Below are positions 1 through 44,232 of a stretch of 44,232 bases of DNA, piece by piece. The notes under the pieces are model-generated. The model was not told where the DNA came from, did no database searches, and saw nothing but the letters and a program-made list of their open reading frames with translations. Positions within the stretch are counted from its first letter, which is position 1; each line of letters starts with the position of its first letter. The stretch covers positions 1 to 44,232 of the IMG/VR virus record IMGVR_UViG_3300009159_000004; one strand, given 5' to 3'. A program made the position numbers and the translations under genes. Origin of the DNA: a virus.

Positions 1-123
1 AGGCTTGCTTAAGGCAATTAAACCGGCACTGCTTGAGCAGGGTGTTGTTGTTTATTCACAAATAGTTTACGACCAATCTTGTTGGATTGTTCGTACTACA
101 GTTGCTTTTGTTGACGGAACTGA
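1..123. repeat. Left copy of 123-bp end overlap
   Basis: These 123 bases are identical to 44110-44232. The shared stretch lies inside the Erf coding sequence and the reading frame continues through it, so it is best read as the overlap of a circular or circularly permuted molecule rather than a functional terminal repeat. Removing one copy leaves a circle of about 44,109 bp. Confidence 0.95.
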
Positions 124-454
124 GGAATTTTGTTCTGATTTTCCCATTACTGACCCCAGCAATCAACAGCGTGTTGGCAGTGCCGTTACTTATGGCACAC
201 GTTACAACTTGTTTGCACTGCTTGCCATCTGTCCCGAAAACGACGATGATGGTAACAGCGGCGGTCATTCCACCGCTCCAACGACACAAGCGCTACCGGG
301 ACTGCCTAGCATTCCTGCTTATCCTATGCCAGGCCAGCAAACGCAAGCCCCAGTAGCGACTTACCAGCAAGTTACCCCGCAAGGGTGGCCTGTCATTTCA
401 ACCATGCCGCCTGGCATTGTTAATCCCGTTCAACCAATTCCCGTTCTTCAGTGA
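2..454 (+). CDS. erf: Erf-family single-strand annealing protein, 3' part
   Basis: This is the downstream part of the gene that starts at 43907. Joined across the circle it encodes 218 residues. The conserved ERF core is visible: KSNYLALPGLLKAIKPALLE, then a strand ending VRTTVAFVDGTEE, then QQRVGSAVTYGTRYNLFALL and an acidic ENDDDGN run. Erf-family proteins form rings on single-stranded DNA and anneal complementary strands during recombination-dependent phage replication and circularisation. The C-terminal third is Pro/Gln/Ala-rich and probably flexible. The stop overlaps the GTG start of the next gene by 4 bases (GTGA), which suggests translational coupling. An exonuclease partner lies two genes downstream. 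Confidence 0.9.
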   Translation, partial: GLLKAIKPALLEQGVVVYSQIVYDQSCWIVRTTVAFVDGTEEFCSDFPITDPSNQQRVGSAVTYGTRYNLFALLAICPENDDDGNSGGHSTAPTTQALPGLPSIPAYPMPGQQTQAPVATYQQVTPQGWPVISTMPPGIVNPVQPIPVLQ

Positions 455-1053
455 CCTATTCCCAACCGCAACAAAATTACCGCCCAAATCGTTCTGCGCT
501 TTGGGTTAATGATCGCAAGACTGCCGCCAATCAACCTGATTACAAAGGCAATGTTGAGATCACCTGGGAACTGCTACAGGAGCTTAACGCTGCTTTTAAT
601 GCTGGCCAGTACATTTCTGATCGCGGTGGCCAGCCGTGCATTAAACTTGACTTTGCGCTGTATGCGCAGCAGGTCAGTCCTGGCGACAAGAAGCCGATCC
701 TCTCTGGCGGCCTGTCAACTGTGACCGAAACCCAGCGCAGCGCTGCTGCACGACAGCAAGCGGCACAAGGGTACGCTCAGGCGCCTCAGCAGCAGGTGGC
801 TCAGCAACAGGTGGCTGCACAGGGTTGGCCAGCTCATGTGCCGATGCCTGCTGGCCATGCCGTTCCGGCACAGCCACAGCAGCCACAGCCGACCTACCAG
901 CAGCAGGCCCCACAGGGCTATCCCGCGCAGCCCCCGGCACAAGCCCAAGCGCCTTTGCCCGTTGCCCCTCCGGCGCCCGCTCAGCCTATGCCTGGCGCGA
1001 TCCATGGCCAACCTCCCGGCGGCCCAGCTCCCCAACTTCCTCAGAACTTCTGA
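451..1053 (+). CDS. Unknown protein with Q/P/A-rich tail, between Erf and exonuclease
   Basis: The 200-residue product starts at a GTG that overlaps the erf stop. The first 90 residues look folded (SALWVNDRKTAANQPDYKG near the start, then KLDFALYAQQ and KPILSGGLS). The rest is low complexity, dominated by Gln, Pro and Ala with repeated APQQQVAQQQ-like blocks. A short beta-rich N-domain with a flexible tail, placed between a recombinase and a nuclease, recalls phage single-strand DNA binding accessory proteins, but I cannot assign it to a named family. It is probably cotranscribed with erf. A strong intrinsic terminator follows 24 bp after its stop. Confidence 0.75.
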   Translation: MTYSQPQQNYRPNRSALWVNDRKTAANQPDYKGNVEITWELLQELNAAFNAGQYISDRGGQPCIKLDFALYAQQVSPGDKKPILSGGLSTVTETQRSAAARQQAAQGYAQAPQQQVAQQQVAAQGWPAHVPMPAGHAVPAQPQQPQPTYQQQAPQGYPAQPPAQAQAPLPVAPPAPAQPMPGAIHGQPPGGPAPQLPQNF

Positions 1054-1058
1054 TCTTC

Positions 1059-1955
1059 ATGCCTGAGCTGCACTTGCTCCCGGTTCAACCGGGAGTTTTT
1101 TTTAGGGAGCAAGACCACAAGTATTTTTATGAAACTCGACAAGAGCAGATTGAAGTACCATCGTCTTCGCGCATTATTTCACTTGCTGGTGGCAAGGATT
1201 TTGACAAAAGTCGATGGCTTGGTTCCTTGATGCGCAAAGGGCTAAGTAAAATGGGTGCTGAGTATTTCATGGAGCGAGTTAGAGACATTCGCGCTGATGT
1301 TGGTACAAGATTTCATGCCATGGCTGGGCTATCGCTTGGTTCGTTTAGGGAAGCGGAAATGTTGGCAAATTGTCCAAAAGATATTGAAGCAGCCGTAATT
1401 CATTTGTTATGGCTTGAACAGGTTTTTCCTCGCATTGGGAAGGTCTATGTCATTGAAGAGCCAATGATCCATCCAGGCGGCTGCTATGGCTTTACGCCTG
1501 ATCTTGTTGCTGAGGTTGATGGCATTCTTAGTCTTTGTGACTGGAAGAGTAACCAGGCTGAACACTTTGCGGAGCGCTATGAGCGATTGTGTGATTACGC
1601 GCCTGACGATGAGATATTGCGTGGAATTTGTGAACATCTTGCAGAAGTTGACGCTGAGGCCGGCAAGGTGAGAGAGGCAACGGCTCGCGTCCGTGATGGC
1701 TGGCAGATGCAGCAGGGAAGCTATGACTTTGGCCTTGAGGCGGTCCATGGGCTGCGGGTTGAGCGTGGCATCAACTTTATGCTGTCTGTCGATGGCGTTA
1801 AAGAAAGATCCTGGAATCGACCAGACCTTGATCAGGGATGGCTTCAGTTTGCCGGCGGGCTTCTGTTGCACCACCAGCGAGCAACCATGAGTGGTGGCCA
1901 CCCTGTTTTTCAAGCGGCTTTCAATGCGCTCTATCCGTTAATGGGTGCCCGATAG
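1059..1955 (+). CDS. PD-(D/E)XK exonuclease (RecB-like nuclease fold)
   Basis: The 298-residue protein shows the PD-(D/E)XK signature: GFTPDLVAEVDG (Asp 148) followed by LCDWKS (Asp 161, Lys 163), with an upstream GTRFHAMAG helix (residues 82-90) typical of phage RecB-type nucleases. Beside Erf, the expected role is resecting double-stranded ends to 3' single strands for annealing, as in exonuclease/annealing pairs such as lambda Exo-Beta. The ATG at 1059 was chosen because the frame upstream overlaps the previous gene. The opening residues FFREQDHKYFYE, also common in this group, are encoded within and just beyond the terminator hairpin, so the true start must lie at or before it. Confidence 0.85.
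   Translation: MPELHLLPVQPGVFFREQDHKYFYETRQEQIEVPSSSRIISLAGGKDFDKSRWLGSLMRKGLSKMGAEYFMERVRDIRADVGTRFHAMAGLSLGSFREAEMLANCPKDIEAAVIHLLWLEQVFPRIGKVYVIEEPMIHPGGCYGFTPDLVAEVDGILSLCDWKSNQAEHFAERYERLCDYAPDDEILRGICEHLAEVDAEAGKVREATARVRDGWQMQQGSYDFGLEAVHGLRVERGINFMLSVDGVKERSWNRPDLDQGWLQFAGGLLLHHQRATMSGGHPVFQAAFNALYPLMGAR
1077..1103 (+). terminator. Intrinsic terminator inside the start of the exonuclease gene
   Basis: CTCCCGG (1077-1083) pairs perfectly with CCGGGAG (1089-1095) around a five-base loop, and eight T residues follow at once (1096-1103). This is a textbook rho-independent terminator. It lies downstream of the 451-1053 gene but inside codons 7-15 of the exonuclease frame, so it could act as an attenuator that lowers exonuclease relative to Erf, relieved when ribosomes cover it. 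Confidence 0.8.
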
Positions 1956-1957
1956 CG

Positions 1958-1966
1958 TGCTATGCT
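1958..1966 (+). promoter_or_regulatory. Extended -10 promoter for the AbrB-like gene
   Basis: TGC-TATGCT gives an extended -10 about 24 bp upstream of the ATG at 1990, so the transcript would begin near 1973. The same TGCTA-type box precedes several other genes in this genome. No good -35 is visible. Confidence 0.45.
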
Positions 1967-1989
1967 TCTCACTGTCACGCATTCATCCA

Positions 1990-2589
1990 ATGCCAACCAA
2001 GACCAAGGCCAAAACTGACGCCGAACCCGCTTTTATCGAAGAGCTGGACACCGAAAAGCTGGATTCTATTGATTCCGCCGAGGTTGCCGACTCCGCCGAT
2101 GATTTCGGTGATGACGAGGACGATGCTGAGCCCTCTGAAACTGAAGAAACCGAGCGCCACGAACGGCTAGCAGGCAAAGCGCTGCTCGACTTCTACAACG
2201 AAAAAAAAGCCGCTGGTCGGAATCACTACCAAATTGCCTACGACGCCGGCTACCTTACCATTACCAAGAGTGGCCAAGAGCGTGTTATGAAAGCGCCATT
2301 TGATAAGGCGCTTTTGCAAGCTCAAGGTATCGACACTGGCAGTCAAAGCGGTCCCGGTCGTTCTCACGCTGGGTTGACCCAGGCTCGTTGTAGTGGTCAA
2401 GGTATTTTGCTTGTGTCGCAACTGGCGACTCGCCATATTGGCGCAAATCCTGGCGACGTGTTTGAGGTTTCGTATCCCGGCAACGGCCAGATTTTGCTTC
2501 GTCCCACTGGCGAAGTAAAACCAGTTATTCCTAGGAAGCGATCCGAAGAGCAGCCTGGCACTCCTCTCTTGGATGGGGAAACTGTCTAA
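1990..2589 (+). CDS. Cyanobacterial AbrB-like (cyAbrB) DNA-binding regulator
   Basis: The 199-residue product contains the full cyAbrB pattern at residues 59-173: ERLAGKALLDFYNE, then AYDAGYLTITKSGQERV, a helix KALLQAQGID, and the C-terminal strand-swapped DNA-binding hairpin ILLVSQLATRHIGANPGDVFEV ending GQILLRP. Host cyAbrB proteins, found throughout cyanobacteria, regulate carbon and nitrogen metabolism and cell-state transitions. Here the domain is preceded by a very acidic arm (residues 10-58, mostly Asp, Glu, Ser) and followed by a basic tail, both extra relative to the roughly 130-residue host proteins. A second possible ATG at 1945 lies within the end of the exonuclease gene and upstream of the promoter, so 1990 is preferred. 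It may reprogramme host transcription or control phage promoters. Confidence 0.85.
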   Translation: MPTKTKAKTDAEPAFIEELDTEKLDSIDSAEVADSADDFGDDEDDAEPSETEETERHERLAGKALLDFYNEKKAAGRNHYQIAYDAGYLTITKSGQERVMKAPFDKALLQAQGIDTGSQSGPGRSHAGLTQARCSGQGILLVSQLATRHIGANPGDVFEVSYPGNGQILLRPTGEVKPVIPRKRSEEQPGTPLLDGETV

Positions 2590-2611
2590 GTCTGATTGTT
2601 ATTGGCAATGA

Positions 2612-2635
2612 AGGCACTCGAAAGGGTGCCTTTTT
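2612..2635 (+). terminator. Intrinsic terminator ending the rightward unit
   Basis: AGGCACTC (2612-2619) pairs with GGGTGCCT (2624-2631) around a GAAA tetraloop and is followed by a T run to 2635. It lies 22 bp after the AbrB-like gene and at the convergent boundary with the leftward virion operon. Confidence 0.85.
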
Positions 2636-2960
2636 ATTGCTTGTCGCCTTGGTGAAGTTCTGGATTAACAGTCCAGTATCCCTCTTGATACTTCTCTGCC
2701 TTTTCTTTTTCTTTGCCGGCAGTACCAACAATGTAGCCAAGTACAACTCCAGCACTTAGCGGCCCACCAGCGCCCATGCCGGCGATGGTCAGCCCCTTGT
2801 CCCAACATTGGTCAATGTCGCCGCCAGCAGCGCGGCAATCTACCGTATATTGGCGACCTAATGCCACCAGCGTAACGAGTATTGTTGCTGCTCCAATTAG
2901 GCCAGCCGTAACTTTAGCGTCTATTGATTTTAAGTTTTTACCAGCGTTGGATTGTTTCAT
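2634..2960 (-). CDS. Small two-helix membrane protein, holin candidate
   Basis: The 108-residue product has two hydrophobic stretches: VTAGLIGAATILVTLVALG (about residues 17-35) and a Gly-rich LTIAGMGAGGPLSAGVVLG segment (about 57-75). A loop with two cysteines joins them and a charged C-terminal tail follows. Size, topology and position as the last gene of the virion operon fit a class II holin, but sequence alone cannot prove it. The ATG at 2960 overlaps the upstream stop as ATGA, which supports this start over an in-frame one at 3002. The stop lies within the convergent terminator. Confidence 0.7.
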   Translation of the reverse strand: MKQSNAGKNLKSIDAKVTAGLIGAATILVTLVALGRQYTVDCRAAGGDIDQCWDKGLTIAGMGAGGPLSAGVVLGYIVGTAGKEKEKAEKYQEGYWTVNPELHQGDKQ

Positions 2961-3481
2961 GTTGGCAAAATGGCGTCGATAAAGGCCTGGGGAAGGTGGC
3001 AAGCTTGGGCCAGGCCGACCAGTTCAGCCACGCGGGATGGCGGAATCTGGGCGGCGGCTACTACCGTGGCCCAGCAGGCTGCGAAATTCACATATTCACC
3101 CTGCAGTTTTGCCTCCAGCAACGCCGCTGACAGGCCACGTGCAGCATTAGGCACCGTGGGGTCAGCAACGAGGACAGCGATGTTGAGGCCGGGATCAGCT
3201 AGCGCTGTCAGGGAGAATTGATCCCAGGCGGGCTCTGGGGGTGGAGTGGGGATCGGTACAGCAATGGTGTTGAAAACCTCCCCATTGAGGACATACGGAT
3301 CACACGATTGCAGGTACTGCGTGGCCTGGTCGTAGGGGGCATCGCTGCGAATTTGCTGCGCATCGTGTGCAGTCAGGAATGCAGCATTGGGGCCATTGCC
3401 GGAAAATGACGTGTTGGGCCATAAGTCAGCGGCTGAGCCATGAGCCGTGATTGCGCCGTTGGCAAGGATGGCGTAGGTCAT
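2957..3481 (-). CDS. Tail-fibre-associated protein, unknown
   Basis: The 174-residue product begins MTYAILANGAITAHGSAADLWPNTSF, a form common in small phage proteins encoded just after tail fibres (fibre assembly or capping proteins). A Pro-rich linker (PIPTPPPEP, about residues 76-84) divides it, and the C-terminal half is helical (AARGLSAALLEAKLQGEYVNF and a final RVAELVGLAQACHLPQAF). It overlaps both neighbours by 4 bases, so the three genes are translationally coupled. The specific function is not established. Confidence 0.7.
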   Translation of the reverse strand: MTYAILANGAITAHGSAADLWPNTSFSGNGPNAAFLTAHDAQQIRSDAPYDQATQYLQSCDPYVLNGEVFNTIAVPIPTPPPEPAWDQFSLTALADPGLNIAVLVADPTVPNAARGLSAALLEAKLQGEYVNFAACWATVVAAAQIPPSRVAELVGLAQACHLPQAFIDAILPT

Positions 3482-4239
3482 GGGATCGCGGACGCATAGG
3501 CGTTGATTAAGTTAGTGACGCGAGCGTCAAGAAGTGCAAGGTCTATGGATTCACCAATGGAGTAAAATTGTAATTTTGCAGAACTGTAGCCGGTTGATAC
3601 ATTGCCAAAAACAGTTATAGACGAAGTTGTAGGAGAGACGCTAGCGGCTGTAACTACGACATTTTGACTATTGCCACGGCCTGTCACACTTGTAGAGTTA
3701 TTTCTATTTATTCCTATAAAACCTGTTCCGTTTACGCCGGAAATATCGACCGAGTCACCAGAAAGGCGCTGCCCAATGGACGTTGCGCTTCGTGATACAA
3801 AATTGGAATTACCAGTTCCGTTGCCTGAACCCATATACCAACCACCAGCTGTCGAACTTATTACGCTTGCATATAGTGAAAAATGCCTGCTATTTTGAGG
3901 ATCAGCATTATTGTTACGGTTGCTGTTTATGTATTTGCTTGATCCATTGCCCACTAGCCCCGTCTTGCGATTGTAATCACCGCTCACGAAATTAAAATTT
4001 GTCGGTGCAGTCCCCACCAGTGGCACCAATGCACCGGCCAATGAGCGGGCACCGGCCAAGATGCAACTTGCCTTAATTGCGTTCCAAATACCGTCATCTT
4101 TACAGCCAACAACAAAAGCATTGATGGCAATTTTGACGTTAGCCTCCAGCGCCTGGCCATCTGCTGCTTCTACGGCAGCAATGTAGGCGAGCGCATTGGT
4201 GTCGCCTTTTTGAGCCGCCCTCAACAAATGCCCCCTCAT
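3478..4239 (-). CDS. Tail fibre or receptor-binding protein, lectin-like
   Basis: The 253-residue product has a helical N-terminus (LLRAAQKGDTNALAYIAAVEAADG), then a beta-rich Gly/Ser/Asn-rich body and the ending YSIGESIDLALLDARVTNLINAY. The body plus the KLQFYSIGE motif resembles the concanavalin-like sandwich repeatedly found in phage adhesins. With the spike upstream it probably forms the host-contacting end of the tail. It is coupled to both neighbours by 4-base overlaps. Confidence 0.65.
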   Translation of the reverse strand: MRGHLLRAAQKGDTNALAYIAAVEAADGQALEANVKIAINAFVVGCKDDGIWNAIKASCILAGARSLAGALVPLVGTAPTNFNFVSGDYNRKTGLVGNGSSKYINSNRNNNADPQNSRHFSLYASVISSTAGGWYMGSGNGTGNSNFVSRSATSIGQRLSGDSVDISGVNGTGFIGINRNNSTSVTGRGNSQNVVVTAASVSPTTSSITVFGNVSTGYSSAKLQFYSIGESIDLALLDARVTNLINAYASAIP

Positions 4240-7121
4240 GATCCAGTCCCCACATAAGCAATGTTGACAACACTGCCAATCTTAAATAGTTCAAATAAGG
4301 TATAGCCAGTTGTTGCTAAAATTGGAGCCGTTGTGCCACTGATGAATGTTCCGACTGATGTCCATGTAATTGCAAACCCGGTGCCATCGTCTACGCATAA
4401 CAACATGGACTGCCCAGCGCCAAAGTTTGTGGCGACTGGAGTACGATTAGCGCCTAGGGTTACGACTTGAATCGGGCCATTGGCAGGATCAATCGCAAAC
4501 CCGGCAGCGTCGGTGATTGTGTAGACGGTTTCTTTAACGTTGCCTAGAGTCTTGCTGGTTAGGGTTTGGGTTGCATCCTGTGTGACCAAAGTGCCGCTTG
4601 CATCTGGCAGCGTATAGACTTGATTGGCGGTATTAGCTGTTCCGTCAAATGTTCGCAAGTAGCCATTTTGACCAACCCAACTTAAAGCATTTGAAGTATT
4701 GGCAAACAGCGTGAATCCAGAACTTGGCGTTGATGGTGTACTGCTCTGCGCTGGTAAAAGCAGTCGAGTGAACGATCCCGCTGCAGCTGAGGTGCCGCCA
4801 ATGGCGCCGGGGGAAGCAGGATCGAAAGCCGTGGCGCCAGTGGCAATGCCATTTAGCTTGCTTTTATCTGAACTTGACATATATCCCGCCACACTTGTAG
4901 TAGCGGCTGGAATCGAAAGGTTTGGAGTTGCTCCACCACTGCTAACGATTGGGCTTGTAGCGGTAACGCTAGTGACACTGCCAGCAACTGCTTGGGTGAT
5001 ATTTCCATTCAGTTTTTGAATTGCCGTAAGTATTGAATCACTGGCTGATATTGTTCCGGTGGTACTGGCGTATCCGTTAAGCGGTGCAGCAATAGCGCGA
5101 GCGTTAGCATAATAAAGATTGATCGAGCCCTCTGGTACGGCATCGGTTGTACCCGGTGAAGCGGAAATCTCTACATAGACAGAACCGCTCCAGCGGTAAG
5201 CAAGGTTTGTTGCCTTAGAAACATAAATCTTTCCAGTTTCACCAGTAACTGGAAACGCTGCTAGGTTAACAAATTCCAGAACATCGTCAACGTAACTTGG
5301 GAGCAATGCTGATGGTATTAAACCGCTTGAATCAAGCTGCGCTAGGCCGTTCGGTGTGTTTAGGCTTAGCGATATGTTCCTGCTTCGCGTCCAGTAACCA
5401 TTAGCATCTTGCGTGCTGTTATCGGTGATAGCAATAGGTTGGCCATTTGTTACGCTTAGCCCCGCTAGATAACGGTTGTCGGAATAGGATCGAACAGCAA
5501 ATTGAGTTGGAACTGTATTGCCGTCGCTGCTTCCCAGGCTCGATAGCAACGTGACATTATTGGATGCTTCCTGAATCTGAACGCCAACTGAACTAACGCC
5601 ACCATTACGCGAAAATGGTCCGATTGCATTTAGCCCAGAAAGGTTAAAAGAGGTTGTATTGATCGTGACTGATCCCGATGTACCGTCGATTGAGAAAGCG
5701 CCACCGGCTGCGGTAATATCACCAGCATCATTCACTCTTAGACCAAAGACGCGACCAAAATTGCGCTCGACAAATTCATTGGCACGAACAGGTACGCCAC
5801 CATTCCATGGCAAGGCTTGATAGTTATTGCCAGAGCCAACAAATAGTGCAGTGTGACATCCTGCCGAAACTTGCGAACGGCGACGGAAATCACACGTTGC
5901 ACCCTGGGCGGCATTTGTTGCTAGGCCAATACCAGACGGATTGTAAAGAGTTACCCTATAGCCAGCGCGTGTGACATCAGAATCAGAAACAACCGTACCA
6001 GATGAGTTAATCGGTGAGCTAGCGCTGACGACATATCCTGTGCCGCCAAGCAGCATAATTAGTCCATTATGGGGCCTACTGCTACTGCCAATCCTGTTGG
6101 CAGTCATCGACATCACGTCAACACTTAATGCACCGGCAGCAGCCGATGCGCGTAACGTGCCCGTAAATAAAGCCGAAGGAGAATAGCCGTCAGCAACAAC
6201 GCCATAAGTGCCGAACTCACTACAACCACCACCTGACATTGTGGCCCAACCGCCTTTTTCTGCTTGAACATGCCAAGTACAAAAAAGACCAAAGAAACTA
6301 ACTAGCTCACCGTAGGCATCATTTTTGATGACAATGCCAGGCCCACCTAAATTCTGTTGCGTATAACCATACACAACCATGCTGCGGACGGGACTGCTTG
6401 GGTGACATTTTGCACCGTCAATCTCAATGCCGCCGCCAGTGTCGCCAACTGATGTAGAGCCAGCTAAGCCAGCATCGTCTTCAGCAGTAATTGAAAGACA
6501 ATCCTTGACGTAAGGAGAAGCGTAAAGAATCGGTCCTTGGCCGCCATTCGCTAATTCATCAAATTTTACAGCCCATGCGCGAGTGCCGATACTGCTATCC
6601 GTGGCACTGGTGCCAGTGGCCTGATGACCGGCAAAGGTTAGGTTTACTAACATCGCCCCAGAATCCAGGGCAAAGAATCCATTTAACTCTTGGCCCGTGG
6701 CCGGTTTGATGATTGTGGTTCTTTGGGAGTCGGCATAAACAAGTACGCCAGGGCCTGGGCGAAATGGTAGTGATGCTTCAGTAAAAGTACCGGGACCGCA
6801 ATGGACCTTGGCTAACTTGCCGGGATTGGCTAAAACGTATGCCTTGGCAGCGGCAACTGCTGCGCCAATGGTAAGAAAAGGCTCACCATCGCTTGTACCA
6901 TTGTTACTGTCACTTGCCGTAATACGCTTGGAAACGTAAAAACAACTTGCGTCTCGAAATGCAGCAAGTCGTTGCGATATATTTGCAATCGCTAAATTTG
7001 CAATATCTTGTGTCGTCGCGTCAATCGTAAATTCGCCTTGATCCATAGGCACTCTTTCGGCGCCAGTTAGCGGCCTTGTGCCATCGGGGCTTCCAGAAAT
7101 TGTTGTAGTTAGTAATATCAT
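4236..7121 (-). CDS. Large tail spike or tail fibre protein
   Basis: The 961-residue protein has three regions. The N-terminus attaches to the tail (TISGSPDGTRPLTGAERVPMDQGE is a common opening of fibre proteins). Residues about 80-450 read as a right-handed beta-helix (SDGEPFLTIGAAVAAAKAYV, VHCGPGTFTE, many Gly/Asn turns), as in pectate-lyase-like spikes. The C-terminal part holds fibre-type repeats (ASTTGTISASDSILTAIQKL, TQTLTSKTLGN) and a compact final beta domain. No catalytic residues are identifiable, so polysaccharide depolymerase activity is possible but unproven. Low-complexity, recombination-prone composition is typical of host-range determinants. Confidence 0.8.
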   Translation of the reverse strand: MILLTTTISGSPDGTRPLTGAERVPMDQGEFTIDATTQDIANLAIANISQRLAAFRDASCFYVSKRITASDSNNGTSDGEPFLTIGAAVAAAKAYVLANPGKLAKVHCGPGTFTEASLPFRPGPGVLVYADSQRTTIIKPATGQELNGFFALDSGAMLVNLTFAGHQATGTSATDSSIGTRAWAVKFDELANGGQGPILYASPYVKDCLSITAEDDAGLAGSTSVGDTGGGIEIDGAKCHPSSPVRSMVVYGYTQQNLGGPGIVIKNDAYGELVSFFGLFCTWHVQAEKGGWATMSGGGCSEFGTYGVVADGYSPSALFTGTLRASAAAGALSVDVMSMTANRIGSSSRPHNGLIMLLGGTGYVVSASSPINSSGTVVSDSDVTRAGYRVTLYNPSGIGLATNAAQGATCDFRRRSQVSAGCHTALFVGSGNNYQALPWNGGVPVRANEFVERNFGRVFGLRVNDAGDITAAGGAFSIDGTSGSVTINTTSFNLSGLNAIGPFSRNGGVSSVGVQIQEASNNVTLLSSLGSSDGNTVPTQFAVRSYSDNRYLAGLSVTNGQPIAITDNSTQDANGYWTRSRNISLSLNTPNGLAQLDSSGLIPSALLPSYVDDVLEFVNLAAFPVTGETGKIYVSKATNLAYRWSGSVYVEISASPGTTDAVPEGSINLYYANARAIAAPLNGYASTTGTISASDSILTAIQKLNGNITQAVAGSVTSVTATSPIVSSGGATPNLSIPAATTSVAGYMSSSDKSKLNGIATGATAFDPASPGAIGGTSAAAGSFTRLLLPAQSSTPSTPSSGFTLFANTSNALSWVGQNGYLRTFDGTANTANQVYTLPDASGTLVTQDATQTLTSKTLGNVKETVYTITDAAGFAIDPANGPIQVVTLGANRTPVATNFGAGQSMLLCVDDGTGFAITWTSVGTFISGTTAPILATTGYTLFELFKIGSVVNIAYVGTGS

Positions 7122-7570
7122 TTGATTTGTGCGCCAGTGTCTCTTTGAGGGTCAATATGTTTACCGGCTTCGCCAGCCTGATAAGCAATAACCAAAGCTC
7201 CAAAGGCAAGCGCTGTTCCAATGATCCAGCGAGTAGCAGCGATGGCCCCCAGCGCTTGCGATTGCTTTGCTAGCACATTGTTGTCAATAATCGAACTACG
7301 TTCTGCTAATTTTTTCATTTCATCGGCCAAGCCCGCAACTGATCTTTCCATTTTTGCGCCCAGTTCTTTTAGTGCATCTCGATCTTCTTTGCGTATTTCC
7401 TGCATTGCTTTGTGATCAGCGTCCATGCCGGATACAAGCTGTTCCACAATGGTTTCCAGCCTTGTTAGACCGCGTTCCAGCTTGCTAATTCGCTCTTGCT
7501 GCCCGAACACTGCTGAACCTGACCAGACCTCTTCATCATAGGGCCATCCAGGGTAGGGAGCCAAGATCAA
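7118..7570 (-). CDS. Coiled-coil protein with C-terminal membrane helix (XhlA-like)
   Basis: The 150-residue product has a long heptad-containing helix (about residues 25-105: KLERGLTRLETIVEQLVSG and RKEDRDALKELGAKMERSV) followed by one membrane span (TRWIIGTALAFGALVIAYQAG, about 113-133) and a short charged tail. This layout is typical of XhlA-type lysis accessory proteins that work with a holin, and of small tail-associated membrane anchors. The ATGA overlap with the spike gene shows coupling. With the two-helix protein at 2634 it gives two candidates for membrane permeabilisation. Confidence 0.65.
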   Translation of the reverse strand: MILAPYPGWPYDEEVWSGSAVFGQQERISKLERGLTRLETIVEQLVSGMDADHKAMQEIRKEDRDALKELGAKMERSVAGLADEMKKLAERSSIIDNNVLAKQSQALGAIAATRWIIGTALAFGALVIAYQAGEAGKHIDPQRDTGAQIK

Positions 7571-8043
7571 GTCCTCTGCAGGGTCATTGCTCCATCGCCG
7601 GCCCAGCTCACCAGAAGGCCAAGCGGGTGCTCTGGGTCTTCGCAGTTGATCGTAACGTCGCCAATAACCACTGTGCCAATAAGTTTTATGACGCCGGGAA
7701 TAGTCGTACTAAAAATATCGCAATCTGGTAGCACTTGATGCGTTTGCAGAATTAACGCAACATTGGCTTTTAGGCTGTCGTCCGTGCCAGTAAGCGCAAA
7801 GTTTAACATTTGCCATGAGCTTTGTGCTGTTGTTACATCGTCCGAAAATTGCAAGAAAAACTCAAAGTCTCCACTCCAATCAGCAAGTCCGGCTGTACGT
7901 TTTTCTACTTCATCTGCTTGCGTTGTCCGTCTTAGCATGTCACGCTTTAAGTTTGCTCGCCAAGACTTTATGTTGGCAATGTACTTAACGCCGCCGCCAA
8001 GGTTCACCTGTGCTGCTCCATCAGAGCCAACAATTACGGACAT
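7567..8043 (-). CDS. Tail-tube-like virion protein
   Basis: The 158-residue product is beta-rich (AQVNLGGGVKYIANIKSW, LADWSGDFEFFLQFSDD, VIKLIGTVVIGDVTI). The pattern strand-ADWSG-strand followed by a final strand pair resembles the tail tube fold also used by distal tail proteins, although the main tube protein is at 20196-21023. The ATG at 8043 was chosen because a strong promoter lies at 8067-8095; an upstream in-frame start at 8061 would sit at or before the transcript start. The gene begins its own transcription unit at the 5' side of the spike genes. Confidence 0.6.
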   Translation of the reverse strand: MSVIVGSDGAAQVNLGGGVKYIANIKSWRANLKRDMLRRTTQADEVEKRTAGLADWSGDFEFFLQFSDDVTTAQSSWQMLNFALTGTDDSLKANVALILQTHQVLPDCDIFSTTIPGVIKLIGTVVIGDVTINCEDPEHPLGLLVSWAGDGAMTLQRT

Positions 8044-8066
8044 AATTGCGAGATGCGGCAAGCCAC

Positions 8067-8095
8067 ACTATAGCTTGCATTGCAATCTATGTCAA
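8067..8095 (-). promoter_or_regulatory. Consensus sigma-70 promoter for the spike genes
   Basis: On the minus strand TTGACA (8095-8090) is separated by exactly 17 bp from TATAGT (8072-8067). This is the best match to the housekeeping promoter consensus in the window. Initiation near 8060 gives a leader of about 17 bases before the ATG at 8043. Confidence 0.8.
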
Positions 8096-8113
8096 GACCT
8101 GTAATTGCAGTTT

Positions 8114-9214
8114 TTAAGTCGTTGGGTAAGTGATGGGCACTTCATAAGGATCAGCCCCATAACGACCAACGCCTTTTGTAATTCTAACCCGAAAAATATC
8201 ACCAATAAAAGCGCTTTGATACATGCTTTGACCGATTAAAGTAAACTTATGCGTCACTGCTCCTGGAAGTGTAACAGTAAATACAAGTGATCCATTTACA
8301 TGACAGCGAAAGACATTGCCAATTTTACTAAATGATATGTAGTTAATAGTATTAAGTGGAGCAATGTTATCGGCAGAAATTCCAGTTTGACCGTCAAGAT
8401 AAACACCAACAGTATTATTGTTGCTTCCATAAAGGCCATCTCCATTCATCAAGAATTGTCTGTTACTTCCACTTTCACTACGCGACCCGGTAAGGCCAAC
8501 GAGATTGGTTGTTTTAAGTTTAACAGCCATTTCTACGGTATAATCTCCATTCATCGAAAGCAGGCCATCTGTATTATCAAGCTCCAGAAAACTATTTGTT
8601 GCCCCAGATCCTTGATTGAAGCGAGCTAGTGTTGCGCCTTCGCTGGTAGTTTCTGCGACAATGTTCAAGTTATAGTTTACTCTTGTAACTGTACGCGCAT
8701 GTTGAGAAGAATCCGTAAAAGTAGTTGATCCATCAATTCCACTCATTAACAGTATCGCACTTACGTTGGCAATGTAAGGATCTGCTGGCAGTGGTACGGG
8801 AATTGACTCGCAATCAGTCCGATAAATTGAGTCAAAAGCAAGTTCGTGAACAAGCTCTACTGTAAGATTAAATCTACCATTTTTTACTGATTCCTTTACT
8901 GGCTCCTTTTCAATTTTCCAAGTCGTACAGATAAGTCTTTTTCTAAAGTTAGCGTCATTAACACCTCCCGCCAATTCTGCCGGCAGTGGTGCGAGTGGCC
9001 ATACTCCACCGCCACTTGCTTTCCACGGCAGTAGAAGCGCTAACGCCTCTGCGCTTGTCATGTTTTCAAAGGTTAGTTTCCACCTTGAATCGCTAGGCAA
9101 TGAGCCAAGTATGTCAGGGTACGCTGTAGACCTAAAGCCGTTTACCATAACCGGATAGCCGGGCAATGTTAGTTGCCAGCTTGTCGGGGTGTACGCGGGA
9201 AGAGTCAGTGCCAT
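8114..9214 (-). CDS. Tail protein with C-terminal LamG/lectin-like domain
   Basis: The 366-residue product has two parts. Residues 1-140 resemble the following gene at 9218-9997 (a tail-associated domain with SRWKLTFENMTSAEALALL, then a strand ending NGRFNLTVELV). Residues about 150-355 form a concanavalin/LamG-like module: LLMSGIDGSTTFTDSS, then TVEMAVKLK, GVYLDGQTG and DIFRVRITKGVGRYG, the usual order of strands in phage carbohydrate-binding domains. It may mediate binding to the host surface. It starts 3 bases after the upstream stop. Confidence 0.7.
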   Translation of the reverse strand: MALTLPAYTPTSWQLTLPGYPVMVNGFRSTAYPDILGSLPSDSRWKLTFENMTSAEALALLLPWKASGGGVWPLAPLPAELAGGVNDANFRKRLICTTWKIEKEPVKESVKNGRFNLTVELVHELAFDSIYRTDCESIPVPLPADPYIANVSAILLMSGIDGSTTFTDSSQHARTVTRVNYNLNIVAETTSEGATLARFNQGSGATNSFLELDNTDGLLSMNGDYTVEMAVKLKTTNLVGLTGSRSESGSNRQFLMNGDGLYGSNNNTVGVYLDGQTGISADNIAPLNTINYISFSKIGNVFRCHVNGSLVFTVTLPGAVTHKFTLIGQSMYQSAFIGDIFRVRITKGVGRYGADPYEVPITYPTT

Positions 9215-9217
9215 TAC

Positions 9218-9997
9218 TTAATTATAGTTTGGATCGTTAGGGTGGTAAAAGTTTCCTGGGATTCTAAATCTTTGCATCTCGACAAAGCCACCAATCGGAT
9301 CGACATATCCTAGTACATGAGCTTTGTAATAATCATAGCCACCGCCAACGTATTGATTTTTATTGTAAACAAATGAATTAGCGCCTGTAATTGAGATAGT
9401 TCCACCCTCAAATGTAGGAGTGCCTACAAACTGACACATGCCACTAACGTTAGACGTTGGAAAAGTGTAAATGGTTGACGTGCTTACCGTAGTATTGTAA
9501 AGTTGATTATTATATGGATCGCCGGCTGTGTTATCGTAGCCGGTTTGAATTTCTAGGGTAAGCTGCCAAACCTTGGCGCCACTGATACCAGAAGCCCCCA
9601 CGTCTACCATTCGCGTTCCAATCGGCATCCTGACGGTGCAACGCCCAGCTTTAACGGACTCGACTTGTGGATTGCCAACAAAATGCCAAGTGACGCCAGC
9701 GTAAGGCGTTGCCAGGAAAGTATTAAGCGCTTCACTGGTGCCGGCAAGGGTAGCAGCAGGTAAAGTTAGCTGGCCATAGATTCCATAATTACTATCCCAT
9801 ACCGCACAAAGCTGCTCAGCCTGTGCGTATGTGATGTTTTCCCATACAAGATCCATCTTGTCGCCAGACGGCTTGTTGCAAAGCGGCCATCGAACTGTTC
9901 TGGCGTTACGCATTTTCATGCGCCTCTGTGGCCATTGGCCCATCGAGTAGGTTCTTGCCGTTGGCACAATTCCCGGTAGCGCGTTAATGATGCTCAT
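9218..9997 (-). CDS. Tail-associated protein, paralogue of neighbour's N-domain
   Basis: The 259-residue product shares an arrangement with the first 140 residues of the next gene: a WENITYAQAEQLCAVWDSN helix region, an Ala/Leu-rich stretch, then VESVKAGRCTVRMPI in place of ESVKNGRFNLTVEL. Its C-terminal half is a different beta-rich domain (tyrosines and glycines, NQYVGGGYDYYKAHV). The pair look like products of an old duplication in which each copy gained its own terminal domain. It overlaps the J-like gene by 4 bases, so it is probably a tail tip component. Confidence 0.6.
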   Translation of the reverse strand: MSIINALPGIVPTARTYSMGQWPQRRMKMRNARTVRWPLCNKPSGDKMDLVWENITYAQAEQLCAVWDSNYGIYGQLTLPAATLAGTSEALNTFLATPYAGVTWHFVGNPQVESVKAGRCTVRMPIGTRMVDVGASGISGAKVWQLTLEIQTGYDNTAGDPYNNQLYNTTVSTSTIYTFPTSNVSGMCQFVGTPTFEGGTISITGANSFVYNKNQYVGGGYDYYKAHVLGYVDPIGGFVEMQRFRIPGNFYHPNDPNYN

Positions 9998-12900
9998 AAC
10001 TCAATCACCCAATTTGCGTCAGTTTGATATGTCGTCCAGTTTACGCCAAGCAAGCTAAGCCCGCTTGCGTTTGTTGGGTGATGGAACGCATCAATCGTGA
10101 TAACGCCTTCAGCGTCAATGTTTACTTTTTTTATTTCGTAGGTTCGTGGCTTTGTGTTGCTGTCCCTTATCGCAAAAAACCGTTCTTTTGGTGATGCGAT
10201 CCTGTCAACTATAGTAATTTGTTCTTCCTTGGGATCGGATTGCATGTCCCACGTCATTGCTGTATAGGTTCCATTCCCTGATGGCATCATCCATGGACGA
10301 GTTGATACAATCGTTCCGTTTTTTTGTATAAAACCTTGAAAAGTGGTGCTGTAGTTAATTACTTCAAGGTCCATTACAAAGAAGCCGCCAGAACGTAACT
10401 GCGCTGCTAGCATATCCGGTGATGTTCTGAAGCTAATTTGATGATCATGGATAGTTACAAATCGTTCATAATAGCAAGCTGCATCAATGGCTTGCTTGTA
10501 ATTAGTACACCATTTTGATAGGTCAAGGGTTTTGACTGGAGCGTTGACGCTGGTTGTTTTTGCGCGAACCATTGCAACACGCTCACGCGCAAACAGTGGT
10601 GACTCTGCGCCAAGTGACTCTTCGCGCCACTTAACTTGCACAATAAATGGCTGTCTAGTATTGTAATCAATGGTGTTTAACCTAAACGAGCCTTCTTCAA
10701 TGTTGCCATTATTAAACTGGGCTTTTATGTCTAATGGTTCAGTAAATTCAACTGCTTTCTTGAGGTAGTAAACTCCACCAGAGCGAACCAGTTTAAGCAA
10801 ATGAGCCAAAGCGGTTTCCGATGCCCAGTCAAGAATACTTAAGGGCTCATCTTCTACAGCATCGTAAAAGTATTTTCTGTCTTGACACCATTGAGCAGCT
10901 TCCTGAAAACTGGTTCGATCAATCTGTGCTAACTGCGTTCGCGGAAACGCACCAAGTTCCGTACTGGTCATTAACTCACGCAACCAGTCTGGAAATAAAT
11001 GAGTTGACCCTTTTGTGTCACTATTTAGCAACCTAGGCATTTCGTAGCCATTATTGCAATAACCGCTAAATGATTGAAGGCTGCTAATTTCTAGCGATGC
11101 CATGATATTCAATCCGACTGGACAAAGCGATAAATATGAAGGCTGAAAGTCAAGATCACCATAATAGTTTACTTGTTTAATTTCGTGTTCTGGCGCATTT
11201 CCAACTGTTGTTTGTAAATTATCATACGCAAAGGCTTCAGCAAATCTTGCATACCCATCAAGCATGGACTCGTAATATGGGTCGGTCCATCCAAAGCCAA
11301 TATCAAAACTTGGTTCAAGTTGTGATATTTTGCGCTGTCTACTTTCGGTTGGATTTACGACATACCCAGTAACTGTTACTGTAACCACTCCTGAAGTTGT
11401 ACTTACATCTTCGCCGCTGTTTGAGTCAAGGATAACAATTCTATTTAAGCTGCTAGAGCGAATTTCCCAACTGGAAAGAGGTACAAGCCTTCTTTCCCAT
11501 CTTTTGCTGGATGAAAAAGAAGTTCTAAGATAATTATAAACAGCTTCTCCATCAATGCCGGCAACAGCATAAACCTCTGGAAACTGAGTCCACGAAACAC
11601 CACGATCTGAACTATACTGAAATACAAATGTGCTGTATCTGCGCGTTTTGCATGTAGTTTTATCTCCGCTGCCGTCGTAACGGGATACAGATAAAACTCC
11701 ATTAGCTGTATTGCCTTCTTGATTTTGACCCGCTTTTTTATTTATGTTTTGTATTGTTGGTGATGAGCCAAAAGCCGTCATTGAGTTTACGGTTATTCCA
11801 ACTGTTGATTTGATTACTATTTCACTAACCTTGAACTCTCTTACTGCACCCACCGAAGCTATGGACATACGGAATATCTGCGCTGCGTCTGAACAAACTT
11901 TGTAGCGTCCTTCAGTGCCGCTTGTCAGGCTTGCAAAGCTGTTGCTTGGATTGTATTCTTCTGGAAAAATTTTGTCTCCAATTTGATTTGTAAGCGGCGG
12001 CGGATTCAGGAATCCAGGACCGATAAACTGTACGCTTCCAGCTTTTACAACAGTAAAAGTATATTCCATGTGATTTCCGTCTCCTACTGGTTGCTGCTCA
12101 GAGTCGCTAATGAAAATTGTTTCGGTTGAATCACTTGAAATTCTTTCTTCTAAAATTGCCCAACAACTTCCAATTCTGTATAATTCGTTTGGAATAAGTG
12201 CTGAATCAGCGGCTCCTTGTACTCCAGTAACAGATGAAGCGACTCCACGCATTTCCTCTTCAAATTCTGCATCATCGCTAACAAGGCGAGAGTTATTGGT
12301 GTTTATTCTTATTTTTGTCTCTGCATCAGTAGTGTTTTCTAAAACATATTTTAACGAATCCCCTATGCTGACACTTTGTTGAATAATCGCAAAGTTGCCA
12401 GTCGCAGGAGTCTGCCAGGTTGACGAATTGGCTGCTTTGAAATATCTTAAACCACTTCGCATAGACCAGTAGAATTTGCCTTTCCAAAGTTCAACCAACG
12501 CTGCGGCGTCGTCGTCAGTTCTTACTTTGTCGCTAGAGCTTATCCTAGCGAGAATAGTTGGTTGTGTTGTTACTGTTTCCCTGTGCAGCATGGCATTCGG
12601 ACACCATCCGTAAAGACCAAAGGCGGCGCTAGTAGACGGTGCTTCCGTCATGCAAAATGCTCTTTTGTATTGATTGCTGCCAAGACCAACGGCAAATACA
12701 TCTTGTCCGCCATAATTCTGAAAATTGCCAGAGTCTTTTGCTGCTTCCCTGCCGGCAATTAAGTCATTACCTGTGATCCTTCCCCCATTAGGTCGATAAT
12801 AAATTGAATACCTTGCGCCACTGGCAATAGCCGTACCAGTGTAAGCGTATGCGCCAAGCGTATTGTTGCCAAGAGCCCAGCCAGATTGATCCCAAGCACT

Positions 12901-13371
12901 TGATGACATATTGGCAGCTCCAGCCATAAATATAAGCCTGGCCATTTGCGATCCTTTCCACGCAAGCATTTGTGACCATATCAACGGCATCGCTACCCGT
13001 ACACCACCAAGTTCATTTTCTCTTTTGGCAATAATGACTGGTATAAACTGTCCGACTCTTGCTGGTTCCTGTATCGAATCAAAACCAAATCGCGGCGATG
13101 ACCTTTGGTTACTTGTTGTTGGTGATCCGCCTTTTTTTGAAGCAATAATTCTTGACTGCCGCTGCGACGGGAAAAGCAGTGACGATAGCAAGGAGATCCC
13201 AACTGCTATGGCTAAATTTACAAGTATGGGAACTACTGGGCCACACACTGGACCGTCTGCCGGTTTCTCAATAGAATTTTTAAGCGTAATTGCTTTCCAC
13301 TCCTGAAACAAATCCTCTGAAACGCCAAGGATTTGACTTAATTGTTTTTCGTAGGGAAGAAGTGGAATCAT
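9994..13371 (-). CDS. Tail tip attachment protein (lambda J-like)
   Basis: The 1,125-residue protein has the features of the J/central tail hub family. There is an N-terminal hydrophobic segment (VVPILVNLAIAVGISLLSSLLF), then a Ser/Arg-rich linker, then SIQEPARVGQFIPVIIAKREN, the usual position of the 'basis for a unified interface' motif of J proteins. Hub domains follow (KTCKTRRYSTFVFQYSSDRG, LLKLVRSGGVYYLKKAVEF, QPFIVQVKW). It follows NlpC-like and L-like genes in the lambda order. The protein closes the tail tube and contacts the host receptor. It is coupled to both neighbours by 4-base overlaps. Confidence 0.85.
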   Translation of the reverse strand: MIPLLPYEKQLSQILGVSEDLFQEWKAITLKNSIEKPADGPVCGPVVPILVNLAIAVGISLLSSLLFPSQRQSRIIASKKGGSPTTSNQRSSPRFGFDSIQEPARVGQFIPVIIAKRENELGGVRVAMPLIWSQMLAWKGSQMARLIFMAGAANMSSSAWDQSGWALGNNTLGAYAYTGTAIASGARYSIYYRPNGGRITGNDLIAGREAAKDSGNFQNYGGQDVFAVGLGSNQYKRAFCMTEAPSTSAAFGLYGWCPNAMLHRETVTTQPTILARISSSDKVRTDDDAAALVELWKGKFYWSMRSGLRYFKAANSSTWQTPATGNFAIIQQSVSIGDSLKYVLENTTDAETKIRINTNNSRLVSDDAEFEEEMRGVASSVTGVQGAADSALIPNELYRIGSCWAILEERISSDSTETIFISDSEQQPVGDGNHMEYTFTVVKAGSVQFIGPGFLNPPPLTNQIGDKIFPEEYNPSNSFASLTSGTEGRYKVCSDAAQIFRMSIASVGAVREFKVSEIVIKSTVGITVNSMTAFGSSPTIQNINKKAGQNQEGNTANGVLSVSRYDGSGDKTTCKTRRYSTFVFQYSSDRGVSWTQFPEVYAVAGIDGEAVYNYLRTSFSSSKRWERRLVPLSSWEIRSSSLNRIVILDSNSGEDVSTTSGVVTVTVTGYVVNPTESRQRKISQLEPSFDIGFGWTDPYYESMLDGYARFAEAFAYDNLQTTVGNAPEHEIKQVNYYGDLDFQPSYLSLCPVGLNIMASLEISSLQSFSGYCNNGYEMPRLLNSDTKGSTHLFPDWLRELMTSTELGAFPRTQLAQIDRTSFQEAAQWCQDRKYFYDAVEDEPLSILDWASETALAHLLKLVRSGGVYYLKKAVEFTEPLDIKAQFNNGNIEEGSFRLNTIDYNTRQPFIVQVKWREESLGAESPLFARERVAMVRAKTTSVNAPVKTLDLSKWCTNYKQAIDAACYYERFVTIHDHQISFRTSPDMLAAQLRSGGFFVMDLEVINYSTTFQGFIQKNGTIVSTRPWMMPSGNGTYTAMTWDMQSDPKEEQITIVDRIASPKERFFAIRDSNTKPRTYEIKKVNIDAEGVITIDAFHHPTNASGLSLLGVNWTTYQTDANWVIEL

Positions 13372-13751
13372 TGCAAGCAGTATAAGCGTTGTGTTCTAAA
13401 GGCAGAGTACGGGCCAACAATGAGGCGTCCGTTATGGCGAACGGTAATCATTGTCCTCACGTCAGGCAATATACCTACACCAAAAGAATCATCGTTGTTG
13501 TCGAACCGAATCAAGGCGCCGGCTTCCGGTTTTTCGATTGGCCTTGTGATGTCGTCCCAATCCCACCGCAGATCGCTCCAGGCGCCACTCCTAGCGCTCT
13601 CGTACCAAGCGTCCATACGCTCGGCGGGCCAGGACATCCCCAGGGCTTCCCGAACCGCCTGAGCGGTTTTGAAGCAACAGGCTGCCTTGCCGTCCCTTGG
13701 ATCTGCGCCAAGTTCCCAGGGCAAGCCGGACCATTTGCGCCAGAACGTCAA
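13368..13751 (-). CDS. NlpC/P60-like tail tip peptidase, divergent
   Basis: The 127-residue product matches the NlpC/P60 layout. GKAACCFKTAQAVREALG (about residues 21-38) carries the Cys on a helix, and PEAGALIRFDNNDDSFGVGIL (about 75-95) corresponds to the PGDLVLF...HVGI motif, with a final VRHNGRLIVGPYSAF. The His of HVGI is replaced (FGVG), so activity is uncertain unless the His in VRHNG substitutes. In lambda the equivalent (K) lies between L and J, as here. The likely role is peptidoglycan cleavage or tip assembly. Confidence 0.6.
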   Translation of the reverse strand: MTFWRKWSGLPWELGADPRDGKAACCFKTAQAVREALGMSWPAERMDAWYESARSGAWSDLRWDWDDITRPIEKPEAGALIRFDNNDDSFGVGILPDVRTMITVRHNGRLIVGPYSAFRTQRLYCLQ

Positions 13752-14272
13752 AATGTAATTCCTCCGCTAGATGGCAATGGGCCGACCTGTGCAGCCGTAA
13801 GTCTACGGGTTGGCGCGGTCCCGGTGACAAAATTTAGTGGATTCGTTAGCTTAAGAGTTACTACCGAATACTGATCTTCTTCGCCAGGAACCGAATCAGT
13901 ATAACCAAAGGAATCGCAAACACAAATAGTAGAACTTAAAAAACTTAATTCAGTCCATGTTGGCAGACTATTTACGTTAAATGTTGGCGTACCGGCAAGT
14001 AGAACGGTTGAAACCTTGACAAGGTAAAGGTCTTGTGATGCCTGCCATAACTTTGCACTTGAAATAATGTTAGCGGGAGCCATTAGCTCATAGTCGCCAC
14101 TTTCGTTGCCATCTGTTGACAGATCACCGGCAATACTAAAGGGGCTGAAGTAGTACGGTAAACTGTTAAAAGTTCTTACTTCCCCAACAAAGTAAGGCTG
14201 ATACCTTTGTGGCACTAGCAACGCACCGCCAGTAGCGCTTAGGAACTCGATGTAATGGGTAACAGCAAGCAT
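13748..14272 (-). CDS. Minor tail protein (position of lambda L)
   Basis: The 174-residue, beta-rich product begins MLAVTHYIEFLSATGGALLVPQRYQPYFVG and lies between the tape measure and the NlpC-like gene, where lambda-type phages encode minor tail protein L. I see one cysteine pair (ICVC, about residue 118) that could bind a metal or cluster, as L does, but the normal four-Cys set is absent. It is assigned mainly from gene order. The start shares one base with the tape measure stop. Confidence 0.55.
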   Translation of the reverse strand: MLAVTHYIEFLSATGGALLVPQRYQPYFVGEVRTFNSLPYYFSPFSIAGDLSTDGNESGDYELMAPANIISSAKLWQASQDLYLVKVSTVLLAGTPTFNVNSLPTWTELSFLSSTICVCDSFGYTDSVPGEEDQYSVVTLKLTNPLNFVTGTAPTRRLTAAQVGPLPSSGGITF

Positions 14273-17200
14273 TAGATGTCAACAAAGTCTCGGATTTCTT
14301 TATTGTTCCTCATGCCGGCATAGGTCATTGCTTGTGCTCGCTTAGAAGAACTACTCATGCCTTTACGGAACTGTTCTTCAGTAACATAGCGTTCGCCGCG
14401 CTGCTCTGTCACCGTGTAGCGAATGTCAATCGGATCAGCTTTATCGCGTTGCATACTGTCGGCTTTTTGCCTTGCACTGTTTGGTACTACGCGACCAGAT
14501 GCGCCAGGAAAGAAGAACTCTGGCCCGTTTTCTCCAACCACATAGCCTTTGCCGGGTTTGGTGGTTCCGCCGCCGGCAAGAAAGCCGCCGAAGGCAGTAG
14601 GGACTGAAAACCCCGCACCGATGTTACCAAGGGAGCCGGAGAGCGCCGCGCCAAGGCCGCCTGTAGCGCCACCGGAGAAGGCCCCGGCAAACAGGCTGGG
14701 ATTGGCAACCGAGAAGGCTGAGCCGATATTGCCCATTGAGCCCGACAGTGCCGCACCAAGGCCGCCTGTCGAACTGGAGAATGCGCCTTGTGCGGCCATG
14801 GCCTGAAATGTCGCCTGGAGGGCAATGGCGGCTGCGTTTAGCCCGTTGAGCGAACCGGCAGCGGCCATCGAAGATGTGTTCATTGCTTGCGGGCCTGCTG
14901 CGGTTGCACTACCGCCCAACGCTTTAGCCAATGGCCCGCCCAGCATACTGCCAAGTTGACGCTGCATCAATGTTGTTAGCTGCTGCTGTGCGGAATCAGC
15001 AAAAGTGCCAGCCATTGCCTTAAGCATATCGCGCCCTACGTCTTGGATCTTTCTTGATCCATCAACAATATCAACTAGACCATTTGTCAACGCACCAGAA
15101 ATAGCGTTAGATACGTCAACGATATTTTTTTCAAGGTTGCCCCAAATCATTTGCTGGTCTTCAAGCAACTTGTTTTCTTTGGCATATGCCATTGCTTTAA
15201 CTGTATCGCCTTCAAAATTCTTTAATCCTTGTTCGTAAGCACGCGCTGGTGCGCCAATCATTCCTGCTCGTAAGCCAGCGCCAGTAAAGCGAGTGTCATT
15301 CCTGACTTCGTTGATTTGCCTACGGAAGTCATTTTGTTTGCCAAGCTCCTCTGTTTGTGCGGTAAGTAAGGCCAGCCTAGCTTTTTCGTCATCGCTGGCG
15401 CGGTTGTAAAGCTCAGAAGCCTTAAGCAATTCAACATTGGTCGCCGCTAGCTTGCCGCGTTCTAGTGCAGCGGCTTCCGCTTTGCCGGTCGCTAATGTTT
15501 CTTGTAACTGCAAAATGGCAGAACGAGATTGCTCTTGGTTTTGTAATTTATTGTTAAGGTCAAGGTTTTTGCGACGTTGTTCTTCTTCTTTTTTAGCAAT
15601 TCCAACGGCAAGGTTAGCTTGTTCGTTAATTTGCTTGATAGTTGCGGGGTCGTTGCCATATTGCTTTTTAGCTTTTGCAAGAGCGCTATTACGGTCTATG
15701 TCAATCTGCTTAAGCCGCGCTCTGCTTTCTGCTTCAATATCCGCAACTGAGGCAGCATTGTCGCTAAGGTCAAGAATTTTTTGTCTTGCCGTAATTTGCT
15801 GTTTAAGTGTATCCTCCTGTTGCTTGAGTTGTGGCAGTTGATTGCCTTGGAGAATTTGCTCAATTTGGCCAAGTTCGATGCCTTTTTGCTTGAGCTTGTT
15901 TTGTTCTTCTAGAATTTTTAGCGCCTCTTTTTCTCCGCCAGCAAGTTGCAGTCTTGCCGCCATATTGGCAGCATTCATTGGCGCAATAGAAGGCGTAGGC
16001 CCGATGGGGGTTGGGCTAAACTTAGGGCCCGGAATGTTGCTGATTTGCGTTGCGGTTTGGCCCTGAAGATTTCCAGTTTTTTGAAGCTCAATTACGGCAT
16101 CACGCAACTTTGCATCGCTTACATTCTGAAGGCCAATCCACTCTTGGCGAAGTCCACGCATCCCCTCATCAACCGTTTTGCCCATGACACGATTGCGTGC
16201 CAATGCAGATCCTAGTTTTTCCTGTACGTCTGGAGTAAAACGATCAGATGGACTTACGCCGGTTGGACCATAGCGACCACGCATAAGCGATTGCATTGTA
16301 TCGCCAATGATTTGATATTTGCCAACCGCATGTAACTGTTGACTGCGCGGAACCCCTGGCGCTAATTGACGACGCTGAATTTCAGCGATGGTCATGTTTA
16401 CAAGACTGGGATCTTTTCCGGGATCAATAGAATAATGCCCATTATTGGTGCCACCACGATTAAAAGCGCCATAGTTTCCGCCATAGCTTTCGGCTCCCCC
16501 TATGAGCCGACTTAACTTGCTGCCTCCAATGGAGCCACCACCACCGCCAGCAGCGGCGCCCATATCAGGCAGCGTCATTGCCTGGCGCATTAAATCAGCG
16601 GCTTCTCTTGAACGGTCACGAACGTAATCCGCAACCTTCATTTTGTAATCTTCCACTGAACGCACATAGGACAGCTTGCGTTGCTCAATGTCCTCTATTT
16701 CGCGTGCATTTGTTCGCTTGTAATCTTCAGTATCACGATTGAGCTTTGCCATTGCAAGCTCAAGTCTATTTCTTGATTGCTCAATATCGGCTTCGCCTTC
16801 CTTCCGTGAACGAACTGCCTCACGAACATTGCCCAACAGTTGCTGCTCGAAGCCAGTAGCAGCCGCAAATGTTTGGCGAGCGTTTAAGTCGCTACCTTCT
16901 ATGCGGTTTTGCGCTCTGCTGCGATTATTTTCAATCTGCTTTTCTGCCGCTTGTTGGCGTAAGTCAAATATCTCACGTTCTTTTTTGTAACTGTAGTCAG
17001 CAGTGTCCCTGTTAAGGATTGCGCCATTACGCTGTAAATCGTATGCTTCCCGTTGCAAGCTGAATGCTTCACGATAAGCCGACTGTATTTGATCTGCAAT
17101 CTTGCGCGACTCTTGAATCTGCGTTGTTCCAGCGGCAAATTCATCCTGAGCTTTGGCGGCCTGTCTATTACCCGCTTGTCCCGCAGCAACTGCTTTGCCA

Positions 17201-19545
17201 CGCCGCTGAAGTGCTGTTAATATGGCACCACTCGGGCCAATCAATCCATTTGTTAGTACCGTTCCAACCTGCTTGGCCCCTGGCAAGCTGCCAATACCAC
17301 GGGCTACGTTAATTGTGTCGGCAATTACGCCGGTAAAACCAACTAGCGCTGGAAGTAGCTCCGATTGCAGTGTTCCGGCAATCGAAGACCATTGCTCTTG
17401 TAATCGACGCTGTTCCGACTCAAGGGCGTTAAGTTGACGAACAGATCCGCTACCAAGGCGCTTTTCGACTTCTTGTAATACAAGTGTCTGTGCATCGTAA
17501 GCACGCCCAACTGATTCTAGCTGCTTGACTTGAAACTCTAAGCTGTGACTAACATAAAAGCCGCTTTTTGCAAGTGCTTGCAACGTGTCATCTGGAGTTT
17601 TAAGAGCGGTAGCAAGTTCGGTAAGATTTTTAGCTGTAGTGTCAACGACCTGGCCGATTGCTGTGCCGGCAAGGGAAAGACCGAAGCCAAACGAGCCGCC
17701 GACCATGCCGCCGGTAGCACCGCCAGCAGCGCCGCCCAGTGATGCCCCTATGCCCTGTCCAAACAGCAGCGGAAATGCCCCACCGATCAGGCCCTCTCCG
17801 ATGGCCTTGCGGGCACTGCCCTGGAAGAAGCCCTTTTGGCCCTGTTGGCGCTTCTGCTCTGCCTTGAACTGTTCGATCCCAACCGGGTTGCCAGGGCCGG
17901 CGAGGGAAGAGTATTGGTTGAACATGCCAGGACGACCGCCTTGGCCGCCCATTGGGATTGCGCCGCCCTTTTTGGTCGAGCCGCCTGTGCGACCGGGGAC
18001 ACCGATCCCCTGGCTTTGCCGCCGCTTCTCCTCGCGCTCCACCGCTGCGCCAAAACGCCCCAGCGAACCAGCCGCCCGCTCAGCTTCTTTTGCTAGTTGC
18101 TTCTGTTGCGCGGCCTGCAATTCGTCAAGCCTGCTTGGTTGTATTTGTCCAGAAGACGCAACCCGCCGCTCTAGTAACTTGTCACTAGGAAGCGCTCTGG
18201 GCATAATTCCAGAATCAATCCCGCCGCCCATTGGGACTGCGCTAACACGCCGAGTCGGCCCGCCAATGCGTTGCGGAGCAGAAACACCGATCCCCAAACC
18301 AGCTTGCCGTTTATCCTCCTGTCTTTGCTTGTTATTGAGGCGCTTGCCAGCTTCCTGTTGTTGCTTGCGCTGTTCGTTAAGTTGCGTTTCTCTTTCTTTT
18401 CTTGCGGCAAGTAAATCAACTGGAGCAACACCGCCAGCAGCCCTAGCGACACGCTCGGCAAGCATGTTGCTACTTGGCAGCGCAAGCTGACCACCGCTTT
18501 CCCGTAACGCTCTTGCTCTTGATGCAATTTCAAGCGGACCTTGTGGAATACGGCTCGATGGAGCATTTCGTATCTTCGCCGCCGCCGCATTTAATTCTCG
18601 TGTGTATCTGTCAATCGAAGCATTCATGCGCAACGTCGCTTCACGCGAGCCCGCAATGTCGCCCGTATTGCTAGCGGAAATTACATCTGTCGCTTGTGAG
18701 CGAAGCCTTCTAATTCGCGCTGGGTCTGCTCCCGGCATCGCAGATAGGGCGGTGATTCTTTCCTGGCCCCGCCTACCCGTCTCGAAGCCGGTAGATCGTC
18801 CAGTGCGACCACGGTTTAGCTCATTTTGTTGGCGCAATAGCCCCGCCATTTCGGTGGCGATTCGCTGCATTAGTTGCAGATTTTCTCTGCCGCCAGCAGT
18901 CGCCAAGTCCCAAGCGCCGCGAACATTACGCGCTTGCTGTTGCAGTTCTGGGCTTAAGCCCATGCCAGCGCCGCCGCGTGCAAATTCTCGTTGCCGGCCT
19001 TGGTATAGATTGGTTAGATAGTTGCCCCGACTTGCTTGTCCAATCGAGTTAGATGCGCTTGCTATTTGCGTGGCCGCATCCACGCCTCTGCGTTGGATAT
19101 TTTCCCGAATATCACTTGTACGATTAAGGGCTTTTGCGTATCTACGCTCGGCGGCAGCGACTAGACGACGATTCTGTATTTCTTCCCTTAGGTTGCGGTC
19201 TGACTCCCTAACGTCACGCTGAGCAAGCCGCAGTTGAGAGTTTGCCAGTCTTCGTGCTGTAGCGTTTGCGCCGCCGCCCACAAATCGTCCTGTTTCAGAA
19301 TCGCGGCGCATTGCCACGTTTGCAACAGTACGACCAGCGCTCGAAAGATCACGGCCCGCTTGCGCCCTGCGCTGTGCAGCTCTGTTTACGTTGCGAGTGG
19401 CAGATTGCGCAACTTGACCTACATTAAGCTGGGCATTTTCAAGATTGTCATATAGCTGGCTGGTTCTTTCAAGCGCTGCGTTAAGTTGGCGAATTTCACC
19501 AAGGCCCTGTATGCCAACTTTGATTAGCCCTTGATAATCAGCCAC
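14272..19545 (-). CDS. Tape measure protein with lysozyme-like domain
   Basis: The 1,757-residue protein is mostly helical, with long Gln/Arg/Glu-rich coiled coils. A Gly-rich membrane-active segment lies near residues 590-650 (GEGLIGGAFPLLFGQGIGAS). A lysozyme-superfamily module occupies about residues 1010-1160: GGAESYGGNYGAFNRGG places the catalytic Glu, followed by AVGKYQIIGDTM. The C-terminus has the VVGENGPEFFFPG motif common in tape measures. It sets tail length and opens the cell wall during DNA entry. By the lambda ratio (about 1.5 angstrom per residue) the tail would be about 260 nm. The start is GTG at 19545. Confidence 0.95.
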   Translation of the reverse strand: MADYQGLIKVGIQGLGEIRQLNAALERTSQLYDNLENAQLNVGQVAQSATRNVNRAAQRRAQAGRDLSSAGRTVANVAMRRDSETGRFVGGGANATARRLANSQLRLAQRDVRESDRNLREEIQNRRLVAAAERRYAKALNRTSDIRENIQRRGVDAATQIASASNSIGQASRGNYLTNLYQGRQREFARGGAGMGLSPELQQQARNVRGAWDLATAGGRENLQLMQRIATEMAGLLRQQNELNRGRTGRSTGFETGRRGQERITALSAMPGADPARIRRLRSQATDVISASNTGDIAGSREATLRMNASIDRYTRELNAAAAKIRNAPSSRIPQGPLEIASRARALRESGGQLALPSSNMLAERVARAAGGVAPVDLLAARKERETQLNEQRKQQQEAGKRLNNKQRQEDKRQAGLGIGVSAPQRIGGPTRRVSAVPMGGGIDSGIMPRALPSDKLLERRVASSGQIQPSRLDELQAAQQKQLAKEAERAAGSLGRFGAAVEREEKRRQSQGIGVPGRTGGSTKKGGAIPMGGQGGRPGMFNQYSSLAGPGNPVGIEQFKAEQKRQQGQKGFFQGSARKAIGEGLIGGAFPLLFGQGIGASLGGAAGGATGGMVGGSFGFGLSLAGTAIGQVVDTTAKNLTELATALKTPDDTLQALAKSGFYVSHSLEFQVKQLESVGRAYDAQTLVLQEVEKRLGSGSVRQLNALESEQRRLQEQWSSIAGTLQSELLPALVGFTGVIADTINVARGIGSLPGAKQVGTVLTNGLIGPSGAILTALQRRGKAVAAGQAGNRQAAKAQDEFAAGTTQIQESRKIADQIQSAYREAFSLQREAYDLQRNGAILNRDTADYSYKKEREIFDLRQQAAEKQIENNRSRAQNRIEGSDLNARQTFAAATGFEQQLLGNVREAVRSRKEGEADIEQSRNRLELAMAKLNRDTEDYKRTNAREIEDIEQRKLSYVRSVEDYKMKVADYVRDRSREAADLMRQAMTLPDMGAAAGGGGGSIGGSKLSRLIGGAESYGGNYGAFNRGGTNNGHYSIDPGKDPSLVNMTIAEIQRRQLAPGVPRSQQLHAVGKYQIIGDTMQSLMRGRYGPTGVSPSDRFTPDVQEKLGSALARNRVMGKTVDEGMRGLRQEWIGLQNVSDAKLRDAVIELQKTGNLQGQTATQISNIPGPKFSPTPIGPTPSIAPMNAANMAARLQLAGGEKEALKILEEQNKLKQKGIELGQIEQILQGNQLPQLKQQEDTLKQQITARQKILDLSDNAASVADIEAESRARLKQIDIDRNSALAKAKKQYGNDPATIKQINEQANLAVGIAKKEEEQRRKNLDLNNKLQNQEQSRSAILQLQETLATGKAEAAALERGKLAATNVELLKASELYNRASDDEKARLALLTAQTEELGKQNDFRRQINEVRNDTRFTGAGLRAGMIGAPARAYEQGLKNFEGDTVKAMAYAKENKLLEDQQMIWGNLEKNIVDVSNAISGALTNGLVDIVDGSRKIQDVGRDMLKAMAGTFADSAQQQLTTLMQRQLGSMLGGPLAKALGGSATAAGPQAMNTSSMAAAGSLNGLNAAAIALQATFQAMAAQGAFSSSTGGLGAALSGSMGNIGSAFSVANPSLFAGAFSGGATGGLGAALSGSLGNIGAGFSVPTAFGGFLAGGGTTKPGKGYVVGENGPEFFFPGASGRVVPNSARQKADSMQRDKADPIDIRYTVTEQRGERYVTEEQFRKGMSSSSKRAQAMTYAGMRNNKEIRDFVDI

Positions 19546-19572
19546 TCCCCGCCCCAGAGCCAGTGCCCCACC

Positions 19573-19731
19573 TTAGCGTCTCCTGGGTTGGCTGGCCTGT
19601 GGGACGGCTGGCATCTGATCGTTCAAAATGTCAAAATATGCCGCAAGCATAATAATGTCATCTTGAGTTGCATTATTTTTGAGCTGGGAAGGTGTCATTC
19701 CCAGCTCTTTGCATAACGCAAGTCGAAGCAT
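19573..19731 (-). CDS. Tail assembly chaperone, T-frame (frameshift extension)
   Basis: This frame encodes LRLALCKELGMTPSQL, then DIIMLAAYFDILNDQ and a Pro/Gln tail, a typical chaperone T domain. It is too short to stand out alone. It is offset +1 from the upstream chaperone frame and stays open upstream of this ATG as far as about 19810, so it is probably made mainly as a G-T fusion by ribosomal frameshifting. The 52-residue stand-alone product from the ATG at 19731 is an alternative, but no ribosome binding site is well placed. In the lambda family the fusion binds the tape measure and recruits tube subunits. Confidence 0.75.
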   Translation of the reverse strand: MLRLALCKELGMTPSQLKNNATQDDIIMLAAYFDILNDQMPAVPQASQPRRR

Positions 19732-19741
19732 TAAACCAGAA

Positions 19742-19771
19742 TCAGTCCTTATCGCCTCCTTTATTGCTTTT
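19742..19771 (-). promoter_or_regulatory. Probable +1 frameshift signal in chaperone gene
   Basis: Reading the minus strand: a TCC-AAA-A run (A4 at 19771-19768) lets tRNA-Lys re-pair perfectly after a +1 slip. An internal Shine-Dalgarno-like AGGAGG follows (19760-19755), and 7 bases later GAC-TGA (19747-19742). The T frame is +1 relative to the G frame, unlike the -1 shift of lambda. Either the AAA-A or the GAC-TGA site could be used; the latter recalls the RF2 gene signal. Confidence 0.55.
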
Positions 19772-20104
19772 GGAATCTTCGCTTGCCAGCACGCCCCCGT
19801 TAAAGATTAGCGCTTCCATCATGGCAGTCAGGTCTGCCTTGGCACACTCTTGACGCATCATGCCAATCTCAGGAAGCGTGAACATTTTTTCGCCGTCTTC
19901 GTACTCGGCTTTGTTGACTAGCACGCGCAAGCCATAAGCATTTGTGCGCTTGTCCGTGTCAACTGCTTCTCGGATTTTTTCATCTTCCGCTTCAGTTAGC
20001 GGCATAAAAAACATTTCAAATACATCACCAGTGCTTAAGGTAATCTGTGCTTTGCGGCGCTGGCGAGTCTTCTTGAGAAGCTCTTTGATGTTCTTGGCGG
20101 CCAT
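19742..20104 (-). CDS. Tail assembly chaperone, G-like
   Basis: The 120-residue protein (KELLKKTRQRRKAQITLSTG, FFMPLTEAEDEKIREAV, then LRVLVNKAEYEDGEKMF) has the length and position of the chaperone between tail tube and tape measure genes. It would coat the tape measure before tube polymerisation. The ATG at 20104 has an extended -10 about 24 bp upstream and a six-base-pair stem directly before it. The 3' end holds AAA-A and an AGGAGG sequence before the GAC-TGA stop, the likely frameshift signals. Confidence 0.8.
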   Translation of the reverse strand: MAAKNIKELLKKTRQRRKAQITLSTGDVFEMFFMPLTEAEDEKIREAVDTDKRTNAYGLRVLVNKAEYEDGEKMFTLPEIGMMRQECAKADLTAMMEALIFNGGVLASEDSKSNKGGDKD

Positions 20105-20136
20105 GGGTTGTTCAATGCAACCCAGAAATCATAGCA
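20105..20136 (-). promoter_or_regulatory. Extended -10 promoter and leader hairpin of the chaperone gene
   Basis: TGC-TATGAT (minus strand, 20136-20128) is an extended -10. Just downstream GGGTTG (20123-20118) pairs with CAACCC (20110-20105) around a 7-base loop and ends directly before the ATG. The transcript would begin within or beside this stem. Confidence 0.45.
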
Positions 20137-20151
20137 CTGGCTCAAGACATG

Positions 20152-20174
20152 AAAAAGCGGGACCAAAGTCCCGC
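20152..20174 (-). terminator. Intrinsic terminator after the tail tube gene
   Basis: GCGGGAC (20174-20168) pairs with GTCCCGC (20163-20157) around a four-base loop, followed by five T residues on the minus strand. It separates the highly expressed tail tube gene from the chaperones and tape measure, which are needed in small amounts. Confidence 0.85.
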
Positions 20175-20195
20175 CATACTGTCTTCCGTAAACGA

Positions 20196-21023
20196 TCAGA
20201 ACACAAGCCCCATCAGAGCTGTAGGTGTATCCGAAATGCGGAAATTTACCGAGATGGCTGTTGGAGCTTCATCTTGACTAATGGTTGAGTCAAAACCAAG
20301 CAGGATAATGGGAACTTCAGCGTAAAGCGAATCAGCATCGCTAACCGCAGTGCTACCGCTGGCCGCAACAGCGCTAAAATACGCTTTCAGCACAGCACCG
20401 CCTTGGTCATTGAACAACGTGCCCTGAATCAGGCGGTTGTTAAATGCAGCGCGGTCATCAGTAAGTTGCAGGGTAAGCGTGCCGTTGCCGTCAGCAAAAC
20501 CGGGTTGATACTTGCGGAAGCGAGCAAGTTTTGGTCCATTGGCGGTGCCAGGCTTGCAAGGAATTGAAGTCGTATCAATCTCACCCCGAGTTAGTGTCAG
20601 GGAAACAGAAGGAACCTCACACATGGCAAAAGCCGTTGCGTAAGTCATCTCAATATGGTTGCCGGCACCGGGCGTATTAGCGCCACCAGTGCCACCATTG
20701 CCGCCAAACGCAAGCGCAGCCCCGCCAAGAGTTGCGGAAATAGTTGCGGTAGTGGAAGTAGGTCGAGTCTTGATGTAATAAACCGTTCCATCGGTTAAAG
20801 TGGCATCAAGGTTTGCGGTCCCTTTTTTTGAAAAGATAACAGGATCGCCAACACGAAAGTCAGAATTTGCGGGAATCGGAAGGACGGAAGTGGTTGCCGG
20901 AGAAATGGGAGCGGGAAAGTCAGTTTTGTCAAGCAAGCAGGCCAGGGTGCCAGGGGGCTTCATGGCGATCATTCCGTCTTGTCCGGTGAGGACAGTGGTT
21001 GCGCCGCAGGAGACGACGGGCAT
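20196..21023 (-). CDS. Major tail tube protein
   Basis: The 275-residue, beta-rich protein lies just upstream of the chaperone pair and downstream of the tail terminator gene, the canonical place for the major tail protein. The core reads as a tube fold (FAMCEVPSVSLTLTRGEIDT, TLTQLTDD-like strand, then VPIILLGFDSTISQDEAPT). It carries an inserted Gly-rich segment (FGGNGGTGGANTPGAGN, about residues 106-122) that may form a surface loop. A strong terminator follows. The leader contains a stable hairpin directly before the ATG, which could protect the mRNA end. Confidence 0.8.
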   Translation of the reverse strand: MPVVSCGATTVLTGQDGMIAMKPPGTLACLLDKTDFPAPISPATTSVLPIPANSDFRVGDPVIFSKKGTANLDATLTDGTVYYIKTRPTSTTATISATLGGAALAFGGNGGTGGANTPGAGNHIEMTYATAFAMCEVPSVSLTLTRGEIDTTSIPCKPGTANGPKLARFRKYQPGFADGNGTLTLQLTDDRAAFNNRLIQGTLFNDQGGAVLKAYFSAVAASGSTAVSDADSLYAEVPIILLGFDSTISQDEAPTAISVNFRISDTPTALMGLVF

Positions 21024-21030
21024 GGGATTT

Positions 21031-21059
21031 CCGGCCCGTGGCCGGCACGATCTGTAGCA
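21031..21059 (-). promoter_or_regulatory. Extended -10 promoter and 5' stem-loop of the tail tube gene
   Basis: TGC-TACAGA (minus strand, 21059-21051) would start transcription near 21044, so the mRNA would begin almost at a perfect stem, CCGGCC / GGCCGG with a three-base loop (21045-21031), 7 bases before the ATG at 21023. A stem at the extreme 5' end is known to stabilise abundant mRNAs. Confidence 0.4.
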
Positions 21060-21065
21060 CTTAGT

Positions 21066-21497
21066 CTAGCCCCTATGGCGAGCCATGATCGGCATAGAGA
21101 ATCGCGTGAAGTGATGCGCTCGATCCTGTAGCTGCGCCTGGGTCGGGCCTGTCACCGATCCAACGCGAGCGATGATCTCCTGTGAAGCGGGAAAGATCGG
21201 ACCATTCAGGGCTGACAGGGCCTCAATAATTGGAACCGCAATTTGCATTCCGCGTCCTGGGCCAATGTTTTTCCGCGTAAATATCTCGCACACCAGGGAA
21301 CCACGAATGTGCCATCGAGCCTGTGCGCCAATAACCGGCTCTTGTATCAAGCCAAAATTAACACGAACAAAACAGTATTCGCTTAACGTGTCAAAGTCAA
21401 CCGCTGATTGATTCTCGACGTAAACCTTTACTGGATTGGCAGCATTGATTACAATGCGTTCGTAGGCACCGCGAATTTTTTGAAGAGGAACTGTCAT
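21066..21497 (-). CDS. Tail terminator protein
   Basis: The 143-residue product has the alpha-beta pattern of tail terminator or completion proteins (lambda U, DUF4128 type): an N-terminal helix, VKVYVENQSAVDFDTLSEYCFVRVNFG, GSLVCEIFTRKNIGPGRGMQIAVPIIEAL and a final strand ending SMPIMAR. Such proteins form a hexameric ring that stops tail tube growth and joins tail to head. The position directly before the tube gene fits. It overlaps the upstream gene by 4 bases. Confidence 0.7.
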   Translation of the reverse strand: MTVPLQKIRGAYERIVINAANPVKVYVENQSAVDFDTLSEYCFVRVNFGLIQEPVIGAQARWHIRGSLVCEIFTRKNIGPGRGMQIAVPIIEALSALNGPIFPASQEIIARVGSVTGPTQAQLQDRAHHFTRFSMPIMARHRG

Positions 21498-22111
21498 TTT
21501 GCTGGTTTATTAAAGCCGGTTTTGTTGACGGGAACAAGGAAGCCTGCCTTGGCGCCCTTGTTAAAAGCAGCCGCAAATGCACCACCTTCCATATAAGTGG
21601 AAAACCAATCTAATTCAGCAGTTGAACGATTACTGCCACGGCCTTCCTTGATCTTGCCTCTTATATTGTCCTGACGCTTACCTTTTGCGACAATTTGCCC
21701 CTGCGGCTCAGAACCTGGATACCTAAATCTTCCAGGGATAAGATCCATTGCTTCTTGCGCATAAGAGGAAGAGTTGCCAATAAAAAGCTCAACCTTGCCC
21801 GTGTCCGCCATCTTGGAAGACGTAAACTGGCCTCTTGCGTTGCGACCCTGGGTTTTAAGTAGAGGAATGTTAAAGAGATTGTACTTCCCGCCTTCACCGC
21901 CTGGCCTTACTCCTTTCTTGCCGTCAGCAGTCTCAACGTACCAGTGCTGCTTAAATTCTCCGCTCCAATCTGGGCCAATGGCCGCAAGGTCATTGAGAAC
22001 TTCTTTAGCAGCATTGCGCAAAGCTGTAACTGCCGCTTCTCTAATTTCATCGGACATTTTTTCAAGTCCAAAGCCTTTGCCCTTTTTCGTAGGCTTGCGC
22101 CGCCTTGCCAT
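21494..22111 (-). CDS. Head-tail junction protein (HK97 gp10-like)
   Basis: The 205-residue product begins with a basic tail (MARRRKPTKKGKGFG) and continues with a helix (SDEIREAAVTALRNAAKEVLNDL) and DWSGEFKQHWYVET, a layout typical of gp10-type neck proteins encoded just before the tail terminator. The middle has a segment rich in Gly and Lys (KGKRQDNIRGKIKEGRG) and the C-terminus is basic. Assignment is from gene order and general form. It overlaps both neighbours (4 and 1 bases). Confidence 0.6.
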   Translation of the reverse strand: MARRRKPTKKGKGFGLEKMSDEIREAAVTALRNAAKEVLNDLAAIGPDWSGEFKQHWYVETADGKKGVRPGGEGGKYNLFNIPLLKTQGRNARGQFTSSKMADTGKVELFIGNSSSYAQEAMDLIPGRFRYPGSEPQGQIVAKGKRQDNIRGKIKEGRGSNRSTAELDWFSTYMEGGAFAAAFNKGAKAGFLVPVNKTGFNKPAK

Positions 22112-22593
22112 TACTCCATCCTCGCCATAACTTTGCTGGCGTACATCGTAATGCCATTCAATGCGCCACCAGCTTCTTTGGCAATAAATACTTTGCCGTC
22201 AAGGGTTGTAATGAGCTTTCCATCTAGTGTCGTCAGGTAAACTGGGCCAATGGTTGAGCCGTCCGTACCGCTGCCATAGCTTTCAATCTCCGTAACTTTC
22301 CATTTACGCCCTTGGTATCGCAAGCAATCATTGGAGCTGATTGGCCAGGGTACGATTTTATGGTCAACCCATACTTCGACTTGTTGGCCTTGTTGCACTC
22401 CATCGCGCTCTATTTTCATTGAGCGTGCTACTGCGCCGGCAGCGGCGTAACTGGTTTCTATGCTATCAATTTCGCCTATGGTTTCATCGTAAGGACCAAA
22501 ATCAACCCTGACATAAGTTAGCGCTTGGGATCGGAAGCGATCTATTAACCGTTTGGCCAGTGGCCCCGCCCAAGCATCTTGCGGAGCGTTCAT
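22111..22593 (-). CDS. Head closure/connector protein
   Basis: The 160-residue product (MNAPQDAWAGPLAKRLIDRF, then VEVWVDHKIVPWPISSNDCLRY and KWKVTEIESYGSG) lies between the adaptor gene and the gp10-like gene, where siphoviruses encode the head closure or stopper protein. A small repeated motif, TTLDGKLITTLDGKVFI, near residues 125-142 looks like a local duplication. The ATG at 22593 lies one base after the upstream stop and is preferred to an in-frame ATG at 22650 inside that gene. Confidence 0.6.
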   Translation of the reverse strand: MNAPQDAWAGPLAKRLIDRFRSQALTYVRVDFGPYDETIGEIDSIETSYAAAGAVARSMKIERDGVQQGQQVEVWVDHKIVPWPISSNDCLRYQGRKWKVTEIESYGSGTDGSTIGPVYLTTLDGKLITTLDGKVFIAKEAGGALNGITMYASKVMARME

Positions 22594-22594
22594 T

Positions 22595-23152
22595 TTATCC
22601 TCTAAACATCGGAATAATTGTTTGACTTTGGCGATCAACCCAGCATCCAATTAAGTCAATCAGCCAAGGATACAAGCGCAGCACTGTTGGCGAATTGCTG
22701 CCAACGCGCTTGTCCTTTGGCAGTACTTGCGCTATGGTATCGGGACCAAAATACTCTTCCTCAAATACGGCAAATTTTTGCCGCTTTACCACTGGCGCTG
22801 GCAGTTGACTTGCGGCACCAAGCACTGCCGTGCTATTATTAAAAAGCACAAGCGCAAGCTCAGAAGCAGCAGCAGTGTAACTAGCAACCAATTCCTTGCC
22901 GCAACAAATTGTCTGATCAGTACACCAGCGCAAAGTGCGCAACGCATCTTGGGCAGATTTAAGTGCCTGTCCCTTTTGTGTTGCATCGAGTGCAGCCCAT
23001 GCTGATGCTTTAAGCGTGGATGCCATGTAAGTATCCACGTTGGCCACGGTAATAAGCGCTGGCGGCGTGCAGTTGCAAGTCTGCTCACCACTGATGGCCT
23101 GATAGGCGTAGGGCTCAGCCAGGCGATGCCAGGGCCACCAGCGAGTGCTCAT
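22595..23152 (-). CDS. Head-tail adaptor, 'DnaT-like' connector family
   Basis: The 185-residue product contains ALITVANVDTYMASTLKASAWAALDATQKGQALKSAQDALRTLRW, the pattern VTVAEADAYL...AW...ALxxAT of a connector family often annotated as DnaT-like single-strand binding. In phages it sits between capsid and tail terminator genes and is believed to be the adaptor that docks on the portal. A Cys-rich patch (CNCTPP, CTDQTICCG) could stabilise the fold. ATG at 23152 follows the previous stop by 5 bases. Confidence 0.65.
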   Translation of the reverse strand: MSTRWWPWHRLAEPYAYQAISGEQTCNCTPPALITVANVDTYMASTLKASAWAALDATQKGQALKSAQDALRTLRWCTDQTICCGKELVASYTAAASELALVLFNNSTAVLGAASQLPAPVVKRQKFAVFEEEYFGPDTIAQVLPKDKRVGSNSPTVLRLYPWLIDLIGCWVDRQSQTIIPMFRG

Positions 23153-23157
23153 GGTGA

Positions 23158-23352
23158 TCAGACCGCAAAGACGCGCCAAGCGGTGCCGTTGTACCAAACC
23201 AGCGCTTTAGCAGAGCCGCCCCCAGTGGGCGCAGAGCCGGCGGCGGGAGAGGTTGCGTCACTGACTACCCGAACCATGCCAAGCGTGGGCGAAGAGGGCA
23301 AGCCGGCGACGGTGAAAGTCTTGGCAAGGTTGAGATGATTGAAACTAGCCAT
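23158..23352 (-). CDS. Small virion-associated protein with fibre-type ending
   Basis: The 64-residue product (LPSSPTLGMVRVVSDATSPA, then GGGSAKALVWYNGTAWRVFAV) matches a short beta module often fused to the ends of phage fibres and capsid decoration proteins: GMRxxVxDA...PxxGGG...LVxYNGTxW. As a separate gene directly after the capsid it may be a head decoration or minor head protein. Its leader contains a strong terminator hairpin. Confidence 0.6.
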   Translation of the reverse strand: MASFNHLNLAKTFTVAGLPSSPTLGMVRVVSDATSPAAGSAPTGGGSAKALVWYNGTAWRVFAV

Positions 23353-23400
23353 CGGAAAGCGATGCGGGGCTGGCTCTGATCATAGCCCAGTCTGCCCATG

Positions 23401-23440
23401 AAAAAGCCCCCCAGGATTCTGACCTCCTGAAAGGCTTTTT
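23401..23440. terminator. Bidirectional terminator-like hairpin
   Basis: A 12-bp stem including G-U pairs is flanked by AAAAA on the left and TTTTT on the right, so it could terminate in both directions. It lies in the leader of the 23158-23352 gene, downstream of a promoter at 23463, so it may limit read-through into the connector genes. Confidence 0.7.
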
Positions 23441-23462
23441 GAGCAAACCTTGAGCCGTCGCC

Positions 23463-23471
23463 ATTGTAGCA
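23463..23471 (-). promoter_or_regulatory. Extended -10 promoter between capsid and connectors
   Basis: TGC-TACAAT on the minus strand is a near-perfect extended -10. It immediately follows the terminator of the capsid gene and would restart transcription into the connector genes. No -35 is recognisable. Confidence 0.5.
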
Positions 23472-23472
23472 C

Positions 23473-23505
23473 AAAAAAACCCAAGTACTCTCACATGCTT
23501 GGGTT
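23473..23505 (-). terminator. Intrinsic terminator after the major capsid gene
   Basis: AACCCAAG (23505-23498) pairs with CTTGGGTT (23485-23478) across a 12-base loop and is followed by a run of seven T residues on the minus strand (23479-23473). It lies 24 bp after the capsid stop. Confidence 0.85.
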
Positions 23506-23528
23506 AATTTAATGGAACTCACACCCTC

Positions 23529-24578
23529 TTAGATTGTACCACCATAAGGGCTGTTCACAATCAGGCGCACTGCCGGAATCAAGCGAGCATCGCTATAGGC
23601 GAGACTGTAGTTAGAGCCGGTAGCGAGTTGGGTGTTCGTAGGATTGTCAAAGCTGGCATTCCATGAAGTACCGGGAACGTGCTGAACGTGATGGTAGTCA
23701 ATAATGATACCGTCCTGCTTGCTGGAAGCATTACGATCAGGCTCAATTTCCATGGGAATCTGATCGCCTTCGATCATTACGCCAGGGCCGGCAAGATAAC
23801 AGACAAACTGCCTTTGCTGACCGCTTGTGCCAATGATAGGACATTGGTCGTCAACGACAACATTCAAATTGGCAAAGATACCAATTTGTTGACTACGGTT
23901 GACGCCGGCACGGTCGCCATTGTAAGCCAAAAAGCCAAGTTGCTCTAGGTAGGCAGCAACAAGCGAGTGCATGACAATCGTAGTGATGTCAGCCTGGCGC
24001 TCGTTGAGCTTGTAACGTGCTTCGATAACGTTACCAGCCGTCAAGTAATTTGCTTCCGCAGCGCCAGTGGTAACAGACTTGTTCAAGCTATTGGTGGAAT
24101 TTAGTGGGCCGCCAGTGCCAAGCAGCCCTTCCATCTGCGAAATGAACTTGACAGTCCGTAGCTTGTCCATTGCGGGAGCAAGCTGACTAGCAAGAACAGA
24201 CAGCGCATCTTCGCCGGTAGCAAGCCGGGAAAGTTTGTCCACAGCGTAAGCAAAGCCCCGATGCGTAATGCTGGCGTACTGCGTGGTTGCCTGGATCTTT
24301 TGGAAGGTGAAGTGACCCTCGCCGGAAGTGCCCCAGTCGTTACCGGAGGTCATAATTTCTTCAACCGGATTGAGCGGCTTGAAGAAAGGAGCTTCGATCC
24401 GAGTGCCCGTGCTAGCAGTAAGCGCGGGACTCGTTGCAATGATCCCGGAACGGATCATGCGCGATTGCAGAAAGATTTGCTCTTGCAGGTAGGCAGCAAA
24501 GGGAGCAGACGTTGCAAGCCGAGTTAGGCTTGCAATATCGCCCTGAAAAGTGCCGCCGAGATTTCCAAGAAAAGCCAT
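23529..24578 (-). CDS. Major capsid protein
   Basis: The 349-residue protein follows the scaffold gene and is followed by a strong terminator, as expected of the most abundant virion protein. Features of the HK97-like fold are visible: an N-terminal helix (IASLTRLATSAPFAAYLQEQIF), a core with FISQMEGLLGTGG, then ADITTIVMHSLVAAYLEQLGFLAY and FANLNVVVDDQCP (typical strand-turn of the A-domain), and a C-terminal RLIPAVRLIVNSPYGGTI. No N-terminal delta domain precedes the body, consistent with a separate scaffold protein. Confidence 0.85.
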   Translation of the reverse strand: MAFLGNLGGTFQGDIASLTRLATSAPFAAYLQEQIFLQSRMIRSGIIATSPALTASTGTRIEAPFFKPLNPVEEIMTSGNDWGTSGEGHFTFQKIQATTQYASITHRGFAYAVDKLSRLATGEDALSVLASQLAPAMDKLRTVKFISQMEGLLGTGGPLNSTNSLNKSVTTGAAEANYLTAGNVIEARYKLNERQADITTIVMHSLVAAYLEQLGFLAYNGDRAGVNRSQQIGIFANLNVVVDDQCPIIGTSGQQRQFVCYLAGPGVMIEGDQIPMEIEPDRNASSKQDGIIIDYHHVQHVPGTSWNASFDNPTNTQLATGSNYSLAYSDARLIPAVRLIVNSPYGGTI

Positions 24579-24654
24579 TGAATTAAAAGCAGGGTTTGTG
24601 TTTGGTCAGCACGACCGCGCAGCAGCGATGCTTTTTCTGGGCTTTGGCGCAGCC

Positions 24655-25335
24655 TTAACCCTTATTGCGAGCGGCGCTCGCTTCAGTCTTCAGCTTAGCA
24701 GCTAAATCGGGATCATCTAGCTCTAGCTGGATGCGCTTGGTGATACTGCCGCCGGCAAGGTATGGGTTGCCCGAGGTTTCCATGGATTCGCCAATAGCAG
24801 GCTTGGAGCCCATGCCGCCAGATCCACCTTTTGGTTTGAACAAATAGGCGTATTGCGGATCTTGGCGCAATTTGCCGGCAAGTTCAGTAGGACTAACCTT
24901 CTGGCCCTTGTAAGTAGTGATTGTTTTACCTTCTTCGTCATTAGCAAGCGAATGCAACAAACCCCATGCGTGTTCCGGCTGAAATACTTCGCCAGCATTA
25001 AATACAGCAAGAAAGTCAGCTCTCATGCGATCCTTGACACGCTGCTCCCTTTCGCTTGCAATAAGTTGATCTTTTTCTTCAAGTTGCTTTCGCAGTGCTT
25101 CCCTTTCTTTGCGCTCTTGATCCAAAAGCTCAGCAGTTTTACCCTGATCTTCTAAATCTTTTTTCTTGCGGGCATCTTCTTTATCCTCAAGCTCTTTGAG
25201 CCGCTGTTGCAGTTGCTTTTTTTCGTCAAGAATTTCCCCTTTCTTGCCATCTACAGCGGCAAGCCGTGATTCAAGTTCTTCAACCTTGGCAGCTTTGGCC
25301 TGTAATTCGGCAATCTGTTCTGGCGTGAGTGACAT
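24655..25335 (-). CDS. Capsid scaffolding protein
   Basis: The 226-residue protein is almost wholly helical and charged from residues 1 to 120 (QIAELQAKAAKVEELESRLA, KKQLQQRLKELEDKEDARKK, DQERKEREALRKQLEEKDQL), a long coiled coil. A small C-terminal domain follows (FQPEHAWGLLHSL, LRQDPQYAYLFKPKGG, basic end). This is the standard scaffold form, lying between portal and capsid genes. ATG at 25335 (MSLTPEQIAEL) is chosen because upstream in-frame codons fall in the divergent promoter region. Confidence 0.9.
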   Translation of the reverse strand: MSLTPEQIAELQAKAAKVEELESRLAAVDGKKGEILDEKKQLQQRLKELEDKEDARKKKDLEDQGKTAELLDQERKEREALRKQLEEKDQLIASEREQRVKDRMRADFLAVFNAGEVFQPEHAWGLLHSLANDEEGKTITTYKGQKVSPTELAGKLRQDPQYAYLFKPKGGSGGMGSKPAIGESMETSGNPYLAGGSITKRIQLELDDPDLAAKLKTEASAARNKG

Positions 25336-25390
25336 GACGTGATTGATGGATGCGCTATAGTGTAGCCGATAACTCATCGGACGCATCCAT
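25336..25390. promoter_or_regulatory. Divergent promoter region with nested inverted repeats
   Basis: This gap separates the leftward scaffold gene from a rightward small gene. ATGGATGCG (25346-25354) and CGCATCCAT (25382-25390) form a perfect 9-bp inverted repeat. Inside it CCGAT (25366-25370) and ATCGG (25376-25380) form a second one. A rightward TATAGT box lies at 25356-25361, and a leftward TATAGC can be read on the other strand. The arrangement looks like an operator controlling one or both directions. Confidence 0.5.
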
Positions 25391-25634
25391 GGCAACCGCA
25401 GATCCCAAGGCAGCAACTGTTACGGCAAAACCAGCAATTCAAGCACCGGAACCCGAAGCCGAAGAACTTGACGAAATCCTTCCAGAAGTTGAACGGGTCA
25501 ACATTGGTGGCTTGGAACTTGAAAAAACTCTTCTTTCTGGCGGCCAGTGCAAGACGAAGTTGATCAAGGAACCGATGATCGCAGCCGAGCTTGTGCGGGC
25601 CACTAGCGCTTCTCAGCGCAATCGCGGCCACTGA
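25389..25634 (+). CDS. Small acidic protein, moron-like gene
   Basis: The 81-residue product is Ala/Glu/Pro-rich at the start and acidic (APEPEAEELDEILPEVERV), with a possibly folded second half (NIGGLELEKTLLSGGQCKTKLIKEPMIAAELV). I do not recognise the family. It is coded against the virion operon, between portal and scaffold, with its own promoter upstream and its own terminator downstream. That is the defining layout of a phage 'moron', a late-acquired gene expressed on its own. An in-frame ATG at 25350 lies in the -10 region, so 25389 is used. Confidence 0.65.
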   Translation: MATADPKAATVTAKPAIQAPEPEAEELDEILPEVERVNIGGLELEKTLLSGGQCKTKLIKEPMIAAELVRATSASQRNRGH

Positions 25635-25652
25635 TCGCCCAGTCGGCAACCG

Positions 25653-25692
25653 AGCCCCTGTGCGCCCATTCCAGGCGGCTCAGGGGCTTTTT
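25653..25692 (+). terminator. Intrinsic terminator of the moron-like gene
   Basis: AGCCCCTG (25653-25660) pairs with CAGGGGCT (25681-25688), with further pairing in the loop, followed by a T run to 25692. On the minus strand no T run follows, so it should not block the portal-scaffold transcript. Confidence 0.8.
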
Positions 25693-25700
25693 CGATGTCA

Positions 25701-27203
25701 TCACGCACTTCCAGCGCCTGCTGCTCGACCAGCGCCAGCAACCGGGAGCGAGCGGCCTGGATTTGCGGTTCCATTTGCGCTTTGAGCGTTTTGCTGTTCA
25801 ACCATAACACGTTGAGCCTCTTTTTTGAGCTTTTCGACTTGAGCCATAAGATCCTTCAAGTTTACGTCTTCAGGAATCCACTCGCCCTGGAATAAAATTC
25901 TATGGAATAGTTCAGTTGTAATTTGTCCCTTAGTTTCAAGATCACTCAATACACTTACATCCTGACCGAGCAGTCTGTAAAAGTCAAAATCTCTATCGAC
26001 AATAACCCTTGGCGCTTTTTTGCCATTGTAGTCTGAAGCGATCCTAAATGCTTCGTTTAGTCCCGACTCTAACTCCATTGCCGCAACCGCCAACACGCAA
26101 TTTGCTTGTTGATGGTCTATGCGTTTTGCATCAGCACTTTCTGCAACAAACTTTTGCCCCAGCAATTTAGTGACGCCAAGGTGGGAGATTTCATTCTCTA
26201 ACCTGTCTAGCAACTCTGATTGTGCCGCAAATGAACCAGCGTCACAGTTTACCCAATACGCTTTGGCGCCTATATTCATTTTGATGGCATAATTCTGTCC
26301 CGTAATACCTTCTTCACCATCGTAATCTTCAAGAACAAGAAGACCAATAGCAGCAATATGCAAAGAATGTAAAAGATCCGCAAGCCGTCTGTAATGTGCA
26401 ATGTTAAGATGAGCAACGTCGGAAAGTGGTGGTGAAGCACACAAAAAGCCTTCTTTTTCAGCGTAAATGCTTACGAGAGGAACGTAATCAAGAGCAAAGC
26501 TGCCGGAGTCAATTCCGTCCTGTACGTCAGCTTGAAATACACTGTATTCGCCAGGGGTAATAACGCGAGCTATTGCAACATACTGTTCTCCATACATGCC
26601 ATCATCATTCTTGCGCTCTTCTTGGTATCGAAACATTGTCAAAGGTGCGCCAGGATCATCATTCAATCGCCGGCTGCCCAGATACTGCCATGGATCTACC
26701 GGCACAAAATACGGTCGCAACGGTTCAATCTGATCAGCACCAGACTGAGCATCACGCCTTTCTGCGTCAACAATTATCGAAGACATGCCATACGTCAATG
26801 CAACTTCAAGTCGCTTCTTGGCGTACTGATCTAGCGATGTTCCGTCACCATCTACATCTTTCCTAAATTCATCTTCCCAGTAGGGATCACCACCTTCAAG
26901 CCTGATGCGCCTGCGAAGCACCATGCCGGCAGCGTTATGGATTAAACGCTTCGTAAATGGTGCTAGGACCGATAAATTGACCCGTGCTTGCCACGGATCA
27001 TACGAAGAGCCTTCTACTGGTTGCTCTCTTGGCTCTCGTGGCAAGTAGACTTCCGCGTTACCGTGCAAGTATTCAGTGCCGCTTGTAACTGCTTGCATAA
27101 TTTCCCACTTCTTACGCATTCGCAAGATTGTATAATCCATAAAAAATGGACTATCCTTGTCAGTGTAACGCGGAAACGTCAGCCTGATTCTTGTTGTGCT
27201 CAC
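25701..27203 (-). CDS. Portal protein (DUF4055-like)
   Basis: The 500-residue protein is divergent from the large terminase and precedes scaffold and capsid. Its features match DUF4055-type portals: YLPREPREQPVEGSSYDPWQARVNL near residue 50-75, FTKRLIHNAAGMVLRR (helix crossing to the wing), ALTYGMSSIIVDAERRD, then LADLLHSLHIAAIGLLVLED, and a long C-terminal helix after the crown (DVNLKDLMAQVEKLKKEAQRVMVE). It forms the dodecameric channel for DNA packaging. The start is GTG at 27203, because the nearest upstream in-frame ATG is cut off by a stop. Confidence 0.85.
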   Translation of the reverse strand: MSTTRIRLTFPRYTDKDSPFFMDYTILRMRKKWEIMQAVTSGTEYLHGNAEVYLPREPREQPVEGSSYDPWQARVNLSVLAPFTKRLIHNAAGMVLRRRIRLEGGDPYWEDEFRKDVDGDGTSLDQYAKKRLEVALTYGMSSIIVDAERRDAQSGADQIEPLRPYFVPVDPWQYLGSRRLNDDPGAPLTMFRYQEERKNDDGMYGEQYVAIARVITPGEYSVFQADVQDGIDSGSFALDYVPLVSIYAEKEGFLCASPPLSDVAHLNIAHYRRLADLLHSLHIAAIGLLVLEDYDGEEGITGQNYAIKMNIGAKAYWVNCDAGSFAAQSELLDRLENEISHLGVTKLLGQKFVAESADAKRIDHQQANCVLAVAAMELESGLNEAFRIASDYNGKKAPRVIVDRDFDFYRLLGQDVSVLSDLETKGQITTELFHRILFQGEWIPEDVNLKDLMAQVEKLKKEAQRVMVEQQNAQSANGTANPGRSLPVAGAGRAAGAGSA

Positions 27204-27273
27204 TGCATCGCGGCATTTGACAGTATCTTAGCCTGTTGGCATGGCCTACAGTCACAGGTAACATCAGATCAAT

Positions 27274-28608
27274 ATGACGACCCAAACGGGACTGCGCGAG
27301 AGCGGCGATTTTGTTGCCGGCAAGAATCAGTTGTCTTTGCGACCAATGCAAGGACTGATTTTCCAGGATCGGCGGCGCTTCCGCGTCGTACTGGCTGGCC
27401 GGCGGGGTGGAAAGACGGTCTTAGGCGGAGTCGAGCTGTCGCGTGGCGCCGCCGAGCGCAAGGGGGTCTATTACTACGTTGCTCCTACATACAGAATGGC
27501 AAAAGACATTGCTTGGGATACATACAAAAGCATCATCCCTGAACGCTGGATAAGGAAGAAGAACGAATCCAATCTTAGAATTGACCTTATCAATGGTTCT
27601 GTTATTTACCTAAAAGGCTCTGAAGATCCTGACGCTTTGCGCGGCCCAGCACTTAGCGGTGTCGTAATGGACGAATGCGCTTTTCAGCAAGAATATACAT
27701 GGCGATCTGTCATTCGCCCTGCGCTGTCAGACCGCAGCGGTTGGGCATTATTTACAACAACTCCATCACCAGAAGGTACTGCTGGATGGTTCTACGAAAT
27801 GATCTTGCTACTAAAAAATGCAGACCTTGTCGATCCTGGGCTAGAGCGCCTAAATCCGCAACAATGGACACTTTACGAATACACTTCATTGCAAGGCGGC
27901 AATATACCAGCTATTGAGATCGAAGAAGCTAAGAGAACGCTTGCGCCAGAAGTGTTTGAGCGTGAGTACGAAGCTAAAATTATGTCAAATACTGGACTCG
28001 TTGTGTCTTGTTTTTCAATGCTTAACATGGACTCCACGGTTGAAGATGACGAAGAACTGCCACTTTATGTTGGAATGGACTTTAACAATGATCCATTGAC
28101 TGCCATTTGCGCTAACATAATCAAAGTAAATGGAAGGCCGGTACAACTGCGTGTTTTTAATGAGCTAAACTTAAGAGGCGCTACCACATGGGATATGGCA
28201 GAAGTTCTCATTGATCTTTATGGCGAGAATCGGCGCATCATTGCTTGTCCAGATCCTACCGGCAAGAGAAAGCAAACTTCGGGCGTTGGAGTAAGCGATC
28301 ATCAAATTCTCAAAAAAGCTGGAATTACTGTTTATGCACCCGAAGCGCCATATAATACTGCCGATGGTATTCGAGCAGCAAACGCAGCATTGCGTACTGC
28401 CGATGGTGAAGTGCATACTAAAATCAATCCGCGTTGTCACGAACTTATTAAATCATTTAGAACACTTGGTTACGCTAAAGGCACCAGAATGCCAAACAAA
28501 AAACTTGGAGTCGATCACTCGTTCGATGCTTTTAAGTATTTATGCTTAGGTAAATTCAACCTTGCGAAAGGTGAAAGCGGAGTCATTACAAACCACAGAG
28601 TCTACTGA
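27274..28608 (+). CDS. terL: Terminase large subunit
   Basis: The 444-residue packaging motor has all key motifs. Walker A AGRRGGKT is at residues 41-48. Walker B VVMDE at 130-134 includes the catalytic Glu, and the coupling motif TTTPS is at 161-165. The RNase H-like nuclease is marked by VGMDF (Asp 269), ACPDPTG (Asp 327) and VDHSFDAFKY (Asp 414/418). It stands alone in a rightward unit, divergent from the portal. TTGACA at 27217-27222 may be its -35, but the -10 is weak. It ends five bases from the convergent zinc ribbon gene. The probable small subunit lies 5 kb away on the other strand. Confidence 0.95.
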   Translation: MTTQTGLRESGDFVAGKNQLSLRPMQGLIFQDRRRFRVVLAGRRGGKTVLGGVELSRGAAERKGVYYYVAPTYRMAKDIAWDTYKSIIPERWIRKKNESNLRIDLINGSVIYLKGSEDPDALRGPALSGVVMDECAFQQEYTWRSVIRPALSDRSGWALFTTTPSPEGTAGWFYEMILLLKNADLVDPGLERLNPQQWTLYEYTSLQGGNIPAIEIEEAKRTLAPEVFEREYEAKIMSNTGLVVSCFSMLNMDSTVEDDEELPLYVGMDFNNDPLTAICANIIKVNGRPVQLRVFNELNLRGATTWDMAEVLIDLYGENRRIIACPDPTGKRKQTSGVGVSDHQILKKAGITVYAPEAPYNTADGIRAANAALRTADGEVHTKINPRCHELIKSFRTLGYAKGTRMPNKKLGVDHSFDAFKYLCLGKFNLAKGESGVITNHRVY

Positions 28609-28612
28609 TTTT

Positions 28613-28867
28613 TTATATTTTCTCTTTTTCTAGTGATTCTGCCGGCGGGAGAAATGTGACTGGTCCTTTCTTCGTCCAGATTAGTCGCCAGTTTTCAACA
28701 TGTTCTTCAGGTGCTTGCATAGTGTACCAAAGATGACCACAACCTTCGCAGCGCCGCCGCCTTGCGCGACTGCCACATGCTGTTGTGCGTGTTTCTACAA
28801 TAATAATTTGATGGGAAGATGCGCAGTTAGGGTTTGTGCATTTTTCGAGATTGATTTGTTTACCCAT
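28613..28867 (-). CDS. Zinc ribbon protein, NrdR/Ogr-like
   Basis: The 84-residue product carries two Cys pairs, KCTNPNC (residues 9-15) and CEGCG (38-42), separated by VETRTTACGSRARRRRC. This closely recalls the N-terminal zinc ribbon of NrdR (CPxCG...DSR...RRRRCxxCxxRFTT), and phage Ogr/Delta activators have related folds. NrdR binds promoters of ribonucleotide reductase genes, and the next genes in this operon are nucleotide-related (dCTP deaminase family). It has no ATP-cone domain, so it could be a stand-alone DNA-binding regulator. Confidence 0.65.
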   Translation of the reverse strand: MGKQINLEKCTNPNCASSHQIIIVETRTTACGSRARRRRCEGCGHLWYTMQAPEEHVENWRLIWTKKGPVTFLPPAESLEKEKI

Positions 28868-29141
28868 TGCTATCTATTTCATTAAGTCGATCTTCAACAA
28901 GTTTAGCATAGCCAGCAATATCGTGCCAGCTATCGGCATAATTTGGATCACCGCAAATTATTCGACCTAGCTTATGGCAAATCATATCAATGGCTTCTTT
29001 TTGATCAGGCGCCAAGTTAGTGCCGACAGCACAACAAAAAACTTTTACAACCCTTTTTAGCTCTTGCGTGACTGTGGCGTGATCCATGAACCTGCCGTAA
29101 CGCTTGCCGCGTTCTGCCAGTGTTTCTTCAATGCTTGTCAT
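28860..29141 (-). CDS. DUF6378-like protein
   Basis: The 93-residue product shows ERGKRYGRFMDHATVTQELKR, then APDQKEAIDMICHKLGRIICGDPNYADSWHDIAGYAKLV, the pattern of DUF6378, a helical family widespread in phages of many hosts (length about 80-100 residues) and of unknown function. The conserved DSWxDIAGYA segment recalls the all-alpha NTP pyrophosphohydrolase fold, but the metal-binding EExxE motif is absent. ATG at 29141 fits family length; a longer in-frame start lies inside the dCTP deaminase gene. It overlaps the zinc ribbon gene by 8 bases. Confidence 0.75.
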   Translation of the reverse strand: MTSIEETLAERGKRYGRFMDHATVTQELKRVVKVFCCAVGTNLAPDQKEAIDMICHKLGRIICGDPNYADSWHDIAGYAKLVEDRLNEIDSNG

Positions 29142-29145
29142 AATT

Positions 29146-29661
29146 TTAGCCCTTAGACGCGGTGACGGTTGCATCATTATTATACCTGCCGGTAACTGCA
29201 TAAGACCGGCGTGGGATAGAATCCATAAAAGAAAACTTCATCTGTCCAATTTTGAGCCCTGGGTAAAGACCAATCCAATGAAGTTGGCGAACATTCTTAA
29301 GTTCAAGTGTTAATCTTGACCCGCTCCACCCTGGGTCTGCAAATCCGGCCATAAGGTGTTGCAATCCTTCCCTTGCGCGAGAAGATTTAAGTATAAACTG
29401 ACCTTCAATGTCTTCTGGAATGTTAAAAATTGGCTCAGCTTCAGCTAGTATAAATTGGCCTGGCATCATTCTGTATGGATCTGACTCTGTATGTCTTGCA
29501 ATAGGATACGGAATAAGTCTTGGCCCTTCAGCAGACTCGATCAGGATGTTTGAGCCCAGGCGCAAATCTAGCGATGCCGGGTTGAGCAATAAAGGGTCAT
29601 ATGGTGTGACCATGCCAGCCATGCAGAGTTCGTGGATCTGAAAGTCAGCAAGAGTGCCCAT
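29146..29661 (-). CDS. dcd: dCTP deaminase / dUTPase family protein
   Basis: The 171-residue protein carries the family motifs: NPASLDLRLGSNI near residue 27-39, FILKSSRAREGLQHLMAGFADPGWSG (about 88-113, with SSRAREG matching the nucleotide-binding SSxARxG), LTLELKN with the catalytic Glu, and LYPGLKIGQMKF. It should convert dCTP to dUTP (or act on dUTP), feeding thymidylate synthesis for phage DNA. Start 29661 is preferred to 29685 because an extended -10 at 29692-29684 would initiate near 29677. Confidence 0.85.
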   Translation of the reverse strand: MGTLADFQIHELCMAGMVTPYDPLLLNPASLDLRLGSNILIESAEGPRLIPYPIARHTESDPYRMMPGQFILAEAEPIFNIPEDIEGQFILKSSRAREGLQHLMAGFADPGWSGSRLTLELKNVRQLHWIGLYPGLKIGQMKFSFMDSIPRRSYAVTGRYNNDATVTASKG

Positions 29662-29683
29662 GGTACGTTGATTGTTGCAGGTC

Positions 29684-29692
29684 ATTTTATCA
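29684..29692 (-). promoter_or_regulatory. Extended -10 promoter of the dCTP deaminase operon
   Basis: TGA-TAAAAT on the minus strand, about 23 bp upstream of the ATG at 29661. A rightward TATGAT at 29718-29723 faces away from it, making a divergent promoter pair. Confidence 0.5.
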
Positions 29693-29729
29693 CGCTGCTT
29701 ACCGGCGGGTGATGAGGTATGATTGGGCC

Positions 29730-29888
29730 ATGGAAAAGACTTTTAGCTATACAATGGTCAGACACGATGGCGAACCTGGCTGGAAATTGCCATATTCTTA
29801 CAAATTATTACCATCTTCAGGTCGAGTTACTGTTATTGACCCACAGGGGATAACACGTCTTGTTTCGCGCAAAGCGTTATCGCTGTAG
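29730..29888 (+). CDS. Small unknown protein upstream of endolysin
   Basis: A 52-residue open frame begins MEKTFSYTMVRHDGEPGWKL and contains SSGRVTVIDPQGITRLVSRK. It looks like a compact beta-rich peptide; I do not know its family. TATGAT at 29718-29723 would place the transcript start at or next to this ATG, so the mRNA may be leaderless. It lies 39 bp upstream of the endolysin start and could be cotranscribed with it. Confidence 0.5.
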   Translation: MEKTFSYTMVRHDGEPGWKLPYSYKLLPSSGRVTVIDPQGITRLVSRKALSL

Positions 29889-29927
29889 CGATTCTGCTAG
29901 GGTTGACCTTCCTTGCTTGGTGCCGGC

Positions 29928-30497
29928 ATGACTGCAACTCCTCCTAGGCCACCAGTGCCCGCACAGCCACCGCTGATTACCAAGCAGCAACTTGCAAGTA
30001 TTTGGAATTGCAATCCAATCTTAATTGAAGATCGGGAAATGGTTGAGCTTAACCAATGTCTGCGGCAATTTCAAATAACTACTAAACCAAGGCTGCGGCA
30101 TTTTCTTAGTCAAACAGCACATGAAAGCGGTGGTGGGCGTTACAAGAAAGAACTTGCTTCTGGTTGGGATTACGAAGATAGCTCTGATCTTGGCAACATT
30201 CGCAAAGGTGACGGGCCACGCTACAAAGGAGCTGGTTATATTCAAATGACAGGACGCTACAATTATCAGAAGTTTGCAGAGTTTATTAAAGATTTGAAAG
30301 TAATGACCGGCGTTGAGTATGTTGCTTACAATTATCCTTTTACTTCTGCCGGCTACTGGTGGTATTCAAACAAGATGAACCAGTTATGCGATTCTTTTGC
30401 TAGTGTACGTACTGTTACGCTGCGGGTCAACGGTGGCGTAAATGGACTTGCGGATCGTGAAATGTATTACAAACGCTGCGTTGATGCAATTCCTTAA
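29928..30497 (+). CDS. Endolysin, GH19 chitinase-like
   Basis: The 189-residue enzyme has the GH19 signature: FLSQTAHESGGGRYKKELASGWDYED (catalytic Glu in HES and a second acidic position in YKKEL), then GDGPRYKGAGYIQMTGRYNYQKFAE, the classic GDGxRYxGRGxIQLTGRxNY motif, and TLRVNGGVNGLADR. Phage GH19 enzymes cleave the glycan strands of peptidoglycan. A Pro-rich lead (PPRPPVPAQPP) precedes the domain; there is no signal peptide, so a holin is needed for release. ATG 29928 was chosen; an in-frame TTG lies five codons upstream. Confidence 0.9.
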   Translation: MTATPPRPPVPAQPPLITKQQLASIWNCNPILIEDREMVELNQCLRQFQITTKPRLRHFLSQTAHESGGGRYKKELASGWDYEDSSDLGNIRKGDGPRYKGAGYIQMTGRYNYQKFAEFIKDLKVMTGVEYVAYNYPFTSAGYWWYSNKMNQLCDSFASVRTVTLRVNGGVNGLADREMYYKRCVDAIP

Positions 30498-30690
30498 AAA
30501 GCGACCCCTGCCCCCCCTCCTTACTTATACGCTTGCTTGTACGTTTTCTATGTACGCTGGTGTGAATATATTGTACGCAAAAAATGCTGGTGTGAGATGG
30601 AGGGGGTATAGGCACCCCTCCCCGTTATACGGAAACCGCAACCCTGCCCCGGTAAGCATAGCAAACCGGGGAGGATTGTGGGATAATTGT
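30498..30690. other. Non-coding stretch with two GC-rich hairpins
   Basis: This region lies between convergent genes. GGAGGGG/CCCCTCC (30599-30605 with 30615-30621) and CCCCGGT/ACCGGGG (30647-30653 with 30665-30671) form two stems. GCTGGTGTGA occurs twice and TGTACG three times. No T run follows either stem, so these are not classical terminators. Confidence 0.5.
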
Positions 30691-30888
30691 CTACACCGTT
30701 GTTTCCAGGATTGTCTTAAGTTGATTGCATACAGACTGTTTGTTCCCCTTTAGATTATACTCTCTTTTCACGATAGAGTATACGCTAGTGCCGTTGCGCT
30801 TCATACCTTTACACTCTAAGGATAGTGCAGACAGTAACACTTTAGCCCGATAGTCTGTAATTTGTGATCCTGTTAATACGGTGGCCAT
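30691..30888 (-). CDS. Conserved small protein of unknown function
   Basis: The 65-residue product (LTGSQITDYRAKVLLSALSL, then KGMKRNGTSVYSIVKREYNL and KGNKQSVCNQLKTIL) is helical and basic. The segment GMKRxGxSxYxIVKxEFxLKGxK resembles small proteins I associate with cyanobacterial phages and plasmids, but no function is known. It is the last gene of the leftward cassette array, served by the promoter at 31135-31186. Confidence 0.65.
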   Translation of the reverse strand: MATVLTGSQITDYRAKVLLSALSLECKGMKRNGTSVYSIVKREYNLKGNKQSVCNQLKTILETTV

Positions 30889-30930
30889 GGCTGTTGTTGG
30901 TGTGGGAAGCGATTGCTAAGATGTGATTAG

Positions 30931-31104
30931 TTAATCGTTGTGACAGTAGAAGTATTTGCCAATAAATCTATTTGACAATTCAAGCCCTATATTTTTGCTC
31001 ATATAGTAATTTCTTAGTGTGCACCATGATTCTAGGTTTAGCTCGATTTTGGAACCTGTTACTTTAACCGTTTCGATTAGTGAGAGAATAAAGGAGGTTT
31101 CCAA
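30931..31104 (-). CDS. Small unknown protein with TTG start
   Basis: An open frame on the minus strand runs from a stop at 31140 to 30931 with no ATG or GTG near its beginning; TTG at 31104 gives METSFILSLIETVKVTGSKI and ends FIGKYFYCHND (57 residues). Composition is protein-like and the frame starts 24 bases after the expected transcript start of its cassette promoter. There is no Shine-Dalgarno before the TTG. An internal ATG (MSKNIGLELS) is an alternative. Confidence 0.5.
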   Translation of the reverse strand: METSFILSLIETVKVTGSKIELNLESWCTLRNYYMSKNIGLELSNRFIGKYFYCHND

Positions 31105-31134
31105 TGGAATAGGGGGTTGCTTGTTTACTCTCTC

Positions 31135-31186
31135 ATTCTAGGGTCAGATGTTACGCTGACGGTCTGACCCGTAACAGTTTGCAACG
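31135..31186 (-). promoter_or_regulatory. Cassette promoter copy 1
   Basis: On the minus strand the 19-bp element reads CGTTGCAAACTGTTACGGG (31186-31168), then 27 bp, then a -10 box TAGAAT (31140-31135). The spacer holds an 8-bp inverted repeat, GGGTCAGA / TCTGACCC. The element starts 8 bp after the stop of the 31194-31493 gene. It serves the two small genes ending at 30931 and 30691. Confidence 0.6.
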
Positions 31187-31193
31187 TGGCACG

Positions 31194-31493
31194 CTAAGCG
31201 CAGGATGCTAACAATTCTAACCATTGCTCCCTAATTTCTTTAGCAAGGTCTCTACTGTTACTGCGCCTATAAATGCTAACGACCGCCCAGTGAGGGTAAA
31301 AATAAGCGGCGCCACTATAAGAATCATCTCCCGTCTGATAACCCCACTCTCCATTATCATTGATTGCACAAGTTAAATCTATCCTGGGAAGTTCATCATT
31401 TTCATCCTTGTAATCATCGCAGATGTGAGGCTTAATAGACTTTATTAAACTGGATAATTCTTTGATAGTTGGAAGCTTGAGAGTTTGTGCCAT
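31194..31493 (-). CDS. Conserved small protein of unknown function
   Basis: The 99-residue product contains KPHICDDYKDENDELPRIDL, then GEWGYQTGDDSYSGAAYFYPHWAVVSIYRRSNSRDLAKEI. The W-YQTGDxSYxGxAYxYPHWAVVxIxRRSNSR block looks strongly conserved and recalls proteins found in cyanobacterial phages and genomes; the function is unknown. It lies 41 bp downstream of its neighbour, and its leader holds three CCCATCAT repeats just before the ATG. Confidence 0.7.
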   Translation of the reverse strand: MAQTLKLPTIKELSSLIKSIKPHICDDYKDENDELPRIDLTCAINDNGEWGYQTGDDSYSGAAYFYPHWAVVSIYRRSNSRDLAKEIREQWLELLASCA

Positions 31494-31501
31494 TGTTTTA
31501 G

Positions 31502-31526
31502 TGGGATGATGGGATGATGGGATGAT
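31502..31526. repeat. Triple octanucleotide repeat in a gene leader (copy A)
   Basis: Three tandem GGGATGAT units (CCCATCAT on the coding minus strand) lie directly upstream of the 31194-31493 gene, ending about 9 bases before its ATG. An equivalent repeat precedes the next gene upstream. Confidence 0.8.
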
Positions 31527-31533
31527 GTTAAAT

Positions 31534-31827
31534 CTATGATGCCAGTAGATTATTTAAGTCATCATAAAATACTGATGCTCTGCAAGCATAAGCATAGTCT
31601 AAAATTCTACCCATAGCAACGTAGGCATTTTTCATCTCTATTTCAGCGTCAATATACACACCACTAGCGTAATGGTTACTCATACAAACAATCCAGCTAT
31701 GATTAAATTTTTCCCTTTGCATTAAAAGCTGTTTGGTTAGCTGTTCTTCAGTCAAAAATGCTAAGTCACAAGGACCAGAATCACAAGGGCTAGAAGGCTT
31801 GACTGTTTGACCTGTAGAATGTTGCAT
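31534..31827 (-). CDS. Small unknown protein
   Basis: The 97-residue product (LAFLTEEQLTKQLLMQREKF, then NHSWIVCMSNHYASGVYIDAEIEMKNAYVAMGRILDYAYAC) is helical with several Cys residues. I do not recognise a family. ATG 31827 is preferred to 31863 because the longer version would translate the CCCATCAT repeats. It is the first gene behind cassette promoter copy 2, after a leader of about 150 bases that includes a palindrome, GAAAGGATCATCCTTTC. Confidence 0.6.
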   Translation of the reverse strand: MQHSTGQTVKPSSPCDSGPCDLAFLTEEQLTKQLLMQREKFNHSWIVCMSNHYASGVYIDAEIEMKNAYVAMGRILDYAYACRASVFYDDLNNLLAS

Positions 31828-31831
31828 TGCG

Positions 31832-31858
31832 ATGATGGGATGATGGGATGATAGGATA
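31832..31858. repeat. Triple octanucleotide repeat in a gene leader (copy B)
   Basis: Imperfect GGGATGAT units repeat three times directly before the ATG at 31827, at nearly the same distance as copy A before 31493. The two genes are otherwise unrelated, so the leader, not the protein, is shared. Confidence 0.8.
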
Positions 31859-31981
31859 ATCAAAAATTAACCCCTAACACTAATCAAGTCGCCGTCAAGC
31901 ACTACTAAGAAAGGATGATCCTTTCACCTAGGTAGTCGCAACGTTGTTCTGGCATGATGCTGTCTGCTTTGGGACTTCCTG

Positions 31982-32034
31982 ATCCTACCATGGCTTAACA
32001 CGGTGGGACCATGGGCGCTTAACTTTTAGTAACA
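31982..32034 (-). promoter_or_regulatory. Cassette promoter copy 2
   Basis: The element TGTTACTAAAAGTTAAGCG (32034-32016) is followed after 28 bp by TAGGAT (31987-31982). The spacer begins and ends with CCATGG, forming a 6-bp stem. The element starts 7 bp after the stop of the broken gene at 32042. Confidence 0.65.
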
Positions 32035-32041
32035 ATAAGGA

Positions 32042-32282
32042 TTAACGGTCGATTAAATAGAGTAAATAGTCTTTAGCAAGATCCGATGCGGTACAATAAT
32101 TGAAGCATCTTTCCTGCCATATCTTTATAGCCTCGCTCTCGTTTAGGGGTTTTGCTTTATTATTGGGCGGTCGATTAAGTAAAATGTGCGGAAACCGTTC
32201 GGGTCCGCCATCGCTCGGTCCGTGCCAGACAAGCCAGAATGGAGAAAAAGTGCTTTAGCCCTGACTTTATTGTACTTTTCAT
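32042..32282 (-). pseudogene. Small gene apparently broken by a frameshift
   Basis: From ATG 32282 the frame reads MKSTIKSGLKHFFSI and soon stops (32175). A +1 shifted frame, open from 32254 to 32042, reads SPFWLVWHGPSDGGPERFPH and continues ILLNRPPNN and AIKIWQERCFNYCTASDLAK, clearly protein-like but without any ATG, GTG or TTG. The switch point lies near a five-T run (CACTTTTTCTCC). A one-base indel, real or from sequencing, or a programmed shift would restore a protein of about 78 residues. Confidence 0.5.
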
Positions 32283-32310
32283 GGCATGAATGAATGAATG
32301 AATGAATGAA
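32283..32310. repeat. Tetranucleotide microsatellite (CATT)n before a start codon
   Basis: About seven consecutive CATT units (ATGA/TGAA on the plus strand) end directly at the ATG of the 32282 gene. Shorter CATT runs occur before neighbouring starts at 32446, 33143 and 33444. Confidence 0.8.
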
Positions 32311-32314
32311 TGGA

Positions 32315-32352
32315 AGACTAAAGTCTGCCGACCCAGTGGTAGACTTTAGTCT
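32315..32352. repeat. Perfect 12-bp inverted repeat
   Basis: AGACTAAAGTCT (32315-32326) and AGACTTTAGTCT (32341-32352) pair perfectly across 14 bases. Each arm is itself nearly palindromic (AGACT..AGTCT). It overlaps the 3' end and stop of the 42-residue frame at 32318, so it may end or stabilise that transcript, or bind a dimeric protein. Confidence 0.75.
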
Positions 32353-32446
32353 GCCATGTTAAGGCATTCGCGTGCCGCCAGGCGGCCTTAATGTCTTGAC
32401 GGCAGGAGATTAACTCCCACCGATTAGCGCGAATAATGATTAGCAT
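32318..32446 (-). CDS. Very small unknown protein (42 residues)
   Basis: The frame reads MLIIIRANRWELISCRQDIK and AAWRHANALTWQTKVYHWVG, with Trp/Arg-rich composition typical of short phage regulators. It lies 21 bp after the stop of the 32468 gene, with CATTCATTCATT in that gap, and is probably cotranscribed with it. No Shine-Dalgarno is visible. Family unknown. Confidence 0.45.
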   Translation of the reverse strand: MLIIIRANRWELISCRQDIKAAWRHANALTWQTKVYHWVGRL

Positions 32447-32467
32447 GATTAAGTAAATGAATGAATG

Positions 32468-32842
32468 CTAAATAACAGGCTTGGCGATACTAGAGTACAA
32501 TTCGCTAATCCGACCCTTTGCGTCGGCAGCATTGTAGACATACAGTGAGCAACCCCTAGGGTCCGATTGGTGATAGACAGATAAGCCGTATTTACCAGCA
32601 ATCTTACGGGCAGACTCTAAGGCTTGATTCTCCTTGTCTACAATTACTGGACCCTTTTTAGTATAAGTGCCGTAATTGTCCAGGTAATAACGTCTGGGCG
32701 TTTCCTCCTTGTTACCTTCCCATTGGATGGCGCCATTACATTCGTCTTCGTTCCATTGGTGGATAATTTTTCCTAGACTTTTGAGGGTTTTCCATTCTGC
32801 CGTAGTGAATGGCGCCGTTTTTGCTGTTGTCGTTGTGGCCAT
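32468..32842 (-). CDS. Conserved small protein of unknown function
   Basis: The 124-residue product starts MATTTTAKTAPFTTAEWKTL and contains GKIIHQWNEDECNGAIQWEG, RRYYLDNYGTYTKK and a C-terminal ARKIAGKYGLSVYHQSDPRGCSLYVY. The YHQxDPRGCxLY ending looks highly conserved and recalls proteins in cyanobacterial phages; no function is known. It is transcribed from cassette promoter copy 3. Confidence 0.7.
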   Translation of the reverse strand: MATTTTAKTAPFTTAEWKTLKSLGKIIHQWNEDECNGAIQWEGNKEETPRRYYLDNYGTYTKKGPVIVDKENQALESARKIAGKYGLSVYHQSDPRGCSLYVYNAADAKGRISELYSSIAKPVI

Positions 32843-32869
32843 GGTGGGCGGTGCGTGGTTGACTTGTGA

Positions 32870-32922
32870 ATGATAGCGCAGAACTTAGGCGACCGTGGCT
32901 GGACGCTTAACAATTAGTAACA
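32870..32922 (-). promoter_or_regulatory. Cassette promoter copy 3
   Basis: The element TGTTACTAATTGTTAAGCG (32922-32904) is followed after 28 bp by TATCAT (32875-32870). The stop codon TAA of the upstream gene (32907) lies inside the element, so coding and regulatory sequence overlap. Confidence 0.65.
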
Positions 32923-33143
32923 GTGGGCGATTCGCAGCATGAATAAAAGAGTGACAAAATTCCCTCCCCTCCATCGCCATAAGCTTTAGCCAGGCTAATT
33001 GCATTACGATTGAGCTGAAATACAATATGCGGGCCATTGGGCCAATTTTCGACAACATAAGATTTGTTTATCCAATACACCTTAATACCCGACTTTACAT
33101 CTGCAATAATGTCCTCTAGTGATTCGTAATGTTTGCTGGCCAT
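32907..33143 (-). CDS. Small unknown protein
   Basis: The 78-residue product (MASKHYESLEDIIADVKSG, then KVYWINKSYVVENWPNG) follows a pattern I associate with small phage proteins: YxxLEEIxxDVKxGKxVYWxNxxYxV. Function unknown. ATG 33143 has AGAGG 9 bases upstream and a CATTCATTC leader. The last residues (TVTNC) are encoded by the cassette element itself. Confidence 0.65.
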   Translation of the reverse strand: MASKHYESLEDIIADVKSGIKVYWINKSYVVENWPNGPHIVFQLNRNAISLAKAYGDGGEGILSLFYSCCESPTVTNC

Positions 33144-33173
33144 GAATGAATGCCTCTGTGTGAATGCCCCTGC

Positions 33174-33226
33174 ATAGTAGCGCATGAATGAAACGCTTGG
33201 CTATGGACGCTTAACAGTTTGCAAAG
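33174..33226 (-). promoter_or_regulatory. Cassette promoter copy 4
   Basis: The element ends CTTTGCAAACTGTTAAGCG (33226-33208) and is followed after 28 bp by TACTAT (33179-33174). It starts 2 bp after the stop of the 33229-33444 gene. Confidence 0.65.
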
Positions 33227-33228
33227 GT

Positions 33229-33444
33229 TCACAAAATGCCGAGCATAGCGTTACGCTCAGCCCTTAACACGGTGCAAGCATGGTAGGCTTTATCCAAACT
33301 GCGACAACAGGCTAACATTTTGCCGCCGCAGAAATAGCAGCAATACATTGGCACGCTATAGCCGCAGTACATTAAATGAATACTATACCTTTCATCGCCA
33401 TCTAAATGCCAAACACGACCAACTGAATGTGTTTTTTTGTCCAT
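33229..33444 (-). CDS. Small Cys-rich protein of unknown function
   Basis: The 71-residue product (MDKKTHSVGRVWHLDGDERY, then MYCCYFCGGKMLACCRSLDKAYHAC) has seven Cys in about 30 residues, including CCxxC and CC pairs, which suggests a zinc-binding ribbon. AGAGG lies 6 bases before the ATG. It is a single-gene cassette behind promoter copy 5. Confidence 0.65.
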   Translation of the reverse strand: MDKKTHSVGRVWHLDGDERYSIHLMYCGYSVPMYCCYFCGGKMLACCRSLDKAYHACTVLRAERNAMLGIL

Positions 33445-33472
33445 GAATGCCTCTTTTGTGAATGACTCCCAT

Positions 33473-33525
33473 ACAATACCATGCTAACAAGAGCAGTGGC
33501 TATGAATGCTTAACATTTAGTTGCA
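33473..33525 (-). promoter_or_regulatory. Cassette promoter copy 5
   Basis: The element TGCAACTAAATGTTAAGCA (33525-33507) is followed after 28 bp by TATTGT (33478-33473). It lies between the probable small terminase gene and the Cys-rich gene. Confidence 0.6.
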
Positions 33526-33533
33526 TGAATGCC

Positions 33534-33637
33534 AGTCTCAGCTGAGACTCATTGCGCTGCAAGGATTCTCAATAAGACTCTGAATGAGTCTCAACCGTCT
33601 CAATCGTGAGACTGGCCCCTGTCTCGGTTGAGACTGG
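33534..33637. repeat. TGAGAC inverted-repeat cluster at the end of the probable terS gene
   Basis: AGTCTCA-GC-TGAGACT (33534-33549) is a perfect palindrome. GTCTCA-ATCG-TGAGAC (33597-33612) and GTCTC-GGTT-GAGAC (33621-33634) follow, and ATGAGTCTC lies between them. Part of the cluster encodes the C-terminus of the 33569-34123 protein. Related sites recur at 34341-34373 and 34585-34623. Confidence 0.8.
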
Positions 33638-34123
33638 CTGCGATTCGCCGGCAGCGATGGACGGCTGCTCGATTGTCACACTCAGCACAAGGTCCTCATC
33701 TGACAGGCCGGAGCTTTCACGCAGCTCCCCAGCGATCTCGCCTGCCCGGTCGAGCCCCTTCAGTGCCGCGCCCCAGTGCTGGGCCTGGATAGCCCCCTGA
33801 ATGACCTGCTGGCGACTGGCAGCGACCATGGCCCTACGCAGCTCCGGCGGAGCTGTCTCAGCGGCGCACAGGGCACGCTCAGCGCGGCGTTGAATGCGAG
33901 TGAGCAAGCGACTGTCTAGGCATGAATGAGCCTCTCCTAGCTTCCACCTAACTTGAATAGGCAATAAGCCTGAAGCATAAAGTTCAAAGGCTTCTTGTGT
34001 TAATGCTTCAATGTCTGGAGCTTCTTGATTATCGCTAACATCCCATGATGCCTGCCAAGCATTATGCGTGCGCAATAATCTTTCGCTATCTGGCCGGCAG
34101 TGAATGGGAAGCTGCGAATCCAT
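33569..34123 (-). CDS. Probable terminase small subunit
   Basis: The 184-residue protein has an N-terminal helical part with a possible helix-turn-helix (IEALTQEAFELYASGLLPIQVRWKLGEAHS), then a helical core (RRAERALCAAETAPPELRRAMVAASRQQVIQGAIQAQHWGAALKGL), then DRAGEIAGELRESSGL and an acidic tail. This order (DNA-binding helices, oligomerisation helices, GALKxLxRxGEIxG) resembles small terminases. The gene is flanked and overlapped by TGAGAC inverted repeats, as expected if the packaging site lies in or near terS. It is 5 kb from terL and on the other strand, which is unusual, so the call needs structural comparison. Confidence 0.5.
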   Translation of the reverse strand: MDSQLPIHCRPDSERLLRTHNAWQASWDVSDNQEAPDIEALTQEAFELYASGLLPIQVRWKLGEAHSCLDSRLLTRIQRRAERALCAAETAPPELRRAMVAASRQQVIQGAIQAQHWGAALKGLDRAGEIAGELRESSGLSDEDLVLSVTIEQPSIAAGESQPVSTETGASLTIETVETHSESY

Positions 34124-34340
34124 AGGAACTTTATCTGTTGCTAAATCATACCGCTACGCGCAAACCGCTTGCGTCTTCACTGGCCGGCGTAAGGAAAATG
34201 GTCATATAGGTTCAGCTAATGCAGGAGATTTTCGACCCTCCTCTTCCATTGCCTCAAAAGACCGGCAGGAAGAGGATTAGGTAGAAGAAACTTAGAATGA
34301 GAACTTTTTTTCTGAATTTTGTCTTTTATGTATCCATTTA

Positions 34341-34373
34341 TACAGTCTCAATGAGACTCACTTTAAGACTGTA
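34341..34373. repeat. Double inverted repeat with TGAGACT palindrome
   Basis: AGTCTCA-A-TGAGACT (34344-34358) is palindromic around one base. TACAGTCT (34341-34348) and AGACTGTA (34366-34373) form an outer 8-bp inverted repeat that overlaps it. Confidence 0.75.
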
Positions 34374-34426
34374 TCATCACGATACCTTTTTCCCCTTGAT
34401 TTACCTATTAGCCGAGTAATCTCCTT

Positions 34427-34547
34427 TTAAGTTTCCGCCATAAACTGTTGCACCGCAAGGCTTTTGGGTAGGAGGAAAAGAATATATCACTTATCTCCTC
34501 GTTAAGTTTCCGCCATAGATCGTTGCGCCGCAAGGCTTTTAAGTAGA
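34427..34547. repeat. 75-bp period tandem duplication
   Basis: About 45 bp starting TTAAGTTTCCGCCATA at 34427 recur from 34502 with a few substitutions; both copies contain CCGCAAGGCTTTT. On the minus strand one frame reads KPCGATVYGGNL in one copy and KPCGATIYGGNL in the other, differing mainly at synonymous positions. The left copy has a 28-codon frame starting GTG with AGGAG five bases before it; the right copy has a stop upstream. Confidence 0.75.
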
Positions 34548-34584
34548 TCAATGGTGGTTTTTCCACAGATAAGCCAGCCTGATC

Positions 34585-34623
34585 AGTCTCAAGTTGAGAC
34601 AGCGGTAAGACGGTTGAGACTGG
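34585..34623. repeat. TGAGAC sites, right cluster
   Basis: AGTCTCAA-G-TTGAGACA (34585-34601) is an inverted repeat. CGGTTGAGACTGG (34611-34623) repeats the half-site found at 33626-33638. Confidence 0.75.
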
Positions 34624-34655
34624 ATGGCCCCAACCGTCATTTTTACCTTGCCGGC

Positions 34656-34964
34656 TTATTCTCCAAGCGTAATATACTGACCGGAAGATGATACTTGAAA
34701 GTTCTCACCTTTTCTTGCTTGTATTTTTTTAGCGTCTAGCATTGCGGCGGCTAGCAATTCTTTGTTAGCGTTTTTGGCTGGCTCAACAACAAGTGTCTTG
34801 AAGGAAAGGAAAGCTACTTTTTTGTAGTCTCCATGCTCTTCCTTTGTACGATCAGAATATGCAATCCCGCCAGGGTAAATGCAGGCAAAAAGCCTGTTAT
34901 CATTGGTGTGTTTAATCTTGGGTTGAAGTACGGGAAACCGCGTAAAACTTTGTAGTTCGTTCAT
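34656..34964 (-). CDS. Small unknown protein
   Basis: The 102-residue product (PVLQPKIKHTNDNRLFACIY, then KKVAFLSFKTLVVEPAKNAN and KELLAAAMLDAKKIQARKGE) has a beta-beta-alpha flavour and an NFQVSSSGQYITLGE ending. I do not recognise it. Its ATG is preceded at 8 bases by a hairpin, CCGGC-AACAA-GCCGG, nearly identical to the one before the upstream gene, so the two share a leader type. It is probably cotranscribed from cassette promoter copy 6. Confidence 0.65.
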   Translation of the reverse strand: MNELQSFTRFPVLQPKIKHTNDNRLFACIYPGGIAYSDRTKEEHGDYKKVAFLSFKTLVVEPAKNANKELLAAAMLDAKKIQARKGENFQVSSSGQYITLGE

Positions 34965-34972
34965 TGGGTGAT

Positions 34973-34987
34973 CCGGCTTGTTGCCGG
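34973..34987 (-). promoter_or_regulatory. Leader hairpin before the 34964 start
   Basis: CCGGC-AACAA-GCCGG on the minus strand lies 8 bases before the ATG, followed by ATCACCCA. The 35174 gene has the same arrangement. Confidence 0.55.
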
Positions 34988-35015
34988 CAGAATGGTGGGT
35001 TAGGTGTGGCCAGGA

Positions 35016-35174
35016 TTATCTAATTGGCGTAGGCTCTGGCCCATGTACCTCCCTGGCCCAATCTTTGCCCCATATATATGCCGCCCAATGCCACGAACAT
35101 TTGCCATGGTCAGGCTTAAGCCCGGAAATTGAAGTCCTACCGCAAACAGTACAAGGCTGTTTAGGTTTGCTCAT
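35016..35174 (-). CDS. Small zinc-finger-like protein (52 residues)
   Basis: The frame reads MSKPKQPCTVCGRTSISGLK, PDHGKCSWHWAAYIWGKDWA and REVHGPEPTPIR. CxxC (residues 8-11), then His 23, Cys 26 and His 29 could form a zinc site. It has a clear leader hairpin and follows cassette promoter copy 6 by about 40 bases. Its family is unknown but the Cys/His spacing makes chance coding unlikely. Confidence 0.6.
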   Translation of the reverse strand: MSKPKQPCTVCGRTSISGLKPDHGKCSWHWAAYIWGKDWAREVHGPEPTPIR

Positions 35175-35182
35175 CGAGTGAT

Positions 35183-35198
35183 CCGGCTTGTTTGCCGG
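35183..35198 (-). promoter_or_regulatory. Leader hairpin before the 35174 start
   Basis: CCGGC-AAACAA-GCCGG on the minus strand, followed by ATCACTCG and the ATG. It differs from the 34973-34987 copy by one extra loop base. Confidence 0.55.
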
Positions 35199-35216
35199 TG
35201 GCGTTTGAACAAATTA

Positions 35217-35279
35217 AGCATAGCATGAAAATGGGCCAGCGCAGCACGCTAGCCCAAAAACGCTTAACACTTTGCAAGG
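35217..35279 (-). promoter_or_regulatory. Cassette promoter copy 6
   Basis: The element CCTTGCAAAGTGTTAAGCG (35279-35261) is followed after 38 bp by an extended -10, TGC-TATGCT (35222-35217). Measured at 28 bp only a poor box exists. The spacer contains a 9-bp stem, GGGCTAGCG / CGCTGGCCC (one G-T pair), followed by ATTTTC, which could also terminate the upstream transcript. Confidence 0.6.
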
Positions 35280-35286
35280 TGGCGGA

Positions 35287-35919
35287 TCAATCGCGTACCT
35301 GTATTGGCATTAGAAGGTATTCCATTTTTACTTTCTCCAAGCCTTCACAATCAACCGTAGCGGTAAATAGCATTGAATTACATGAACCATTGCGCTCCAT
35401 GGTAACGCAATCATTCCATGAGTAAAGTTTAACAACAGCCATAAAGTCTGCGAGATAGGCAGCGTTAAAGCTGATAGGCTTATCGGTGTCTGTGCCATAC
35501 TGACTTGGCCATATCTGATCTGAATTGGGATAAAGAGTAGTAGGATTTATGTTTGCATAGGTATCTGCCGCAGCTTGATATTCACATTGCCACATTGCCG
35601 GCAATGATTGCATGTATTCTGTCAACTTTTTGCCGCCATGAATAGCGGCATCACTAAATGGCGCATCAAGTCTGGCAATCCTGGCGTATGGGACACGTTT
35701 CTTAAACGCTTTACCTGACAGCAGCAGTGGCTGATTGCATACCCATTTAGGGTCTGGGCATGTAACACGAAAAGCGCGGTGTCCATCAGTTGAATTGATG
35801 ATAATTCCACTATCTGCCGGTCTAATAAGAATGCCGGTTAGTGTTTGCTTGGCAGGATCTAGCGAAGTAAACTGCGCTGCCGCATGTAACATTTGAACGG
35901 GAAGAGTGGCGCTTGTCAT
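35287..35919 (-). CDS. DnaN-like sliding clamp homologue
   Basis: The 210-residue protein resembles a shortened DNA polymerase III beta clamp: LTGILIRPADSGIIINSTDGHRAFRV matches the clamp's LxxVxI...TDxHRL region. The C-terminus has SFNAAYLADFMAVVK, then MLFTATVDCEG and the end KMEYLLMPIQVRD, like the clamp's final YLIMPxRx strand. With about half to two thirds of the normal length it may be a two-domain clamp. It could tether the host polymerase to phage DNA, since no phage polymerase is seen. It is a single-gene cassette behind promoter copy 7. Confidence 0.6.
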   Translation of the reverse strand: MTSATLPVQMLHAAAQFTSLDPAKQTLTGILIRPADSGIIINSTDGHRAFRVTCPDPKWVCNQPLLLSGKAFKKRVPYARIARLDAPFSDAAIHGGKKLTEYMQSLPAMWQCEYQAAADTYANINPTTLYPNSDQIWPSQYGTDTDKPISFNAAYLADFMAVVKLYSWNDCVTMERNGSCNSMLFTATVDCEGLEKVKMEYLLMPIQVRD

Positions 35920-35945
35920 TGTGGTTGGGTTGTTTGAACAACGTA

Positions 35946-36008
35946 ATCATACAGCATTCAAGCGCCAACGTGCCAAGCTCAGCCATAAACGCTTAACATT
36001 TTGTCACA
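35946..36008 (-). promoter_or_regulatory. Cassette promoter copy 7
   Basis: The element TGTGACAAAATGTTAAGCG (36008-35990) is followed after 38 bp by TATGAT (35951-35946); TTGAAT also occurs at 28 bp (35961-35956). The element overlaps the C-terminal codons and stop of the 36004 gene. Confidence 0.6.
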
Positions 36009-36282
36009 AAGCGGCATTCTGGATAAACTCATCAAACGACATACCTTTTTTGGTCCTAGAAGACGTTGAGCATTCATCCATGACTCTCACTATAACTTTG
36101 GCCTTAATACGTCTTCTCTCGCTTTCAACACTATCTGCTGTTATCGCTATTTGTTGCGATATTTTTTGATACCAGCGAAAATCGGAATAGAATATCTGAT
36201 TGACTCTAACTTTTTTGAATGGCACAAACCTAAGCTTTAGGTTCCTAATCTTAGTGCCAGGCGCAATTAGGTTAGGCATCAT
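36004..36282 (-). CDS. Small basic unknown protein
   Basis: The 92-residue product (MMPNLIAPGTKIRNLKLRFVPFKKVRV, then DSVESERRRIKAKVIVRVMD) is basic with alternating hydrophobic residues. Family unknown. It overlaps the end of the HNH endonuclease gene by 11 bases, which suggests translational coupling. Confidence 0.6.
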   Translation of the reverse strand: MMPNLIAPGTKIRNLKLRFVPFKKVRVNQIFYSDFRWYQKISQQIAITADSVESERRRIKAKVIVRVMDECSTSSRTKKGMSFDEFIQNAAL

Positions 36283-36751
36283 CGGAATCCTCTAGCGCCG
36301 CAAGCCGCCTGGCCGATACGGCCTCGGCTTTAGTGCCAAAAACGCCTAACTCGACTCCATCATATTTTGCGTTCCAGTCGCCGGTAACACGGTCGCGGGA
36401 CAGATCGCGCCGATGCCAGCCAGGCCGTTTTCCAGGCCGCCCTGAAAACCGCTTGTAGTCCGGCCTGGAATCTGACAGGTATAAATTGTCGAGCCTTAGA
36501 TTGAATGGATCACCGTCGCGGCAGGCCACATGCTGCGGCGCAGGATCGACCCGATAGGCCAGCGCCCACGCAACAGCAGCGGCCTTTCGCTGCCGGCCAT
36601 CGACAAATACATGCGGAATGCCGTCACGATTGCCGCCGGCTGGATCACCGAATTTATGCGGTCCACGCTGGACAATGTATGTAATCGCTCCAGTGACTCG
36701 ATTGTAGTGAAAGAGCGACTGAAGCACGCTTAGCGGTGGTAATGCTGTCAT
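36272..36751 (-). CDS. HNH endonuclease with AP2-like C-terminus
   Basis: The 159-residue protein begins with the HNH_3-type core: LFHYNRVTGAITYI, then GIPHVFVDGRQRKAAAVAWALAY, HVACRDGDPFNLRLDNLYL (the conserved GDPxNxRxxNL). The C-terminal part WNAKYDGVELGVFGTKAEAVSARRLAAL resembles the AP2 DNA-binding module common in phage homing endonucleases. GC-richer codon use than its neighbours suggests a mobile gene inserted into the array. It overlaps both neighbours by 4 and 11 bases. Confidence 0.85.
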   Translation of the reverse strand: MTALPPLSVLQSLFHYNRVTGAITYIVQRGPHKFGDPAGGNRDGIPHVFVDGRQRKAAAVAWALAYRVDPAPQHVACRDGDPFNLRLDNLYLSDSRPDYKRFSGRPGKRPGWHRRDLSRDRVTGDWNAKYDGVELGVFGTKAEAVSARRLAALEDSDDA

Positions 36752-37074
36752 ACTAAAGATGGATTACGTTCTGCTGCGCTAAGGCTGGGTTCTGGATCGT
36801 AGCTTGTTGGAATTGGGCAGAGTTCTTCAACGTCCATTTCAAATGGCTCATCTTTTATCCATTTATCTATCCTTGCGTTTTCAAGCAAAGCTGACAATTC
36901 CCAGATTGAATTTACTTCAAGAAATTCATGGATTGGATAAAAGAAATAACCATCTTCTCTTACTTTTTGTTCGCCTTGCCGTATTTCAACGCTGAACGGC
37001 GCGACAAGCGGTTGAATTTGCTCGGATAACGCAGATCCAGAGGGGATTCTTTGAAAGTTAATAGTCTTTTCCAT
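36748..37074 (-). CDS. Small acidic unknown protein
   Basis: The 108-residue product (MEKTINFQRIPSGSALSEQI, FYPIHEFLEVNSIWELSALL, DEPFEMDVEELCPIPTSYDP) is acidic toward the C-terminus. Family unknown. It overlaps the HNH gene by 4 bases. Its first 115 bases overlap the end of the membrane protein frame at 36960-37178 in another frame. Confidence 0.6.
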   Translation of the reverse strand: MEKTINFQRIPSGSALSEQIQPLVAPFSVEIRQGEQKVREDGYFFYPIHEFLEVNSIWELSALLENARIDKWIKDEPFEMDVEELCPIPTSYDPEPSLSAAERNPSLV

Positions 37075-37178
37075 GGTAAAAGAAAGAAAATGCCAATGAT
37101 GAGAAATAAAGCTGAGGCTTGAAGTGCTACGCTAAATGCGCTAAGCGCAAATGCGACACCGGCAATTATTCGTTTCAT
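36960..37178 (-). CDS. Small membrane protein overlapping the next gene
   Basis: The 72-residue frame opens MKRIIAGVAFALSAFSVALQ and ASALFLIIGIFFLLPWKRLL, one or two membrane spans (or a signal peptide plus a span), followed by a basic tail (KFNRLSRRSALKYGKANKK). The ATG overlaps the stop of the upstream gene as ATGA, strong evidence of coupling. The basic tail is encoded in the region shared with the 36748-37074 gene, so two reading frames would be used there. Confidence 0.5.
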   Translation of the reverse strand: MKRIIAGVAFALSAFSVALQASALFLIIGIFFLLPWKRLLTFKESPLDLRYPSKFNRLSRRSALKYGKANKK

Positions 37179-37489
37179 GTTTTGGCGGATGAAACTGGTT
37201 GACTGTTTGGCTCTTCCTCGTCAGGTAAAACCGAAAGAGAATAGTTTGATCCTTCGGCACCCAATACAAGAGCGTTCATGGCTCGCTGTGAACCGAAGCA
37301 CAAAACTTTGTGTACGTTACCACAGGAAAACCATAGATTAAAGCGTGGTTCTTTTGTCATTTTTCCATTGAAGCAAAAATAGCAAAGATGCAAAACATTG
37401 TCGAGATTATAGAACAGAGAATAACTAAATCTTGAAGCACGGTCCAGTGATTTGAAATGACCATTCGTGGTTCGTTGTTGGTTGAACAA
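37175..37489 (-). CDS. Unknown protein with possible TTG start
   Basis: The 104-residue frame (LDRASRFSYSLFYNLDNVLH, LCYFCFNGKMTKEPRFNLWF, SQRAMNALVLGAEGSNYSLS) contains CYFC and an acidic Ser/Pro-rich end. No ATG exists near its beginning; TTG at 37489 lies 6 bases after the expected transcript start of promoter copy 8. An internal ATG (MTKEPRF) would give a 62-residue product. Family unknown. Confidence 0.55.
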   Translation of the reverse strand: MFNQQRTTNGHFKSLDRASRFSYSLFYNLDNVLHLCYFCFNGKMTKEPRFNLWFSCGNVHKVLCFGSQRAMNALVLGAEGSNYSLSVLPDEEEPNSQPVSSAKT

Positions 37490-37493
37490 TGTA

Positions 37494-37554
37494 AGTATAA
37501 CGTGTTAGGTGGCCCCTGTCACGCTGCGTGTCAACCTCTTAACATTTAGTAACA
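37494..37554 (-). promoter_or_regulatory. Cassette promoter copy 8
   Basis: The element TGTTACTAAATGTTAAGAG (37554-37536) is followed after 36 bp by TATACT (37499-37494), which also has GTGACA 17 bp upstream as a -35. A weaker TAACAC box is at 28 bp. The stop codon of the helicase (37546) lies inside the element. Confidence 0.6.
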
Positions 37555-38952
37555 TGGCGCTACTTCGCCGCAATGGCCATAGACCAGGCCGAGAGCACGC
37601 TCGACCCTGCGGCGCTGATCATTGTTAAGGCCCTCTGGGCTATTGGCCCATGGCCATAAGATTGCGGAATTAAAACCTTTTACCTCAACAAGGTATAAAT
37701 TTTTCTTGGCAGACTTAACACGCTTTTTAATTCTTTCTTCATATATTTCCTCAATCGACAACTCCTTAAGTTCTCTCTTGTCACCTTTGGCAACTAGGAT
37801 TCGCTCTTGCTGTTCTGGTTTTTCAATTACTTCCTTATTTTCGTCAAGTTGAAACTTTGCTTTTTTGAATTTTACCTTACCTTCCAGCGTCCAGTCGATA
37901 GGTTCGTGAGGCAAAGGTAAACACTCCCAGCAATTACCATGATCAATAATCAATGCTACCTTGTCGGGATTAGATGGATCAGTGCGCAACACCCTTCCAA
38001 TTAGTTGTTTCCATAAACGTAGTGAGCGTGTAGGTCTAATTAACTGTAAACACGTTGCCGCCGGCAAGTCCAAACCTTCATCAACTAATGCAACTGATAC
38101 AATTACTTGTAGGTCGCCAGCGGTAAAACGCTCAAAGGCTATATCTCTATCACGCTCCGAAGTGGTGCCAATAATGACTTCAGCAGTAATACCTTGCGCT
38201 TTGTACTCAGCTGCTATAATATATGCGTGTTCTACACTAATGGTAACTGTAATTGTTGGTTGCAAGTCTGGATTAAAGTGCAGCAAATCTCGTAAAAAGT
38301 CGCCCTGTACGCTGACAATGCGCTCTTCAATCTCTTCTTTTTTGTAATCCCCACCTCTTATGGAGACGCCTTCTGTATCTACTACGGCAGTATCACCACC
38401 AAACATTTTGTATTTACATAACGAACCTTCTTCCATTAACTGTCTAGGCTGCGGTCCAAGAATTAGTTTAGTGATGCCAAACTTGCCAAGGCCGGCACCA
38501 GTAGGGGTAATTGGCGTAGCGCTGGCGCCAGCAAAGAATGATGGCTGCATTTCACGAATAATTTCCTGATATGTCTTGGCTTGGATGTGATGCGCTTCAT
38601 CTAACAGCAATACCCTGCCGCGAAAGGTAGAGATTGCATCGCGTCTTCTGGCAAGTGTTGGCATCATTGTTACCATAATGCCTTTATCTTCTGTAGCACG
38701 CTTAGCCGTATAAAAGCCTACTGACTCGTTACAATGGCTGCGGCATGACTTAGCGAGCTGCTTAATGATTTCGTTACGATGAGCGGCCAGTACAACTTGA
38801 TAACCCCATTCACGGTAAAGCCGCGTTATTTCGGCCATCATCACTGTTTTACCGCTGCCGGTAGGAGACACCAGACAAGGTGCCCCGCCTTCGTTCATGT
38901 GCGCGATAGTTTCGCACACTAACGGATTTTGGTATCCCCTAAGATTAAACAT
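37546..38952 (-). CDS. SF2 DEAD/DEAH-box helicase
   Basis: The 468-residue helicase has Q-motif-like LRGYQ (residues 4-8), Walker A SPTGSGKT (29-36), DEAH (118-121) and SAT (144-146), then in the second lobe TITVTISVEHAYIIAAEY, FERFTAGDLQVIVSVALVDEGLDLP (motif V) and QLIGRVLR (motif VI). It belongs to the RadD/UvsW-like branch found in many phages, which unwind branched DNA or R-loops and promote recombination-dependent replication. A basic C-terminal region follows. It is coupled to the 38945 gene by an 8-base overlap. Confidence 0.9.
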   Translation of the reverse strand: MFNLRGYQNPLVCETIAHMNEGGAPCLVSPTGSGKTVMMAEITRLYREWGYQVVLAAHRNEIIKQLAKSCRSHCNESVGFYTAKRATEDKGIMVTMMPTLARRRDAISTFRGRVLLLDEAHHIQAKTYQEIIREMQPSFFAGASATPITPTGAGLGKFGITKLILGPQPRQLMEEGSLCKYKMFGGDTAVVDTEGVSIRGGDYKKEEIEERIVSVQGDFLRDLLHFNPDLQPTITVTISVEHAYIIAAEYKAQGITAEVIIGTTSERDRDIAFERFTAGDLQVIVSVALVDEGLDLPAATCLQLIRPTRSLRLWKQLIGRVLRTDPSNPDKVALIIDHGNCWECLPLPHEPIDWTLEGKVKFKKAKFQLDENKEVIEKPEQQERILVAKGDKRELKELSIEEIYEERIKKRVKSAKKNLYLVEVKGFNSAILWPWANSPEGLNNDQRRRVERALGLVYGHCGEVAPCY

Positions 38953-39145
38953 TTTCGAGTTCTAGATTATTGGATTGTGATACATAGGCACCATTGCTAT
39001 AAGCAACCCACGCAATATACTTAATGTTTACAGGCATATCAGGTGAAGTCATTGGTGAAGTCATCAATTCTTTGCCTTCATTTTGCCACCAAGTCTCAAA
39101 TTTTTCCTTAAATAACCGATAGTTTTTGCTGTTTGTATAACTCAT
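38945..39145 (-). CDS. Small unknown protein upstream of helicase
   Basis: The 66-residue product (MSYTNSKNYRLFKEKFETWW, then VNIKYIAWVAYSNGAYVSQS) is not assignable to a family. ATG 39145 overlaps the upstream stop as ATGA and the 3' end overlaps the helicase start by 8 bases, so it is part of a coupled operon. Confidence 0.6.
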   Translation of the reverse strand: MSYTNSKNYRLFKEKFETWWQNEGKELMTSPMTSPDMPVNIKYIAWVAYSNGAYVSQSNNLELENV

Positions 39146-39498
39146 TTCACCACCTGAGCACGCCAGGAGCAAGCCTTCTCGGCCATTTCCGCCTTGCCGG
39201 CTTTCATGTATTTAGCTTGTAGCTTGTGACTCTCGGCAGAGTAATCATCCTTAAAATCATCGCCCACCTTAAAATAGGTGCCAGTTTGCACGCGCTGCAA
39301 ACGTACTTTTTGAGTAGTACCATCAGAAAAAAGAATCGGAATATCATCCTTTGTAGGAATGAGATTATCAGCGTATAGTAATTCCAATTCTTCTTTGATG
39401 CTTTTCTTTTCTGACTCAATAGCTTTTTCTTGTTGAGTTAAATGCAACAGTTTTGCTGCTAGCTGCTCTTTGGATTGTCGTCCGGCGGTTGGTTGCAT
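39142..39498 (-). CDS. Coiled-coil protein of unknown function
   Basis: The 118-residue product has an N-terminal coiled coil (KEQLAAKLLHLTQQEKAIESEKKSIKEELELLYA, residues 10-43), then a beta part (DIPILFSDGTTQKVRLQRVQTGTYFKVG) and a basic helix. The helix-strand layout recalls small phage proteins encoded beside recombination nucleases. It is the first gene of the helicase operon, 25 bp after an extended -10. Confidence 0.65.
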   Translation of the reverse strand: MQPTAGRQSKEQLAAKLLHLTQQEKAIESEKKSIKEELELLYADNLIPTKDDIPILFSDGTTQKVRLQRVQTGTYFKVGDDFKDDYSAESHKLQAKYMKAGKAEMAEKACSWRAQVVK

Positions 39499-39516
39499 GG
39501 TGTGTTGGTTTGAAGG

Positions 39517-39828
39517 TCAACTCGTTAATTGTAGCACCTCTTGCAACCGGCTTAACACTCCGTTTCGATCATTGTCGGAAATTCGCGTGTTGCCGCTGGT
39601 GGACCGAAATTCGTAGCAAACACCTCCCCAGACATACTCGATGCGCTGCATGGTGCCGATCTCGCTGCCGTCAAGCAGCACCGGCACCATGGCAAACGGC
39701 GGCGAAGGGGGATCTGGCCTGCCTAGCGCCATTGCCATTTGCAAACCCAGTTCATCGGCTGGATGGACACCGCGAGCAAGCTCGCCCAGAATCGTCATTT
39801 CACCAAACGTTAGACGTGAATTGGTCAT
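39517..39828 (-). CDS. Small unknown protein
   Basis: The 103-residue product (MTNSRLTFGEMTILGELARG, VLLDGSEIGTMQRIEYVWGG, RISDNDRNGVLSRLQEVLQL) has a mixed alpha-beta form. Family unknown. Start 39828 follows the RuvC-like gene by 46 bp; longer in-frame starts would overlap that gene by over 50 bases. Confidence 0.6.
   Translation of the reverse strand: MTNSRLTFGEMTILGELARGVHPADELGLQMAMALGRPDPPSPPFAMVPVLLDGSEIGTMQRIEYVWGGVCYEFRSTSGNTRISDNDRNGVLSRLQEVLQLTS
39523..39531 (-). promoter_or_regulatory. Extended -10 promoter of the helicase operon
   Basis: TGC-TACAAT on the minus strand, about 25 bp before the ATG at 39498. TGTTAA, resembling the right half of the cassette element, lies 18 bp upstream of TACAAT and could serve as a -35. 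The promoter lies within the last codons of the preceding gene. Confidence 0.5.
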
Positions 39829-39874
39829 GGCTGCAACCAGAATTGACCGGAAAGGGAAAAGTATAGAAAATGGC

Positions 39875-40336
39875 TCATGGTCGCTCCATCGCCCAGTGCA
39901 ATAGAGCCAGTGCGTCGGCTTCGTTATCATCTACCGGCACATGGCCAAGCGCACGCATTGCACACATTACTAGATTCTTGTTTGCATTGCCCTTGCCGGT
40001 AGCATGACGCTTAATTGTTCCCACTGGCACGCCTTCGTAAGGTATTTCATGTTTCTCACATAGGCATGTAAGTTGTGCCATAAACCCTCCGTAGGCATGT
40101 GCGGCATCTACACCTAGATGCCTGCGTACTTCTTCAAATACAACTCTGTTAATCGCAATACTTTCTTCTGGCGCAATAACTTCAGCCAGCCAACGCTGGA
40201 AACGCAAATAGCGCATTCCTCCACCTTCAAAGCGTTGCGCCTTAAATGATTGACTGCCGCTGCAAATTAAGCCGTCTCTGCCCTGCAGCGCCCAGCCAGT
40301 TGTAGTACCAAGGTCAAGCGAAAGGATGGCTTGCAT
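39875..40336 (-). CDS. RuvC-like Holliday junction resolvase
   Basis: The 153-residue protein has the RuvC/RNase H-fold signature: LSLDLGTTTGWAL (Asp 8), NRVVFEEVRR (Glu 68/69), HEIPYEGVPVGTIKRHATGKGNANKNLV (the KxxxTGxGxAxK motif) and DDNEADALALLHWA (Asp 137 and Asp 141). It should cut four-way junctions made by recombination-dependent replication before packaging. An AAGGAG lies upstream of the ATG, and an extended -10 with a palindrome precedes it. Confidence 0.9.
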   Translation of the reverse strand: MQAILSLDLGTTTGWALQGRDGLICSGSQSFKAQRFEGGGMRYLRFQRWLAEVIAPEESIAINRVVFEEVRRHLGVDAAHAYGGFMAQLTCLCEKHEIPYEGVPVGTIKRHATGKGNANKNLVMCAMRALGHVPVDDNEADALALLHWAMERP

Positions 40337-40359
40337 TGTGGCAAGAAAAACTCCTTACC

Positions 40360-40378
40360 AGAATAGCACGGTGCTACC
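40360..40378 (-). promoter_or_regulatory. Extended -10 promoter overlapping a palindrome, before ruvC-like gene
   Basis: TGC-TATTCT on the minus strand overlaps TAGCAC-C-GTGCTA, a perfect 6-bp inverted repeat (40364-40376 on the plus strand), which could be an operator. It lies at the end of the previous gene, 24 bp before the RuvC-like start. Confidence 0.4.
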
Positions 40379-40574
40379 GTTTAACCTTGTTCGGAGAACT
40401 TGCCATGTAGAGTCTTGCTTCGCGTGCTGCTCTCTTGTGATCAGTGGCAAGAAATTTACACTTTCTTTCCATTTCAGCGTTGCCTTGCTTGCCAAACCAG
40501 TTGGAACGGCACATTTCCCAACGCTCTCCTTGATTGTGAAACCTATGGAGAGCAGCAGCGTTTACGTCAACCAT
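40374..40574 (-). CDS. Small basic unknown protein
   Basis: The 66-residue product (MVDVNAAALHRFHNQGERWE, then ERKCKFLATDHKRAAREARL) is basic and helical. Family unknown. Its ATG shares one base with the stop of the upstream gene (TGATG), evidence that it is translated by coupling. Confidence 0.55.
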   Translation of the reverse strand: MVDVNAAALHRFHNQGERWEMCRSNWFGKQGNAEMERKCKFLATDHKRAAREARLYMASSPNKVKR

Positions 40575-40975
40575 CAGCTTTGGTGCGGTTGTTGTTTAAC
40601 TGTTTTCACTTCTTGATCTTTGGCTTTGCCTTTTTCGGCTTGAGCTTTTTCTTGTTGTTGCCCTTGTTCTCGTACTTCTCTTTTGACATTGGGAAAGGTT
40701 GCAATGGGAACAGTTCGGATGTGTTCAATAGATGCTGCCAGTTGGCGGCAATACTGATTGGCTTCTTCTAATGTCTTAGTGCGTAAGCTAATGATGGCCA
40801 TGCGACACTCTTCGTAGGTATCGTAAGTTGGCAAAAATAAGTGTTCGTATGGTTCGCTAAACAATTCTTTGCGTCTATTGTAGTCGGAGAAATGGGTTTC
40901 GTCCAGTTTGAGCGCCGGCAATGGTGCCATGTCGGCTGGATTGCTTGGAATGATCCAAACTTGCTGTTCGTTCAT
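40574..40975 (-). CDS. Unknown protein with K/Q/E-rich tail
   Basis: The 133-residue product has an N-terminal globular part (QVWIIPSNPADMAPLPALKL, EHLFLPTYDTYEECRMAIIS), a helix with NQYCRQLAASIEHI and a low-complexity charged tail (REQGQQQEKAQAEKGKAK). Family unknown. It overlaps the upstream gene by 4 bases. Confidence 0.6.
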   Translation of the reverse strand: MNEQQVWIIPSNPADMAPLPALKLDETHFSDYNRRKELFSEPYEHLFLPTYDTYEECRMAIISLRTKTLEEANQYCRQLAASIEHIRTVPIATFPNVKREVREQGQQQEKAQAEKGKAKDQEVKTVKQQPHQS

Positions 40976-41142
40976 TTGTCGCTCTTGGTGGGCTTGGCAG
41001 CTTCCTTGGCAGCCGTTCGCGCCATTGTAACCGATACGGCTTTGTCCCTGCCAGGCGGGGGAGGTAGTCTTCCGCTTTGCTCAAGAGCCGTCCAATCAGC
41101 AAGCGTACCTTTCAAGAGCGGTTCTTTACGATGCCTGGCCAT
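40972..41142 (-). CDS. Small basic protein, first leftward gene of the early region
   Basis: The 56-residue product (MARHRKEPLLKGTLADWTAL, EQSGRLPPPPGRDKAVSVTM, Lys/Ala-rich end) is basic with a PPPP linker. Family unknown; it may bind nucleic acid. ATG 41142 is preceded directly by GCTACAA; no clear Shine-Dalgarno. An in-frame ATG at 41214 would begin inside the primase leader hairpin. Confidence 0.5.
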   Translation of the reverse strand: MARHRKEPLLKGTLADWTALEQSGRLPPPPGRDKAVSVTMARTAAKEAAKPTKSDK

Positions 41143-41170
41143 TGTAGCGCGTAGCAAAGCGATCCCGGTG

Positions 41171-41179
41171 TGCCATAAT
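41171..41179 (+). promoter_or_regulatory. Extended -10 promoter of the primase unit
   Basis: TGC-CATAAT lies 84 bp before the primase ATG. The -35 is weak (TAGCAA about 16 bp upstream). The leader then contains a 7-bp hairpin at 41197-41226 and AAAGGAA 9 bases before the start codon. Confidence 0.45.
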
Positions 41180-41188
41180 CGGAAGGCA

Positions 41189-41226
41189 CAAAAAAATGGT
41201 CGGAACGCCGCCAAAGCATCCGACCA
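41189..41226 (-). terminator. Minus-strand intrinsic terminator in the primase leader
   Basis: TGGTCGG (41226-41220) pairs with CCGACCA (41203-41197), and on the minus strand seven T residues follow (41196-41190). It would stop antisense transcription coming leftward through the primase gene before it enters the early leftward unit. On the plus strand the same hairpin is part of the primase leader. Confidence 0.65.
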
Positions 41227-41262
41227 CTGAAAACCACTCGTTCAACAAAGGAACTTTATCAC

Positions 41263-43698
41263 ATGGAACGCTGGAACCCGTCTGGCGAACGCAATCCTTG
41301 CCCTATTTGTGGCAGGAAAAAAGACGGCGATTGTCGGACCAGACAGGATGGACAGATGGTTTTCTGTCACCGTGGCAAGTCACAGGGGCCACCTGAGAGG
41401 CTGAAGGTTGGCGACATCCTGAGGGACTCTCAGGACCGGGACTGGGCCTACACTGGTGACTCGCGGGATGACAGTAGGGACGGTGCGGTGTTCGTGATCC
41501 ATCAAGAGGCCAGCCATGGGCTGCCAGTCTGCGAGCCGATCCCAGCGCCGAAGCCAAGGCCGGTTACGAAAAATCAACAGAATTGCGTTGCGACAACATA
41601 CCAGTACAGAGAAGACTTGCGAGTAATTAGATCCGATTATGAAGGCGAAAAGAAGAAAGACTTTCAACCGCAATTCTTTTTTAACGAGCGCTGGAATGCT
41701 GGTGCTGGGTCTGAGGTTTGGCCATTTTACGGATCGCTTGATAGTAATTCTGGCGCATTTGCTATTGAAGTTGAAGGCGAAAAATGCGTTGATGTATTAC
41801 GCGCCAATGGAATTGCGGCAATTACTCATCCTGGCCATCAACGCGACGAAGCAAGTTGTAGGGCTAGATATGCTGGCTTGCTGTCCGTAGGTGTCAAGAC
41901 TGTTTATTTTATATCAGACAACGATGCGCCAGGTAGAAAGAAAGCCGCTTCTTTCGTTCAGGCTGCACAGCTTGCGCAAATTGAATTACGGGTTATTCCT
42001 GCTGAGTCAATTTGTGACGTGCCGGAAAGTGGAAGTGTCGATGATATGCCAGTGGAACAGCTTGGCTCTTTAATTGCTGCTGCGATTAAGTCAACATCAG
42101 GAGCTAAACCGGCACCGCTTAATCGCATTAGTTACAGCGCAATCAAGAAAGCACTTTACGAATTTAACGAAACAAGCCCAACTTCTAATGCTGATATTCA
42201 AGCTGGTGTCGCAGATATTGCAAGCGCTCACGATGCTTCCGCGTTTGACGTAAGAAGAATATGGGATTCACTAGAAGAAGACCGGCAGGTAGAAAGTGAA
42301 GCGCTTGGCGCTGGTGCGTCGATTGTCGAAAGACAGGGTATAGCGTTTAAGCGTAAAGCGGTACAGTTGACGGATTATTTGCCGGAGTCGATACGTTCGT
42401 CTATTGAAACGATAACAGCCAACTTGCCATGCGATCCATTAACCGCTATCTCTGTTGTTCTCACTACTGCTGCCGGTGTATTTAAGGCTGGCCATCGTCT
42501 CGATGCTGGTGACGGGCTATTCGTTAAGGAACCCGTTATCTGGTTGCTTTTGTCCGGTCCTTCGGGAAGCGGCAAGAGTCCAATTATGCGCCACCTTTGC
42601 CACTACCGCTTGCAGCCAGTTACAAATCATTATTTATACCTTAGCGACAATGCTCAAGCTGAGTACGATGCTCGCTATAGCGGAATGAACAAAAATTCTC
42701 GTCCTGAAGAGCCTAGACCGTTTCTTACATGTTTGTCAAATTTTACAACTGAAGAGCTTGGCCGGATCTTAGGCGATAATCATAGTGTTGGTCTTGGGAC
42801 ATTTATTTATTCCGAAGAGATTAAGTCTATTCTTGGCAACTTTGACGAATACAAGCCCGGCGGCAAAGGTAGAGGTAAGGAAACATTTTTGTGTTTGTTT
42901 GATGGAACAGTTGATTCATCTCTTCGTGTTGGCCGTAGATCCAAGCCCGTTGTAGGCAAGGTGCAGAATGCGTTGATAGGTGGCGTGCAACCTGGAGTGT
43001 TTCGCAGAATGGTAGAGGAAGGCGATGACGCGGGCTTGTTCGCTCGCTGCCTGATGGTGCCGTTAATCAATGATTACGTTGAGCCTAATTTTTTCCGTTC
43101 GCCGGCAGAACTGATGGCCGTGCATATGGCCGAGCAATGTTTGGAGAACTTTTATTTGCGCTGTCTTGAGGTGAGGCCACTTGTGCTAAGGCTTGAGAAA
43201 GAAGCTGTTGAGTTATTTGTGTTGCTATCGCGTGATACCTACGATAAATCTCAGTCGGTGTCTCTTGAGTCTCAGCGTGCTGTGCTTGGCAAAAGGCTTG
43301 GTTACATTTTGCAAATTGCCCTTACCATGCACCTGTGCCGTGTTGCTGCCGGCGAGGAAGATGTAGAAGAGCTATATGTCTCGAAGGGTACTTTAGCGAG
43401 AGCTGTAATTTTGGTTGACTTACTCCAAAGTTATGCGATTGTAGAACAGCAGGAATCGCAAATGCAACGCCATGGATCATACGACATAAACCGGAGGGTG
43501 CATATTTATGCCAAGGCTAACAACGGAGTCACTGCCTCACGCTTCTTTAGCAGTTGTGTTCCGATTAAATATCGAAAAAACATGAGCGTTGTTCATGTCA
43601 GGGCTGCAATGGAACAACTTGTCTCAATGGGTCTTGGCGAATGGCGCGAGAAAGGAAAAACGCAAATTTTTATAGCGCTTGGAAGGTTTCCTGATTAA
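41263..43698 (+). CDS. Primase-helicase (zinc finger, TOPRIM, DUF3987)
   Basis: The 811-residue replication protein has three parts. An N-terminal zinc finger carries Cys 13, Cys 16, Cys 24 and Cys 35/His 36 (CPICG...FCHRG). A TOPRIM primase domain shows EGEK at 171-174 and SDND at 218-221. A DUF3987-type helicase domain has Walker A GPSGSGKS at 432-439, then LSNFTTEELGRILGDN, IYSEEIKSILGNFDEY and ALIGGVQPGVFRRM. The C-terminus is helical and winged-helix-like. It probably unwinds and primes phage DNA for a host polymerase. A Shine-Dalgarno AAAGGAA lies 9 bases before the ATG. Confidence 0.9.
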   Translation: MERWNPSGERNPCPICGRKKDGDCRTRQDGQMVFCHRGKSQGPPERLKVGDILRDSQDRDWAYTGDSRDDSRDGAVFVIHQEASHGLPVCEPIPAPKPRPVTKNQQNCVATTYQYREDLRVIRSDYEGEKKKDFQPQFFFNERWNAGAGSEVWPFYGSLDSNSGAFAIEVEGEKCVDVLRANGIAAITHPGHQRDEASCRARYAGLLSVGVKTVYFISDNDAPGRKKAASFVQAAQLAQIELRVIPAESICDVPESGSVDDMPVEQLGSLIAAAIKSTSGAKPAPLNRISYSAIKKALYEFNETSPTSNADIQAGVADIASAHDASAFDVRRIWDSLEEDRQVESEALGAGASIVERQGIAFKRKAVQLTDYLPESIRSSIETITANLPCDPLTAISVVLTTAAGVFKAGHRLDAGDGLFVKEPVIWLLLSGPSGSGKSPIMRHLCHYRLQPVTNHYLYLSDNAQAEYDARYSGMNKNSRPEEPRPFLTCLSNFTTEELGRILGDNHSVGLGTFIYSEEIKSILGNFDEYKPGGKGRGKETFLCLFDGTVDSSLRVGRRSKPVVGKVQNALIGGVQPGVFRRMVEEGDDAGLFARCLMVPLINDYVEPNFFRSPAELMAVHMAEQCLENFYLRCLEVRPLVLRLEKEAVELFVLLSRDTYDKSQSVSLESQRAVLGKRLGYILQIALTMHLCRVAAGEEDVEELYVSKGTLARAVILVDLLQSYAIVEQQESQMQRHGSYDINRRVHIYAKANNGVTASRFFSSCVPIKYRKNMSVVHVRAAMEQLVSMGLGEWREKGKTQIFIALGRFPD

Positions 43699-43699
43699 A

Positions 43700-43846
43700 A
43701 TGACCGACAAAAAAGACAAAACGTGCTACGTTAATTTACGTCCTAGCCCATGGCGCTGGGGTCCATTGGTTCAAAACACTCCGCAAATTAGACTAATTGC
43801 AAAAATTGCACCCATTTTTACCGAACCGGAAGTGCCCAGCACTTAA
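43700..43846 (+). CDS. Small unknown protein after primase
   Basis: The 48-residue frame (MTDKKDKTCYVNLRPSPWRW, then QIRLIAKIAPIFTEPEVPST) begins one base after the primase stop (TAAAATG), a typical coupled arrangement. Trp/Pro-rich and basic in the middle. Family unknown. Confidence 0.55.
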   Translation: MTDKKDKTCYVNLRPSPWRWGPLVQNTPQIRLIAKIAPIFTEPEVPST

Positions 43847-43876
43847 ACCTGTTCCACTGTTTCGCTGACTGCTTTA

Positions 43877-43885
43877 TGCTACACT
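43877..43885 (+). promoter_or_regulatory. Extended -10 promoter of the erf operon
   Basis: TGC-TACACT lies 22 bp before the erf ATG. It matches the TGCTA-type boxes found before several other genes. No clear -35. Confidence 0.5.
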
Positions 43886-43906
43886 CTAACCGTTCACTCT
43901 TCCGTC

Positions 43907-44232
43907 ATGGCACGCACTCCCGCTTCACCACCGCCGATGCAAGTTCCCACTCCAGTGGCTCAGCCTGTTGCACCGTCACTTCATGTAATGAGTCAAGAAA
44001 TGACAAAGGCTACTTTGCTTGAAGCAATCGCTGCTGCTTCTAGTGGTTTTGGCGATCTTGTCAAAGATAGTAAAAACGACTATCTCAAGTCTAACTATTT
44101 GGCGCTGCCAGGCTTGCTTAAGGCAATTAAACCGGCACTGCTTGAGCAGGGTGTTGTTGTTTATTCACAAATAGTTTACGACCAATCTTGTTGGATTGTT
44201 CGTACTACAGTTGCTTTTGTTGACGGAACTGA
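43907..44232 (+). CDS. erf: Erf-family single-strand annealing protein, 5' part
   Basis: The ATG at 43907 starts a protein with a Pro-rich arm (MARTPASPPPMQVPTPVAQP), then LHVMSQEMTKATLLEAIAAASSGFGDLVKDS and the conserved KSNYLALPGLLKAIKP block. The frame runs off the end of the window and resumes at position 2; the combined product has 218 residues. See the entry at 2-454 for the rest. Confidence 0.9.
   Translation, partial: MARTPASPPPMQVPTPVAQPVAPSLHVMSQEMTKATLLEAIAAASSGFGDLVKDSKNDYLKSNYLALPGLLKAIKPALLEQGVVVYSQIVYDQSCWIVRTTVAFVDGT
44110..44232. repeat. Right copy of 123-bp end overlap
   Basis: Identical to 1-123. It marks where the circular sequence was opened. Confidence 0.95.

Follow-up and report, generated by a model that had tools for sequence, protein, structure and literature searches.

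Uncultured cyanobacterial viruses appear to switch on many small genes from at least eight near-identical promoters, judging by the layout of a repeated element in the 44,232-nucleotide stretch of DNA analysed here (the window; IMG/VR record IMGVR_UViG_3300009159_000004, positions 1 to 44,232), which is that of an uncultured cyanosiphovirus. The array is probably a phage promoter regulon, read by an activator and built of insulated, recombining units. Since each promoter would combine a shared element with a phased start signal, its genes could be swapped as self-contained units.

A first-pass annotation of the window had reported eight copies of a 19-bp element, with 5' ends at 31186, 32034, 32922, 33226, 33525, 35279, 36008 and 37554. 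We recovered all eight at these positions, on the minus strand only. Exactly eight matches occurred in the window at three or fewer mismatches, compared with a mean of 0.21 expected from shuffles, and no ninth site rose clearly above noise when the window was scanned with a matrix made from the eight copies. The copies, listed along the minus strand, are:

37536..37554, minus strand: copy 1, TGTTACTAAATGTTAAGAG, overlapping the helicase stop
35990..36008, minus strand: copy 2, TGTGACAAAATGTTAAGCG, stop codon within
35261..35279, minus strand: copy 3, CCTTGCAAAGTGTTAAGCG
33507..33525, minus strand: copy 4, TGCAACTAAATGTTAAGCA
33208..33226, minus strand: copy 5, CTTTGCAAACTGTTAAGCG
32904..32922, minus strand: copy 6, TGTTACTAATTGTTAAGCG, stop codon within
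32016..32034, minus strand: copy 7, TGTTACTAAAAGTTAAGCG
31168..31186, minus strand: copy 8, CGTTGCAAACTGTTACGGG, a GTTACGGG form kept in relatives

The consensus originally proposed, yGTTrCwAAmTGTTAAGCG, was corrected to YSTTRCWAA(C/A)TGTTAAGC(G/A) using 53 sites from the window and the first relatives, and a larger set of 105 sites agrees with the corrected form. The element is a weak tandem repeat with a 10-bp period and half-sites GTTAC-N5-GTTAA (column-shuffle p ~0.03). Every copy had been described as lying at or just past a stop codon, twice with the stop inside the element. The stop in fact lies inside three copies (37554, 36008 and 32922) and most others lie 3-10 bp past one, but the copy at 33525 is ~44 bp past its nearest likely gene end, at 33569.

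Each copy is followed by a -10-like hexamer, and the eight hexamers previously noted were all present as listed. They are given here with the gap separating each from its element:

37494..37499, minus strand: -10 TATACT of copy 1, gap 36 bp
35946..35951, minus strand: -10 TATGAT of copy 2, gap 38 bp
35217..35222, minus strand: -10 TATGCT of copy 3, gap 38 bp
33473..33478, minus strand: -10 TATTGT of copy 4, gap 28 bp
33174..33179, minus strand: -10 TACTAT of copy 5, gap 28 bp
32870..32875, minus strand: -10 TATCAT of copy 6, gap 28 bp
31982..31987, minus strand: -10 TAGGAT of copy 7, gap 28 bp
31135..31140, minus strand: -10 TAGAAT of copy 8, gap 27 bp, immediately preceded by a GGGTCAGA...TCTGACCC inverted repeat

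TANNNT was found at the array gaps in 8/8 copies; the same test slid along the array gave a maximum of 4 and a mean of 0.64. The spacing had been called fixed. It is indeed constrained, but to two values rather than one: 27-28 bp for the five copies from 31186 to 33525, and 36-38 bp for the three from 35279 to 37554, with gaps of 28 and 38 bp being one helical turn apart. This second class and the hairpins described below add to the earlier description.

Relatives of the window virus carry the same array, with the same element, orientation, two spacings and extended -10. Conservation of motif and spacing among relatives, which the first-pass annotation had set as a check, was observed at 105 distinct sites. 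All 105, which are related and mutually non-independent and whose AT-rich -10 hexamers were originally spotted by eye, have gaps of 27-29 or 35-38 bp, and none has a gap of 30-34 bp. Spacers of unrelated sequence hold exactly 28 or 38 bp. The element itself is often letter-perfect in relatives whose proteins share only 30-60% identity. Several copies in L357/L358 share the same change from TTAC to TTAA, and one diverged group has GTTAA in both half-sites. When IMG/VR was scanned as a whole for element plus spacing, only 24 and 10 stretches were returned, and these bear element arrays. The array was absent from the other cyanophages examined (S-2L, S-H1, KBS-S-2A, MED4-184, S-SRP02 and S-LBS1), and megablast of the window's array half against phage records returned no match.

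An extended -10, with TGn before the box, is present at 67/105 sites. No -35 better than chance was evident in this set, the mean match being 2.51/6 versus 2.31 in shuffled spacers, and ordinary -35 plus -10 promoters were rejected on this ground. A single 10-of-12 promoter match at the first promoter was also set aside, as it falls where the relatives' spacers diverge. Sigma-70-like sites showed no excess over shuffles in the window. With spacing classes that differ by a helical turn, a frequently extended -10 and no -35, the sites have the layout expected of activator-dependent promoters. The claim that these form a co-regulated promoter set is well supported by comparative anatomy, namely the element, its orientation, the two phased spacings and the extended -10 in relatives.

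Calculated from the predicted -10 positions, the element lies at -59..-41 or -69..-51 relative to the start. We infer that the elements act as promoters, the factor reading them as an activator and the hairpins as terminators. A sequence-specific activator would bind the 19-bp element, whose centre would fall near -50 for a gap of 28 bp and near -60 for one of 38 bp, counted from the predicted start. From the same helix face it would bring the host RNA polymerase, carrying its main sigma factor, to a -10 that is usually extended and lacks a -35. Spacer hairpins, some of them intrinsic terminators, would end the transcript of the upstream unit. Recombination at the elements that the units have in common would add, remove and reorder them. 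The spacing classes make this activator-polymerase geometry directly testable.

The array can be compared with several known systems, among them T4 middle promoters and mycobacteriophage ESAS. In T4, a MotA box of 9-10 bp is centred at -30, 12 +/- 1 bp from the -10, and there is no -35 (PMC2988021). Both systems have many phage-specific sites upstream of a host-type -10, lack a -35 and serve scattered phage genes, and TGn occurs in about half of the T4 promoters compared with the 67/105 above. The element here differs: it is 19 bp long and, at all 105 sites, is separated from the -10 by one of two phased gap classes within 27-38 bp rather than by the MotA spacing. No MotA or AsiA relative was seen. 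The Ogr-activated late promoters of phage P2 have an activator site near -55, a host -10, no -35 and a small zinc-binding activator. Their layout resembles that of the element, for which a zinc ribbon is a candidate only; P2 sites differ in being dyads that drive late genes. In cluster K mycobacteriophages, SAS repeats lie at the ribosome-binding site and each ESAS includes an inverted repeat together with a -35 and a -10 (PMC3203893, PMC11373665). Like the element, these are short, host-rare repeats that share one orientation and precede small genes of varied families in the non-structural half, and ESAS contain putative promoters. Their sequence and layout are different: the element has neither GGGATAGGAGCCC at start codons nor an inverted repeat over -35 and -10, and instead lies 27-38 bp upstream of the -10, away from the start codon, without a -35.

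Spacers between element and -10 frequently contain a hairpin, occasionally a textbook terminator (mean z ~-2 versus -0.3 in coding controls), and some have no significant hairpin. A terminator-like example in the window's array is:

35232..35256, minus strand: hairpin TGGGCTAGCG-TGCTG-CGCTGGCCCA followed by TTTT, within the copy 3 spacer, z -5.2

Terminator-like sites showed no excess over shuffles in the window as a whole. The position of the elements at gene ends, just before hairpins, could also mean that element and hairpin together constitute a conserved RNA signal for 3' ends, processing or termination, with the -10 likeness secondary. In one spacer type GTTAAGCG can indeed pair with downstream CGCTTAAC. 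We consider this very improbable, because the -10 distance is kept despite differing hairpin sequence and position, and several spacers lack a significant hairpin. The sites are short, asymmetric, uniformly oriented and located at gene ends, and hosts have almost none; in these respects they recall the stoperators of mycobacteriophage L5, at which a phage repressor binds and elongation is blocked. A repressor or elongation-block site of this type in a temperate phage is improbable here, since an elongation block would not be expected to hold its distance from a -35-less -10 strictly to two helix-phased classes. The window proteins scanned, a subset of ORFs, included no recognisable integrase or repressor.

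Returning to the promoter regulon, each block comprises an element, a hairpin, a -10 and one or more genes, which suggests a largely insulated, separately promoted unit. Genes next to and within the array include:

37546..38952, minus strand: helicase, last gene before the array
35287..35919, minus strand: unit 2 gene, RusA-like or clamp-like protein (phrog_3007 1.5e-12, phrog_947 6.7e-5)
33569..34123, minus strand: conserved gene f0, 184 aa, bordering the 36-38 and 27-28 classes in the arrays compared

Among relatives, unit order varies, and the genes lying between elements are permuted and duplicated unit by unit. The right-hand neighbour belonged to the same family in 20% of the comparisons that crossed an element versus 43% of those within a unit, figures based on crude ORF calls and ignoring kinship. 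The permuted and duplicated units and the excess of synteny breaks at elements support the proposal that genes are added or lost as promoter-gene units. In the main, though not in full, the first-pass inference is supported. Phage morons, too, are small genes gained and lost as units, each equipped with a promoter and a terminator; they are single insertions with unrelated promoters, whereas the whole array here shares one operator. The array would give these uncultured cyanophages a concrete, testable promoter code, and it is a clear example of a phage region assembled from promoter-gene units that can be interchanged, many of which contain a hairpin.

The regulator reading the element has a little short of an even chance of being phage-encoded. 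A host OmpR-type protein such as RpaB is possible but less probable, and a regulator of neither kind is unlikely. Two phage proteins are candidates:

1945..2589, plus strand: cyAbrB-like protein, conserved (PF14250 E 3e-5, narrowly short of the curated cut-off)
28613..28867, minus strand: NrdR-like zinc ribbon (PF22811 E 0.0011, short of the curated cut-off)

It is a tentative proposal that one of these, or an unrecognised phage protein, activates the units as MotA does in T4. The element is essentially confined to the array phage group, both candidates are conserved there (the zinc ribbon in 12/12 array contigs), and the shared TTAC to TTAA change in L357/L358 fits either gene conversion or an element co-evolving with a phage factor. 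However, array phages have most genes in common, so this co-occurrence is weak evidence. Zinc-ribbon relatives also occur in phage loci without elements, which weakens the case for the zinc ribbon as specific partner; cyAbrB proteins are mainly known as low-specificity DNA binders; and AlphaFold models of the two candidates were of low confidence (mean pLDDT 65 and 55). If a phage protein does read the site, that protein would be a new activator, and the array a new promoter set, for cyanobacteria.

RpaB activates photosystem I genes in cyanobacterial hosts. Its HLR1 box is KTTACAWW-N2-KTTACAWW, with a published activating window of -66..-45 and a dispensable -35 (PMC13421787, PMC9241938). The phage element also has half-sites beginning KTTA spaced by 10 bp upstream of the core promoter, with GTTAA twice in the diverged group, and its position approximates that of activating HLR1. 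It does not consist of two KTTACAWW repeats 2 nt apart: the consensus CTTACAAA-CT-GTTAAGCG fits 11/16 specified positions and 4/8 in the second half, where GTTAAG replaces KTTACA at nearly invariant positions. We regard it as doubtful that the element is an HLR1 variant through which RpaB activates phage units and ties transcription to light and redox state, and slightly more doubtful that a host light/redox regulator sets small phage gene expression unit by unit via such sites. If RpaB does read the site, phage gene expression would be tied to photosynthetic state.

Host genomes bear on this reading in both directions. The element core occurred only twice in 300 Cyanobiaceae (picocyanobacterial) genomes, against ~25 reversed-control hits, so no host regulon was seen there; among 292 genomes spanning the cyanobacterial phylum, none had more than three occurrences. 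The exact element was rejected as a host regulon motif, not being seen as such in the genomes sampled. In complete Synechococcus RCC307, no photosynthesis targets were among the top matrix hits, and KTTAC-N5-KTTAA was not enriched in intergenic DNA. A literature search of incomplete coverage returned no report of a connection between cyanophage promoters and either RpaB or the 19-bp element. A conserved site upstream of psaA reads GTTACAAAGGTTTAATCC, although in the orientation opposite to the phage element. The pattern TTACWAANNKTTAAKC found psaA sites in five hosts, but these matches are not independent evidence because it was composed after psaA had been seen. Canonical HLR1 gave 12 hits versus 2 in the control across 15 picocyanobacterial genomes, mostly upstream of hli-like genes, and eight of these host sites share KTTACANNCTGTTA with the commonest form of the phage element.

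All eight copies of the 19-bp element were found on the minus strand of the 44,232-bp virus record at the positions assigned by the first-pass annotation, against 0.21 matches expected. Every -10-like box it listed was also recovered, but the single fixed spacing it described gave way to two distances: 27-28 bp between element and hexamer for the five distal copies, versus 36-38 bp for the three proximal copies. Because these gaps were picked after inspection, the presence of TANNNT at one of them in 8/8 window copies (maximum 4, mean 0.64 when the test was slid along the array) is description more than test, and the test lies in the relatives. The array occupies the whole interval between two border genes, and its own genes are small, with two recognisable:

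37546-38952, helicase, one border of the array
36272-36751, HNH endonuclease, array gene
35287-35919, RusA-like or clamp-like protein, array gene
29146-29685, dCTP-deaminase-like gene, other border of the array

Conservation of the element, which the proposal of co-regulated promoters called for, was seen in seven relatives found by their helicase, wherever the contig extends into the array. IMG/VR-wide scans with the element followed by TANNNT after 28 or 38 bp returned 24 and 10 stretches, respectively, all containing the element and most containing several copies. Over 105 distinct sites, the gap to TANNNT was 28 bp in 51, 27 bp in 12, 29 bp in one, 38 bp in 30, and 35-37 bp in nine. None of the 105 had a gap of 30-34 bp, and when CANNNT was counted too, 105/105 had a box at 27-29 or 35-38 bp. 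TGn preceded the -10 box at 67/105 sites, and the -35 position matched no better than in shuffled spacers. Across the arrays compared, the 35-38 bp class lies upstream of a conserved 184-aa gene (f0) and the 27-28 bp class downstream.

More distant relatives, reached via an NrdR-like zinc-ribbon protein, kept the element down to a zinc-ribbon identity of 38-40%, in many cases without a single letter changed; loci L379-L396 (43-45% identical) had no element and represent another phage type. In one group (L357 and L358), the element takes forms such as GTTAATAAGTGTTAAGC, with GTTAA in both halves, 10 bases apart. A 10-bp column repeat in the main site set was equalled by 3.3% of column shuffles. 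There is modest reason, from sequence, to regard the element as two half-sites facing one side of the helix.

Spacers folded more stably than their own shuffles, with a mean z of -2.3 at 28 bp and -2.0 at 38 bp; coding controls gave -0.3. Some 38-bp spacers are predicted to form textbook terminators; AGCCGGACCTAGCAAGTCCGGCTTTTTT and GGCGAGCCTAGCAAGCTCGCTTTTTT are two such cases, and their stems differ with both arms changed in matching fashion. Part of the spacers lack a hairpin, and terminator-like sites showed no excess in the window as a whole. Its clearest hairpin is:

35256-35232, terminator-like hairpin

The gene families bounded by elements vary in order among contigs: f21-f27, f5, f18 in L012; f5, f21-f27 in L010; and f5, f18, f21 in L153. 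L010 also carries a pair of element-spacer types in duplicate, and the spacer at L012:14998 begins as one type and ends as another. The right-hand neighbor belonged to the same family in 73/360 comparisons across an element versus 275/640 within a unit, based on crude gene calls and ignoring kinship. Homologous recombination at the shared elements could reorder and duplicate units, and the phage has genes for Erf-like annealing and RuvC-like proteins.

A cyanobacterium is the most likely host, because the best isolate relatives of the portal protein are the cyanophages S-2L, S-H1, KBS-S-2A, and MED4 siphoviruses, and because the phage encodes a protein resembling cyAbrB, a cyanobacterial family. 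Two phage proteins are candidates for acting at the element:

1945-2589, plus strand, cyAbrB-like protein
28613-28867, minus strand, NrdR-like zinc ribbon

Both are conserved in array phages, although most other array-phage genes are equally so. The cyAbrB-like protein is present in long array-phage contigs and was not found in S-2L, S-H1, KBS-S-2A, MED4-184, or S-SRP02. The zinc ribbon has an invariant RRRRC..C. Related proteins are also found in S-SRP02 and in phage loci that lack the element.

Evidence that host RpaB instead acts at the element, as an HLR1-type site, points both ways. The HLR1 box is KTTACAWW-N2-KTTACAWW, activating from about -66 to -45 (PMC13421787, PMC9241938), and the element is predicted at -59 to -41 or -69 to -51. 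Canonical HLR1 gave 12 matches in 15 picocyanobacterial genomes versus 2 in the control; eight lay just upstream of hli-like genes, with CT before the second GTTA, as in the commonest phage form. However, the second phage half-site is GTTAAG, and the element core matched only twice in 300 Cyanobiaceae genomes, versus about 25 times for its reversed control. Across 292 genomes of the phylum, it reached at most three copies per genome (24 matches versus about 15 in the control). We lean slightly towards a phage protein rather than RpaB. Upstream of psaA, several Cyanobium-type genomes conserve GTTACAAAGGTTTAATCC about 30 bp before TATACT in reverse orientation (e.g., host genome position G003:C6:216444-216459), possibly a local HLR1/RpaB site.

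Phage promoter arrays with a shared site are already known, including T4 middle promoters (PMC2988021) and cluster K ESAS (PMC3203893, PMC11373665). No paper among those searched described a 19-bp operator near -50/-60 together with two helix-phased spacing classes, hairpins in the spacers, and shuffling of units.

Other repeats lie in the same region. Micro-repeats CATTCATTCATG and CATCCCATCATCCCATC precede start codons near 31525, 31840, 32310, and 33165 (minus strand), where the leaders lack an obvious Shine-Dalgarno sequence. A GCCGGCAAACAAGCCGGATCAC-like repeat stands ahead of two small genes (34985-35200, minus strand), and AAAAGCCTTGCGG..CAAC....TATGGCGGAAACTTAA occurs twice in non-coding DNA (34460-34545, minus strand). 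Many GTCTCA/TGAGAC repeats fall inside and downstream of f0 (33569-34123), across 33560-34680; by eye, the f0 product resembles a small terminase subunit, and the repeat region is possibly a packaging or replication site.
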